From: Lunularia cruciata
Taxonomy: Eukaryota > Streptophyta > Marchantiopsida > Lunulariales > Lunulariaceae
DNA: 64,000 nt
Direction: 5' to 3'
Assembly: GCA_948567375.1 (NCBI GenBank)
Contig: OX419755.1
Coordinates: forward strand, 24,072,517-24,136,516
Shown here: piece after piece, positions 1-64,000 of the stretch
How positions within the stretch are numbered: the first letter of the stretch is position 1
How the letters are laid out: each line of letters starts with the position of its first letter
The notes under the pieces: generated by a model
Told to the model about the DNA's origin: nothing
What the model saw: the letters and a program-made list of their open reading frames with translations, nothing else
Database searches by the model: none
Made by a program: the position numbers and the translations under genes

Positions 1-103
1 CTCTCAATGCAGACATTCATATTGTTTTAACACCCCAATTCAAAATTGGCTTTGTATTCTTCCACTTCCAAGATTTTATCCCCAGCAGCGGTGCCAAAAA
101 ACA
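1..103 (-). other. Element A internal leader with tRNA-Asp-type primer-binding site
   Basis: Read on the minus strand, the A LTR ends at 104 and is followed after six bases by TTGGCACCGCTGCTGGGGAT (about 78-97 on the plus strand). This is close to the plant tRNA-Asp primer-binding site (TGGCGCCGTTGCCGGGGA), with a few transitions of the kind expected from decay. The remaining bases 1-77 would be the 5' leader of the element, which leaves the window to the left. The site fixes the LTR at 104-11722 as a 5' LTR and so fixes the element's orientation as minus. Confidence 0.75.
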
Positions 104-764
104 TGTGACAACTCGGAAAATATCACTTTTGTGGTAATCAAGTAAGTAAAGTTTATTCCCACAAAGATACTAGTCAGAATTGATCAAATAGGAAGCAAAG
201 TAACAACTTCAGTTTTTCTTGGTTGCGTCTTTAATCTCTCACGTAGAAACTACACCGAAAAGAGAGTAACAAGCATTGATTTGTAGTCTCGTCACAAATT
301 AACACTCCTTAATCACAACTTCAACAAATCTTTCCAATTAATCTTGATTGTGATGATTCAAGCTCTCCCAAAAATGGCACTTCACTGCAAAACAACTTTG
401 CCTCAAAATTGTGTTCCATCCCTCCACTAAAGGCACAACTTCCTAAATCAAAATTGATTCACATAAACTTTGCACTGCACTCACAAATGCAGAATACTAC
501 CAACACTACAATTCCTCTCAAATCTGTCAAGGTATTGCTCCAATTGCACTTCACTCAAGATCAAACACACAAACTTAAGATCAAGGCTACAGAATCTAAC
601 ATCCAACTGATTTGCACTTTGAAATTCTCCCAACACTCACAAACACAAGCATAGAATTGATACTTGGAATTGAGCTCAAGCAATGAGCACTGCTTCACAA
701 CACTTCACTTTATCTATTCTTAGAAATTATGAGCATTGAACAACATATGACTGCAAATGCCACT

Positions 765-772
765 CTTAAATA
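765..772 (-). promoter_or_regulatory. TATA-like box of the A LTR
   Basis: The minus strand reads TATTTAAG in a block (CACTATTTAAGAGTGGCATTTG) that is nearly identical in the A LTRs at about 44.1 kb and 59.93 kb. It lies about 660 bases from the LTR end, downstream of the LTR reading frame, so U3 would be about 3 kb and R-U5 about 0.65 kb. Function is inferred from sequence and position only. Confidence 0.45.
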
Positions 773-943
773 GTGAAGCAAATGACAATTACCTAACAAC
801 TATACCATTCTACAACAACTTTCCTAACCTACAAATCCAAAATGATAATGCACCTCTTCATATTTGCCTCTTCAGATCTCACAACTGTTACTACTCCAAT
901 CCAATGTCAACCTTGACCTTTGGTTCCCAAACCCGATGATCCC

Positions 944-1612
944 TCAATAATCACCATCCTTGGGTCTATCTAATCCTACTCCTAACTCTTCAAATTCTAC
1001 AATTTCTTCACTACAAACTACAATTGAGGTCTCAGGTAATCTTTCTAAGTTGGTATCTCTCGACCCACTTTTCTCTAAAGATTCATAGAGCAACTTTGAA
1101 GACACTTGTACTCCTACTTCTACAACTTCGGGTCTTTGTACTTCTTGTATTTCACTACGAAGTTTATCTAACTCTGTTCTAACAAGATCTAGTTTGAGAC
1201 ACACATTGTCTCCTACCTCTAACATCTTCATATCTACACGTTCTCGCAGACAAATTAATAAATTATTCGACTCCGTGTCCTTTGCCTTTCTCTTGCGTGT
1301 CTCTTGCACCAATAACTTCAGCTCATGCAATCTTGCCTTCTCAAGTTTACCTTCAACTTACATGCTCAGCATTGCCTTGATTTCATTGACAACTCCATCT
1401 ACCTCATCAGCTTCTCCTACGACCTCAAGCTTCTCCTTCTTCCTTTCTTCCTCCAATTCACTACTATACATCTGGAGCTTGTCTTCAAATTTGGCCTTCC
1501 ATGGCTCCTTCTCCCTCTGATTCACAAAGATTTGCTCCTTTGCTACCCAATCCTTGCAACAGATCTTCTTCTCTACCACTATCGTACTTTTCTTTTCTCT
1601 CTCTGGGAACAC
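944..1612 (-). pseudogene. C-terminal part of the A-LTR coiled-coil ORF (decayed)
   Basis: Two minus-strand frames (1358-1612 and 944-1330) together match the last 220 or so residues of the ORF in the A LTR at 59.1-59.8 kb. Shared features are a Lys/Glu-rich heptad-like segment, the LLVQETR(K/R)RKAKD block, a VGVQVS...LEKSGS block and a final acidic EFEELGVG stretch. The frame is broken by stops and shifts. Element E interrupts it at about 1582; the N-terminal continuation is at 9481 and beyond. The protein family is not recognised. Confidence 0.65.
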
Positions 1613-3014
1613 ACAGGGTGCCTAGCTGTGGAGACTACAGATCAGAGGCCTGAGGTAAACCCATAATGACTTGACTGAACACACGTGTGATCCTATCATC
1701 GGAACCCTCCTTTCTCATAAATAATATTCTTGCTATTGAGAAGGGTAGTACCAGGCAACCTAACCTGTCATCACAACACGCACTCTTGGTTTGTTGGTCA
1801 TCACTTCCAACATAACCAAGGAGAAATACACAACACTCCTAGAAGGAAATAATCTAAGCACAATGCCCGCACACCAATCCAAGCCAATTGGGCGTACAAA
1901 TAGGCATACAAGCACAAAGAGGATCCAATCACAAGAATAAGGCAACAACTCTCTGTACTTTTTGTCGGAAAAGAGCTTCAAAGCCTTCTTGCTCTGTAAT
2001 CAAGCTCATTTCAACCTATGCTCCAAGCTCCTCCCATCTGTACTTGAAAGCTCCACAAATTTCTACTCCATGTGGGGATTTTTTAAGTCTTTTTGATGGG
2101 GAAAACTTTGTGCAGCTCATATGAAAATAACTATTTTTGTATATCTTGGGTTCAAGTGTCTTAGGATTCAATGGAAATTCTGTGAGATAAGCTTTCCAAT
2201 GATATAAAATGCACATCAATCAGATCACTACAACTTGCCTCACAAGCTCTCAAAGTTGGCCAGGGTTTTGCAACTTTCACCCTAATTTTGAAATCCCCTT
2301 TTTAGGGTTTGCTCCTGGTTCTTGGCAAATTTTCCCCATATTTTTGATTCCAAAATACACTTGATCCTCACAAACACTCTGGCAACCTGAAACCATCAAT
2401 CATAGTCATAAGATAGGAGAATTGATATCCAATCAAGATGAAAGATAAAATTGCTCTACCGAGCTTATGACAGTATCTTCAATAGAATGTTTTGCATCAG
2501 ATCTCACTCTTCACAGATCTAGAACCAACCAAATTTTCCACAATAGCTGTTTGTGTAAATTTTCTATGTCTTGTCTAAGTTCTTGCAAATTTTGGTAGCC
2601 TAATCCAACTCCAGTCCCTAGATGTGGATCAATTCCTAGGCTGGGCTAACTTGTGAGCTCTATGGACCCAGGTACACTTGATCCAAGACTCTGATTTCTC
2701 TATTCAAAGAATTCACATGAAACCTCCACATAGAGGTGAAAACTCTATCCACCAACAACTCTGGAAATTTTCATAAGGAAATTCAAACCATAACTTGGGG
2801 AGTGATCAAAACTCCAAACCTAATCATTAGCTCTTCTCCAACACGTTACATCCCATAAGCTTCAACTTCAATCAATTAGATCTGATTTGAGATTGACCCA
2901 AAACTAGATTTTATTGCATTTAGTAATGTAAGCAATTTGTCTACTCTCCAATCCCACTAATAGATAGTGAAAATGTTTCAAGAAGCTCCCTCAATTGACT
3001 ACTTTGTGCTCTTG
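1582..3014. repeat. Unclassified repeat E, left part
   Basis: From TCGTACTTTTC onward this closely matches 63056-64000, in the same orientation, but the flanks differ (A-LTR ORF here, copia RNase H there). The left boundary of a dispersed element is therefore near 1582. No terminal inverted repeat, TG/CA terminus or coding domain was recognised. E interrupts the A LTR and is itself interrupted at 3019/3020 by chromovirus C1; it resumes at 8663. The short frames inside it show no domain. Confidence 0.6.
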
Positions 3015-3019
3015 GGTAT
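3015..3019. other. Target-site duplication of chromovirus C1 (GGTAT)
   Basis: GGTAT directly precedes the left LTR and recurs directly after the right LTR at 8658-8662. A perfect 5-bp duplication is the usual footprint of a Ty3/gypsy integrase. It shows that 3020-8657 entered as one unit and that neither end has been lost. Confidence 0.95.
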
Positions 3020-3431
3020 TGTAAAAGACCGAAACCGAGGAGAGAAATAGGAGAATGGAAACTCACATTGGGACACTTGAATGAGGGAAAACTCTAAATG
3101 CCTAGCATGAGCTTTGGCTTTGGTATTTATAGGTAGCATACAAGGCCCTTGAGAAGCTTTTCAAGAAGCTTCCTCAAGCCGCTTTCTTAGAGTGCAAGCC
3201 AAGTTAACTAGGAAGCTTCTCAAGAAGCTTCCTTTTAGAAACCGCCTACTTGCCGTGCAAGCTAAGCTAGTTTGAAGCTTCTAGAAGCTACTTACTTAAG
3301 GTGCAAGCTAAGCTAACCGGAAAGCTTCCCAAGAAGCTTCCTAAATACTTCCAGAATATTCTAGGCTAATTTGTCTTATGTGCTACTTCGTGAGCCTGAC
3401 TGACTTTGTCGCTAAACTCCATATTGTTACA
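3020..3431 (-). repeat. 3' LTR of chromovirus C1
   Basis: 412 bp, TGTAAAAGACC...TTGTTACA on the plus strand. It holds many AAGCTT-centred palindromic motifs. It lacks a short segment around the repeated AAGCTTC...TAGAAGCT motifs that is present in the partner LTR. The integrase-chromodomain frame ends about 30 bases inside it, and the purine-rich GGGGGAATA next to the LTR on the minus strand is a plausible polypurine tract. Confidence 0.93.
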
Positions 3432-3460
3432 TATTCCCCCGTTGCTAGTTGGTGATGTCC

Positions 3461-4552
3461 TCATCGCCAGTGAAGCTTCAAATTCCTGATGGCCGTCTGT
3501 GCATTGGGGAGGTGAGAAAGAGGTTCCCAGGTGGCATCATGAAGGGGATATCCTTTCCAAAGGACCTTGTACTCCGTATGTTGGCAACAGCCTCGTTGAA
3601 TGTGGCGACGCGCAAGGATATGATCAACTTTGTACTCCTCATGATCGTTGATAGGGATAGGAAGAGGGGGAGGTTGGACTTGAGAGGAAAAGGAAGAGGG
3701 TTTTGGAACAAAGGGTTTCAACTTGGAAACATGAAAGACAGGATGGATACGCATGTGACAAGGCAAGGCAAGACGATAAGCAACAGGAGAGACAATTTGG
3801 GTGATATCAAAGGGTCCTATCCAATTAGGGGCAAGTTTATGAACTTGGGTATCAAGTGGGAGAGGGAGGTTACTAGAGGATAGCATGACTTTATCACCGA
3901 CTTCAAAGGTGAGATCTCGACGATGGTGGTCCGCATATTGTTTTTGGCGATTCTGAGCAACAAGGAGGTGAGACTTGGCTTGTTGGAGAGATTGGGATAT
4001 AGTGGTCAAGAATGTGGAAGTATGAGGAACCTGAGATGGAAGGCGAGCAAGAAGAGAATCTGGAACAAGCGGATCTTGGCCAAAATTGAGAAAGAAAGGA
4101 GAGAATCCGGTGCTTGCCTGTTTGGAATTGTTGTAGGCAAATTCGGCAGCGGCAAGACATTCATCCCCATAGGTATGGTGGACATTGACAAAGGCATGCA
4201 ACATATCCTCCAATGTACGATTTGCACGTTTGGTTTGTCCATCAGTTTGAGGATGATAGGCCGTGGACAAAGCAAGCTTGGTGCCGAGTATCTGAAAGAG
4301 TGCTTGCCAAAACTTCCCGGAAAAGCAAGGATCACGGTCGGAGATGAGTACGCATGGCATTTCATGATGCTTGAAGACATTGTCAAAGTAGATTTGCGCT
4401 AAGGTTGGAGCATCCACGGTATCACAGGTTGGTGCCAAGTGGATTTGCTTACTAAGCTTATCCACAAACACCACGATGGCGGTGTGTCCTTGTTTTGTCT
4501 TTGGCAAGGATGTGATGAGATCCAAGCTCACATGTATCCAAGCTCCCAACAA
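3461..4552 (-). pseudogene. C1 integrase core, C-terminal domain and chromodomain
   Basis: An open frame of 363 codons. It contains the rve core with first Asp in SLDLITSLP, second Asp in LISDRDPCF, and the third-residue region AYHPQTDGQTKRANRTLED, followed by the GDKVML C-terminal motif and HPVFHVSKLK. A chromodomain (VDHILARR...YKVLWKGYPLHDATWEPLSHL) forms the last 60 or so residues. Chromodomains of this type direct integration toward particular chromatin. Oddity: the usual catalytic Glu of the DDE triad (QTER context) reads Lys here (QTKR). The frame opens inside the core; the N-terminal zinc domain lies upstream in broken frames. Confidence 0.9.
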
Positions 4553-5690
4553 GCTGATGGAATGGCAAGCGGTTGAAGGAGTCCACCCGGCTTCTAGTTG
4601 CTGGCCTTGTTACACTGGCAGCTCTCACACGATTGGACAAATTCTTGAACATCTTGTGTCATGTTGGGCCACCACCATTGACATTGGAGGGTACCCAAGG
4701 TCTTGTCTACACCCATATGACCAATGATTGGTAAATCATGGGCTTCTTGAAGGCACACAAGTCAAAGATCACCTTTGGCTAGAACATAGATCCGGTCCGC
4801 ATGGAATAGAAGGCCTTCCTTGAAGGAGAAGGTGTTGTACTCCTTGTCACCTGTTGTTAGCCGACCATGTACCATTTGGAAGAAGGGATCTTGTGTAGAG
4901 CTAACCAAAACTTGTTATGAATCTTGGGATCAATTGACACCGTCGTAATTGCTACCGCAATGAGAGGAAGAGACTTCAAATCAGGTTGTTGTGATAGAGC
5001 ATCAAGGATGACATGGAACCGACCTGGTTTGTACTCAAGTTTGATGTTGAACAATTGGAGTTGCTCTTCCCATCAATGATGTCGACTCTTCATGTGCTCT
5101 AGGTGTAAGGTCTGCAACAATGGCTTGTGATCAGTTCGCATGATCACTTGTTTCCCCAAGAGATAATGCCTCCATACCTTGGTGGCATATACCATTGCAA
5201 ATTGTTCCCGATCTCAAGCAGAGTAATTTCTTTCAGCTGTATTTAGTCGGCAAGACACAAAGGCAATAGGATGTAGTCCATCTGGAAATTCTTGTTGCAA
5301 CACAGCTCCAATTGCAAAGTTAGAAGCATCAAAATCAACCACACAAGGTAGTTGAGGATCATATGGTTGAAGAATGGGTCTTGAAGACACCATATGCTTT
5401 AACTTCTGGAATGCTTCTTCATGCTTGGTGGTCCATTGGAAGCTCAAGTTCTTTCCCAAGAGGTCAGTCAATGGTGCAGCCATGTGAGCATAATAGTGGA
5501 TGAACCGTCGGTAAAAACTGGCCAATCCATTGAATGCTCATACTTCGGTAGCATCCTTTGGGGTAGGCCAATCAGTAATGGCCTTGATCTTCTCTTCTTC
5601 CAACTTGATCCCCTCTGATGAGATCTTATGACCCAAGAAGGTAACCTCCTTTTGCCAAAAAGCACACTTTGACTTCTTGTAGTAAAATTT
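4553..5690 (-). pseudogene. C1 RNase H and integrase N-terminal region (broken)
   Basis: Minus-strand frames at 5468-5665, 5214-5525 and 4857-5054 carry the RT-thumb/RNase H block ([18 protein letters not shown]...[36 protein letters not shown]) and the following EYKPGRFHVILDALSQQP. These are typical of Ty3/gypsy RNase H, which removes the RNA strand of the RNA-DNA hybrid. Frame changes near 5210 and 5055 break it. The segment 4553-4856 should hold the HHCC domain; only fragments (CQRCKIS-like cysteine-rich residues on the minus strand) can be guessed. Confidence 0.8.
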
Positions 5691-5693
5691 CCA

Positions 5694-6290
5694 CTATTGT
5701 AGTTGTTTTAGGACTTCTCGCACATGATTCATGTGTTCTGCCTCTGTCCTACTATAGATTAAGATATCATCTAAGAACACTACCACGAACTGATCCAATA
5801 GTCCCTCCAACATCCGATGCATCTGATCCATGAAGACTGCTAGAGCATTAGTGAGTCCAAAAGGTAGAACTCTCCACTCAAAATGTCCATACCTTGTACG
5901 AATGGCAGTCGTTTGCACGTCCTCTCCTTCAATAGGAATTTGCCAATAGCCGCTACAAAGATCTAGCTTGGAAAAGTAGCGTGCTCCACTTAATTGATCA
6001 AGCAGGTCATTGATCTGAGGCAAGGGATATGCATTCTTCACGGTTTGCTTATTGAGCCCACGGTAATCAATACAGAAACAAAGCCCTCCATCCTTCTTTG
6101 AAACAAATAATACCAGTGCTCCCCACGGAGAGGTACTATGTCGTATGAAATCCTTCTCCAACAACTCTATAAGTGTTGTTCGCAACTCCTCTAACTCCTT
6201 TGGTGAGAGCCGATAGATTGGTCTACTCACTGGAGTACTCCTTGGCAATAACTTGATCTTGAAGGGCATACCTTGATCAGAGGGTAATCC
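5694..6290 (-). pseudogene. C1 reverse transcriptase
   Basis: The 191-codon frame 5694-6269 starts within [22 protein letters not shown] and continues through [52 protein letters not shown] and [19 protein letters not shown] to the catalytic [13 protein letters not shown]. It covers fingers and palm of a Ty3/gypsy RT with both Asp residues of the FLDD box present. It reads on toward RNase H only through a frame break at about 5690. The upstream linker contains a 63-bp tandem repeat. Confidence 0.92.
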
Positions 6291-6410
6291 CTATGGTAGA
6301 TCATCCGGAAACACATCTGCAAACTCATGAACTATCCAATCAACTGTTGCTTGATGCGGCACCTGGCCCTCCTCAAATTGTTCTTGTGCAATCGGCTTGA
6401 TCCACACCGC

Positions 6411-6600
6411 GAATACAGACTTATCTTCCTCCAAAGCTTGCTCTATCGTTGCTTCATTAACAAACTTCCCTTCTAGGGACTCATCTCTCTTCCAAGCTTG
6501 CTCTATGGTTGCCTTCTTGGCAAACTTCCCATCTTGGGACTCATCTCCCTTCCAGATTTGCTCTATGGCTACCTTCTCAACAAACTTCCCATCTTGGGAC
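6411..6600 (-). repeat. 63-bp coding tandem repeat between protease and RT of C1
   Basis: Three imperfect units of about 63 bases, each containing TTCCC(A/T)TCTTGGGACTCAT and GCTCTATGG on the plus strand. On the minus (coding) strand each unit encodes about 21 residues of the form ESxxGKFVxxATIEQAxxxD. C2 has the equivalent repeat at about 48.46-48.65 kb, so it belongs to the family and lies in the linker between protease and RT. Confidence 0.75.
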
Positions 6601-7034
6601 TAACTATTCTTAGGTGTCTTACTCAAACATGCCAGACAACCTAATCGGAAATTCCTACCTTTGTTTTGTACTTGAATTTGACGTTGGGTCCAATCAAATT
6701 GAACCTTATGACGTTCAAGCCAAGGTAGAACCAAAATGATATCATAGTGTAGAGGTGCCACTACAAACCTCATACACTCCAAATACTCCTTCCCAATCTT
6801 GAAGGTAACAGGATGCGAGGTGCAGAATGTATAACCTTTTCTACCATCCATCATCAAACTACTTCCAATCACTGGCTTGATAGGAATACCCAATTCCTTT
6901 GCTACTTGCATAGATATGCAATTCTCTGAACTTCCAAAATCAACCAAAATCCTACAACCCCGATTAGATATCGTACCTTGCAAGTGAAGCAAACTTGCAT
7001 AGGTCGAGCCTTCAATCCCATTGGAACTAATCAA
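6600..7034 (-). pseudogene. C1 retropepsin-like aspartic protease
   Basis: An open frame of 144 codons. It matches Ty3/gypsy retropepsins: LQGTISNRGCRILVDFGSSENCIS holds the active-site Asp, and the C-terminal part has YDIILVLPWLERHKVQFDW, equivalent to the conserved (I/V)LG..WL. Oddity: the active-site signature is DFGS rather than D(T/S)G(A/S). C2 has the same DFGS, so it is a family feature rather than a chance mutation. The protease would cleave the gag-pol polyprotein. Confidence 0.85.
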
Positions 7035-7075
7035 GCTCCCAGTAGGCGGCTCAAAATCTCCTACTGGGATTCTTT

Positions 7076-7960
7076 GTTTCCCTGATCATTCTGTTCCACA
7101 AACTCCATTTGGGCAACTTGTCGAGGTCACCCATTCCTAAGTGGACATTCAGCAATGCGATGTCCAACTTGGCGACAATAAAAGCAACCTCCATTTTGTT
7201 GTAATCTTTCTCTATCTACTATGCCAAGTAGTCTTTGTTGGATAGCATCAATCTCCATTGGTACCGGTTCTTCCACTTGTGGTACTGGTAGGTTTTGTGT
7301 AGGTTGAGGTCAAGACCAAGTTGTCGCAACTAAGGAATCAAAATGCTCAGCCAATTGCATGGCTTCTTCTATGTTTTGTGGCTCTCGCATGGTCACCTCC
7401 AATCTGGTTCGTGACTTCAATCCTCGCACAAATCGATCCAGAACTTCACCTTCTTGGATATCTAGAATTTGCATGATGCTATTCTAAAATTGTGTGATGT
7501 AGCTTCTCACTAAGCTAATCTGCCTCAACTCCGCCAATTTATCTCATGTAGCTCGGGTGGCATTTATAGTCTAAAATTGACCAAGTATTGCATCCTTGAA
7601 TTCTGCCTATGTCAAAATCGGTGTAACAATTTGTAGTTCAGCTCTTTCTACTCGGAATCGCCACCAAAGTTTTGCCACGCCATCCAACTGGCTAGAAGCC
7701 AAGAGAATTTGTTTCCGCTCATCTTGAAGATTGGTGGCTTCAAAGTAACGTTCACAGTCAAACACAAAATTCTCCACTGTGCTTGGAAGATTCTTGCCTT
7801 CAAACACCTTGGGTTTTGGAAATCAAATGCAATCTTCTCCATCTTGAATTGGCGCTCTGTCTATCTGTTCTCGTCGTTGCTGGTCTTGTTCATCCAACAA
7901 TCGAGTAAGATGCTCAATTTTTTGTTGCATTGCAAGGATAACATCCGGTATTGCCGCCAT
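7076..7960 (-). pseudogene. C1 gag with CCHC zinc knuckle (decayed)
   Basis: Broken minus-strand frames give a Ty3-type gag: FEGKNLPSTVENFVFDCERYF, LASSQLDGVAKLWWRF, and further downstream the AMQLAEHFDSLVATTW region that is intact in C2 (49370-49675). A zinc knuckle, CFYCRQVGHRIAEC (7145-7186), fits CX2CX4HX4C exactly. Stops and shifts interrupt the frame several times. Gag would form the particle and bind RNA. Confidence 0.8.
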
Positions 7961-8216
7961 TGCTACTACTCTATTCCACTACCCTCAATTTATCTAGTTG
8001 ATTAACACATAGATACAACACGTCCACCGTTCTCCATAAGTTACAACTGGAAGTATCAAGGGTTCCTCTGACACGGTGATCATATGTAGAAAATCTTGCC
8101 CAAAGCGTGAGGTGATGAATTGTGTGAAACAATGCTTTGGTAATATCTGGACATGAAAGTCCCAATGGTTTGGCGGAAGTAGATTTGGTGGTCCATAAAT
8201 TCCATCCATCCCATTC

Positions 8217-8231
8217 TTGCTTTGATACCAA
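8217..8231 (-). other. tRNA-iMet primer-binding site of C1
   Basis: Directly inside the right LTR, the minus strand reads TTGGTATCAAAGCAAG. This matches the initiator-Met tRNA 3' end complement (TGGTATCAGAGC) with one change. C2 keeps the exact TGGTATCAGAGC. It marks the right LTR as the 5' LTR. Confidence 0.9.
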
Positions 8232-8657
8232 TGTAAAGGACCAAAACCGAGGAGAGAAATAGGAGAATGGAAACTCACATTGGGACACTTGAATGAGAGA
8301 AAACTCCAAATGCCTAGCATGAGCTTTGGCTTTGGTATTTATAGGTAGCATACAAGGCCCTTGAGAAGCTTCTCAAGAAGCTTCCTCAAGCCGCTTTCTT
8401 AGAGTGCAAGCCAAGTTAACTAGGAAGCTTCTCAAGACGCTTCCTTCTAGAAGCCGCCTACTTGGCGTGCAAGCTAAGCTAGTTTGAAGCTTCTAGAAGC
8501 TTCCTTCTAGAAGCTACTTACTTAAGGTGCAAGCTAAGCTAACCGGAAAGCTTCCCAAGAAGCTTCCTAGATACTTCCAGAATATTCTAGGCTAATTTGT
8601 CTTATGTGCTACTTCGTGAACCTGACTGACTTTGTCGCTAAACTCCATATTGTTACA
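8232..8657 (-). repeat. 5' LTR of chromovirus C1
   Basis: 426 bp, TGTAAAGGACC...TTGTTACA on the plus strand, followed by the TSD GGTAT (8658-8662). It differs from the 3' LTR by a small number of substitutions and a short indel among the AAGCTT-rich repeats. On the minus strand a TATAAATA box (8336-8343) lies in CCTATAAATACC, a plausible promoter for the element. Confidence 0.93.
8336..8343 (-). promoter_or_regulatory. TATA box of C1 5' LTR
   Basis: TATAAATA on the minus strand, conserved at 3124-3131 in the other LTR and, as a TATTTATA block on the plus strand, in C2 at about 50395. It lies downstream of the AAGCTT-rich part of the LTR, as expected for U3. It is unproven as a promoter. Confidence 0.6.
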
Positions 8658-8662
8658 GGTAT

Positions 8663-9475
8663 GAATTTAACCCCCCTTGACTCAATTCATCATATCCCTC
8701 TCATACTCAGCTCAAATTGTGTGATTTCTATCTCCAAATTGTATCCTATCATCTCCTCTTTCCAATCATCTCCTTCTTCCCCCAAATGGCCTCCTTGAAC
8801 TCCCTCGATGGTCAAAAAAATCCAGACTTTTCTCTTGGGACCCAAGCTCTTGCACATTTGTCCTTTAGTCTTTTTACTTTTTGACAAATGGACCCCACAA
8901 CTCCACCTTGAAGCTTATGAGCAAAAATTTAGGCATTCTCCAACTATAGAAGGACATATATTGTCAAGTCCCAGACCTTTTCATAAGTAAGCACCAGAAG
9001 GATGAAAGGATCCGGGTTTCCCATCACCGACTCCTCAAACACCACCTTGAAATGTGCTACCAACCAATCCCATAAGTCGTCACGGTGTAAATCTGAAGCT
9101 TGATGAGAAAAGGATTTGTGAGTGACAGATTGGGAGCATGGGACATCTCATGCTTGAATGCTTCCTCTGATGCTCTAACACTTGTTCTCTGCTAGAACTC
9201 TCACTCCTAACGTCCTTCTCTCCTTGAGACTCTCCAAACTAAAACACACCCGTCTCTCAACTTGCCCTCATCTTTATTCATCAAAGCCCGTAAACATGAT
9301 AAGATTGTAACCCACATGGCCAATCACATTCATGTACATAGATAGCTCACATGGCAACATCTCATCCATCGGATCTAGCATATAACTTACCCCACTAACA
9401 TAGAGATAAACTATGATAAGTCACTTTTTTATGGCCTATGCAAACCACAACACGACACCGCGCTCCACTAACTCT
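8663..9475. repeat. Unclassified repeat E, right part
   Basis: This is the continuation of E after C1. Its right limit is set by where the A-LTR coiled-coil frame resumes (the minus-strand KKRAGEKDQA block ends near 9481). No domain, LTR terminus or inverted repeat was found. Removing C1, E would be about 2.2 kb. The second copy at the right edge of the window is cut off before reaching this part, so it cannot be compared. Confidence 0.5.
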
Positions 9476-9480
9476 TCCTA

Positions 9481-10700
9481 CTAGGCTTGATCTTTCTCCC
9501 CTGCCCTCTTCTTGAGACTCTCCAACTCTTGCTCCATCACCGCTATAATTGTTTTTGAGTGGATTAACTCTACTCGGGCATCTGCAATTTCCCCCTTCAA
9601 CATTGCAACCAACACGTTCATCTCCTTCACCTCCTCGCAACTCTTTACTAGATCCTCCCTCATCACCTCAAAGTGATTACTCCAAAGAACCTCCTCAACC
9701 CAAAGTTCTTTGGCTTCCATCTCCACCATCGTCAACTTACTTTGCAACAACAAGGTTTCCGCACTCCAGGTCTTCACTACTGCCAACTCATCCCGCACCT
9801 CAAGATTGGCACACACCATCTCCATCTTCTTCTGCTATAAAAAACATCAACAGCAGACATACTACCTTCGACAAATATTCCACTCCTTTGCACTTCTCGC
9901 CATCAGCTTGGCCTTTAGGTTCCGACCAAACCACTTCTTGCACATTGCCCCAAAGTCGCAATCTTTATACTTTCAAAGTTTCTTCCTCTGAGCTTTCCTC
10001 CTCTTCCATGGTAACTTTACCAAGCCCCACTTTAGCTACAGTCATAACGTTCTTCTCCTTGGCTGTCTGGGGTGTGCCATAACTTCCTCTCCCTTCTTCT
10101 TCTCACCGCCCCATTCAAGGGCGTAGAAACTTTGGGACTCGGCTTTCCTGCCTCAACCATCGGCCTTTATGTTTGCTGAACCTCTGCCTCACCTTCACTA
10201 TCATTGCTCAATTCTTCACTTTGTAGTGTGAACTCCTCTTCTTCTCTTGACATTTCTTCCTTTGATCTAGTTTCTCCTTCCGACTCTTCTTTCGATTCCG
10301 GCGTGGCTTCCTTCATCTTCACCATCACCGCCATTGGGTTAAGCTTTGTCACTTTCTAAGGCTGGACTGTCACAACACGACTCTCAGGCTTGGCTGTCTT
10401 TCTAGCCCTTGGAAGGTCAATTGCTTCAATTTTTTCCTTCCCACTCTTCTTGTGGTACTCATCCCCATCTTGCACTCTCTCCATATAATATTGCTCATCT
10501 ACATTTGCCTCCTTCTGCAAATCCAGATGAAAGTGCAAGCGCATTCAATTTCTTTCTTCTGAGGTCAATAAGTTAAATCCAAAATAAAAGTGCGCTGCAA
10601 AGGGCACAAAATAATGCAGTGGCATATCCATTCTCCACCCTAAAATCATATGCCCCACTCTTTGATGTAGACATTTTGCCCAATCTACTGCCTCTCTTGC
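9481..10700 (-). pseudogene. N-terminal and middle part of the A-LTR ORF (decayed)
   Basis: Minus-strand frames at about 10550-10640 (HYFVPFAAHFYFGFNLL), 10356-10544 (HFHLDLQKEANVDEQYY), 10167-10352 (acidic, EESEGETRSKEEM) and 9481-9825 (coiled coil ending ELESLKKRAGEKDQ) match, in the same order, the ORF pieces at 57.9-59.1 kb (HYIVPFAAHFYLGLNLL, HFHPDLRRDVNAEEQQY, acidic linker, EKEQELHRVMES). The conserved order in two distant copies supports a single protein: a globular N-terminal part, acidic linker and coiled coil. No family is recognised. Several frameshifts are present. Confidence 0.65.
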
Positions 10701-11722
10701 AAACATTTGGTGAAAGAACACCGCCTATTGCATAGTAACATAGGTGGTTTGCTTTGGCTTAAACATTGCCATCATTGCTCTTACTAATCACTCTCCGCTT
10801 GGGGTCTCTATAACTGTCCACCTTATACCCATCCTTGGTGCAAGGGTGATTGAACAAATTTCTCACTTTGGCAATCTCTTCTGAAGCATCACTCTTCCAC
10901 TAGAAGGTGGAAGCTCCTATCTCTCCTGCTTCTCTTCCCAAAACTACTCTCCAATCCGCCTCTATCCATCAAACTGGATTTCCTCTCTTCCCCTCATGCT
11001 TTGGTCCATCCTTGCAATTGCTCGTTGCAATTTCTACCATGAAACTTGGAAAATTGAAGTTCCAGTTCCAGGCCAGGAACGTGATATGAAGTCTTGTCAA
11101 GACTTCAATTCATGCTATTACTTCTAACCTATGAATTGCAAGCTCCCTCACCACACTCTACAAACTCACTTTTGGGGTCATCGTGTGCTTCCTCACCTTC
11201 TTCTTATGGAAGATCGTTCCCAAGATCCTAACCCACTCCTCTTCCTACGGATTTACAATTTGCATTACTTTGGGTCGACTTTGAATAGGAACCAGGTAGC
11301 AACTTGACATTGCTCTACTTCCTCACACAACTTGAAATTTTATAATCCTGCCCTGATCGGTCATTCTTCAGTTGCTCCTCCTCTCTAGTCTCCGATTCGG
11401 TGAAGTTGTTTCCTATCACTATCAAAAACTTCTTGATCTCAAGGTCATTACTTCTTCCCACGTACTTTCTTGATTGGGCCAACTCCGAAGAAGTTTGTTA
11501 CAGGTTCTTCAGATCAGATCACACTGCCCAATACAAAGTCTCACCTTCTTCTTCTTTGTCTTCATGTCTCTTTTGATCTTGACCCAAGGTTGACTTTGGG
11601 TTTACTCCAAACCCTTGCTTCTTCTTATTTCTTCCCAGTTTAGCACTCTTTAGGCTTTATCCGCGTACTTCTTCTTCAAATTTTCCTAAAACTATCCAAA
11701 ACAAAAAATTGTGGGTACCACA

Positions 11723-12858
11723 ATATATAAGAGAAAGTAAATATTTCTTGAGGTCTCTATATTAATATTCTCTATGTAAATATTGGATGTTGTGAGACAA
11801 TCATGGAGCGTCAATCTCCTTAAGTTGCTTACTCATCATATACATCACAAAGGATGTTGAAATCATATCTTTTATTGCATATATTGTATGCATAAAGTTC
11901 TATGGTAATAATATGCACATACTAACAACAAAAATTTATTCACATTCTACTTTAAAAGGATATGAAGAAGCACAAAATATATTTATTTTATCTCTATCAT
12001 AATTTGCATTGAATGGTGGCAAAAAATAATTTTCTATTATTCTTGCTCTAAAACTCATAAGAGATATTCTTTGAAGAGACAAATATATGTTGAGTAGTAC
12101 AAAGCCTTTGTCTTTCTCTACTTTGATATTATTAGAGAAATTTTCAAGAATTTATACTTCATTAATACTCAAGTTTGGATGTGAAGTTATAATATCTCTT
12201 GCATTATACTTGTTCCACTTGCTTATGATTAAAGAGGTTTCAAGTGGCAAGGGATATGTGGCAATAAGAAAGAAAGAGAGAAAAATTGGAGAAATCACAA
12301 AAATATTTAGAGTACACTAGTACTCTAGTAACATATTAGTACACAAGTAATTATGCAATTTTCTTTATCTTCTAATTTTAGTTTTATTGATACCCGTCTT
12401 GAAGACCATGGATAATTCAATACAAACATATGAGGACATTTACTTATTTAGAGTTTGGGCTAGAAATTTTTACTTCTTATCTCTTAGTTATCATTTTTTA
12501 GTTCCATACAAATTTGGTTGGAAAATTATGGAGATATGAAGTAGAATTTATGAGGTTAGGTTTACTCATGAGGTATGTTGCGTATAGGTTTTGGTTTTGT
12601 AAGTATGGGGGGATGACAAAGGAGCATATTATGTTACTATGACAAACATCTTATGTTACTAGGACAAACTAGAATGGCCCTGGATACATCATACTTAGTG
12701 TGTCATAAATTCTTACCTTGCAAGGAGTAAAAAACCATGTGAGAAAGATGCAAAAGGATTATGATTGGACTCACATGAGGCAAGTGAACATATTGATATA
12801 GTTGATACTAGAGAATACACACACTACATTCAACCCTCTTTTTGCCATTCCATAGATA
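11723..12858. other. No recognisable feature
   Basis: AT-rich sequence between the outer end of the A LTR and the first LINE. The longest plus-strand frame (12087-12320) has no recognisable motif and low-complexity hydrophobic content. No RNA gene, repeat end or regulatory motif could be supported. Confidence 0.5.
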
Positions 12859-13275
12859 TTGATTGAGTCTTGGGAGTGGTTAGTATCTCAAGTGGGTTGT
12901 ATTTTAGGGCTATTTGAGACTAGTATTTTGTGTCCATGCATATTCTATAGGTTTCCTTGTCCAGTCCATGATGACTCTAAACATGTTTTTCATGACCACT
13001 TGATCAATTTGCATGTGATTCCTTTAATAAGTAAGCATGGCTTTTATTTCACTTACTCTCATGATGGTGTTGTTTTTATACTAGAGAGAGATATGCATGC
13101 TAAGGATAAGGATAAGTGCCTGCTAGATTTTGCAGATTTCAATTGTAGGATGGGACTACCTTCCAAAATGAGTCTATTTGGGTTACAAGTTGCAAGAGAT
13201 AGGTTCAAACACATGATAAAATATATTCCACTCAATTACAATGGTGTAGATATTGGGTCAGGCTGGAGAGTATAG
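12859..13275 (+). CDS. Unknown ORF, 138 codons, probably LINE-1 upstream region
   Basis: An open frame beginning MIESWEWLVSQVG and ending YNGVDIGSGWRV. It has an aromatic and His-rich middle (HDDSKHVFHDHLINLHVIP) and a more charged C-terminal half. The bases just after its stop align with the minus-strand LINE-2 sequence next to 20586, so this ORF lies directly upstream of, and probably belongs to, LINE-1. No nuclease, RT or zinc-finger signature could be assigned. It is one of the longer uninterrupted frames in this part of the window. Confidence 0.4.
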   Translation: MIESWEWLVSQVGCILGLFETSILCPCIFYRFPCPVHDDSKHVFHDHLINLHVIPLISKHGFYFTYSHDGVVFILERDMHAKDKDKCLLDFADFNCRMGLPSKMSLFGLQVARDRFKHMIKYIPLNYNGVDIGSGWRV

Positions 13276-13628
13276 TAGAGCAACACAAGCCCTACACCCA
13301 TTGTCTATAACTAGTCCCACTAACAAGACTATCTATTCTTTATGTTTATTTTTTTTTAGTAGCAAAGGGAGTACCATTAGAGGCCATAAATCAAATTTAG
13401 CCAAAGGATCCTCTATGTCTTGATAGATTTCTTTTTTCACATATATTGTGCATGAAACAATGCTTTTCATCAAGATGTTTGTTAGAAAGGTTTATGAGCA
13501 TCTTAGATATTGCTTCTAAGTGGATAATCCCTCTAGTGGTTCTATTAAGTTGTTTTAGCTAGTTGTAGTAATAATAATAAGAGAGATTTCTACATCAATT
13601 AGTACTAGGTGCTAGTCAACTTCTTATA

Positions 13629-14450
13629 ATGGAGAAAGATACCAATTGCACTAGACAATTGCTATTGGAGAGGTCTTCTTGCATTTTTTTAGTCATACCA
13701 TTGTTCTCCCTTCCAATAACAATTAGTCCAGATCAATTTAGAGTTGCTACACCGGGAGGTTGTGAGGGTATATCTCTAGGCATCTCAACAGCCCTAAAGT
13801 TTGCTTGTTCTACACGTGGATGTTGGGAATAATTTTAATACCATCTCATATGCATCCATCTTTAGAGAGCTTAAGGACACTGGTAGATCCTTGGCAAGTT
13901 TTATTCTCTTAATGTCCTTCTACAATTCTTCTTCCTTCTTTTATGAGCATGGTTTCTCATAAGAAGAAGTCAACATTATACAATCAATTTTTGGTACACA
14001 AGAAGAAGATCCCTTATGGGGACTGTTATTTGCCATGGCTTACTCTTGAGCTCTTTTATCTACCACTTTATCCATGTAAGGTTGTGATTTTCCTTCCTTG
14101 GCACACAATATGCACATTATAGGTCCTCTAGATCATATTAGGTAGGACTTTGACCACTTGATTGTCAAGCTTCATCTTGTACACTTAAGTGTCAAGATAT
14201 CAAAGGTGTAAAGCATGGTCTCCTTTAGGTATCCTTCCTCATATCTAGTTTTTGAAGGGGTGCATCATATCTATATATGGCCTATGTATCTTAGAGTGCT
14301 AATCAGACCTGAGGATTTTGTCACATAATTTTTAGATGCTACTCTTGTAGAGGATATTTTCATGAGGATGACCTTCTTATATTAAAATATTCATAAGTGG
14401 CATTTTGGTTTACTTTCCTCTAGTATTGTTGATGGATAAACTTACCTACT
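13629..14450 (+). pseudogene. LINE-1 reverse transcriptase fragment
   Basis: Broken plus-strand frames carry, in order: DQFRVATPGGCEGIS (start of the RT palm region in this family), IFRELKDTG (after a VDVRNAF-like position), GTQEEDPLWGLLFAMAY (RT motif QGDPLG...LFA), FPSLAHNMHIIGPLDHIR (the catalytic (A/L)DD box, decayed to AHN), and a thumb-like region ending EDIFMRMTF. The same motifs occur in copies 2 and 3, some better preserved there. The catalytic Asp pair is lost in all three copies, so none can be active. Confidence 0.75.
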
Positions 14451-15129
14451 TTGTATAATTCTGCCTTCTTTGACCTTTCTATCACGGTCTTTGGTCTTTG
14501 GTGATATCATTGGAAAAAAGACCATTGAGTGTGTAATAGAGGATTTGACATGTACACAAACAACTTTACCAATATTTTATAGAAGGTCAGGTCTACTATC
14601 TATAGATGAGATAACATATATAGTGTTTATGAGTATTTAGGCTCTCATAACACCTCTACTACTCTCTTGTTTTGTGGTTGCTAATAGGCCAATCTTGAAT
14701 ACCAATATGATCAAGGTACAAGAGAGATCACTTTTTCTCTCCAAATGATATTTCAGTAGATAATAGATTGCTTATCTACACAGGTTTGAGATACCCTTCC
14801 ATTCTTTGCTCCCATACCTTTTGACTAGACTAGATATTTGTGGCTTTCCAAGATAGATCAACAATTTCAACAAGTAAAAAATTTGCTGTTAGTTGACTCA
14901 TACATTTCTCATGTTACTAGGGCATATTTTTACCCTTGGATCCTAACTCCACTAATGATTATGGCATTCTAACTTGCACAAACTAATTTCTCTACAATAA
15001 TGAGGTTTTGCCTAGGTTCACTCATCTACTTGTGAGTGTGGTTCTACACAAGATACGATAGGGATCCAGCTGACCCAATGCCCTTCTGGAGTGTAAAGGA
15101 TAGCTACCAATGATGCTATTAAAGATATA

Positions 15130-16060
15130 GTGTTTGCCATGGCAAGAGAGAAAATATCTCCCTTGGAGGAAGTATTAATATGCTTCCAAACAACAAAAGT
15201 AGAGGTTGACTTGTATTTGCTCCAAGACGATCAAGTGATAATAGCAACTATTTTGGTTATAGATCTCACATGCAACATAGTTTTGGAAAAGGTGATTACC
15301 CATCTCCTTTTATAGGTGTAATACTACAAGGAGAAGAGAACTCTCCAAGAGAGATACAAGAGAGAAAACACAAGTTTCAGACTCAATACTCCAATGCTCC
15401 AAAGGAGCACCTTCTCTTTATTATATAGCAAAGAGGATCCCGTCAAAGGAAGCTCTACCCTTGGATCAGATACATGGATTGGTGACCTGTCATTGAGCTC
15501 CATCCTTGGATTAGTTGTTTGGATGTGTGACATGTTAGTCCTTGTTCTATCCAGTTGACCAAAGGGAATCTTTAGGGAATATTCCTATAGGGAGCTCAGA
15601 ATCACATGGGTGAGGTACTATTGGAAAGCTCTCAACAAGAAAAATCATAGGGAGAGAAGGTAGCCCTTTTCCGTTGGAAGGAGAGGGAATCTCTCCATTT
15701 TTTAGGTCTAATTCATCCATTTAGGCCTCCAAAATTGGCTCTTAAGTTTTTCCTATTTTTGGCTTTTGTTATATTAGTAGAAGTACTCTTTTGGCAACAC
15801 CTCTATCAGATCTACCTAACCCATTGTACATAACATCCTTCTAGATGTTACCAAGCCACTGTTCATCTCCAGATAATATGTCTGGCTACTTATATTACAA
15901 TAGGCGGCAAGTAGAGCGATAGCATACAAGGTCTCCAAGTATAAAGGTATGTAGTGAGGTCATCTCTTTGTTCCTAAAACGTTGGAGTTATATGAAAAAA
16001 TGGATATGGTGTTTGAGACATTTGTCAAAGAGTGTACAAGAGCCTATCATTGTAGGCATT
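15130..16060 (+). pseudogene. LINE-1 restriction-like endonuclease region
   Basis: The frame 15130-15315 reads LYLLQDDQVIIATILVIDLTCNIVLEK; after the G insertion the reading resumes with TLELYEKMDMVFETFVKECTRAY. Copy 2 (minus, about 18.6-18.3 kb) gives DDEVTITDVLIIDPTCD and LELYRDMDMVFDIF, and copy 3 gives QIDILTFKDGLPLLYDVVVVNPL and LAMESFGHLHHQFDGLL. The pattern (Asp, beta-strand, (D)VVIVDPT, then FVPLA.E.FG) fits the PD-(D/E)XK nuclease that follows RT in RLE-type LINEs. This assignment is from family knowledge; an HMM search is needed. Confidence 0.6.
15317..15899 (+). repeat. Solo LTR G with perfect TSD (ATAGG)
   Basis: 583 bp beginning TGTAATACTAC and ending TTATATTACA, flanked by ATAGG at 15312-15316 and 15900-15904. 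It interrupts the LINE-1 endonuclease frame; removing it and one ATAGG restores collinearity with LINE-2. No other copy was noticed in the window. The orientation is arbitrary because no internal region remains. An ORF on the minus strand (15324-15533) has no recognisable domain. Confidence 0.85.
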
Positions 16061-16439
16061 AAAGGGTATCATTCTCACTTTCCTACTTTGTAGCTTATTG
16101 TAGATAGTGTATGTGCATTGCTCTATAGAGAGCATTGGCTTGTGCAATCCATAGGAGAACAATCATATTAGATGATAAGACATATAATGTGCTCTTCATA
16201 GCACATTGAACAGTATGCAAAATCTATTGTTCCTAAAGACAATTGATTTTGTCTTTGCTTTTAGTTTATAGTGATGAGATCCACACAAACTCCACCATAG
16301 AGTAATGAGAGAGAGAAACAGTCTTAGTTTGAGTATACATAGCAATAGTAGCAACAATAACACTAGCTATCTACAAAGCATTGTACAAACATTAGTAAGA
16401 GATGTCACAAATTGCTATTAGCACACAATTGAAGATTCT

Positions 16440-17900
16440 CATAAGCATATACAACTTGATACTATACCACTAGTCTATGCAACAAATTCAATAAGAATCT
16501 GGCAATGGACTTCTCAATGTTTACAAAAGATATAGGACTAGATGAATGCATTGTTAAGCTATATGATACTATGCTGATATTGGACATTGTTAAGATGATC
16601 AAAGAAATGACAATAGATGGCAATAAATCTTTAATGAGGTTAACGTTGAATTAGTAGAGCTATCAAGACTATAAATGACACATTGGATACATCTGAATGC
16701 AGTGTTACTCTGTGTTCCCGTTCCATCTATAATCCATATAATCTATCAGAAGCTATAATCCATCAGAAGAAAATGTTGTTATAAAAGGATTATTTGTCAT
16801 TAGAAGGCAGAAGAAAGGTCTTAATGTGTCAAGAGAAGAATTTTACCTCTCTATTTCTGCCACGAAGAGAGAAGTGTGAGCTGATGCTTCCTGGATGCCA
16901 TGGTGAGATATGTATTGGCAAAGGAGTACTACAAGTCTCTCTATCACGAGACAACCTCGTCAATATATTTGTTCTGATGAAAATTCTAGGTAAGTCGCTT
17001 GCCGTAGCAAAGGAGATGATACTTTCATGGACAGGACATCCTAAACGAGTACCAAGATTTCTTATGGAATCACAATCAGAGATGTGTGCAGTTGATAGTG
17101 ATGACAAAGAATATACAGATAAGTTGCTAAAGTTTTTCACAACAACAAACAGGTGAAAATGCTGTTTCTAATGGCTTGTAGGTTCATAGAAAACCTTACT
17201 GTCACTTAGACTAGAAGATGACAGTGACTGCTTGAGCTTTAATCGCGTACATACTCCAGCAGACATCATATCCATATACGTAAAGAAGAAACATCGATCA
17301 GCACAAGATGAAAGGCAATATCAACAAAAAAACAAAGCGTACATGATCTTGGCAATAAACAGGTATTGAAGGATACTCGAAGTAACTTCAAAACAGGCAA
17401 GTGGGATGGATACTCACCATGCGACGACAAAAGGACAATATCTCAGGCAATGTCATCAAAGTCACCTCTTGATTCTCTATCTCATAGAATAGGATTGAAG
17501 TTAGCTCTGACAGAACAAGTACCGTAATGAGACAGATACATCCAACTCTGCTTGGCTACATAAGATCTGGTGAGACACCTTAAAGTGTTGATGTAGGTAT
17601 TGTAAAGTGTTTGTCATCAACATGCATCATAAGTTCATAACGCCTCGTGTCAATGATAGTGATGTATTGAGCTACACCAGTCCATTGTAAGGTGGAAAAG
17701 ATGCTATATTCATCAATGGGGATATCTGTTACAAGAACATCAAAAGTCAAGGTTAGGAGTATAAAATCCTCTAGAGGGATGAACATTGCAACTGCATTTG
17801 CTTACGTCTTTTATTCTTCTGATAGAGGGATCCATATTAAAACGACCAGAGGTAGCCAGACCTCTTAGAACATGCCCTAACAGCCTTGCCTCAAAGGTGT
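16440..17900 (+). pseudogene. RNA polymerase second-largest subunit (Rpb2-like), 5' half
   Basis: Plus-strand frames carry Rpb2/beta motifs in the family's order: EGRRKVLMCQEK (16815 on), DNLVNIFVLMKILG, EDDSDC..FNRVHTPADII (17214-17265), KTGKWDG...SLSHRIG (about 17390-17500), RQIHPTLLGYI then ETP..VGIVK (17530-17610), FINGDI (about 17709) and DRGIHIKT (about 17822). These correspond to Rpb2 domains 1 to 4 (protrusion, lobe, fork, external). About six frame changes and several stops show it is dead. No intron is needed between motifs, and spacing is a little tighter than in nuclear Pol II. The 3' half is at 26.4-27.5 kb on the same strand. Confidence 0.82.
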
Positions 17901-17959
17901 AATCATATCTCTATGAGTGATGTGCACAAGAGTAGTACAATGAAGGAAAAGGATACCGC

Positions 17960-20585
17960 ATAGGAAAAGAAGAAGGATGGGAATAACATATCAAGGCATA
18001 CAAGGGTAAAACATACTAAATAAAATAGTGTTCAGCCCAATGGTATCAGGATGAGAAATTTGTCCAATAGCACCTAAGATATCTTAGCTATGTACATTGT
18101 ATAGTCTACATAGTGCATGCAAAGCATCACCTAGTCCTACAACACATGCACAAATTTTTTGATGTATATAGCACCGGAGCAGCAAAAAAGCATTACCTAG
18201 TGTAATTGCTCCCTTACGCATTGCATCAACCTATGCTCTCTATAGAACAATAGACACATGTTGTATGCAATATGCTATGAAGTAGTAAAGTGAGAGTGGT
18301 ACTCCCCACAATCTACTATGATAAGCTCTTATGTATTCTTTGACAAAATATGTCAAACACCATATCCATGTCTCTATATAACTCCAAAACTAGAGGAGCA
18401 AAAAGGTGACTTGCTGCATACCCCTATACTTGGAGACCTTAGTTGTTACAACTTTGCTTGCCACCCATCCAGGGAATGTGCAATCAACTCCTCTAAAATT
18501 GCATCACATGTGGGATCTATAATTAGAACATCAGTTATTGTCACTTCATCATCTTGGGCAAAATACAAATTTGCCTTGAATCATGCCCTTTGTAAAGAAT
18601 ACCAATACTCCCACACGTGAGGTATCCATTCTCTTATGCCATGGAAAACACTATATCCCTAATGACATCATGGGTAGTTATCCTTTGTCCTCCAAAAATG
18701 ACACCAAGCTATATAGACCCTTGTTGCATCTAATGTAGTACCATACTCACACGTGAGTAATGAAGATTTAGATAGGTAGCCCAAACCTAGGTAGAGCCTC
18801 ATTGTTGTAGAGAAAGTAGCTAGTGCAAGTCAAAAATGCCCTAATGTATGGTTGAGCTAGGAGCCAAGAGCTTGCATCCTTGCCAAAGCAAGAGCCAAAG
18901 ACATGCACTAGTAGCATAAGGAATGGATGAGTCAATTAAGAGAGAATGTAATGTATGTTGAACTGATTGATCCTTTAAGAAAGATTTCAGACCTCTGGTC
19001 CAATCAAAAGGCAAGGAAGCAAAGGATTAAAGGTTATCTTATGCATGTAGAGATAAGCTTGACTCATGCTGTGGGAGAACTTGAGCCTCTAGAGTTCTAT
19101 CTCCTGTTTGCCACAATAGTACTTGGAGAGAAAAGGACCCCTCTTCTACCTTGGTCACATACATCTCCAAGACTGGTCTATCACAACCAAATAAAGGAGG
19201 AAAGTAGATGTTCCAAGAGAGCACGACTACCAAAAAACACTAAAGTGATCATCTCCTCTATAAATAGTAGGTCTCACTCTTCTACACAAGATTGATAGAG
19301 ATGTTTGTCTATGTGTTAAATCCCTTGTCACACATTCAAATGTCTTGGTCCAATGATATAACCAAAGACTCCCATTATCTTGCTATCAAAAACTCTCAAA
19401 CATGATATGAAGGTCAAAGAAGGAAGAATGATATAAAGTAGGTATGTAAATTGATGCGCAATACTAAAGGTGATTAAACCAAATACAACCTATTGATACT
19501 TTTAATGGGAGAAGATCATCCACATGAAAAATATCCTCTACAACTGCAACATCTAAGAAGCATATGATAAAATCCTTGGATCCTTTTCATATTTCAAGAA
19601 TATGCATACCATCTATAGATGTGATACATCCCTCTTAAAGCTAGAAGTGAGGACTGATACCTAAAGGGAATCAAGCTCCACACTTTGACACTTTGACTCT
19701 CAACCTTACCATATGAAGCTCAAAAGTCAAGTGGTCAAAAGCTTTCCTAATCCAGTCTACAAGGCCCACCATATGTGTATCGTTTAACAAGAAGGGAAAT
19801 ATACAAACTAGCATAGCCAAATTAGTAGATAAGAGAGCTCTAAAGTGGGCCATGGCAAATAAATGTCCTTTTAAATGATCTCTTTGTTGTCTATAGACAG
19901 CAACTCCAAGACAATGACTCCTTTCAATGAGAGACCATGTTGGTGATAAAGGGAATAAGGAGAAACATAGAAGGACTATGTTAAAGGAATAAGTCTTGTA
20001 AGGGTCCACTACTTCCTTGAGCTCTCTAAAGAAGGATGCACATGAGACATTTTTAAAATCATTCTTAATATGCACTTATAGAACAACCCACTTTGGGTAA
20101 ATATCTAGGAATGTTCTAACCCTAAAGATATAGCCTCACAACCTTTATGTGTAATAACTCTTATTTGCATTGAGGTGTTATCTCTAATACAATTGTCCAA
20201 ATGCACTCTTGCATTCTTCTCCATAGCAAGAAGTTAAATAGCATTTAGCACCTACCTAACTATAGTAGGAATCTCTCTCCTTGCTATAGTGGTAGTCATT
20301 TGGAACAACTTGGTAAACAACTAGAGGGGTTATCTACTTGGAAGTAATCTCTAAGATTCTCATAAATTGTCCCTAACAAGCCTTTGGCAAAGAGGTGCAA
20401 TGTGCTACACAATGTATGTGCAAGAAGCCATCTATCAAGACATGAAGACTCCTCACGTTGATAGTCTAAAACCTCTAATGGTACTCTATCCCTTTCAAAA
20501 GGGTGATAAACATTAAGAAGAGTTAGTGCAACTAGCCATAGATAAATGATGTAAAGCTTGTGCTACTATATGTTAAAACTTGATC
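17960..20585 (-). mobile_element. RLE-type LINE copy 2 (decayed)
   Basis: The reverse complement aligns with LINE-1 from just upstream of the RT to beyond the endonuclease: the ASFFRELKE block, HLFAMAHFRALLSTN, FPFLLNDTHMVG, FDHLTFELHMVRLRVKVSKCGAW (frame 19671-20075), then DIFHVDDLLPL, and QDDEVTITDVLIIDPTCD. Its 3' end abuts the Rpb2 5' half near 17.9-18.0 kb, and its 5' side is cut at 20585/20586 by a D LTR. Whether more of it lies right of that LTR is unclear. The exact 3' boundary could not be fixed because no poly(A) or TSD was seen. Confidence 0.72.
19671..20075 (-). pseudogene. LINE-2 reverse transcriptase fragment
   Basis: The longest open RT frame of the LINE family here (134 codons). 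It includes FKNVSCASFFRELKE, DHLKGHLFAMAHFRALL, FPFLLNDTHMVGLVDWIRKAF and the thumb segment LRVKVSKCGA, where a Cys-x-x-Trp-x-P motif follows in the next frame. The catalytic doublet reads ND instead of DD. This is the best window sequence for a profile search of the family. Confidence 0.75.
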
Positions 20586-21288
20586 TGTCACACCCATTCA
20601 TGCATTTATGCTCTACAGGGATATTAAGTTTGGTATTGCAAATATTGGAGAAATCTTATCTATGTGGAAATTAGCTAAGCTTGTACATTAGTCATGATTA
20701 GCTAGAGATAGTCCTAGCTTAGATAAAGGTGATCCTATTCTAGAGGAAAGAAAAAGAGTGAGCACCACTATTTTGCCTTCTAGTGTATTGACTTGGTATT
20801 ATTCCTAGTTATTTGACTTTGAGGAAAGAGTTGAGAGCTTGGGCCCACAAGCCTTGTTGGTGCAGACTTTTTCTTTAGTCCAAGGATAGCCCATGTGACG
20901 GAATCCTTGACTTAGTTGGTAGGTGAACATAAGACTACCTACCCATAGGATTATTCCCATGTGCTTGGATATTCTTTTAGACATTTAGACTTTATTTGAC
21001 TTTTAGCTAAGTAACTTGAGTCACTCTAGTAATTATTAACTTTGGTGTGTAAATTTTTAACAAGTACATAAGTTAGGGAGGAAGAGCTACTCATTATCCT
21101 TTCATTTGCAACTATCTCTCTCTTATTGAGTTCTCTAGTGAGCAATGTTTTGAGTCTTGGAGGTGCCTTGGAGTTCTAGCCTTTGGAGTAGTGTGATGGA
21201 GTTGAGGTTCCTTTCCTTATTAGTCCATGGTGCACCACTTTAATAGCTATTCGAGGTTCATCCTAAGTGAGATGCAAGCCGGCTCACA
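20586..21288 (+). repeat. Solo LTR of family D
   Basis: 703 bp, TGTCACACCCATT...GGCTCACA, collinear with the D LTRs at 29238 and 40247. No D internal sequence lies on either side, so it is a solo LTR or an old remnant. No convincing TSD is visible (TGATC left, AATCT right). It is the most diverged D LTR together with the one at 25010. Confidence 0.85.
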
Positions 21289-23559
21289 AATCTAATATCC
21301 TATCTTATCATAATCAAGTAGAGTCTATATTACCTACTATATTCTACTACATGATGTAATATCCCACACCAGCACAATCAAGTGTAATCCATAGTAATAT
21401 CAATGTGATATCAAAGTGGTATAATAGAGATGAAAGATTAATGGCAATGCTTTATTTCAACTAAGAGAGTATGGATATCAACCATCATCTCACTCTCATT
21501 GAGATACATCCATTTTCATATTTGAACTATTTGCATCTATGATTCCATGCGCAAACTTCAACCAGTCATCCAAAATAGATTTTCAATCATCTATGAGCAA
21601 GCAAGCAATGCTTCTTGCTCCTCATAACATAATAGTATGATTTTTGATTCAAAGGTGTTAACTTATGCTAAAAAATAAGTATGTATGACCATAGTGTCAA
21701 ATGCAATCAAAGTACAATGGAGTGAACGTGGTCATTGTTGTTGTGTCATATTGGTGCATTTGCATGAGTTAGGGGAATGATTAGAAGGGCAAGTCATGTG
21801 TTGAGACCAATCTAAGAGTGGATTATAAAAGTAGGTGGATTATTAAGATCATCAAAGAAGCTTTGATAGATTGCAAAACGCAAGAATATGTGATTGCTTG
21901 GCTGAATACCTACTATTTTGTTGAATACTTGCTACCAAGACAAGTTGCACTGCTAGTTTCAAATGGCTTTAGGATAGAGACTACAATTCTAGTGGATGGA
22001 AAAGATCCTAATGCATTGGGGCAGCCCAAATGTTTTGACTAAGTTTTTTTATGCATTTACTAATTACAATAACTAACAATGCGTGCTTGCTTCAGATGCC
22101 ACAAATTGCAATGACACTTTCCACCAGAGAAAATGCAAGGAGGAGGTGACTTGGGAGAATATTCAATGAGTCACATACTCTAGGGTTGAAATTTGAGATA
22201 AATTTCTTTAATTAGCTCTATTTTGTCTCTTTTTTGTTTCCTCTTCTAAGATTGGGCTCAAATCTCTATTTCTCAACACTTCACAATACTAGATGATTAC
22301 TATGCTACCAATCAATGCTTGTGAGAGAGAAATAACTACTCAATTTGGCATTGCATCCATGTGCATGAGGTACTTTGACTACTTATAGCATTGATGTTTT
22401 AAGTGGAGGTGAGAGAGATGTGTTGCATTGTGGAAGGTGTAGAAAAAAATTCACTCAAAGAAGGTAAGAGGTGGAGAAGGAAAAAACATTTGAAAGATTT
22501 TTGTAGATTGGGTTCTTATACTAACCAGTTCTTGTTCCAAAGAGTTCTTATACTAATGGGTAGTTCTTGTAATAGAGGGTTCTTGTAGTTGAAATCTCTT
22601 ATACTAGATGGTCCATGTATGTGATGGAGCTTGCAAAATTGCAATTCTCCTTTGGTAGCAAATAGGCTCTCTTCACAATTGCTCTTCACTTTTACACCAT
22701 TGGCTTTGTTTCTTTGATGCCCTCTCATTACAAGTCCTACTAGACTCTTACTCTTGGCTCCACTCTTTGGCTACTCTTTATACACTCCTACTAGGCTTAC
22801 GCATCCACACATGTACACCAAGATCCATAAAGAGGCATATAGATCTTGGTGTATATGTGTGGATGGGGTAAGCCTATGCTTATCTAATGGGCTCCATGCT
22901 TTCCATACTCTTATGTGCTACCTTGGTAGATGATGAAGAGAGAGATGTTTCTACTTGGACCATTCTAGCTCTCTTCCCTCAATGGAATTTGCTTCATCTT
23001 GCTCATGGGAGTGCATCTAGAAATCAAAAAAATTGCTTCTTGGATTCATTGGTTTTAATAAGAACATTGGCTGCTTTATAGGAGTACACCATCCAAGCAC
23101 AAGTAGTAGTTAGATGGATCATAGAATCTCCATAACACTCTACTTTTAGAGCATTATTGGTTATGTTTTCCTTGATGTAAGGATAGTAAGGAAGTATTGA
23201 TGAGCAGTCCATACACTTTCACCCTCTAGACCAACATCCTTCTCCACCAACTCTCTATTAGGTTTATAGGATCTCCATCCATCATCCACATATGGCTACC
23301 ACCTGTTTGACAAGCTACAGCTTGTGGAGTCCTTCTTTGCCCTTGCTTTATTCCACTCTCTTTTTCTTAGCAAGTGGCCCATAAAGACTAGTTTTTGAGC
23401 ATTTATGAGATTATCTCTCCCCCAATCTACCAAACTCAAGATTTCTCTTTTTCTTTGCTTTCTACCAACATCTTGCATTGAGTTTAGTGCCCCCTAGTGC
23501 TACTTTTTTGTATGGTGCATCTTGTCTCCTTGCTCAATCAAAGGAGACATCAAGTGTTT
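21289..23559. other. Unassigned sequence
   Basis: No coding domain could be recognised. The frame at 21818-22042 (YKSRWIIKIIKEALIDCKTQ...) and the short frames at 22.4-23.2 kb lack known motifs. The only structured feature is the long hairpin at 22792-22876. The right part (from about 23 kb) may be the decayed 5' portion of LINE-3. Confidence 0.45.
22792..22876. repeat. Long near-perfect hairpin
   Basis: Left arm 22792-22825 (TAGGCTTACGCATCCACACA...) pairs with right arm 22842-22876 over about 34 bases with one indel and about two mismatches; the loop is 16 bases (CATAAAGAGGCATATA). It could be a foldback element remnant or a hairpin RNA locus. No other copy was noticed in the window and no flanking duplication is evident. 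Confidence 0.7.
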
Positions 23560-25009
23560 GATTTGTATCCATAGGAAATATTTTCTTGTGTTTAGTGTCA
23601 CATACAATTTGTCTTCATCTTTGCCACTCCTTTTCTTCTTTATTGTCTCCTAATCAATATTCAATAGCCATGTCAAGAGGTTATGAGACAATTATTTCAA
23701 GCATTAGATTTCCTTGGACCTTTACTACAATTGGGCAGTCATCCAAGTGGATGTTTCAAAAACCTTCAATACCATTTCTCATCCAACTTTTTTTTGAGCT
23801 CTTTTTTTAGAAAGGAATCAATTTCCTCCTTGATTCCTTTTGTTGCACTTTTTATGGCATTGAGACACCTATGTTGTACAACCACTATACTACCATAGGG
23901 AAGTTCACTCAATTAGCATCTATAAAAGGTACTGCTAGATAGATCCTTTAAGAGGACCATTATTTGCCATCACTCACTACATAGCTTTGTGTGAGGTTGT
24001 AGCTGCTTTTCCCATGTGTCTTTTTCCATCCTATCAAATGATATCCACACCTTGGACCCTTGGAGAATGTGTTTATGTAATATAGGCTTTCACACTTAGT
24101 TTTGAGACCTTAGGTTTATGAGTTAAGACTCATAAATCTAAAGTTTGGATCACAAATATAATCATCACCTCCTTTGACTTCCCATCAAGATTCCAATTCC
24201 CAATAACAGCTTTCAAGGTATTTTGGTCCTCTCCCAAAAGATGAGGATTTTTTGTTCTTATATCTCAAATACTTTGATTCAAGCTACTACCCATGCTAAC
24301 TTACTCTCCCAATTGGGGAATGTATAGGTAGCCTACTCCTTCCTTTTGAGACATTATGTCTTAAGAGCATCCTATTTAGCACATACATATCCTCCCATAA
24401 CAGTTCTCCTATCACATCTACAGTCCTTCAATAATGCCATTCTTCTCTACACTCTTAGGACCTTGTATGCTCCTTTATTTATTAGATGATTGGTGGCACT
24501 TGCAAATAGCTCTTCTCATAAGAAAGGAGAATGTAGTATCATATCACAAGAAGCTATTGCATTGGCAGCTTACTTGGGAGCATGGGCCTTAGTGGCTCTC
24601 CTTTTGGTATATAGGTTCTACACAAGGAGCACCCATCTCTATTTCCACCCATCACTACACTTCACTCAAGCATCCTTGCTTTCTAAAGATATCCTTGATT
24701 GCCTTGTGATTTATTGCCAAGATTGGCATAAACATCACTTCCCCACTTTGTGAACTTTGTATTCCTAGACACTAGGAATTCAAGTAGAGTTCAATAAGTG
24801 TATGCAACCTCATACCCTTTCAAGAAGCCTTGCTAATGTGCTTGTACCAAATATAGCTAGCTCTCTTGTGGTAGGAAAGATACATAGCTTGCCTTCATGC
24901 TTCCCTTTTGATTGAGGACTTTTGGTTCACATAAGAGGAGTTCACAATTGCCCTTTAGCTTTGGCTAGGTCTTCCATATCCAATACTCTTGGGCATACCA
25001 ATGCCATGG

Positions 25010-25570
25010 TGTGATACCCATTTGTGCATGTATACTCTATAGGGATATTAAGTATGGTATTGCAAGTAGTTGAGAAATATTATCTATATGGAGTTTAGTT
25101 AAACTTCTACTTTAGTCATGATTTATAGAGTTAGTCCTACCTAAGCTAAAGGTGACCCTATTTCAAAGAAAGGGAAAATAGTTAGCACCACTATTTTATC
25201 ATCAAGTGTATTGACTTGGTATTATTATTAGTTATTTAACTTCAAGGAAAGAGTTGAGAAATCTTGGGCCCATAAGCCTTGTTGGTGCAGACTTTTCTAT
25301 AGTCCAAGGACAGTCCATGTGAAGGAATTATTGACTTAGTTGGTAGGTGAGGATAAGACCACCTAGTCATGGGATTATACCTATGTGCTTGTATATTCCT
25401 TTAGACTTTTAGACTTTATTTAACTTTAGCCTAGTAACTTGAGTTACTCCAATAATAAGTAACTTTGGTGTGTAACTTTTTCACAAGTACATAATCTAGT
25501 GGTGAGGAAGTGCTCATCATCCTTTCATCTTTCATCTATTCATCCTAAGTGAGAGATAGGCTGGCTCACA
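25010..25570 (+). repeat. Solo LTR of family D inside LINE-3
   Basis: 561 bp, TGTGATACCCATT...TGGCTCACA, a shorter and diverged D LTR. The flanks read CCATGG on the left and CTATGG on the right, possibly a mutated duplication. It separates the LINE-3 post-RT segment from its endonuclease segment, so it is younger than the LINE. Confidence 0.8.
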
Positions 25571-25576
25571 CTATGG

Positions 25577-26030
25577 TTCTACATTTGACATGGAGTGCAT
25601 CTACATCTTACAATGTGCCATAAGAGGAGAGCCTACTAGAGTTGATGATTGCATTAAAGATGCATTAACACAAATCCTATGCTCTTCTTGCTCACAAGTT
25701 CAGATTGAGCAATGGATGGTCCTACCAGATCCACCTCACAAGAAGGTGCAAATAGATATTCTCACTTTCAAGGATGGCCTACCACTGTTGTATGATGTGG
25801 TTGTGGTGAACCCACTCTGACCAAAATCTTTGGCACAAGGTATCATCCAAATAGGAGTCACAACAATCATTGACACCATGGGAAGGAGGACCACTATGCC
25901 CCACATCTTGCCTCTAACATCTTTGTCTCCCTAGCAATGGAGAGTTTTGGCCACCTTCATCATCAGTTTGATGGACTCCTTCAAGAGGTGGCACGTGGCT
26001 CACTTTGAGGAGAGGCACCTTGGCTTTCAT
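25577..26030 (+). pseudogene. LINE-3 zinc-like and restriction-like endonuclease region
   Basis: The open frame 25590-25820 reads MECIYILQCAIRGEPTRVDDCIKDALTQIL, then IEQWMVLPDPPHKKVQIDILTFKDG and LLYDVVVVNPL. In a shifted frame it continues with KEDHYAPHLASNIFVSLAMESFGHLHHQFDGLL. The layout (Cys/His-containing segment, predicted PD-(D/E)XK core with Asp in QIDIL, then a hydrophobic VVVVNPL strand, then FxxLAxExFG) resembles the C-terminus of RLE LINEs. It is the best preserved copy of this domain here. Confidence 0.6.
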
Positions 26031-26435
26031 CTGCCATGCATACCTCTTATATTTGGCAGATGGTCTCAATCACCCTATAGAGATCATAGGCTTTGATTCT
26101 TCATCATTGGGCATCAGTAGTGGGTGCTCCCATTCCATTGACGACCCTCCCTCAAGTTTGTCAAACATTACCCTTGGAGGATGTCTATCCCACTGTTCAG
26201 TTATAGGTTCCTATTTTGCTCATTTTACATATTTCTACAATTTGTTACTATACATAGAACTTTTTTCTCTATGCCTATGCCCTTCTTCCCGTAGTCTTGG
26301 GCTCTTCTTTTTTATTTTAGTTTTTTTTCTTTTTTTTTGAGATTTTTTGTGCGCTTGTATTCAGTTTTTCTTTTCCTTTGGGTTTATTAGTTTATTTATT
26401 TAGTTTATTGGGCATGTTGGCCTTTCACTTTGGAG

Positions 26436-27520
26436 AAATATAACCAGGAGGACTCTTTGCTGTTCAACGAGTTTGCGATGGACAGTGGACTATTATTTCC
26501 AAGTATCAAATGATATTGTCAAGATTGTAGACAGCAAATATGTAGACGAGACTCTCATTTATATCCCAAATGGAGATATCTTGCGCAATGACAACTTTGT
26601 CGTACTAGTAGGACAGCAAGTAAAGATGGAGATAATATTGCCTACAAGCTCATACTATTATAAAAGTTGAAGGGTAGATAAGCTTGTAATAAAGAGATTT
26701 ATATCTGGTAGTGGACAAGGTAACTAGAGATACAACCGATGAAGGAAATAGAATTGTAAGAGTAAGGAAATATGTTGTACAGGTTTCCTATTGTTGGAAG
26801 TAAGTTCACATCAAGACGCTCTCAAAATGGTGTAATAGGAGCTATCTTTCTACAAGAGGACTTGCCATTTACGAGCAATGGAGTATTGCCAGATCTCATA
26901 ATTAATTTGTCTTGCAATACTGAGCAGAATGACTGTAGGTCATCTATTAAAAATCACTGTAGGCAAAGTATATGTTCTGGGCCTGACACTGTCCGAGACT
27001 CTACACTTATCTTGAAGCTGAATTCTAGAGAAAATATTTGTGTAGGCCACAGGCTCTTATGTAAATGCAGCTCCGTTCAGCGAATCTCACTTAGACTTCA
27101 AAAGACATACGACTTCTTTCTTAAACGAGAAAATGTATTGTGGCGCTACGGGAGCAATGATAGAAGAAAGAGTTGCAATTGGTATCTGCTACTATCATGT
27201 TTTCAGACATCAGGCTAAGGACAAGGCTCACTTTATGTAATATAGGTATCACATAGAGTTTGACAAAACAACCGGTCGAAGGGAGATCAAGAAAGGGAGG
27301 ACTAAGATCGTCTTGTAGCACATGGAACTCATCAATAGTTCTTAAGAAACTTCAGAATATCTCTGATTCGAGTCAAATAGGGATATGTCACAACTGCAGC
27401 ACTATATGCTCTAATAATACTTGTATAAATTGTAGGAGTAGAAATACAAGAGAGCATCAAGTACCATATAGCTTTAAGTTGCTAGCTTAGGAGTTGTGCC
27501 ATTTGTAGCTTCACATCTAG
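26436..27520 (+). pseudogene. RNA polymerase second-largest subunit (Rpb2-like), 3' half
   Basis: Motifs in family order: KYNQEDSLLFNEFAMDSGL (from 26436, equivalent to the GYNxEDS motif of the hybrid-binding domain), GSKFTSRRSQNGVIG then QEDLPFTSNGVLPDLIIN (26796-26900), SRMTVGHLL in a shifted frame, CGATGAMIEERVAIG, YYHVFRHQAKDKAH, LTKQPVEGRSRKGGLR (about 27260-27307), a C-terminal zinc site ICHNC...CSNNTCINC (27380-27433) and PYSFKLLA near the end. The FRHQ-x-x-DK form and compact spacing look less like plant Pol II and more like large DNA virus subunits, from memory only. Frameshifts and stops are present; no introns. Confidence 0.87.
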
Positions 27521-28884
27521 ATTGCTCGGACATTGGAGTAGTAGTGGTAGTAGTTAGAGGTATTTTGGCAGTTACTCATAGACTACTTGCCGTCGGTCAG
27601 ATTTTGTGTTGTGGGTACTGCTTACATGGTGGGGCCCACTATCACTTTGCACCTTTTGCACTGTCAAGTGTGCCATGAGTGGGACCGTTGGTGTGAGACC
27701 TAGGTCAAAATCAGGAGTATACCTTGGGAGTGTAGCTCCAAAGAGCTCACTTCTCTGTTGTTGAGCACTCGAGTTCCTAACTAGAGTGGATAGAAAGTTG
27801 GCAAACATCACCTGGAGTCTCTTAGCTAAAGTAAGTATGGCTTGACTGTAATCAGTGCCCAATTGTTGGCAAATCATTGAGTGACAGATCAAGTACTAAT
27901 CTGATTTAGTGTTATTTGAGTTGTGTAACCAAATTGATTACAACAAAGAAGGCAGAGTTGGGGGGAAATTGGGTGCATGAACTGAGGGTGGTGGTAGTAT
28001 CTCCAAGCTTGGTGGATGGTGGTACCTTGATCGCAGTTCTGATTTCCGTGAGAGCGATTGTGTGCGGAAGTGCTGGCCAAATTTGGAGCTAGAGAAAGTT
28101 GATTTCAAGTGGTAGTTGTGATTTTGAGCTCAAGAGTTGAACACAAGACCAATCTAGTGCAAGTTGAGCTCGGAAAGTGAAATTGAAGATGGAGTTGTGA
28201 ACCCGCTCTTGTGAATTAGAGATTGGATAAAATTGATTCTTCCAATTTGGCTCAAGTGAAGAGTTAACAGAGGATTTAGTGGTCAGCCAAATTTAGGGAT
28301 TTATGTCAAATTTTGTGAAGGGTTTACATCAAATTTTGGCGAGAAGAACTTTGATCCCATTCTTTGGTGATCCTCCTAACTTAGGAAGTAGATATGTACT
28401 CCAATTATGTCAAATGCCAAATGGTGCCAAAGTCAATCTGGTGTTGCTTTATGAGATGGAGGGTTTTTGTTTAGCCTTCTTGTGATTGGACTCCCTCCAT
28501 TCTCTACTTCTTATTTATGTATTGTGTTTGCATGAGGTGCCATGAATTTAGAGATTTGGTGCTCCGGTGTGCTCTCGATAGTGAGGTTGGAGTGATGACC
28601 AGTCAAACTATCTATGTTTCTCTTTGGTGAGGCAAGAGGCAATGACCTATAGACCGTGAGAGTGTGTGTTATGATGGTAGGTTATAGGTTACCCTTTCTC
28701 CTAGTGTAGTTGTCTCAATTAGAATTACATTAGTGGGTAGTGTTCCGTTAGGGTTGGCAATCAATGGTGCTTGGTTGGTGGTGCTGGCACTTGGTGGGAT
28801 ACTTCCGGTTTGCGGTTGGCAGTTTGTGGTTACTTGTCACGACGGAGTTCTTTGGGGATTCTAAAGGAGATAGCCCTATAGTAC
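27521..28884. other. Unassigned sequence downstream of the Rpb2 relic
   Basis: No domain recognised on either strand. Minus-strand frames 27572-27892 and 27889-28080 are moderately long but have no known motif. If the Rpb2 relic came from a virus, neighbouring viral genes might lie here, but nothing could be supported by eye. Confidence 0.4.
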
Positions 28885-30160
28885 TGTGAGTTGGCTTGTC
28901 TCTCACTTAGGATGAATCTCTGATGGCTATTATGGTAACGCACCATGGACTAAGAAGGCAAAGAACCCCAACTCCATCATACTCCTCCAAGGCTAACACT
29001 CCAATACTCAAGACATTGTTTATTAGAACTCAATGAGAGATAGATAGTTGTAAATGAAAGGATTATGAGTACTTCCTCACCCCTTGTTTATATACTTATG
29101 AAATAGTTACGCATCATAGTTACTAATTACTGGAGTAACTCAAGTAACTAGGCTAAAAGTCAAGTAAAGTCAAAAAGTATAAAAGAATATCCATCCACAT
29201 AGGCATATTCCACTAAGCATGTGATCTTATCTTGACCTGTAACACCCATTTGTGCATGTGTGTGGTATTGTGATATTTAGCTTGGTATTACAAGTACTTG
29301 AGAGATATTTTTTATATGAAGATAAAGGATGGTTCTACATTAGTCATGATTAGCTAAAATTAGTCATTGCTAAGATAGAGTGGACATTACTTTAGAGGAA
29401 GTGGAAAAGATGAGCACCACTCTTTTGGATTCTAGTGTGTTGACTTGATATATTCTTAGGTGTTTGGCTTTGAGCAAAGAGTTGAGAACTCTTGAGCCCG
29501 CAAGCCTTTTTGTTTTGGATTCTTCTATGGTCCAAGGATAGCCCATGTGAAGGAATCCTTGACTTAGTGGTTGGGTCAAGATAAGATCACATGCTTAGTG
29601 GAATATGCCCATGTGGATAGATATTCCTTTATACTTTTTGACTTTACTTGACTTTTAGCCTAGTAACTTGAGTTACTCTAGTAATTAGTAACTTTGGTGC
29701 GTAACCATTTCACAAGTATATAAACAAGGTGTGAGGAGGTACTCATCATCCTTTCATTTGCAACTATCTCTCTTTGATTTAGTTCTCTAGTGAGCGATAT
29801 CTTGAGCCTTGGAGGAGTATGATGGAGTTGGGGTTCCTTGCCTTCTTAGTCCATGGTATGCTACCATAATAGCCATCAAAGGTTCATCGTGAGTGAGAGA
29901 TAGGCTGGCTCACAAACCCAACCACTAAGTCAAGGATTCCTTCACATGGGCTATCCTTGGACTATAGAAGAATCCAAAACAAAAAGGCTTGCGGGCCCAA
30001 GAGTTCTCAACTCTTTCCTCAAAGCCAAACACCTAGGAATAATACCAAACTCAACACACTAGAATCCAAGATAGTGGTGCTCATCTTTTCCACTTCCTTT
30101 AAAGTAAGGTCCCTTCTATCTTAGCTATGACTAACTTTAGCTAATAATGACTAATGATTA
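28885..30160 (-). repeat. D LTR (minus) interrupted by another D LTR
   Basis: The sequence from TGTGAGTTGGC (28885) to 29237 and from 29915 to about 30160 is one minus-strand D LTR (compare 42649-45250). The plus-strand D LTR at 29238-29914 is inserted in it. At the outer right end it is truncated before the expected GGGTGTTACA terminus and passes into element F. No D internal sequence is attached on the left. Confidence 0.82.
29238..29914 (+). repeat. Solo LTR of family D nested in a D LTR
   Basis: 677 bp, TGTAACACCCATT...TGGCTCACA, with TATATAAAC near 29717. The flanks are TTGACC on the left and AACCCAACC on the right, where an uninterrupted D LTR reads TTGACCCAACC. This fits a 5-bp duplication of GACCC with one base lost on the left and one changed on the right. 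Confidence 0.85.
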
Positions 30161-30179
30161 GCTTGGTATCAGCCTATAT

Positions 30180-30730
30180 CTTAGGGCCCAATGAGGGAGG
30201 AGATTGACTTTGAGTTGGAGTTTGAACCAGGAGCTAATTCAATTGAGAGTGCACTTGGTGTATTCAAACTGTTGTTGTAGGATATAGATGAGATTTATTG
30301 GGCCTCTAAAGGCCCTAGATGTTACTTTGGTATAGTGGGTACCATTGAGTTGGATGACTTCATCCATGAGTTTGATAGTTGGTGTGATCTACAATAGATG
30401 CAGAACCTAACTTTGTTCATACCCTTCATGACATGGAAGGAGTTGTTTCAACATTTGGAAGGTCTATCAATGGACAATTACCATGAGTTCAAGAGAGCTC
30501 ACATGGAGGAGATTGAGTTATGGAGACAATATTGGTCTCTAAACTATATCTCTATCACTTCAGGCTTGGTTGCTAGGAGTAGATTGGCAGTACTCACAAG
30601 CTCTTGCTTGAGTAGCATTGGTGGAGCTAGTGGAGGTGCACTAGCTGGAGATAATGCTACTAGGAGTGGAGGTACCACTACAAGAGGTGGTGTGGTACCA
30701 GGGTTTAACCTCATGGTGAAGTTCTTATAG
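30180..30730 (+). pseudogene. Element F gag N-terminal region
   Basis: Frames 30190-30400 (FELEFEPGANSIESALGVF) and 30398-30730 (PFMTWKELFQHLEGLSMDNYHEFKRAHMEEIELW) look like a retroelement gag: an acidic start, a helical WKELFQHLEG segment, and a Gly/Thr-rich tail. The link to the CCHC knuckles and protease downstream supports a gag-pol order. F is not closely related to D, C or A in this window. Confidence 0.55.
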
Positions 30731-31199
30731 TGTTTGAGGTAGAACTACCAAGGAGTGTAGATTAACAAGCTAAAGAGCTTGTAGGAGTTCTAGCAGAAGG
30801 CTGGAGAGAGCCTATGCAATGCATACACTTGCATGAGGCAGCTGATTAGTTTCACTCAAAGAGTTACTGAGGCCCAAGAAGTCATGTTTTGGTATGGGAT
30901 ACTTGACAAGGAGTTATGATGTAGAGGTTGTGATGCTACATTGATACATGCTACTTTGCCTACTTTGGCAATGGTCTTTGGTTTGGCTAAGTGTATTGAG
31001 CTTAACATGGTGGAGGAGAGAGTGGTGATATTTGGATTTGGTAGGGAGACCTCATCCACAGTTGTCACTTCTTCTAGAGTGCAGCAAAGTGCACCAAGTC
31101 CAGTTGGTTTTTGAGGACGGGGTGGGAAGCCTAGTTCCTATGGAGCAAGTAGAGGACCTAATGTAGTTAGACCCTTACCTTCATTTTTGGGTTAGCAGT

Positions 31200-31650
31200 A
31201 GCCAATGAGTAGTGTTGTTGCTTGTTGGACTTGTAGTGGACCTCATCATAGGAGAGAATGCTCTCAAGGTAATGGACCTGATACCTCTGGTGCACCATAG
31301 CCAACACAAAGGTAGTGTGAGCATTGCCACAGATTTGGTCACACTAGTGACCAATGCTTTGACCTACACCCGGAGTTACGGAGTTCTAGGGCTGCTATGG
31401 CAGGTAGTAGAGGAGCTCTAGATCATGGAGGACAAGGTAATAGAGGTGGTGGTAGAGGATCCACACCTAGTAAACATGCAGTACCTACTCTTGCTTTTGA
31501 TATAACCATGGCTACTCACATTGAGCAATTGGAGCATAAATTGACTAGCATGGCCATAGCTCAAAGGAGATCAAATCCGGGTGTTGAGGCTTCCACCTCA
31601 TATGCTGGTGATAGAGATGGTCTGGACTTCATGTGTGGAGTAGCATAGGT
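31200..31650 (+). pseudogene. Element F double zinc knuckle (gag C-terminus)
   Basis: Two knuckles: CWTCSGPHHRREC (31222-31260, CX2CX4HX3C, slightly short) and CEHCHRFGHTSDQC (31315-31356, exact CX2CX4HX4C). A Gly-rich basic stretch (GGQGNRGGGRGS) and a helical segment (THIEQLEHKLTSMAIAQRRS) follow in frame 31397-31648. Knuckles of this kind bind genomic RNA in gag. A stop codon directly precedes the second knuckle. Confidence 0.75.
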
Positions 31651-32219
31651 AGATGACTTTGCAATAATGACTAGGAGTGCAATATGTGCTCTAGAGCCTA
31701 GAGGAGCATCAGTGGAGTTGGATCTATAGAGAGGAGAGGTTGGGAGATAGGTTAGACTTCCCTAGTCTTTTATGCTTTTGAGGCCCTACACAAGTCATCC
31801 ATGGCTCCTAGATGTCCTAGTGTAGGTGTGGTAGGTGGTGATGTGGTGGATGAATGGACTACCTACTAGTCAGCCACCTACTACTACACAGATTGAGTCT
31901 AGCACGATGTTGGGGAGCAACTCAACTGATTATGCACTATCCTTTATTTTCAACTAGTGAGATGTGCACATTAGGAGTTGACCCAGCCCAAGTGTTCAGA
32001 TTGGTTGCCATGATTTGTGAGAGTAGGGATGATGTGATTCCTACTACTAGAGTAGAGGTGGTTGATAATGGAGCTGACTTGGTTGAGGAGCATGGGATCC
32101 GCTCAAAAACCAATGGTTTATGGCAGGCAACAACGGCTAGATTGGAAGAGCTGCCAACTCGACCGGCCCTTGAGCAAGCGCGGTTTACACCTAGTGTTGT
32201 CATGTTGGATAACGAGATG

Positions 32220-32640
32220 GGGATTTTTGGTTTGGTGGGACTTTTGGGGAAGGTCTATACACCACAAAGGGTCTTATTTGACTCTGGTGTGCATCCTCTT
32301 ATGTTGGGGAAGGCTATAGTTGTTGGTCTGGAATTATAGAAGATCAATGTAGAGAGGTGTCCATTTCAAATCCAGACATCTCTAGGGGGTGGTTTAACAT
32401 AGTACATCACACGTGGGGAGCTTGTTGTCTAGGTTCAGCCTGATCACCCAACTAATACCTTGTTGGTGAGAGCTCCAGCTATTGGAACAATAGTTGAGTC
32501 ATATGATGTGCTAATTGGGGGAGTAGTGTTATATCCCATGGGTTTTAGTATTGACTATTGGGAGGAGACAACCTCCTATAGACCGGGTTGGCAATCTAGT
32601 GAGAGACAAGTATGTTGTCTACTAATACGCTTTAGTAGTG
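32220..32640 (+). pseudogene. Element F retropepsin-like protease
   Basis: The frame 31854-32339 ends RVLFDSGVHPLMLGKAIVVGLEL with the active-site Asp-Ser-Gly at 32280-32288. The continuation at 32460 on reads YDVLIGGVVLYPMGFSIDYWEE, equivalent to the conserved second half of a retropepsin (hydrophobic-IGG). The region is cut at 32648 by a D LTR, so RT and integrase of F are missing. Confidence 0.65.
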
Positions 32641-32647
32641 GTAGTTT

Positions 32648-32817
32648 TGTAACACCCATTTGTGATGTCTGTAGTATTGTGATATTTAGTTTGGTATTAC
32701 TAGTATTTGAGAGATGTTATTTATATAGAGATAAAGGATGGTTCTACATTAGTCATGATTAGCTAAAGTTAGTCATAGCTAAGATAGAGGGGACCTTACT
32801 TTAGAGGAAGTGGAAGG
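32648..32817 (+). repeat. 5' fragment of a D LTR
   Basis: 170 bp, TGTAACACCCATT to TTTAGAGGAAGTGGAAG, matching the first quarter of the D LTR. It stops abruptly against inverted D gag sequence at 32818. The junction is not a normal LTR terminus, so a deletion or template switch joined the two. Confidence 0.85.
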
Positions 32818-33450
32818 ATAGTTTCCATAACTCTTAGGCTCTCTCCCTACATTTGATCCACCTCTCTCTTCTACCATAGTTGCATTACATTGATCTTGAG
32901 ATCTACAAGTTGATCTGTGATGATTGAAGTGGATCCTTTGGTGGAGGTGCAAGAATTGGAACAAGTACTACTTGTGGTGCAATGCTTGCAACCAAAGTAT
33001 CAGAAGTTCAACCATACTTGTAGCCTTGAGGGGGATGCACAACCTCCTTTACCACCAAATCACTCTTATCCTCTTCTAAAATCTCCTCCATATGAATTGC
33101 AATCTTGATAGCTTCAACCTTGGAAGAAGGTTTCTCATATCTCACCTTGCTTCTGATTTGTGGTCTGAACCCTCCCACAAAATTCTTGGTGAGCATAGCT
33201 CCTATACCAATCATAATAGTCTCCACATCATCCTCACACTTTCTGACTCTAACTTTTCCACTCTTTCCACATAGACTCTCACTCTCTCTCCATCTCCTTG
33301 CTTGAGAAAGGTAACCTCACTCATCAATCTCTCATAACTCTCATCTGGAAGAAAGTTTTGAATGAGTGTTGAAGTCAAACTTGCCCAAGACTCTTCTTGC
33401 CCATCTCTCCTCTCTCTCTTTTGGTATACAGACTCATACCATGTGTGTGT
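32818..33450 (-). pseudogene. D(-) gag, middle and 3' part
   Basis: The minus strand reads HTWYESVYQKRERRDGQEESW, FLPDESYERLMSEVTFLKQGDGERVRVYVERVEKLE, MIGIGAMLTKNFVGGFRPQIRSKVRYEKPSS and VVKEVVHPPQGYKYG. It continues, without loss, the D(-) gag start at 40935 and beyond, so these two blocks are the two sides of one gag interrupted by D(+). It preserves about 240 bases that D(+) has lost. Confidence 0.85.
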
Positions 33451-34034
33451 TGTAATACCCATTTGTGCATGTGTGTGGTATTGTGATATTTAGCTTGGTA
33501 TTACAAGTACTTGAGAGATATTTTTTATATAAAGATAAAAGATGGTTCTACATTAGTCATGATTAGCTAAAATTAGTCATTGCTAAGAAAGAGGGGACCT
33601 TACTTTAGAGGAAGTGGAAAAGATGAGCACCATTCTTTTGGATTCTAGTGTGTTGACTTGATATTATTCTTAGGTGTTTGGCATTGAGCAAAGAGTTGAG
33701 AACTCTTGAGCCCGCAAGCCTTTTTATTTTGGATTCTTCTATATTCTAAGGATAGCCCATGTGAAGGAATCCTTGATTTAGTGGTTGGGTCAAGATAAGA
33801 TCACATGCTTAGTAGAATATGACCATGTGGATGGATATTCCTTTATACTTTTTGACTTTACTTGACTTTTAGCCTAGTAACTTGAGTTACTCCAGTATTT
33901 AGTAATCTTGAGTCTTGGAGTGTTAGCCTTGGAGGAGCATGATGGAGTTTGGATTTCTTGCCTTCTTACTCCATGGTGTGCTACCATAATAGCCATCAGA
34001 TGTTCATCACGAGTGAGAGATAGGCCAGCTCACA
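33451..34034 (+). repeat. 5' LTR of D(+), internally deleted
   Basis: 584 bp, TGTAATACCCATT...GCCAGCTCACA. Compared with the 688-bp 3' LTR it lacks about 100 bases near TAGTAATCTTGAG, including the TATATAAAC box, so this copy could not have been transcribed from its own LTR after the deletion. Confidence 0.9.
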
Positions 34035-34037
34035 TTT

Positions 34038-34056
34038 TTGGTTCCATTATTGGGAC
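34038..34056 (+). other. PBS-like site of D(+)
   Basis: TTGGTTCCATTATTGGGAC follows the 5' LTR after a few bases. The inverted copy has TTGGTTCTATTGTTGGGATC at 42626-42645. A partial match to the tRNA-Asp-type site (TTGGCGCCGTTGCCGGGGA) is visible, but the tRNA is uncertain. Confidence 0.5.
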
Positions 34057-34949
34057 CTCTCTAGAAGGCAAGATAATGTTCCGCGTACAATTCTATATTA
34101 GATAAAAGGAGGCTATGAGAGCTCACTTGGAGAGAACTTTAGGGGAGGAGAGGACTAAACTTATGTTAGAGAATTTGGACCTATTTGTATACCTTGTAGT
34201 TCATTATGATGTCTTTGAGGTGATTTGCACATCTTGTACACTTGAGAGGATTTGGAGAGATTGTGTGAGGTGGATTGCAGATTTTGGAGATTAAGGTGAT
34301 TTTGGACAAAATCTCAAGTTTGGGAACTTTAAATTTCTACACATGATAGCTTGGGTTATCCTTCAGTTAGCACATTTGAAATTATTGTGAGAGCTGCTAT
34401 GTGCATTGGGCTAGAATTTGTTAAAGTTGATAGGGTAAACTGCTCCCGCAATTGCACGCTCTCTGGAAAATTGTATAGAGTCTACTATTTCTTCAATTTT
34501 CAGTGGATTTTGATGAAAATTTTCAAGAAAATTAAGTGCATTGTATCTTACCTATTGATGCAAAAATTAAAAAAAGATCATTAAGATCATTAAGATCATA
34601 TGAGTTTTTAAAGTGAGGGGGTGATTTTCAGACCAAATCTTAAATATGTGTGTTGAATAGAAAGGTGCCTAGGCCAAATGGCTCTATGAAAAGATCTAAA
34701 ATTTTTCAAGAAGAGATGCCCTGAAATCATGATCAAGTATGCAAAATTTTAGAGGATTGTGACATACCAATTGAGATATTTGAGTGAGATTGTGAGGAAG
34801 GGTCAATTCTACAAAGTTGAGATCTCATGCATAAGGAGTTTGAGAGCAATAAAAAGCATATTTGAGTGTTCAGATTCATCGTGAGAACATGGAGGGTCAT
34901 CAAGAGTGGAAATTGAGACTATGAAAGGTTCCCCAAGGGTTTAAGGTGA

Positions 34950-35348
34950 TTGTAGGGGAGGGAAAGAGAGTTTACAATAGAACTTGAAGAGAGTGTTGAG
35001 AGGATCCAAAAACCTACACCACTTGGAAGAAAGAGTGAGTCTAAGTGCTTTTTATGTAGAAAGAAGGAACATAAAGCAAGTTCATGTCCATTGATTTTTA
35101 AGAGCAAGAGATTGAGGTAAAAGAGAGGCTAACTTGACCTGGGTTTGCATGTTGGTCCTTGTTCACCAAGATTGGGAGGGAGAATATCTAAGACCAAGGA
35201 ATTGTGTGAGGTTTGTGGAGTGGAAGGACTTCCAAAAGAACATGAGTGTAGTAGAGTAAAATCACTTTTGGAGACTTTGGTGAAGGATCTTGGAGAGAGT
35301 CTTAGTACAGCCACAAAAATACTACCACCTTCATCAGCTAGTTCTTAA
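34950..35348 (+). pseudogene. D zinc-knuckle ORF upstream of gag
   Basis: Between the 5' LTR and gag lies a frame with CFLCRKKEHKASSC (exact CX2CX4HX4C, 35042-35083), then KELCEVCGVEGLPKEHEC and a C-terminus LSTATKILPPSSASS directly before a stop at 35348. The inverted copy has the same frame open over 120 codons (41326-41688), ending identically. This is an extra ORF before gag, as known in some plant Ty3/gypsy lineages. In D(+) the frame has stops; the N-terminus is uncertain. Confidence 0.65.
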
Positions 35349-35595
35349 GATTAGTGATGGAGATAATCTTTCAACTTATGGATAAACTATCCATAAGAGT
35401 TTGATTAATATGCACTCTAGGATTTGATGTTGCTTTAGAAATCTTGGAGCAACCTGAACCTTTTGTGTTCTCTAGGGTGGATTATTCTCATATGGTGTTA
35501 GTCATGTATATACTTTATTAGTTGTGGAGTGAGAGAAAGGAAAAGAGAAAAAGAAAAGAAAATTTGAGAGGAAAGAAAGATAGTGAGGAGTTAAG

Positions 35596-36540
35596 ATGGG
35601 GAAACTTCCAGTTTTCTTTGGCAAAGATAGAGAAGATGTAGAGGCCTTTGTGAGAGACTTCAAGAGAACTTGCAGAGGAAGCAATGAGAGGAGGAAAAAT
35701 GAGTGGACCTCATTATTACCAGATTTCTTTGAGTATGCAGCATTTCCATGATATAGTGTTAAGGAAGGGTGAGGATGATGTAGAGAATACTATGATTGGC
35801 ATAAGGGCCATGCTCACCAAGAATTTTGTGGGACGATTGAGACCACAAATTAGAAGCAAGGTGAGATATGAGAAACCTTCTTCCAAGGTTGAAGCTATCA
35901 AAATTGCAATTCGTATGGAGGAGAGTTTGGAAAGAGATGAGAGTGATTTGGTGGTGAAGAAGGTTGTGCATCCTCCTCAAGCTTACAAGTATGGTGGAAC
36001 TTCTGATATACTTTGGCAGCAAGGGTTGCACCACAAGTAGTAGTTGCTCCAGTTCTTGCACTTCCACCAAAGGATCCACTTCAAACCATCACAAAACAAC
36101 TTGCAGATCTCAAGATCAATGTGGTGCAACTATGGGAGAAAAGAGAGGTGGATCAAAATGTAGGGAGAGTGCCTAGGAGTTTTGGAAACTATCCATATAG
36201 AGGAGGCCAACAGGCCAACAATTTCAATGAGAGAAATTGTTTTGGTTGTGGAGGAAGAGGCCATATCCAAAGGAATTGCCCAAATTCCACTTACCATGGA
36301 GGAAGGGGTTATGAGGGAGCCAATAGAGGGAAAGAGGGAGGAAGTGAAACCCAAGCGGCTCCTAATCCAAACAAAGGTAAGGAGATAGCATCCATAGATG
36401 TGGTTGAGAGCAAGTATGAGAAGGAGAGTGCTCAAACTCCAAGGGTCTTAATTTGGAGCTTTTGGCACAGAGAAGAAGAGATTTTGTTTTGTAAAGGATG
36501 TACACTCTTCTCAACGATTTACTCTAAGCAAGGATACTCC
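35596..36540 (+). pseudogene. D(+) gag with CCHC knuckle and an internal deletion
   Basis: The ATG at 35596 opens MGKLPVFFGKDREDVEAFVRDF, which runs to LLPDFFEYAAF and then a stop. About 240 bases, present in D(-), are missing near 35740, after which MIGIRAMLTKNFVGRLRPQIRS resumes. The frame 36013-36552 carries NCFGCGGRGHIQRNC (exact CX2CX4HX4C) and a Lys/Glu-rich linker. The deletion removes the middle of the capsid-like domain. Confidence 0.85.
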
Positions 36541-36541
36541 T

Positions 36542-37147
36542 ATGTCTACTAGGAGCACTTGCACCTCAACACCATCAACAACAAAGACTCCAAGGAAGAA
36601 GTTGGGGATAGAGGACTTCTTGATTTCAAAGCAACAATGGAACTACAATGTGTTGGAGGATGTTGGTAGTCATAATGCTAATATCATAGTGGGACAATTG
36701 ATTACTTTGACTCCTACTTTGAGAAAGGAGCTTAGAGGTGGTTTGAGTTCTACAAGGAGCAAGAGGAAGAAGAAGGCAAAAGCTCTAGTATCAATGGGGG
36801 TGGTGGATGCCAAGCTAGCACCATGGGAGGCTTGTGAATATGCCTCCAAGATTGATGTGAGAGTGAATGGTCACATCATCAAGAATGCATTGGTTGCTGG
36901 AGGATCAGTAGTGAATGCTATGTCAAAAAGGTTGATGAAGAAGGTGGGTATAATACCCTCAAGACCTTCAACATTTGTGGTGAACATGGCAAACAAACAA
37001 CAAGTTCAACCAGTATGGGTGATGGATAAGGTGGTAGTTTCAGTTATGGGAGTTCAAAATCTCATGACTTTTCAAGTCTTGAAGGATGCAAGCTATGACT
37101 TACTTCTTGGGAGGCCATGGTTGAGAGCAACATGCACAATTTATTGA
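36542..37147 (+). pseudogene. D(+) retropepsin-like protease
   Basis: Frame of 201 codons. RVNGHIIKNALVAGGSVVNAMSKRL occupies the active-site region and SYDLLLGRPWLRATC is the conserved second-half motif. The catalytic Asp is replaced: where the family has (L/V)(V/I)DxGS, this copy reads VAGGS. It could not have processed its polyprotein unless this change is a late mutation. Confidence 0.8.
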
Positions 37148-37162
37148 TGGCACAAAGGGTAC

Positions 37163-38477
37163 TTGAGGATTGGGCCATCAAACCATAGAGTCATAGTTCC
37201 TATGACTAACACAACCAACACTTCATATTTAACTATACCATCTTCAGATTCCAAAAAAGGAGCTTTAGGTGTGAACACGACGAGCATGGAGGAGGAGACT
37301 TCCACAAAGGAGGATGAATTTAAATCCGATTCAGATGTGTATCCTTTGTGTGCTATGGATTTTACATCTAAGCCAGAGGTTTTGAAGGACCCAAATAAAT
37401 CACCATTGACACTTGAGGAGGTAGAGAGAAGGTTAGCTACCCTCCGGTATGGCCCAAATGTTACCAAGGAGGAGAAGGTGAGATTTAAGGAGATTTTCTG
37501 CAAGTTCATCCATGTGTTTGCTTTCAGTTACAAGGATTTGAAGGATGCACCTTGGAGGAGCACAAGATAGAGGTGGAGTCACATGCAAGACCAATCCACC
37601 AAAAGCAACATCGCATCAGCCCAACAATATCTTTTGTTGTGAAGGAGAAGATTGATAAGCTTAAGGAGGCTGGATTTATCTTTGAGGTGGAAAATTCAAA
37701 ATAGGTGTCTCCAATTGTCATTGTAAAGAAAAAGAATGGCAAGCTTCAAGTATGTAGGATTACAAGAAGCTCAATGTTGTTACCAAGAAGGACTACTACC
37801 CATCACCATTCCTTGATGAGATCTTGGAGGAGGTTGAAGTTCATGAAAGGTACAGTTTTGGAGATGGTTATATTGCATATAACCAAATCAAGATTGCACC
37901 AGAGCATCAACAACTCACCACATTCACCACACCTTGGAGAACTTACACTTTCAAAGTCATGCCTTTTGGGCTTTGCAATGTTCCAGCCACATTCCAATGG
38001 TTCATGAACAATGTATTTAAACCTTTCATTGGGAAATTTGTGAGAGACTTCATTGATGACTTGTGTGTCTATGGGAGCAAGGAGGAGCACTTTGAGTACC
38101 TAATCAAGGTCTTGCAATGCTTGGATGAGGCAAATGCATCACTCAACCCAGAGAAGTGCATTTTTGGATGTGAAGAAGGTCTTTTTTTGGGGCACATCAT
38201 CTCCAAGGATGGAATAGCAATTGATCCTAGGAAGGTGAGGAAAATCTCAGACCTTCCATTCCTTTCAAGCTTGACAAAGTTACGCCAATTTTTGGGGATG
38301 GTTGGGTACTATAGGAGGTTCATCTTCTCATTTTCCAACAAGGCTTATGCATTGACCATCTACATGAAGAAGGGTGTAGATTACATGGTGATTTTAGAAG
38401 ACAAAGAGGTTCTCAAAGCTTTTGAGAAGCTCAAGAAATCCCTTGTTGTAGCTCCAATTCTTGCTAAACCTGATTGA
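37163..38477 (+). pseudogene. D(+) reverse transcriptase
   Basis: Frame 37163-37570 is the pre-RT linker (FCKFIHVFAFSYKDLKD). Fingers are broken near 37.6-37.8 kb (VSPIVIVKKKNGKLQVC). Frame 37824-38477 has the palm: FKVMPFGLCNVPATFQWFMN and the catalytic DFIDDLCVYG, thumb FGCEEGLFLGHIISKDGI and KLRQFLGMVGYYRRFI. The FIDD box keeps both Asp residues. Confidence 0.9.
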
Positions 38478-38886
38478 AATAAGCCTTTCATCCTCTACAC
38501 TGATGCTTCTAATGTAGCTATAAGATGCACTCTTAGTCAATTAGACCAAGATGGCCATGATCATCCAATATGCTAGTAGGCAGATAGTTTTAGCAAAGAA
38601 GAACTACTCTATCATAGAGAGAGAAGGGTTGGTAGTGATCTTTGGTCTCAAGAAGTTTAGACACTACTTGATTGGAGGGAAAGCTACCATTGTCACAGAT
38701 CACAAGGCTTTGAAGTACATCTTCAACAAGCCTAATGTTGAAGTAAGACTAGCAAGGTGGATGATAATCTTGTTTGAGTATGACTACACCATTGAGGATA
38801 GGCCAGGAAAGAAACATGCAAATGTTGATTTGTTATCTAGAGCTTATGATCATGATGGGATGAGCCAATGGATGATTCCTTCCTAG
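38478..38886 (+). pseudogene. D(+) RNase H
   Basis: After a stop at 38477 the sequence continues FILYTDASN (first catalytic Asp), QYASRQIVLAKKNYSIIEREGLVVIF (catalytic Glu context) and HYLIGGKATIVTDHKALKYIF (third Asp), typical of Ty3/gypsy RNase H. It ends RPGKKHANVDLLSRA, the normal boundary before integrase. Confidence 0.9.
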
Positions 38887-40200
38887 ATGAGGAGCTCATG
38901 ACAATCTCAATCACTCAAGAGGTTCCAATGGAGTACAAGGAGATTGTGGATTTTGTGAAAAGAGGTAACTATCCAGAAGAGATGCATGTTAGGGAGAGGA
39001 AGGCCCTTGTAGCAAGATCTAGACCTTACACAATGGGGGAAGATATTCTTTTCCACCAAGGAGTAGATGGTCTACTTCAAGGAGCAGTGGGTAAGGAAGA
39101 GTCTATCCTACTCATAAAGGAGTTTCATGAAGGTTTAGTATGTGGAGTACACTTTGTAGGAAAGGTGACTGATTTCAAGATTCTAGATGCAGGTTACCAT
39201 TGGAGAGGGATTTTCAAAGATTGTCTTGATTATTGCAAAACTTGTCATGTTTGTCAAGCTTTTGCTAGAAATTCTACATCCACTCCACCACTTAGATCAA
39301 TTCTATTGCTAGGACCTTTTGAGAAGTGGGGAACTGATTTTGTAGGTTTTCTCAATAGAACCCCAAGGAACAATCGATATATTGTGGTAGTTATTGATTA
39401 CCTTACCAAGTGAGTTGAGGCTAGACCATTGAGGGACAAGAATGAAGATGAAGTTGGTAGATTTCTTTATGAATGCATTATCACTAGGTTTGGATGCCTT
39501 TTGGAGTTGGTTTCTAATAGAGAAGGAGAGTTTACATGAAGCATTACTACAACCATACTACGACATTTCTCTATCACACAGAGAGTAACTACATCCTAAA
39601 AGCCAAATTCCAATGGCTTGGCAGAGAGAACCAATCAGACCTTGTGCATGATGTTGGCCAAAGGTGCAGAAATGGAGGGGGCTAAACATCATTGGGACAA
39701 GAGGATTCATGCAGTTTTGTGGGAGTATATGACAATTATGAAGACTTCCATCAGGTATTCTCCATTTCAATTGGTATATGGTATTGAGTATACCTTACCT
39801 ATTCACTTTGATTTTCATACCTTTTAAAGCATTCATAGGAGATTGAAGAAAGCATAAGGAGGTGATGCAAAGAAGTCAAGGAAGGAACAACTCATGGAGT
39901 TGGAAGAGGCAAGAGTAGTTGCTATGGTTTGAGTGGAGCACACCCAAAGGAAACAAAAGGAGAGCTATGACAAGAGGCAAGACAAGAAGAAGGTGGAGCC
40001 TTTCAAAGAAGGTGATTGGGTAATATTGTTTGATTTTATTTGATTCAAGGGAGTGCAAAAGAAGTTTTTGCCTAAGTACTTTGGATCTTTCATAGTGGAG
40101 AAGGTTTGGGGCAATTACATCTATGATCTCAGAGAGTAGGGAGGAAGACACTTTGATAGGATTAACCATGATAAGTTGAAAATGTATCATAGAAGTAGAG
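38868..40200 (+). pseudogene. D(+) integrase
   Basis: Frame 38868-39413 includes the HHCC domain (GYHWRGIFKDCLDYCKTCHVCQAF), then GPFEKWGTDFVGFLN and VVVIDYLTK. Past a stop, EARPLRDKNEDEVGRF, GCLLELVSNREGEF (second Asp region, with Asp replaced by Asn) and the SNGLAERTNQTL-like stretch follow in broken frames, then the C-terminal GDWVILF motif region. No chromodomain is seen, unlike C. Confidence 0.88.
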
Positions 40201-40233
40201 AGACCTTCACTTTGAGGACAAAGTGAAAACTTA

Positions 40234-40246
40234 GTCCAGGGGTAAA
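40234..40246 (+). other. Polypurine tract of D(+)
   Basis: TCCAGGGGTAAA directly precedes the 3' LTR start at 40247; AGGGGTAAA is the purine run expected for plus-strand priming. The D fragment at 53016 has the equivalent GGAGAAAA. Confidence 0.6.
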
Positions 40247-40934
40247 TGTAACACCCATTTGTGCATGTGTGTGGTATTGTGATATTTAGCTTGGTATTAC
40301 AAGTACTTGAGAGATATTTTTATATAAAGATAAAGGATGGTTCTACATTAGTCATGATAAGCTAAAATTAGTCATTGCTAAGATAGAGGGGACCTTACTT
40401 TAGAGGAAGTGGAAAAGATGAGCACCACTATTTTGGATTCTAATGTGCTGACTTGATATTATACTTAGGTGTTTGGCTTTGAGGAAAGAGTTGAGAACTC
40501 TTGGGCCCGCAAGTCTTTTTGTTTTGGATTCTTTATAGTCCAAGGATAGCCCATGTGAAGCAATCTTTGACTTAGTGGTTGGGTCACGATAAGATCACAT
40601 GCTTAGTGGAATATGCTCATGTAGATGGATATTCCTTTATAATTTTTGACTTTACTTGAATTTAAGCCTAGTAACTTGAGTTACTCCAATAATTAGTAAC
40701 TTTGGTGCGTAACTATTTCACAAGTATATAAACAAGAAGTGAGGAGGTACTCATCATCCTTTCATTTGCAACTATCTCTCTCATTTAGTTCTCTAGTGAG
40801 CAATGTCTTGAGTTTTGGAGTATTAGCCTTGGAAGAGTATGATGGATTTGGGGTTCTTTGCCTTCTTAGTCCATGGTGAGCTACCATAATAGCCATCAAA
40901 GGTTCATCTTGAGTGAGAGACAAGCCGGCTTACA
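40247..40934 (+). repeat. 3' LTR of D(+)
   Basis: 688 bp, TGTAACACCCATT...GCCGGCTTACA. A TATATAAAC box lies at 40725-40733 (CAAGTATATAAACAAG), a plausible LTR promoter conserved in other D LTRs. It is the best reference for the D LTR family in the window, which has nine full or partial copies. Confidence 0.92.
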
Positions 40935-42648
40935 ATGTTGCATCCTCAAAGAAATCTGGTAATAATGAGGCTTACTCATTCTTTGTCCTCTCATAGTTTC
41001 CGATGCAAGTTCTCTTGAAGTCTCTCACAAAGGCCTCCATATCTTCTCCATCTTTGCCAAAGAAAATTGGGATTTTCCCCATCTTAACCCCTCACTATGT
41101 TTCTTTTCTCTCAATTTTCCTTTTTCTCTTTTCTTTTCTCTCACTCTATACCTAATGGAGTATGTGCATGACTAACACCATTTGAGAATAATCCACCCTA
41201 GGGAATACAAAGGGTTCAAGTTGATCCAAGACTTCTAGAGCAACATCAAATCCTAGAGTGCATATTAATCAGGACGCTCATGGTAAGTTTATCCATAAGT
41301 TGAAAGATTATCTCCATCACCAATCTTAAGAACTAGCTGATGAAGGTGGTAGTATTTTTGTAGCTGTACTAAGACTCTCTACAAGATCCTTCACCAAAGT
41401 CTCCAAAAATGCTTTTACTCCATTAAACTCATGTCCTTTTGGAAGTCCTTTAACTCCACAAACCTCACACAACTCCTTGGTCTTAGATCTTCTCCCTCCC
41501 AATCTTGGTGAAGAAGGTCCAACATGCAAACCCAAGTCAAGTAATCCTTTCTTTTCTCTCAATCTCTTGCTCTCAAAGATCAATATATATGAATTTGCCT
41601 TATTTTCCTTCTCTCCACATAGAAAGCACTTAGACTCACTCTTTCCTCCAAGTGGTGTAGGTTTTTGGATCCTCTCAACACTCTTCAAATTCTATTCTAA
41701 ACTCTCTTTTCCTCAAATCCACCCATACAATCACCTCAAACCCTTGGGGAACCTTTCATAGTCTCAATTTTCCACTCTTGATGATCCTCCATGTTCTCAA
41801 GATGAATCTAAATAATCAAATGTGTTTTTTGTTGCTCTCAAACTCCTCATGCATGAGATCTCAACTCTGTAAAATTAATCATTTCTCACAATGTTACTCA
41901 AATCTCTCAACAGGTATCTCAAATTCCTCTGAATTTTTTCACATATGATCACAACTCTAGGGCATCACTCCTTAAAAAATTCAAGGTCTTTTCACTGAGC
42001 AATTTGGCCTAGACACCTTTCTATTCGGCACACATATTTCAGATTTGGTCTAAAAACCACCTCCCCCCCCCCTCCCATTTAAAAACTCATAACTCCTTGC
42101 ACAAGAATGATCTCTCTCTAATTTTTGTGTCAGCAGGTAGGATACAATGTAAAAACATTTCTTATAAATGTTCAGGAAAATCCACTGAAAATTGAAGAAA
42201 TGTCAGACTCTGTACAATTTTTCAAAGAACATGCAATTGCGGGAGCAGTTTATCTTATCAACTTTCAAAAATCCTAGCCTAGTGCGCATAGTAGCTCTCA
42301 TAATAATTTCAAGTGTGATAACTAAAAGATAACCCAAGCTATCATGTGTAGAATTTTCAAGTCCAAATCTCAAACTTGAGATTTTGCCAAAATCACCTTA
42401 ATCCCCAAAATTTGCAATCCATCTCATATAATCTATCCAAATCCTCTCGTGTACAAGATATACAAAATCAGCTCAAAGACAACATAATGAACTATAGGGT
42501 ATGCAAATGGGTACAGGTTCTCTAACATAAGTTCAACCCTATCCTCCCCTAAAGTTCTCTCTAAGTGAGCTCTCTTCTATCTAATATAGAATTGTATTGC
42601 GAAACATTATCTTGCATTCTAGAGTGATCCCAACAATAGAACCAAAAA
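40935..42648 (-). mobile_element. D(-) 5' internal region (gag start, zinc ORF, PBS)
   Basis: On the minus strand: PBS-like site (42626-42645), leader, the zinc-knuckle ORF (41326-41688, 120 codons, CFLCGEKEN with the His and last Cys lost, then KELCEVCGVKGLPKGHE and ILPPSSASS before the stop), then the gag start MGKIPIFFGKDGEDMEAFVRDF ending at LLPDFFEDAT near 40936, where D(+) interrupts. The zinc ORF is more open here than in D(+). Confidence 0.85.
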
Positions 42649-42863
42649 TGTGAGTTGGCCAGTCTCTCACTCAAGATGAACCTCTGATGGCTATTATGGT
42701 ATCAAACCATGGACTAAGAAGGTAAAGAACCCAACTCCGTCGTACTCCTCTAAGGCTAACACTCCAAGACTCAAGACATTACTTACTAGAGAACTCAATG
42801 AGAGATAGATAATTCCAAATGAAAGCATGATGAGTACCTCCTCATCCCTTGTTTATATACTTG

Positions 42864-44771
42864 TGTGGTACCCACATTTTTCATTTTGGATGAGTTTAGA
42901 AGAAGAAATGCCTTGCTTAAACCAAATTGAAACCAAATGGAGAAGAAATGAGTGCAAACCTATGATTTGATCAGACCCGAGGAAGTCGACTTCAAGTAAG
43001 AAGAAGAAGGATTTGGACTGGATCCAACCCGAAGAAGCTTACTTTGTGTCAAAGAAGGGAAAAACTCGGATCAGACGTTAAGGAGGGCAAACCCGAAGGA
43101 GAAATAGAAGTTACAAGTCAGGATTTTTGCGGGGGCCATATCTCAATGCACACAAGTCCAAATCAAACATGTTATATTTCGTTGGAAGCATCTTGTTCAG
43201 GGCTTTCCATTGCCACAAAAATCGAAAATTTTGGAGGTCTGTAGAAGAAGTTACAACCATTTGAAGTTTCTGGAGTAGATGTACTTCGGGTCAAAGTGTC
43301 ATCGGGTCAATGTGACTTCGGATTTCGTACTTCGTACTTCGGGTTTACATGACTTCGGGTCTAAAGACTTTGACTCAAGATGAAAATGACTAAATCAGAG
43401 GTAGTCTGACCTCGAAGTGCAGTGAAGGTGAATTTGGGAGTTTTGCCAGAGGGATCAGAGGAAGTTAGAGTAGAGAAAGAAGATAGTTAGAATACCCATG
43501 ACTTCAATTTCAGTTCTAATTGAAGATGGAACATGAATTGAAGGAGAAATAACAATAGTGAATAAACCCGAAGTGCAGGATCAGACAATTAGTGTCTTCG
43601 GGTTAGTAACATGAGTGATTAGGAGAAAGTGGGTTACAAATTGAAGGTGTAGATAGTATATTCATGGTTTCAATTACAATTCTTGATGATGACACAATAG
43701 AATTAGTAAAGGAATTGATAGTAGTTAAACCCGAGGTAAGAGAGATAGGAGTGCAGGTGTCTTTGGATTTGACATTTGACACTTTAGAGAAGAGTGGGTC
43801 GAAGGATGAGGAGTTAGATAGATTACCCGCTAGTGCAATTTCAGATCAGGAAAGAGAATTGCTGGATTTGGTAGAAGATGTAGGAGTTGTGAAACCCGAG
43901 GACAGAATAGTAGGAAGTAAGATTACTTCGGGTTCGGGTTTGAAAGCCAAGGAAGAAGTAGACATCGGATCGGATTAGTAACCAATTTGAGATTTGAAGA
44001 GGCAGATATGAAAGTTGCATTGTCATTTCGGATCTGCAGGTTAGAACAGTTGATGTAGAATCGGTATAGTTGTTAGAACTGTTGATTGCTTCACTATTTA
44101 AGAGTGGCATTTGTATGAAATTGTTGTTCAGTGCTCATTATTTCTGAGATTAGATAAAGCAAAGTGCTGTAAAGCAGTGCTCGTCGCTTGAGCTTGGTTC
44201 CGAGTATCAACTTTGTATTTGTGGTTGTGAATGTTTGGAGAAATTGGAAGTGCAAGTCAGTGTGCTTGTTGGATGTTGGATTCCACAGCCTTGATCTTCA
44301 TTCTGTGTGTTTGATCTTGAGTGAAGTGCAATCGAAGCAATGCCTTGACAGATCTGAGAGGAATTGTAGTGTTGGTAGTATTCTGCATTTGTGAGTGCAG
44401 TACAAAGTTGATGTGAAGCAATTTTGATCAAGGAAGTTGTGCCTTCAGTGGAAGGGTGGAACACAATTCTGAGGCAAAGTTGTTTTGCAGTGAAGTGCCG
44501 TTTTCGGGAGAGCCTGAATCATCACAATCAAGATTGTTTGGAAAGATTTGATGGAGTTGTGATTAAGGAGTGTGAATTTGTGACAAGACTGCGAGTCAGT
44601 GCTTGTTACTCTCTTCTGGGTGTGGTTTCTACCTGAGAGACTAAAGAAGAACTCAAGAAGAACTGAAATTGTTACTTTGCTTCGTATTTGGACATTTCTG
44701 ACTCGTATCTCTGCGGGAACGAACTTTACTTACCCGATTACCACAAAAGTGATATTTGCTGGGTTGTCACA
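42864..44771 (+). repeat. Solo LTR of element A, perfect TSD (ACTTG)
   Basis: 1,908 bp, TGTGGTACCCACA...TTGTCACA, flanked by ACTTG at 42859-42863 and 44772-44776. It is a solo LTR, the product of recombination between two LTRs. It is about half the length of the A LTR at 56797-60601: much of the internal ORF region is missing, but both ends and the ORF 3' end are kept. It contains the TATA-like CACTATTTAAG near 44.09 kb. Confidence 0.92.
43664..43978 (+). pseudogene. Tail of the A-LTR ORF in the solo LTR
   Basis: Frame of 104 codons: VKPEVREIGVQVSLDLTFDTLEKSGS, LPASAISDQERELLDLVEDVGVVKPEDRIV and GLKAKEEVDIGSD then stop. The ORF at 59.8 kb reads IGVQISLELPLDTLEKSGS, ERELLELVEELGVVKPEDRVV and GLKAEEEVNIGLD with a stop at the same place. 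Codon-position conservation is suggestive but not measured. Confidence 0.7.
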
Positions 44772-45250
44772 ACTTGTGAAATAGTTATGCACTAAAGTTA
44801 CTATTACCCAAGTAATTCAAGTTACTAGGCTAAAAGTCAAGTAAAGTCAAAAAGTATAAAGGAATATCCATCCACATGGGTATATTCTACTAAGCCTATG
44901 ATCTTATCTTGACTTAATAACTTAGTCAAGGATTCCTCACATGTGCTATCCTTGGACTAGAGAAGAATCCGAAACAAAAAGGCTTGCGGGCCCAAGAGTT
45001 CTCAACTCTTTCCTCAAAGCCAAACAATTAGGAATGATACCAAGTCAACACACTAGAATCCAAAATAATGGTGCTCATCTTTCCTACTTCCTCTAAATTA
45101 AGGTCCCCTCTATCTTAGCTATGACTAACTTTAGCTAATCATGACTAATATAGAACCATCATTTATCTCTATATAAATAATATCTCTCAAGTATTTTTAA
45201 TACTAAGCTAAATATCATAACACCACATACATGCACAAATGGGTGTTATA

Positions 45251-46739
45251 GGTCATCTCTATAATAGTTCTCTCAATAGATTGTTAGGCTATAGCATTAA
45301 AATCCATCAAGAAAAATATAGCAAGTATCCATCCAAGAAGAAGACAAGGATAAAACTAAGTTTACCACCAATTGGGGCACCTTTTCTTACAATCAAATGC
45401 ACTTTGGGTTGTGTAATGCTCCCACTACTTTCCAATGGATGATGAAGGTGATTTTTAACAATTTTTTGTGTGTTTGGTTAAAGGGAGGTACATTTAGATT
45501 ACCTTTACCAAACTTTTGAAAGGTGTAATTTTGTTGGCTTGTCATTATTATTTTTATGTTTTCTTTGAGTGTGTACCCTACACACTTAGAGAAATACTTC
45601 TTTGCAATGAAAGAAGGAATTCTTCTAGAGCATCAGGTCTCAAGCTGAGGTATTGAAGTCAATGTTGAGAAAGTGAAAGTAATCTCAGCTTTGGAATCAC
45701 CTAAAAACATTTGGTAGTTGAGAGCCTTCTTGGGACATATTGGATACTACAAGCACTTTGTGTCAAATTATGAAATGCTTGTTGCACCACTAACAAAGCT
45801 TCTAAAGAAATCCAAAGACTATTTGTGGGAAGCAAAACAAGAAGAAGTTTTCTAGGTGTTGAAGAAGAAATTGGTTGAAGCACCAATTATGAGGGTGCCA
45901 AATTGGGATGTCCCTTTCCATATGTATGTGGACACTTTTTCCATGTCAATTGGAGTAGTCTTGAGTCAGAAGGACAAGAAGAAGAAAGACTATCTGATTT
46001 ATTAAGCCAACCAATAGCTTCCAATTGCAGAAAAGAACTATTAAATGACTAAAAGAGAAGCACTCAAAATGATGTATGCCTGTAAGAAGTATTTCCACTA
46101 TGTTTTGGGATACAACTTTGTCTTCTATGTGGACCACTATGCTTTGCAACATTTGGTAAAGAAGGCAGATTTGTTTGGGCAAATTGCAAGATAGATCTTG
46201 TTGTTACAAGAATTCACATATACAATACAAGTAAGGAAGGGAGCTTTGTATTCAAATGCGGACTTTCTTTTCCAGGTTAGAAACTCAGGACCAAGACTTG
46301 GAAGTCAATGATTGGTTTCTTGACAAAGAGTTATATCATTTGATGGCAATGCAAAGTATCAGGTATGCGGCCAAATATCACTATCTTCATACTTGCCAGT
46401 GTCTTGAGGTATTGAACCCAAAGCACATGCAGTCTTCCTCAAGAAAGTGGGACCGCACCAACTAAAACACAACATTTTATTTAAAATGGGTGAAGATGAA
46501 GTACTTTAGAGATGCTTGGAATCATACAAAGTTGGAGGAGTAATTGAGTCCTTACATCAAAAGCATCAAGAATACAATATGCCCTAAAGAATATAGTAAA
46601 GAAAATTATTTCATCAAGGTACTGGTGGCCTATGATGTACAAGGATACTCAAGCCCATATCCAAAGTTATGATGCTTGTCAAAGAATAGGAAAGCCAATG
46701 GCTACTTCCTAGTGGCCTTTGAGACTGATTTTGGGATTT
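45251..46739 (+). pseudogene. A(+)1 pol: RT, RNase H and integrase N-terminus
   Basis: Broken frames collinear with A(+)2 at 54.4-55.85 kb: TKTTFTT-like fingers to YNQMHFGLCNA, a thumb with EGILLEH, the RNase H region (VDTFSMSIGVVLSQKDKKK, EALKMMYACKKYFHYVLGY, VDHYALQHLVKKADLF), FTYTIQVRKGALYSNADFL and the integrase zinc domain (WWPMMYKDTQAHIQSYDACQRIGKP). It ends at 46739, where C2 begins. Catalytic RT residues are in a lost or shifted segment around 45.45 kb. Confidence 0.85.
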
Positions 46740-47343
46740 TGAGACCCAAGGTCTTGTCCACACCCATGTGACCAGCTATTGGTAAATCATGGGCTTCTTG
46801 AAGGCTTACAACTCTAAGATCACCTTTGGCTAGAACATAGACCTGGTCCTCATGGAATAGAAGGCCTTCCTTGAAGGAGAAGGTGTTGTAATCCTTGTTT
46901 TATGTTGTAAGATGACCATGTACCATTTGGAAGAAGGGATCTTGTTGTAGAGCTGACCAAAACTTGATTTGGACCTTGGAGTCAATTCACACAATTGTAA
47001 TTGTTATTGTAATGAGAGGAAGAGACTTCAAATCAGGTCGCCATGATAGACCATCAGGATGAAATGGAACCAACCTGGTTTGTACTCAAGTTTGATGTCA
47101 AACAATTGGAGTTGTTCCTCCTATCAATGATGTCAATTCTTTATGTGTTCCAAGTGTAAGGTCTGCAACAATGGTTTTTGATCAGTTTGCATGATCACTT
47201 GTTTCCCCCAAGAGATAATACCTCCATACTTTGGTGGCATATACCATTGCAAGTTGTTCTCGGTCTCAAGCAAAGTAATTTCTTTTAACTATATTTATTT
47301 GGCAAGACACAAAGGCAATGTGATGTAGTCCATTTGGGAATTC

Positions 47344-47765
47344 CTATTGCAACACAACTCCAATTGCAAAGTTAGAAGCATCAAAATCAACCACACAAGG
47401 TAACTGAGGATCATATGGTTGAAGGATAGGTCTTAAAGACACCATATGTTTCAACTTCTGGAATGCTTCTTTGTGCTTGGTGGTCCATTGGAAGCTCAAG
47501 TTCTTCTCCAAGAGGTCAATCAATGGTGCAGCCACATGAGCATAGTAATGAATAAACCATCAGTAAAAATTGGCCAATCCATTAAATGCCCGTACTTCTA
47601 TAGCATCCTTTGGAGTAGACCAATCAGTAATGGCCTTGATTTTCTCCTCTTCTATCTTGATCCCCTCTCTGATGGGATCTTGTGATCCAAGAAAGTAACT
47701 TCCTTTTGCCAAAAGGCACACTTTGACTTCTTGCAATAAAATTTCCATTGTCATAGTTGCCTTAA
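47344..47765 (-). pseudogene. C2 RNase H and RT connection
   Basis: Minus-strand frames: LQEVKVCLLAKGSYFLGSQDP (thumb), TDWSTPKDAIEVRAFNGLANFY, and [31 protein letters not shown] to [16 protein letters not shown]. These match C1 at 5.2-5.7 kb. The frame shift at about 47.56 kb breaks continuity. Further RNase H remains extend left to about 47.1 kb. Confidence 0.8.
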
Positions 47766-48370
47766 GACTTCTTGCACCTGATTCATGTGTTTGACCTCTA
47801 TCTTGCTATAGATTAAGATATCATCCAAGAACACCACTATGTACCAATCCAATACTCCCTCCAACACCTGATGCATCTGATCCATGAAGACCGTTGGAGC
47901 ATTAGAGAGCCCAAAAGGTAGAACTCTCCACTCAAAATGCCTATACCTTGTGCAAAAGGCAATCTTTTTACACATCCTCCCTATCAATGGCAATTTGTCA
48001 ATAGCCACTAGCAACATTAAGTTTGGAAAATTATTGTGCTCCACTCAATTGATCAAGCAAGTCATCAATCCGGGGCAACTGATATGCATTCTTCACTATT
48101 ATTAAGCTCACGAGAATCAACACAGAAACAAAGTCCTCCATCCTTCTTTGGAACAAATAGTATTGGTGCTTCCCAAGGAGAGGTACTATGTTGTATGAAG
48201 TCCTTCTCCAACAACTCCATAAGTGTTGTTTGCAACTCTTCCAACTCCTTTGGTGAGAGTCTATAGATTGGTCTACTCACCGGAGTACTCCTTGGCAATA
48301 ACTCAATCTTGAAGGGCATACCACGATCGAAGGGTAATCCCTTTGGCAGATCATCTAAAAACACATCCAC
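47751..48370 (-). pseudogene. C2 reverse transcriptase
   Basis: Two frames (48065-48370 and 47751-48044) give [45 protein letters not shown] and, after a shift, [25 protein letters not shown] and the catalytic [12 protein letters not shown]. Residues around the LDLRSGYWQI motif are lost at the shift (about 48.05 kb). Confidence 0.88.
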
Positions 48371-48659
48371 AAACTCCTAAACTAGCTGATCAACCCTTGC
48401 TTGATGAGGCTCTTGGCTCTCCTCATATTGTCCTTGTGGAATCAATTTGATCCACACTACAAAAACAGACCTATCTTCCTCCAAAGCTTGCTCTATGGCT
48501 GCTTCACTAACAACTTCCCATCTAGAGACTCACCTCTCTTCAAAGCTTGCTCCATGGTTGCCTTCCTATCAAAATTTCCATCTTGGGGATCCTCTCCCTT
48601 CAAGGCATGCTCTATGGCTACCTTCTCAACAAACTTCCCATCTTGGGATTGACTATTCT

Positions 48660-49108
48660 TAGGTGTCTTACTTAGAGGTGCTAGACAACCTAATCAGAAA
48701 TTCCTACCTTGGTGTTGTACTTGAATTTGTTATCGGGTCCAATCAACTTGAACCTTTTAATGTTCAAGCCAAGGTAGTCCTAGAATGACATCATAATGTA
48801 GAGGTTGTACTTCAAACCTTATACACTCCAAATACTCCTTCCTAATCTTAAAAGTAATAGGATATGATGTACAAAATGTAGAACCTTTTCTACCATCCGT
48901 CATCATCAATCTACTTCCAATCATTGGCTTGATAAGAATACCCAATTCCTTTTGCTACTTGCATAGATATGCAATTCTTTGAACTTCCGAAATCAACCAA
49001 AATCCTACAACCCCGATTAGATATTGTAGCTTGCAAGTGAACCAAACTTGCATAGGTCAAGCATTCAATCCCATTAGAACTAATCAAGCTCCTAGTAGGT
49101 GGCTCCAA
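48660..49108 (-). pseudogene. C2 protease
   Basis: Frames 48911-49108 and 48757-48945 carry LQATISNRGCRILVDFGSSKNCIS and LHYDVILGLPWLEH, with a frameshift between them near 48.93 kb. It shares the unusual DFGS active-site form with C1. Confidence 0.82.
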
Positions 49109-49369
49109 ATCTCCTACTAGGATTCCTTGTTTCCCTGATCATTTTGTTCCACAAACTCCATCTAGGTAACTTGTTGAAGTCACTCATTCCTAAATGTACA
49201 TTCAACAATGCAATGTTCAACTTGGCAACAATAAAAATAACCTCCATTTTGTTGCAATCTTAGTTTATCCGCTATACCAAGTGGTCTTTGTTAGATAGCA
49301 TCAATCTCTATTGGTGTTGGTTCCTCAATTCCATGTATAGTGTACAGGTAGACTTTGTGTAGGTCGAGG

Positions 49370-50030
49370 TCAGGACCAAGTTGTTGCAACCAAGGAATCA
49401 AAGTGCTCAGCCAATTGCATAGCTTCTTCTATGTTTTGTGGTTCCCGCATGGTCACCTCCAATTTATTTTGTGCTTTCAATCCTTGCACAAATTGATCCA
49501 AAACTTCACCTTCTTGTATATCTAGAATTTGCATGATGATGTTTTGAAATTGTGTGATATAGCTCCTTATAGAGCCAATCTGCTTCAACTCCGCCAATTT
49601 ATCTTGTGCAGCTCGAGTGGCATTTATAGTTTGGAATTGACCAAGTATTGCATCCTTGAATTTTTCCCATGTCAAAATTGGTGCAGCAATTTGTCATTCA
49701 GCTTGTTCCACTCGAAATTGCCACCAAAGTTTTGCCACACCATCCAATTGACTAGAAGCCAAGAGAATCTATTTCTATTTATCTTGAAGGTTGGTGGCCT
49801 CAAAGTAACATTTGCAGTCAAACACAAAATTCTCCATTGTTTCGGAGAGATTCTTGCCTTCAAACACATTGGGTTTTGGAAATTGAATGCAATCTTTTCC
49901 ATCTCAAACTAGTTCCCTCTCTATTTTTTCTTGTTGTTGCTACTCTTGTTCATCCAACAATCAAGTAAGGTGCTCAATTTGTTGTTGCATTGCAAGGATA
50001 ATGTCCGGTAGTGCCGCCATAGCTACTACT
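49370..50030 (-). pseudogene. C2 gag
   Basis: Frame 49370-49675 is the best preserved chromovirus gag piece here: MTWEKFKDAILGQFQTINATRAAQDKLAELKQIGS, SYITQFQNIIMQI and NIEEAMQLAEHFDSLVATTW, a Ty3-type retrotransposon gag. The upstream frame 49672-49902 is shifted but matches the FEGKNL-type start of C1. The CCHC knuckle lies near 49.2 kb, heavily decayed. Confidence 0.85.
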
Positions 50031-50275
50031 CTATCCCACTACTCTCAAGTTATCTAATTGATTAACACATAGATGAATCATGTCCATTGGTCTCTATAAG
50101 TTACAATCGGAAGTATCAAGGGTTCTTCACACAAGGTGATCATACGTAGAAAATCCTGCCTAAAATGCAAGGTGATGAATTGGGTGAACAATGCCTGGGT
50201 AATATCTAGACATGAAAATCCCAATGGTTTGGCAAAAATGGATTTGGTGGTCCATAAATTCCATCCATCCTAATC

Positions 50276-50290
50276 TTGCTCTGATACCAA
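50276..50290 (-). other. tRNA-iMet primer-binding site of C2
   Basis: The minus strand reads TTGGTATCAGAGCAAG next to the 5' LTR, an exact match to the initiator-Met site TGGTATCAGAGC. Confidence 0.92.
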
Positions 50291-50690
50291 TGTAAAAGAC
50301 CGTGATCAAGGAGAGAAATAGGAGAATGGAAGCTCACATTGGGACACTTTAATGAGGGAAAACTCCAAATGCCTAGCAGGAGCTTTGATTCTTGTATTTA
50401 TAGGGATCATACAAGGCTCTTGAGAAGCTTCTCATGAAGCTTCCTTGAGCCGCTTTCTTGGAGTGCAAGCCAAGTTAATTAGGAAGCTTCTCAAGAAGCT
50501 TCCTTCTAGAAATTGCTTACTTGGCATGCAAGCTAAGCTAGTTGTAACCTTCTAGAAGCTACTTACTTGAAATGCAAGCTAAGCTAGCCGGGAAGCTTCC
50601 TAGATACCTCTTGAATATTCTAGGCTAATTTGTCTTATTTGCTACTTCATTAGCTCTACTAACTTTGTCGCTAAACTCCATATTGTTACA
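50291..50690 (-). repeat. 5' LTR of C2
   Basis: 400 bp, TGTAAAAGACC...TTGTTACA on the plus strand, with the same AAGCTT-rich middle as C1 but clearly more diverged. The right flank begins TTTAGGGATT in an A LTR; the partner TSD is gone with the lost 3' LTR. Confidence 0.92.
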
Positions 50691-51731
50691 TTTAGGGATT
50701 AGGGTCTTGAGATATTAGAAGAAGTTTGAGTAGAGAAGGAGAAGGTAGATAGCATTGTAATGACTTTAGTTTCAATTTAGACTAAAGATAGGATAGAAAT
50801 AGAAGACAAGACAGTGGTAGTACATGAACCCAAAGTACAAGAAGCAATTGTAGTTACATTGGAAATAGAAGCCAAAGTAGAGGTAGACATTGGATCAGAT
50901 TAGTAACAATGTTGAGATATGAAAGAACAGATATGACGAAGTGTAGTATCATTTTGGATCTACAGATTTGAAGTAGAGATTTAAAAAGATAGGAAGATGA
51001 TTTGTATCTGGAGATTTCTAGGATGTAGTGCAAAGCCAATTTAAAGGAAGAATTTATAGTGTTGTTGTTCATTAATGTTATCCATTAATGTTATTTTGAA
51101 GTTGAGTAAAGCAAAGTGTTGTAACTCAATGCTTGTCATTTTAGCTTGATTCCAAGTATCAATCTTTTGTCTATGTGTTTGTGAGTATTTGGAGAAGTTC
51201 AAAGTGCAAGTCAATGAGCTTGTTGGATGTTGGAGTCTACAACACTGATGTTCATTCTTTGTATTTGATTGTGAGTGGAGAGCAATAAAAACAATGCCTT
51301 GATGAATCTATGAAAAGTCGTAATGTTGGTAGTATTTTGCATTGGTGAGTGCAATAGTAGATTGATACAAAGCAATTTAAATTGAGGAGGTTGTGCCTTT
51401 GATGGAGGGGTGGAATGCAATTCTGAGGTGAAGTCATTTCATGGTGAAGTAGACTTCTTTGGGATGAATTGAATCATCACAATCAAGATTGATTTGGAAA
51501 GATATTGATGAATTGTGATTACAGATGTTTTGATTTGTGACAAGACTGTGATTTTGTACTTGTTACTCTCTTTTGAGTGTGGTTTCTACTCAAGAGAATT
51601 AAAGACAAAATCAAGAAGAACTGTTTGGTTATTGTTTTACTTTGCATTTGCCCATTTCTAACCAATATCTTTGTAGGAATAAACTATTACTTGCTGATTA
51701 CCGCAAAAGTGATACTTCTTAGGTTGTCACA
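50691..51731 (+). repeat. 3' part of an A LTR
   Basis: About 1,040 bp collinear with the last third of the A LTR, ending GGTTGTCACA at 51731. It retains the ORF tail LEIEAKVEVDIGSD followed by the conserved stop (near 50900). Its right flank (ACACTTTGCAAGG) is D integrase sequence, so this A element had inserted into a D element. It and A(+)1 pol may be the two remnants of one A element with C2 in between. Confidence 0.85.
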
Positions 51732-53015
51732 ACACTTTGCAAGGAAGATGACTACTTTCAAATTCTAGATGTAGGTTACCATTGGAGGGGATTTTCAAGG
51801 ATTGTCTTGATTATTGCAAAACTTGTCATGTTTGTCAAGCTTTTGCTAAAAAGTCTACTTCCACTCCCCCTCTTAGATCAATTCCATTACTATGACCTTT
51901 TGAGAAGTGGAGAAATGACTTTGTAGGTCCTCTTAATAGAACCCTAAGGAACAATTGGTACATTGTGGTAGTTACTGATTATCTTACCAAGTGGGTTGAG
52001 GCTAGACCATTGAGGGACAAGAATGAAGATGAAGTTGGTAGATTTCTTATGAACACATTATCACTAGGTTTGGGTGCCTTTTTGAGTTGGTTTCTGATAG
52101 AGGAGGAGATTTTATAGGGAGCATCACTACAGCCATGCTACAACATTCCTCTATCACACATAGAGTAACTACATCATATAAGCCAAATTCCAATGGCTTG
52201 GCCAAGAGAACCAATTAGACCTTGTGCATGATGTTAGCCAAAGATGCAAAAATGGAGAGGGCTAAACATCATTGGGGTAAAAGGATTCATGCAATTTTTT
52301 GGGAGTAAATGACAACCATGAAGACTTCCATTGGATATTCTCCATTTCATTTGGTACATGGTATTGAGTCTACCTTACCTGTTCACTTTGATCTTCCTAC
52401 CTTCCAAAGCATTCATAGGAGATTGAAGAAAGCACAAGGAGGTGATGATGAGAAGTCAAGGAAAGATCAACTCATGGAATTGGAGGAGGTAAGAGAAATT
52501 GCTATGGTTTGAGTGGAGCAAGCCCAAAGGAAATAAAAGGAGAGCTATGACAAGAGGCAATGCAAGAAGAAGGTGGATCTCTTCAAAGAAGGTGATTGGG
52601 TAATTTTGTTTGCTTCCCTTTGATTCAAGAGAGTGTAAAAGGCAAGGCAAGAAGAAGGTGGAGCTCTTCAAGGAAGGTGGAGCTCTTCAAAGAAGGTGAT
52701 TGGGTAATATTTTTTAATTCCATTTGATTCAAGAGAGTGTAAAAGGCAAGGCAAGAAGAAGGTGAAGCTCTTCAAAGAAGGTGATTGGGTAATGTTGTTT
52801 GATTCCATTTGATTCAAGAGAGTGTAAAAGCAATTTTTGCTAACTACTTTGGACCTTTCATAGTGGAGAAGGTGTGAGGTAATTACACCTATGATCTCAA
52901 GGAGTTGGGAGAAAGACACTTTGATAGGATTAATTGTGATAAGTTGCAGATGGATCATAGAAGGTAGAGAGATCTTCACTCCAAGGACAAAGTGAAATCC
53001 TAGTCTCGGAGAAAA
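51732..53015 (+). pseudogene. D(+)2 integrase, 3' part
   Basis: Collinear with 39160-40246: VCQAFAKKST, RPLRDKNEDEVG, VSDRGGDF (second catalytic Asp retained here, unlike D(+)), then the NSNGLAKRTN-like stretch and GYSPFHLVHGIESTLPVHFDLP (frame 52309-52512). Stops are numerous. A tandem repeat (52556-52829) lies in the C-terminal GDWVI region. Confidence 0.85.
52556..52829 (+). repeat. Tandem repeat, three units of about 85-105 bp
   Basis: Units starting near 52556, 52640 and 52743 each contain GGCAAGGCAAGAAGAAGGTG (or a close variant), CTCTTCAAAGAAGGTGATTGGGTAAT and TTTGATTCAAGAGAGTGTAAAA. The D(+) copy at about 39970-40060 has one unit only, so this is a local expansion in D(+)2. Confidence 0.88.
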
Positions 53016-53656
53016 TGTAACATCCATTTGTGCATGTATGTACTATTATGATATTTATTTTGGTATGATAAGTACTTGAGAGATATTATTTATATAGATT
53101 TAACCATGGTTCTATATTAGTGGATAGTTCTTTATTAGTTATGATTAGCTAAAGTTTAGGGTCATAACCAAAATAAACCAAAATAAAAGAGACCTTAGTT
53201 TAGAAGAAGTAGAAAAGATGAGCATCACTATTTTGGATTCTAGTGTATTGACTTGGTATTATTCCTAGGTGTTTAGCTTTCAAGACAGAGTTGAGAACTC
53301 TTTGACACACAAGCCTTTTTATTTTGGATTCTTCTAAGGAATCATTGACTTTGTAGTTGGGTCAAGATAAGACCACATGCTTAGGAGGATATTCTTATAA
53401 GTATGGATATTCTTTTAAAATTTTGACTTTATTTGACTTTAAGGCTAATAACTTAAGTTACTCTAGTAATTAGTAACTTTGGTGTGTAATTATTTCACAA
53501 GTATATAAACTAGGAATGAGGAGGTACTCCTCATCCTTTCATTTGCAATTATCTCTCTCATTGAGTCTTTAGTGAGCAATGTCTTGAGTCTTGGAGTGTT
53601 AGCCTTGGAAGACTATGATGGAGTTGGGGTTCTTTGCCTTCTTAGTCCATGGTATG
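53016..53656 (+). repeat. 3' LTR of D(+)2, truncated
   Basis: Begins TGTAACATCCATTTG and is collinear with the D LTR to about CTTAGTCCATGGTATG, about 40 bases short of the terminus, where A pol begins (53657). It carries the TATATAAAC box. The abrupt switch to A sequence shows an insertion or recombination there. Confidence 0.85.
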
Positions 53657-54100
53657 TCAGAGTTAAGGTTAGTCCATGGTCTGTCAAGGTTAAGGTTGAG
53701 GTTAGTCAAGGTTCCCCATCTCGGGGAAACTAGTTTGTCAAAAGATGAGGATGAATCCGAAGACTCATCATCTTTGTCCTCAGATGAATCCAAAGATGAA
53801 GTCCAAGTCAATTACTTGGAATGCTACAAGGTGGACATCAAAGACAAAGATCCATATGACCTTGCCTCGGACTTGGAGGAAGGAGGATTGATGGCAGCTT
53901 GCCTTGGATTAAGCCGAGTAAGCCATGTTGAAGGAGTCATCAACCCTAATAATTGTCAAGATGTTGTCTTGACTGAAGGAAAAATTTTTAAAATTTTGAA
54001 GACAGTCACTTCAGAGGAGTTGGCAAGATACACTGCCCTGTTTATAGAATTCCAAGATGTATTTGCCTGGTCTATTGATCAAATGCCGGGTATTCCATGA
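53657..54100 (+). pseudogene. A(+)2 pre-RT linker
   Basis: Frame 53615-54100 contains an acidic region (KDEDESEDSSSLSSDESKD), GGLMAACLGLSRVSHVEGV and LARYTALFIEFQDVFAWSIDQMPGIP, the usual segment upstream of a Ty3/gypsy RT (FxDVFAWS...MPGI). Gag and protease of this element are missing on the left. Confidence 0.8.
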
Positions 54101-54875
54101 GAATTTGGAGAACACCGGATTGATCTGGTTGAAGGTGCAGTTCCGGTTGGGCAAAGACAATACAGTTTGAACCCAAAGTACTCCCTCTTAGTGAAAGACA
54201 AAATTGACAAGTACTTAGGGGCCGGAATAATCTTTCTTGTCTTAAGCAATGAATGGGTTTCACCCATTGTTATTGTCTCAAAGAAGAAAATGGGGAAGAT
54301 CCGAGTGTGCCAAGCTTTCTGCAAGTTGAATGCAATCACCAGGAAGGATCATCATCCCTTGCCTTTTACCGATACCATTTTGGACCAATAGCTGGTCATC
54401 CTTGTTATAGTTCTCTCGATGGATTTTCAAGATACAATCCATCAAGTATCCATCCGAGAAGAAGACAAGGATAAAACCACATTCACAACCAATTGGGGCA
54501 CTTTTGCTTACAATCAAATGCCCTTTGGGTTGTGTGATGCTCCTGCTACTTTCCAGCAGATGATGAATTCAATCTTCAAAGATTTCCTATGGAAGTTTGT
54601 GGAAGTCTTCATTGATGATTTTTGTGTGTTTGGGCAAAGAGATGTACATTTGGATTACCTTCGCCAAACTTTGAAAGTTGTCATTTTTCCGGTTTGTCAA
54701 TACACCCAAAGAAATGCTCCTTTGCAATGAAGGAGGAAATTCTTCTGGGGCATTGGGTGTCAAGCCGAGGTATTGAAGTCAATGTCAAGAAGGTCAAAGT
54801 CATCTCAGCTTTGGAATCACCAAAGAACATCCGGGAGCTGAGAGCCTTCTTGGGACACATCGGATACTAAAGATG
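54090..54875 (+). pseudogene. A(+)2 reverse transcriptase
   Basis: Frame 54167-54391: KIDKYLGAGIIF, NEWVSPIVIVSKKKMGKIRVC; frame 54419-54730: TTFTTNWGTFAYNQMPFGLCDAPATFQQMMN and the catalytic EVFIDDFCVFGQ; frame 54622-54870: KCSFAMKEEILLGHWVSSRGI and ELRAFLGHIGY. Stops at about 54391 and frame changes at about 54.7 kb disable it. Both palm Asp residues are present. Confidence 0.9.
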
Positions 54876-54891
54876 CATCGTTTCAAACTAT

Positions 54892-55420
54892 GTGGTGCTT
54901 GTTGCACCCCTTACAAAGCTTCTAAGGAAATCCAAAGACTACCTGTGGGAAGCAAATCAAGAAGAAGCTTTCCAAGTATTGAAGAAGAAACCGGTTGAAG
55001 CACCAGTCATGAGGGCCCCAAATTGGGACGTCCCTTTTCATGTATATGTGGACACTTTGTCCATGGCAATCAGAGTTGTCTTAAGTCAGAAGGACAAGAA
55101 GAAGAAGGACTACCTGGTTTATTATGCCATCCGACAACTTTCAATTTCCAAAAAGAATTATTCGATGACTGAAAGAGAAGCACTCAAAATGGTGTATGCC
55201 CGCAAGAAATTTTGCCACTACTTGCTGGGATACGAGTTTGTCTTCTATGTTGACCATTATGCATTGCAACATTTGGTCAAGAAGGCAGATTTGTTTGAGT
55301 GAATTGCAAGATGGATCTTGTTGTTACAAGAATTCACATATACTGTACAAGTAAGGAAGGGAGCTTTGCATTTGAATGCGGACTTCCTGTCCAAGTTAGA
55401 AACTCAAGACCAGGAATGGG
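54892..55420 (+). pseudogene. A(+)2 RNase H
   Basis: Frame 54892-55302: LTKLLRKSKDYLWEANQEEAFQVLK, FHVYVDTLSMAIRVVLSQ, YYAIRQLSISKKNYSMTEREALKMVYARKKFCHYLLGYEFVFYVDH. Then FTYTVQVRKGALHLNADFLSKL after a stop. The first catalytic position reads VDT. Confidence 0.88.
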
Positions 55421-55429
55421 AAAGTGACA

Positions 55430-56785
55430 ATTGGTTCCCTGATGAAGAGTTATATCAATTAACAGCAATGCAAAGTACAAGGTATGCAGCCAAATATCAT
55501 TATCTGCATACTCTCTATTGTCTTGAAGGGCTAGACCTAGAGCAAAGGGCAGTCTTTCTCGAGAAAATGGGGTTTTATCAGCTAAAACATAGCAATTTAT
55601 TCAAGATGGGCAAAGATGAAGTACTTTGGTGATGCTTGGAGTCATACAAAGTTGGAGGCGTAATCAAGTATTTACACTCCAAAGCATCAAGAGGACACTA
55701 TGCTCTAAAGAATATTGTAAAGAAGATTCTTTCCTTGGGGTACTGGTGGCCTATGATGTACAAAGACACACATGCCCATATCCAAAGCTGTGATGTGTGT
55801 CCGAGAATAGGGAAGCCGACGGCTACTTCTCAATGCCCTTTGAGACCAATTTTACCCTTGGCCCCATTTGAGAAATGGGGAATTGATTTTGTGGGTCCCA
55901 TTCAACTAGTGACCCGAGTCACAAGGAAGAGATACATTTTAGTTTGCACTGACTATGCTACCAAGATGGTCAAAGCTGAAGCAACTCATAGAGATGATGT
56001 AGAGACCATGGCGGAATTTTTCTTTCAAAACATCATCTCAATACGGATGTCCTCTGGAATTGGTCAGTGATAGAGGAACACATTTTTTGAACTTTGTGAT
56101 GGAGGCGTTAAGAAAATACTTCCAGATTAAACATCAAAAGATGACTCCTTATAACCCAAAAGCAAATGGCTTAACGGAAAAGGCAAATGGGTTACTTTGC
56201 AAAATTCTGAATAAGATGATTGTCAATTATGCTTATGACTAGGATACAAAATTACCAGCCGCATTGTGGGCATATCAAACGATAGAAAAGATCACAACCA
56301 AACAAACTCCATACTTCTTGACATACGGCTTGCATCCCATACTACCAGTTGAATCTGAAGTACCGACATATTGGATTCTTTGCGAAGAACAATTGTTGGA
56401 GGAAGAAAGCCAAGATCTTTAGATCCATCAACTGATGTGGTTAGAAGAGAAAAGAGAAAATGCAATGCAAACCATGAAAGAAGTACAAGAGTAGAAGAAA
56501 GTCAGGCACAATAAGCACATCAAGCCTATGACTGTTTGCAAAGGAGATTTGGTTTTGTTATACAACAATCCCCGACTATTTTTTCCAGGCAAGCTGCATT
56601 TGAGATGGATGGAACCTTATCGAGTTCTTCATCTTTATGAAAATGAGTCCATTCAACTTGCAAACCTGGAGGGAAATCCTTTTGCCACTCAAGTAAACGG
56701 GTGGAGAGTTCGGAGATATTGGACCATAGACCCGGAAGTCTCTAAGACACCCAAAGTCTATGTTCGTAGGGATGCTTACATTTGA
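55430..56785 (+). pseudogene. A(+)2 integrase
   Basis: Frame 55636-56070: HYALKNIVKKILSLGYWWPMMYKDTHAHIQSCDVCPRIGKP (HHCC domain), APFEKWGIDFVGPI (first Asp), RYILVCTDYATKMVKAEA. Frame 56060-56242: MVSDRGTHFLNFVMEAL (second Asp) and NPKANGLTEKANGLLCKI (third catalytic Glu). Frame 56528-56785 is the C-terminal DNA-binding part. The DDE residues are present though split across frames. No chromodomain. Confidence 0.9.
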
Positions 56786-56796
56786 GGGAGGGGGTA
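56784..56796 (+). other. Polypurine tract of A(+)2
   Basis: GAGGGAGGGGGTA lies immediately before TGTGGTACCC (56797). It supports the assignment of 56797-60601 as a 3' LTR. Confidence 0.85.
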
Positions 56797-57856
56797 TGTG
56801 GTACCCACAATTTTTGTTTTGGAAGAAGTGTACATAGAAGTCAAATTTGGAAGAAGAAGTGTACATAAAAGTCAAATTATGCCTATATGGCCAAAGAAGG
56901 CAATGAAAAGTGTCCTTGAGATGAAACTCAAGGTAACGTGACTTTGGGTTATAAGGCGAGGTACTCGGAATTGCCTTGTCAGCATACAACCTGAAGTAAG
57001 GAGTCTTTGTCTTGGGGGGTGCTCAACCCAAGGCAAGGACAGTATAACAACTTTCCATCGGGGCGAGACATTCAAGAAGGGACCGTTCAAAAAATAGCGG
57101 TCATAGGTCATACGCGTGAAGGACACTTGACAGTGATAGGAGCATGCAAGAGGTATGATTTCTTGGTAGAAACTTGAATTGAAGAAAGACAAAGAATGCA
57201 TGACTCTACAAAAATTGGGCTTAAGACAAAGCAATGACAACAATTTTCCATTGCCATTAAGAAGTCATCTTGCAGGAGATCGTGGGAAGGGAAGTAGAGT
57301 CAAAGATGCGCTGGTGTGTCAAGAGGAAATCAAGAGAGTTAATCTGGGAATCAATAGGAAGAATAGTCCCCATCCCAGAGTGGAAGAGAGAAAGATGGGA
57401 GGAGGGAAGAAGAATTCCAAATTTATAGTAAGAAATCATGCAATTCAGAGGTTAGATGTGATCGCAAGAATTGAGGTCTTGAGCAGGCTTCGGATCACAT
57501 TCTTAGCATGGAACTAGAATGTTAGCTTTCTAGAGTTCATGACTAAGATCATCGAGAGTAAGTGTCTTGATGGCCCTGAGGAGGAAGGGAAGAGAGGAAA
57601 TCCGGCTTGATGGACAGAGTCGGATTGGAGGTTAGTACTTGGGAGAGAAGTAGGCGCAAAGCATGGTGTCACATTCTTGGAGAAGGGTGAAGTAGCCAAA
57701 GAAACCCAGGAAGTGAGAGATGCCTTCTCTTTGAAGTGCACAAAGAATGGTTACAAAGTAGAGAGCTACAAAGATCCTGTCAAGAGAGGGATCGTGAGTG
57801 CTCTAATGGTGATCTTGAAGTCGGAGAGAACAACTTATGTGATGAAGCACTAAGCG

Positions 57857-59817
57857 GTGTTCTTCCATAAGATGTTTTTAGGAGAGCCAATTAATAGGGC
57901 GAAGTGTCTTCATGGGAGGACAAGACAAATGGTGTGGAATTTGTGGGACAAGTCGCCTTCACATTACATTGTGCCGTTTGCAGCCCATTTCTATTTGGGG
58001 CTAAACTTGCTCAATACGGCAGAGCATAATAAGATAGTGTTGCATTTCCATCCCGACTTAAGAAGAGATGTCAATGCGGAGGAGCAGCAATACATTCTTC
58101 AGATCAGGAGCAGTGATGAGTACTACACGCAACGAGGTAGAGTGTGCAGTTGGAAGTGAGTACTCCAAAGTTGAAGAAGAGGAGTTGACAAGGAGAAGAA
58201 GAAGTAGAGAAAGTGAGACCTTGAAAGGCTAGAAGGGTAAACCCAAGGAAATAGCTGGTGGTAATCATGTCGTCGGAAGAAGAATCGGAAGGAGAAGCTA
58301 AGTGCAAGTCCAAAGATTTGGAGAGGGAGGAAGAACCCGAGTTCACACTACAGAGTGGAGACACGAGTAGTGACAGCGATGATGGAGTGGAGATGAAATC
58401 GGTACCCAAAGAGGAGGAAGTCAAGATGGAGACGGAGGAGAAAAGTAACTCAAAACTGGAAGACAATGTTCTAGAGCAAGAGGAGAAAAGAGTTACAATT
58501 CAAAGGGAAGTTTGTTCCAAACAGAAGGCAAAGTGTGGAGTGGGACCAAGTAAGGTATTAGAAGAGGAGGATGGAAGTTTGGGAAGCAAAGAATCCATAC
58601 CTATAAGATGACTGTGGCTTAGAAGGCGAGTGTTGAGTGAAGAAGAGGTGAAGAAGGAGATAAGTCCGCAAGTCAAGGTAACTCCAAGTGAAGGAGTATA
58701 GTATCTGCGGGAGGTTGTGTGCCCGTTGTTGGTGAAGTTAGAGCACAAGAAGAAGGATATGCAGTCAAAGTGTTTGGAGGTGAAGATTGTGTTACAGGTG
58801 TTAGCTCAATTAGAAGAAGAGAACTCGGAATTAACAAAGAGTATAATCCAAGGTGAGGAGGACAGGGAAGTACTACGAGTAGATGCAATAGTACAGAATC
58901 AATTGATTGAGAATTTGAAGAGAGAAGTGAGGAATAGGGAGGAACTCATAGAACAGAGTGACATAGCGAGGGAAAGACAAGTAGCTGAGTATGAAATCTT
59001 GAAGTAGCAATTTGCTGATTCGAGATTAAAAATTATCCATGTTATGGCAAGAGTAGCAGAGAAAGAGCAAGAGCTCCATAGGGTGATGGAGAGTGTAGAA
59101 GAGAAGAAGCAACTCTGGCAAAGAGAGTTGACAGTGAGATATAGAGAGGAAGAAAGGTTGAGAGAGTTACTTTGCAATCAGGAGGAAAAGATTGTGCAAA
59201 AGGAGAAGGAGAAGGAAATTGTGAAAGCCAAGTTCAAAGAAAAATTGGCAACATACAAAGAAGATTGGCTTACAAATCAAGAACGAGAGAGGAAAATGAG
59301 ATTGGAGCTATTGAAAAGGATTGCGATCAAGATGAACGTGATGTTAAGTATAGAGGCCAACGTGCGCATTGAGGAAACGAGACTGCACAAGTTGAAGTTG
59401 TTGGTGCAGGAGACAAGGAGGAGAAATATAAAGGATAAAGGTTTGAATGCATTGTTGATCAGTCTCAAAACTCGTGTAGATAGAAAGATATTGGAGGTAG
59501 AAGACAATATCACAATTAGATTAAATTTAGTTAAGTTAGAGATAGATAAACTTTGGAAGGATGTAAGAGCAAAACCCGAAGTAGATAACATAGGAGTGCA
59601 AATATCTTTGGAGTTACCATTGGATACATTAGAGAAGAGTGGGTCGGGAGATGAAGGTTTAAAAAGGTTACCCACTAGAGAAATTGCAGATCAGGAAAGA
59701 GAATTGTTAGAATTGGTAGAGGAATTAGGAGTTGTGAAACCTGAGGATAGAGTAGTAGTGATTGAAGTTACTTTGGGATTGAAAGCCGAGGAAGAAGTAA
59801 ACATTGGATTGGATTAG
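57857..59817 (+). pseudogene. Coiled-coil ORF inside the A LTR
   Basis: Frames 57857-58159, 58258-58611, 58717-59007 and 59044-59817 (the last three in one frame, split only by stops near 58612, 58700 and 59008). N-terminal part: HYIVPFAAHFYLGLNLL and HFHPDLRRDVNAEEQQY. Middle: acidic (EEEPEFTLQSGD). C-terminal 400 or so residues: predicted long coiled coil, rich in Lys, Glu, Leu and Arg, ending LVEELGVVKPEDRVV. No signal peptide or membrane segment. The family is not recognised; a plectin- or gag-like coiled coil would be a guess. Upstream frames (57179-57517) may extend it. Confidence 0.65.
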
Positions 59818-59932
59818 TAACAGTTTTGAGATTTGAAGAGTAGATTTGAAGAGGTGCATTGTCATTTTGGATCTACAGGTTAGAAAAATTGTTGTAGAAC
59901 GGTATAGTTGTTAGAATTGTCGTTTGCTTCAC

Positions 59933-59940
59933 TATTTAAG
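59933..59940 (+). promoter_or_regulatory. TATA-like box of the A LTR
   Basis: TATTTAAG in CTTCACTATTTAAGCATGGCATTTG, about 115 bases after the ORF stop. The block is conserved in the minus LTR (765-772) and solo LTR (about 44.1 kb). Transcription starting here would leave the ORF out of the 5' end of the RNA but include it at the 3' end via the 3' LTR. Confidence 0.45.
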
Positions 59941-60601
59941 CATGGCATTTGCAGTCATATGTTGTTTAATGCTCATTATTTCTGAGAATAGATAAAGAAA
60001 AGTGCTATGAAGTAGTGCTCATTGCTTGAGCTTGATTCCAAGTATCAATATTGTGTTTGTGAGTGTGTGGAGAATTTCAAAGTGCAAATCAATGTGCTTG
60101 TTGGATGTTGGATTCCGCAGCCTTGATCCTTACTATGTGTGTTTGATCTTGAGTGAAGTGCAATCAAAGCAATGCCTTGATAGATCTGTGAGGAATTGTT
60201 GTGTTGGTAGTATTTTTCATTTGAGTACAACGTGAAGTTGATGTGAAGCAATTTCAATCGAGGAAGTTGTGCCTTCACTGGAGGGGTGGGACACAATTCT
60301 GAGGCAAAGTTGTTTTGTAATGAAGTGTTATTTTTGGGAGAGCTTGAATCATCACAATCTAGATTGTTTGGAAAGATTTGATGGAGTTGATTAAGAAGTG
60401 TTAATCTGTGACAAGACTACAAATCAGTGCTTGTTACTCTCTTATGGGTGTGGTTTCTACCTAAGATACTAAAGAAGAACTCAAGAAGGACTACATGTTA
60501 CTGTTTGACTTCGTATTTGACCAATTCTGACCAGTATCTTTGTGGGAACAAACTTTACTTACCCAATTACCGCAAAAGTGATATTTGCCGGGGTTGTCAC
60601 A

Positions 60602-61020
60602 ACAAGTATCACAACTTGGCCCATGTATATTATTGACAATCAAAAGGTTTGGGTTTGGTTTGCTAGAGTAGGAGATATCCCAATTTCTTGTAAGTTTTGG
60701 TGCAAGAAAACAAGTAGTCATCAAAGGAGTTCTCTATATTTTGGAGTTGAATTGCACCTTGTTCAACATTAGTCAAGTGGTAGACAAAGGCATCCAAACC
60801 ACCTATACCAAAGAAAGTTGCTACATGGAGAAAGATAAAACAATGGTGATATAAGGTGTCTATGACTCAAAGTTATAAAAAAATCATATCAAATTTACTG
60901 AGATAGGTAACATTTCTCAAGCAAACTCTATTGTAAGAAAAACTCTCTCTTGTTTCAAACAACTTCACACATATGTAGAAACTCTATATGGAGTGAAGAT
61001 TAAAAAAGATATGATCTAAT
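60602..61020 (+). pseudogene. Copia protease tail and gag-pre-integrase region
   Basis: Broken frames read GDIPISC-type protease tail (about 60672-60690), ELNCTLFNISQVVDKGIQTTYTKESCYMEKDKTMV and YDSKLYK, typical of the Ty1/copia segment between protease and integrase. The segment before 60602 is replaced by the A LTR. Confidence 0.75.
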
Positions 61021-61520
61021 AGAGGAGGTAAATATTACTAGAAAGGAATTTGTTATTTTTGTACAAAGTGTTGGATAGTCTATGAACTTACAACATATTA
61101 TACTCTTGATAAAAATGCTATTTCAAAGAGAGATCATATAAAATTGTTTGAAGTAGCAAGAAGCATGTTGCTTTTGAGCAAGCTACCTAGAGAGTTGTGA
61201 GCAAAAGAAATCAGAGCTGCTATACATGTCATGAATATCTTTTCACTAGATCTTTAGAAAAAACTCCTCATGAGCTTTGGCATGGAACAAAATAAATAGT
61301 TGCACATTTGAGAACTTTTAGCTCTTTGTGCAAACACCAAAGGATCAAAAAGATAAGTTTGATCCAAAGAGACAAGATATGTCTTTTGTCGGATATAATT
61401 CAAAATCCAAAGCCTTTCAGATTGTGGGATCAGAGAAGAATAAGACATGTGGAAGTAGGGACATTATGTTCAAAGAAGAGCAACATGATCATTAATAGTT
61501 ACAAATGCTAAACTTAGACA
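61020..61520 (+). pseudogene. Copia integrase (C-terminal part)
   Basis: In broken frames: AISKRDHIKLFEVARSMLLLSKLPRELWA and the VMNIFSLDL..KTPHELWHGTK segment, then FSSLCKHQ...IQNPKPFRLWD. These match the copia integrase core end and its downstream G-Y motif region. The catalytic triad lies in decayed sequence and cannot be assessed. Confidence 0.78.
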
Positions 61521-62640
61521 TAAATTATCTTGAAGAGAGAAATGAAGAGCAAGTCAATGCTAGAATGAGCATTCATGAGATAGAAGTTGATGGAGAGTTT
61601 CCACATGCTTTTAAGGAGTCTACAAAGTAGGCTACAAAGGAAGCAGCAAGTGAGACTAGCATCTATCCACTTGAAGAAGAAAGTAAGTCCAATCAAGAAC
61701 TTTATTCACAAATGAGCTCAACTTCAATTACTCAATATGAAGAAAATCACAAAAGTGAGAGAACAAGAAGACCACCACAAAGACTTGGTGAGTAAGATTG
61801 CAATAAGACATCCTATGCTTGCATTGTTGCAGCTAAGATTGAAGGAAGAGATGTAGATTCATATCTTGTTCATTTCCAAGATGCAATGCAATAACTTGCA
61901 TGGGTAAAGGCCATGGATGATGAATTCAAGTTATTGAAGTAGAACAATGTTTGGAAGGTAAGAACATTGCTTGATGGGAGAAAATTAGTCAACTATAAGT
62001 TGGTTTATAGAACCAAACTTGATGCTAAGGGTAACATCTCAAGGCACAAGGTTAGACTTGTAGCCAAGAGATATTCACAACTTGTAGGAATAGACTATGA
62101 GGAGACCTTTTCTGCAAAAATCAAGTTCAATTTCATCAAAAAATTTCTTTCACTAGCTACAATATTAGATATATTGATAGTCCAATTTGACATCAAGATA
62201 ATGTTTCTCAATGGAGATTTGCATGAAGAAAATTACATGAAGTAGCCACAAGGATACATAAGATTTGGAAAGGAGAAGAGCATTTTCACATTGTTGCAAA
62301 GTCTTTATAGCTTAAAGCAAGCCTCAAGGAACTTGAACTAGAAGTTTGATGGCTTCTTAGTGAGTTATGGACTTCAAACATCACTTTTTGATCCTTGTAT
62401 GTATTATGAATTTGGGGTAATCCTCATTACTTTGTAGATGATGGACTGATTTATGGAAAAAAATACATCCCACATTGCTACCATGTTATATCACCTTGGT
62501 AGAGAGTTTGAATTTACACATGGAGAAGCAAAATGCTATGGAGGACTTCAGATTTTTTGTGATAGAGAAAAACTCAGAATCAGATTGACTCAAGAAAGAT
62601 ATGTGGAGTAAATTATAAATTGGTTCAATCTTGGAGACTC
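61520..62640 (+). pseudogene. Copia reverse transcriptase
   Basis: After a Ser/Glu-rich linker ending SERTRRPPQRLGE come AWVKAMDDEFKLL, NNVWKV, VYRTKLDAKGNISRHKVRLVAKRYSQLVGIDYEETFSA, ILIVQFDIKIMFLNGDLHEENYMK, SLYSLKQASRNL and YFVDDGLIYG (62428 on; copia box YVDD reads FVDD). This is the diagnostic Ty1/copia RT order. Stops are frequent; the open part is 61967-62245. Confidence 0.93.
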
Positions 62641-63055
62641 ATATGCAATTGCTATTCTTGCATATCCAAATACTAAATTACAAGTGGAAGTAAGTGAACA
62701 GATTAGAGCACCCTACCAAGAACCAATAGGATATCTAATGTATGTTATGATAGGCACAAGAAATGACATAGCTTCTGATATTAGCATAGTAGCAAAATTC
62801 AGTTCTAATCCTTCACCTCAATATTGGGAAGCAATGAAGAGAATTTCAAGTACCTCAAAGGTACTTTGGATTGTGGATCAAAATTTAGCGGAGGTTCTGA
62901 TACTGCTAATACACTAATGGGATATTATGATGCTGATATTGTGGGTGAATTAAACAATAGAGGCTCTATATTCATGATGAATGGTGGACCATTAGCTTGT
63001 AGCAACCTACGATAACAATGCAATGTCACTTCTACCACAAAGGCAGAGTACATTG
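62641..63055 (+). pseudogene. Copia RNase H, 5' part
   Basis: Frames 62684-62917 and 62824-63015: YQEPIGYLMYVMIGTRNDIA, KRI..YLKGTLDCGSKFSG, LMGYYDADIVGELNNRGSIFMMNGGPLACSN and TTKAEYIV. It is cut at about 63056 by element E. No 3' LTR of this copia is visible in the window. Confidence 0.88.
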
Positions 63056-64000
63056 TCGTACTTTTCCTTTCTCTCTTTGGGCACACACAAGGTGCCTAGC
63101 TATGGAGACTACAGATCAAAGGCTATAGGTAAACCCATAACTATTTGTCTAAACACATGCATTACCTAACCGTCAAAACCCTCTTCTCTTGTAACTAGTA
63201 TTTTTGCTATTGGGAAGGGTAGTGACGGGCAACCTAACCTATCATCAAAACACGCACTCCTGGTCTGCTGGTCATCACCTCCAACATTACCAAAGAGAAA
63301 TACATAGCACTCTAGAAGAAAATAACCTAAGCACAACGCCCGCACACTAATCCAAACCCACTAGGCGTACAAACAGGCATACCATACAAGCACAAAGAGG
63401 ATCCAATCACAAGAATATGGCAACAACTCTCTATGCTTTTTGTTGGAAAAAAGCTTTTAGAGCCTTCTTTCTCTATCATCAAGCTCCTTTTAACCTGTAC
63501 TCCAAGCCTCCTTCAATCTGAACTTCATATCTCAACAATTTTCTACTCCAAGTGGAGAATTCCTATTTATTCTTGATGGGGAAAAATCTACTCAGCTCAT
63601 ATAACCATAAAAAAAAAATTTTACCTTGGATTCAATATTTCTAGAATTCAATGGAAAGCCTGTGAGATAAGCTTTCCAATGACATAAAATAGGCCTCAAC
63701 CAGATCACTACAGCTCCCTTGACAAGCTCTCAAAATTGGCCAGATACTTCACAACTTTCACCCTAATTTTGAAATCCCTATTTTAGGGTTTTGCCACTAG
63801 TTCTTGCCAACTTTCCCTTGATTTCTAAATCAGATGTACATTTGATCCTCAAAAAACACTTTAGAAATCTGAACTCTCAATCATAGTCACACAAGTGAGA
63901 GAATTGACATTCAATATGATTGAAGAAAGAAATGCTCCTCCAAGCTTACGATAGTCTTTTCAATAAAACTTGTTGCATCAGATCTCACTCTCTATGCATA
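63056..64000. repeat. Unclassified repeat E, second copy
   Basis: From TCGTACTTTTCC on, collinear and closely similar to 1582-2540 (shared blocks such as GGTGCCTAGCT(G/A)TGGAGACTACAGATCA and GGGTAGTAC/GACGGGCAACCTAACCT). It interrupts the copia RNase H codon stretch TTKAEYIV. It continues beyond the window. No TSD can be tested with one end. Confidence 0.75.

What the first reader, a model, noticed from the sequence alone, without database searches (positions are those of the whole stretch)
16440..27520. Split, intronless Rpb2-like RNA polymerase pseudogene, possibly a giant-virus relic
Two pieces on the same strand and in the right order (16.4-17.9 and 26.4-27.5 kb) carry at least a dozen Rpb2 signature motifs, including KVLMCQEK, RQIHPTLLGYI, YNQEDSLLFN, KFTSRRSQNGVIG, TKQPVEGRSRKGGLR and a C-terminal zinc site. 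About 8.5 kb of LINEs and solo LTRs separate them. Plant Pol II-V second subunits have many introns; none is needed here. Some motif wording (FRHQ-x-x-DK) recalls large DNA viruses. Giant-virus insertions are documented in mosses and lycophytes. A processed plant pseudogene is the main alternative.
Basis: partly seen in the sequence, partly recalled or inferred. Interest (0 to 1): 0.92.

Follow-up and report, generated by a model that had tools for sequence, protein, structure and literature searches.

The report
Giant-virus polymerase relic in liverwort
A liverwort chromosome carries what look like the broken remains of a giant virus's RNA polymerase gene, one of several such scars in this genome, which suggests that giant viruses infected early land plants beyond the mosses.

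Summary
Window 16.49-27.50 kb is one broken, intronless Rpb2 gene, in order from N- to C-terminus. The nearest proteins are Physcomitrium patens 'RPB2' fragments. All four window pieces used in a tree fall in one clade (100/99) with those, with other copies from this genome and with a metagenome protein; grouping them with host and Pol II sequences is rejected (AU p 1.2e-52).

The host is a liverwort, not a moss or lycophyte. Its genome has about 15 sites of this Rpb2; some lie beside viral-type Rpb1, a helicase, DUF2738 and a weak capping-enzyme match.

The window copy differs from copies at five other sites mainly at third codon positions, so they diverged while coding; from two others it differs neutrally, like later duplicates. 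I read this as several endogenisations of related viruses.

Open: no named giant virus was in the tree, and capsid and VLTF3 searches found nothing, without a working control. Such relics are known from a moss; I found no liverwort report in the papers searched.

The parts
16493..16627 (+). N-terminal piece of the Rpb2 relic (residues 8-51 of P. patens P0012)
   Evidence: 51% identity over 45 columns by tblastn
16677..17129 (+). Rpb2 relic, residues 70-221 of P0012; holds KVLMCQEK
   Evidence: 45% over 161 aligned columns; the stop-free stretch 16785-17153 alone is 57% over 110 residues
17123..17604 (+). Rpb2 relic, short pieces in changing frames (about residues 220-374 of P0056); holds RQIHPTLLGYI
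   Evidence: stretches 17123-17206, 17190-17366, 17312-17524 and 17488-17580
17637..17893 (+). Rpb2 relic up to about residue 463 of P0056; last recognisable base near 17893
   Evidence: tblastn to 17859; blastn to L008 reaches 17893
17894..21443 (.). first insertion into the gene, about 3.55 kb of dispersed repeats (18462-20570 is a diverged inverted copy of 13276-15318; LTR-like repeat at 20579-21290)
   Evidence: absent from L005 and L008, where the flanking Rpb2 parts lie 281 and 75 bases apart
   Evidence: 67.5% over 40 and 61.5% over 26 residues; 75% DNA identity to L005 over 313 columns
21751..26437 (.). second insertion, about 4.69 kb, holding an LTR-like repeat at 25010-25539
   Evidence: the flanks lie six bases apart in L005 (1134/1141) and in L007 (1958/1951)
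26438..27496 (+). C-terminal part of the Rpb2 relic: YNQEDSLLFN, KFTSRRSQNGVIG, FRHQAKDKAH, TKQPVEGRSRKGGLR, in changing frames
   Evidence: PF00562 1.3e-11 and 8.6e-8, PF04560 3.5e-7; tblastn to P0012 and P0011
27386..27433 (+). C-terminal zinc-site cysteines of the relic
   Evidence: read from the sequence in the frame of 27257-27487, which matches PF04560

Best explanation
The stretch is the dead remnant of the gene for the second-largest RNA polymerase subunit (rpb2) of a giant virus that entered the germ line of a liverwort ancestor. As inferred, a large DNA virus that carried its own transcription kit infected the host and at least part of its genome became integrated. The unused gene then took stops and frameshifts, two blocks of repeats landed in it, and host-side duplication copied it to at least two other places. 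It now has no coding function. Shown here: an intronless Rpb2 of a clade distinct from host polymerases; broken; interrupted twice; several coding-diverged lineages in one genome; neutral divergence from two sister copies. Inferred: that the source was a giant virus (from the P. patens precedent and the neighbouring genes), the route of integration, and silencing.
For: Nearest proteins to L007 are P. patens fragments (the best two 70 and 75% identical; 6 of the 10 hits are P. patens), and metagenome P0005 (45%). All 4 of 4 window pieces fall in a 14-row clade (100/99) apart from host, Pol II, archaeal and IMG/VR rows; a clade of window pieces with host and Pol II rows is 171 log units worse, p 1.2e-52. 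The genome has 37 matches to P0056 at E<=1e-6; one lies in host gene L002 and the other 36 form about 15 sites by position. Beside other copies lie viral-type Rpb1 (PF04998 8.9e-16; four sites), Helicase_C 4e-7, DUF2738 6e-8 and a weak mRNA-capping match 1.7e-4. Third-position excess of the window copy against copies at 5 of 5 other-lineage sites is 1.98-2.23 (p 2e-7 or lower), and against 2 of 2 sister copies 0.76 and 0.84 (p 0.3). P450-type genes duplicated with some copies place these in host chromosomes.
Against: No named giant-virus Rpb2 was in the tree, and the IMG/VR virus rows do not join the clade. Against solved structures P0056 scores higher to archaeal and Pol II chains (167 and 153 bits) than to the poxvirus-type rpo132 (43.5) or the chain called 'RPB2 homolog' (72.8). 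None of 16 virus-type queries matched the window or 30 kb on either side. PF04451, PF16903 and PF04947 gave 0 matches in the genome, with controls that rang nowhere. The capping match is below its cut-off. The four pieces are short (47-76 residues) and the order inside the clade is not resolved. Against neutral divergence of the L007/L008 pair, one search gave dN/dS 0.58 (0.40-0.88), although the codon-position test gave 0.90-0.95.
Confidence: 0.86

Rival explanations
1. A processed (reverse-transcribed) pseudogene of a liverwort nuclear polymerase second subunit.
For: It is intronless, while host loci L002, L003 and L006 match in separated pieces as exons would.
Against: Each window piece is closest to P. 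patens or liverwort relic rows (highest identities 81, 45, 70 and 66%) and leaves the host and Pol II clade (AU p 1.2e-52). P0056 scores lower against plant Pol IV/V subunit 2 (100 and 94 bits) than against archaeal and Pol II chains. Rpb1 of the same type lies next to Rpb2 at other sites, which retroposition would not give.
Confidence: 0.02
2. A single endogenisation: all copies in the genome descend from one inserted virus by duplication after insertion.
For: Some copies look like later duplicates: L007/L008 with a flanking P450 gene, and window/L046/L048 by neutral divergence, the last two with a shared P450-type flank. L004 against L007/L008 is intermediate (1.53-1.61, p 0.01 and 0.004).
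Against: Other pairs between lineages show a third-position excess of 1.72-2.90, which copies that diverged when dead would not.
Confidence: 0.15
3. A virus-derived gene that the host once used (domesticated) and that later died.
For: Coding-type divergence between copies would also arise in a host-used gene family.
Against: The longer copies bear stops or frame changes and no full-length open copy was listed (top candidates only); some copies have other virus-type genes beside them.
Confidence: 0.06
4. Assembly contamination, or a virus of a microbe living with the liverwort.
For: Giant-virus genomes were found in Sphagnum metagenomes (PMC12142844, passages).
Against: The copies lie in chromosome-scale contigs (64.5-84.9 Mb for the five whose length was shown), are broken by repeats that recur around them and some are duplicated together with P450-type genes.
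Confidence: 0.02

Closest known systems
NCLDV (giant virus) insertions in the moss Physcomitrium patens (Maumus et al. 2014; not held, seen only as cited in PMC5294986, PMC12142844 and PMC4983792)
   Same: The closest Rpb2 sequences found are P. patens predicted proteins; several fragmentary copies. That these particular P. patens proteins belong to the published insertions is inference.
   Different: The host is a liverwort; the copies form several coding-diverged lineages; the window copy is cut twice by repeats.
Giant endogenous viral elements of algae and protists, e.g. Euglena gracilis (PMC12455990, start of abstract in a search listing)
   Same: Erosion by transposable elements and duplications.
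   Different: Here only fragments of a few kb, mostly transcription genes, were seen; no capsid gene was found.
Uncultured virus contigs of IMG/VR that encode Rpb2 (L009-L022; virus family not tested)
   Same: Rpb2, 32-42% identical in the best segments; L019 also matches 1 of 16 relic queries, an Rpb1 piece.
   Different: The eight rows used fall outside the moss-liverwort clade.
Plant nuclear polymerase second subunits
   Same: Same protein superfamily.
   Different: Host genes match in separated pieces and lie in a different clade; membership rejected.

Membership tests
Rpb2 / RNA polymerase beta superfamily | Matches to Rpb2 domain profiles | tested here: met
   PF00562 1.3e-11 and 8.6e-8; PF04560 3.5e-7, just under its cut-off
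Rpb2 / RNA polymerase beta superfamily | N-terminal domains PF04563, PF04561 and PF04565 | tested here: inconclusive
   No profile match in the N-terminal pieces, although they align to P. patens Rpb2 relatives
Host nuclear polymerase pseudogene | Groups with host or Pol II sequences | tested here: not met
   AU p 1.2e-52
Endogenous giant virus element (NCLDV) | Gene groups with relatives from known plant giant-virus insertions and not with host genes | tested here: met
   Clade 100/99 with P. patens proteins and a metagenome protein; that the P. patens proteins are viral rests on papers and inference
Endogenous giant virus element (NCLDV) | Gene groups with named giant viruses | not tested
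   No named giant-virus sequence was available; the IMG/VR rows did not join the clade
Endogenous giant virus element (NCLDV) | Several viral genes together | tested here: met
   Met elsewhere, at C10:42.12-42.14 Mb: Rpb2, Rpb1, helicase, weak capping match. Not met at the window itself
Endogenous giant virus element (NCLDV) | Hallmarks: major capsid, VLTF3 | tested here: inconclusive
   0 matches to PF04451, PF16903 and PF04947; the controls rang nowhere
Endogenous giant virus element (NCLDV) | Hallmarks: D5 primase, DNA polymerase B, packaging ATPase | not tested
   PF08706 was asked for but did not complete; the others were not sent
Endogenous giant virus element (NCLDV) | Integration in host chromosomes | tested here: met
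   Chromosome-scale contigs, repeats inside the gene, P450-type genes duplicated with some copies
Pimascovirales / pithovirus-like lineage | Tree position with named members | not tested
   The link comes only from papers on P. patens (PMC5294986 and PMC12142844, passages)

The most novel reading that the evidence does not exclude
A giant-virus lineage infected the germ lines of both mosses and liverworts, several times over. The rpb2 relics in this liverwort come from at least three different viruses of one bryophyte-associated clade that also left the P. patens relics, so land plants had their own long-lasting giant viruses.
Probability: 0.5. Interest if true: 0.8.

Novelty: new member of a known kind. 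Interest (0 to 1): 0.62.

Why it matters
[quoted passage not shown] These copies point to a liverwort. Because several lineages diverged while coding, one genome preserves a small sample of extinct virus diversity and suggests repeated endogenisation, which makes the history of giant viruses in early land plants testable by comparing liverwort genomes.

Tried and rejected
Processed plant pseudogene: rejected by tree and AU test. Moss or lycophyte host: rejected by plastid rpoB; row names 'moss_' in the script are a misnomer for this liverwort. Shared insertion between the window and L004: a related repeat sits in both, but L004 breaks between the parts that match window 21570 and 21574, a different point. 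Target-site duplication at the second insertion: flanks read, none clear. Structure of the L007 piece: mean pLDDT 29.9, so no fold search was run. Of three scans of IMG/VR two gave no relative and one gave 14 loci. Rfam: nothing in the window. Pfam on 127 of the 148 stop-free window stretches of 75 aa or more (21 left out by hand; list): 21 families, of which two are Rpb2 domains, three are weak odd ones (SCAN, DUF7158, MLD) and the rest fit retrotransposons. Pfam on 136 of 142 stretches listed for the flanks of four other copies: besides the genes reported, host genes, retrotransposons and weak matches (the table shows 25 of 38 families).

Full report
What is there. Pfam recognises Rpb2 domain 6 in two stretches and domain 7 in a third, of eight tested. 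Against P. patens proteins the window aligns from residue 8 of P0012 (at 16493) to residue 749 of 761 of P0011 (at 27496), in blocks that change frame repeatedly; 18 partly overlapping blocks that I drew from this hold 6 stops. Seventeen alignments (two queries, some overlapping) score above the best of 30 dinucleotide shuffles. The two pieces reported are therefore one gene, and a third piece at 21444-21750 lies between them.

The gaps. The parts that flank 21751-26437 lie six bases apart in copies L005 and L007, and the parts that flank 17894-21443 lie 281 and 75 bases apart in L005 and L008. So two insertions, of about 4.69 and 3.55 kb, cut the gene. Both hold a copy of a repeat (20579-21290, 25010-25539) that recurs at least six more times in the window, and the first holds an inverted, diverged copy of 13276-15318. 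I call the repeat LTR-like from its repetition only. Of 21 Pfam families in 127 window stretches, 16 fit retrotransposons and two are Rpb2. I did not show that the inserts are LINEs.

The host. The window lies at C1:24072517-24136516 of a 566 Mb genome in 74 contigs. The plastid rpoB on contig C74 is 95% identical to Wiesnerella, Marchantia and Reboulia, 94% to an entry called Fossombronia mylioides, 88% to the next named liverwort and 82-84% to mosses; some other liverworts are as low as 76-78% (best 120 listed). So the host is a liverwort, most likely complex thalloid. Lunularia cruciata, with a 580 Mb assembly and bursts of Gypsy elements (PMC9985172, passages), would fit; that is inference from size and repeats, not identification.

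What it is. The nearest proteins to the longest open stretch (L007, 335 residues) are P. patens entries; 6 of 10 hits are P. patens (52-75% identical), and the fifth best is an unnamed metagenome protein, P0005, at 45%. A maximum-likelihood tree of 35 rows puts the four window pieces, five liverwort pieces, four P. patens proteins and P0005 in one clade (100/99). Host exons, two fungal Pol II proteins, three eukaryote transcripts that I labelled Pol II or EUK myself, two archaea, two other metagenome proteins and eight IMG/VR rows lie outside. Six of 41 rows were dropped before this tree (HOST_L003a, HOST_L003b, VR_L011, VR_L021a and two liverwort pieces). The tree of all 41 rows has the relic rows on one side of a 100% branch, with P0005 next to them at 89%, and L003 outside. 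Holding the window pieces with host and Pol II rows costs 171 log units (p 1.2e-52); holding the whole relic clade with them, apart from P0005, costs 79 (p 5.7e-15). The model was LG+G4 without mixture; HOST_L002a has a long branch, and L004c and WIN_27257 have unusual composition.

What does not fit smoothly. No named giant virus was in the tree. Against solved structures P0056 scores best to archaeal (167 bits) and Pol II (153) chains, lower to plant Pol IV/V subunit 2 (100, 94), to a chain called 'RPB2 homolog' (72.8) and to poxvirus-type rpo132 (43.5). So 'giant virus' rests on the P. patens precedent and on neighbouring genes, not on a direct tree link.

A family of relics. A search of the genome with P0056 gave 37 matches at E<=1e-6 (54 candidates scored; lower bound). 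One lies in host gene L002 at C7:9.68 Mb; the other 36 form about 15 sites by position on C1, C2, C6, C7, C8, C10 and C12. Not all were checked by tree; eight of the 15 were compared as DNA. A viral-type Rpb1 piece has 10 matches: six at four sites (C10:10.42, 11.60 and 42.13 Mb, C7:13.86 Mb), and four weaker ones that I take as host genes. Around C10:42.12-42.14 Mb Rpb2, Rpb1 (1.6e-8), a helicase (Helicase_C 4e-7; ResIII 0.0011, below cut-off) and a weak capping-enzyme match (1.7e-4, below cut-off) lie within about 15 kb. DUF2738 (32.5 bits, cut-off 23) lies near the C10:10.42 Mb copy; that it is mostly a giant-virus family is recalled, not tested. Neighbouring stretches also gave weak matches of no clear meaning (for example Tuberin 1.5e-4 and Folliculin_C 0.0037, below cut-off).

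How the copies are related. For each pair I counted DNA mismatches by codon position, with frames taken from alignments to P. patens proteins (pairs with fewer than 150 sites are not reported). The window differs from L004, L044/L005 (one site), L007, L008 and L047 about twice as often at third positions (1.98-2.23, p from 2e-7 to 2e-17). For four of these dN/dS is 0.20-0.29 with dS 1.11-1.33. It differs from L046 (C7:14.7 Mb) and L048 (C8:4.04 Mb) without such excess (0.76 and 0.84, p 0.3), and these two also differ neutrally from each other (0.76). L007 and L008 differ neutrally by this test (0.90-0.95), although dN/dS on selected pieces was 0.58 (0.40-0.88); they share a flanking P450 gene at 93% protein identity. 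C7 and C8 share a flank at 85-87% DNA identity, which I call P450-type from 23-29% similarity to the other P450, not from Pfam. Other pairs between lineages range from 1.72 to 2.90; L004 against L007 and L008 is intermediate (1.61 and 1.53). So the lineages diverged as working genes, most simply in different viruses before insertion; I count at least three lineages (window group, L044/L005, L007/L008), perhaps more. The p values treat sites as independent, and only stretches still recognisable as coding were counted; the neutral pairs passed the same filter.

Known and unknown. Giant-virus relics in P. patens are established (PMC5294986, PMC12142844, PMC12344493, passages). One paper says it was unclear whether they occur beyond some mosses and disputes the lycophyte case (PMC4983792, passages); another speaks of endogenisations in 'early land plant lineages' without naming a liverwort in the passages seen (PMC11244446). 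My ten paper searches listed no title or abstract start that reports them in a liverwort; several lists were capped (15 of 49, 10 of 249). The words 'virus' and 'viral' have 0 occurrences in the main text of the Lunularia and Blasia genome papers. The Maumus 2014 paper was not held. Capsid and VLTF3 profiles found nothing in the genome, but their controls rang nowhere. None of 16 virus-type queries matched the window or 30 kb on either side.

Verdict. A dead rpb2, most likely of a giant virus, in a liverwort chromosome, one of many. It is known in kind for a moss but apparently new in host, and informative because several virus lineages seem to be preserved.

Noticed in passing
G000:C10:35425549, 35517559 and 35609414: Three matches of equal score in 1046-aa open frames, about 92 kb apart, to a largest-subunit (Rpb1) query; perhaps a triplicated host gene or an assembly repeat.
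   Followed up: no
L005 (C8:62.51 Mb), 2332-2529: At least the start of a second Rpb2 lies just downstream of the Rpb2 C-terminal part.
   Followed up: partly
C7:14.72 Mb, C8:4.04 Mb, C10:10.42 and 11.59 Mb: P450 or P450-type genes lie within about 10 kb of these relics and were duplicated with them.
   Followed up: partly
L032:2289-2900 and L032:5451-6134 (C8:62.51 Mb): Two unknown open stretches, 45% identical to each other, beside the rpb2 relic; no Pfam match.
   Followed up: partly
L035:7286-7831, L034:2307-2853, L030:2960-3508: An unknown protein conserved at three sites next to viral-type Rpb1, 60-89% identical in its parts; only a below-cut-off Pfam match.
   Followed up: partly
P0013-P0019 and P0022 (metagenomes): A family of short (732-759 aa) Rpb2-like proteins; the two used in the tree fall apart from the relic clade and all other groups.
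   Followed up: no
G000:C7:13.84-13.86 Mb: A further site with Rpb2 (E 1.2e-4) and Rpb1 matches about 14 kb apart.
   Followed up: no
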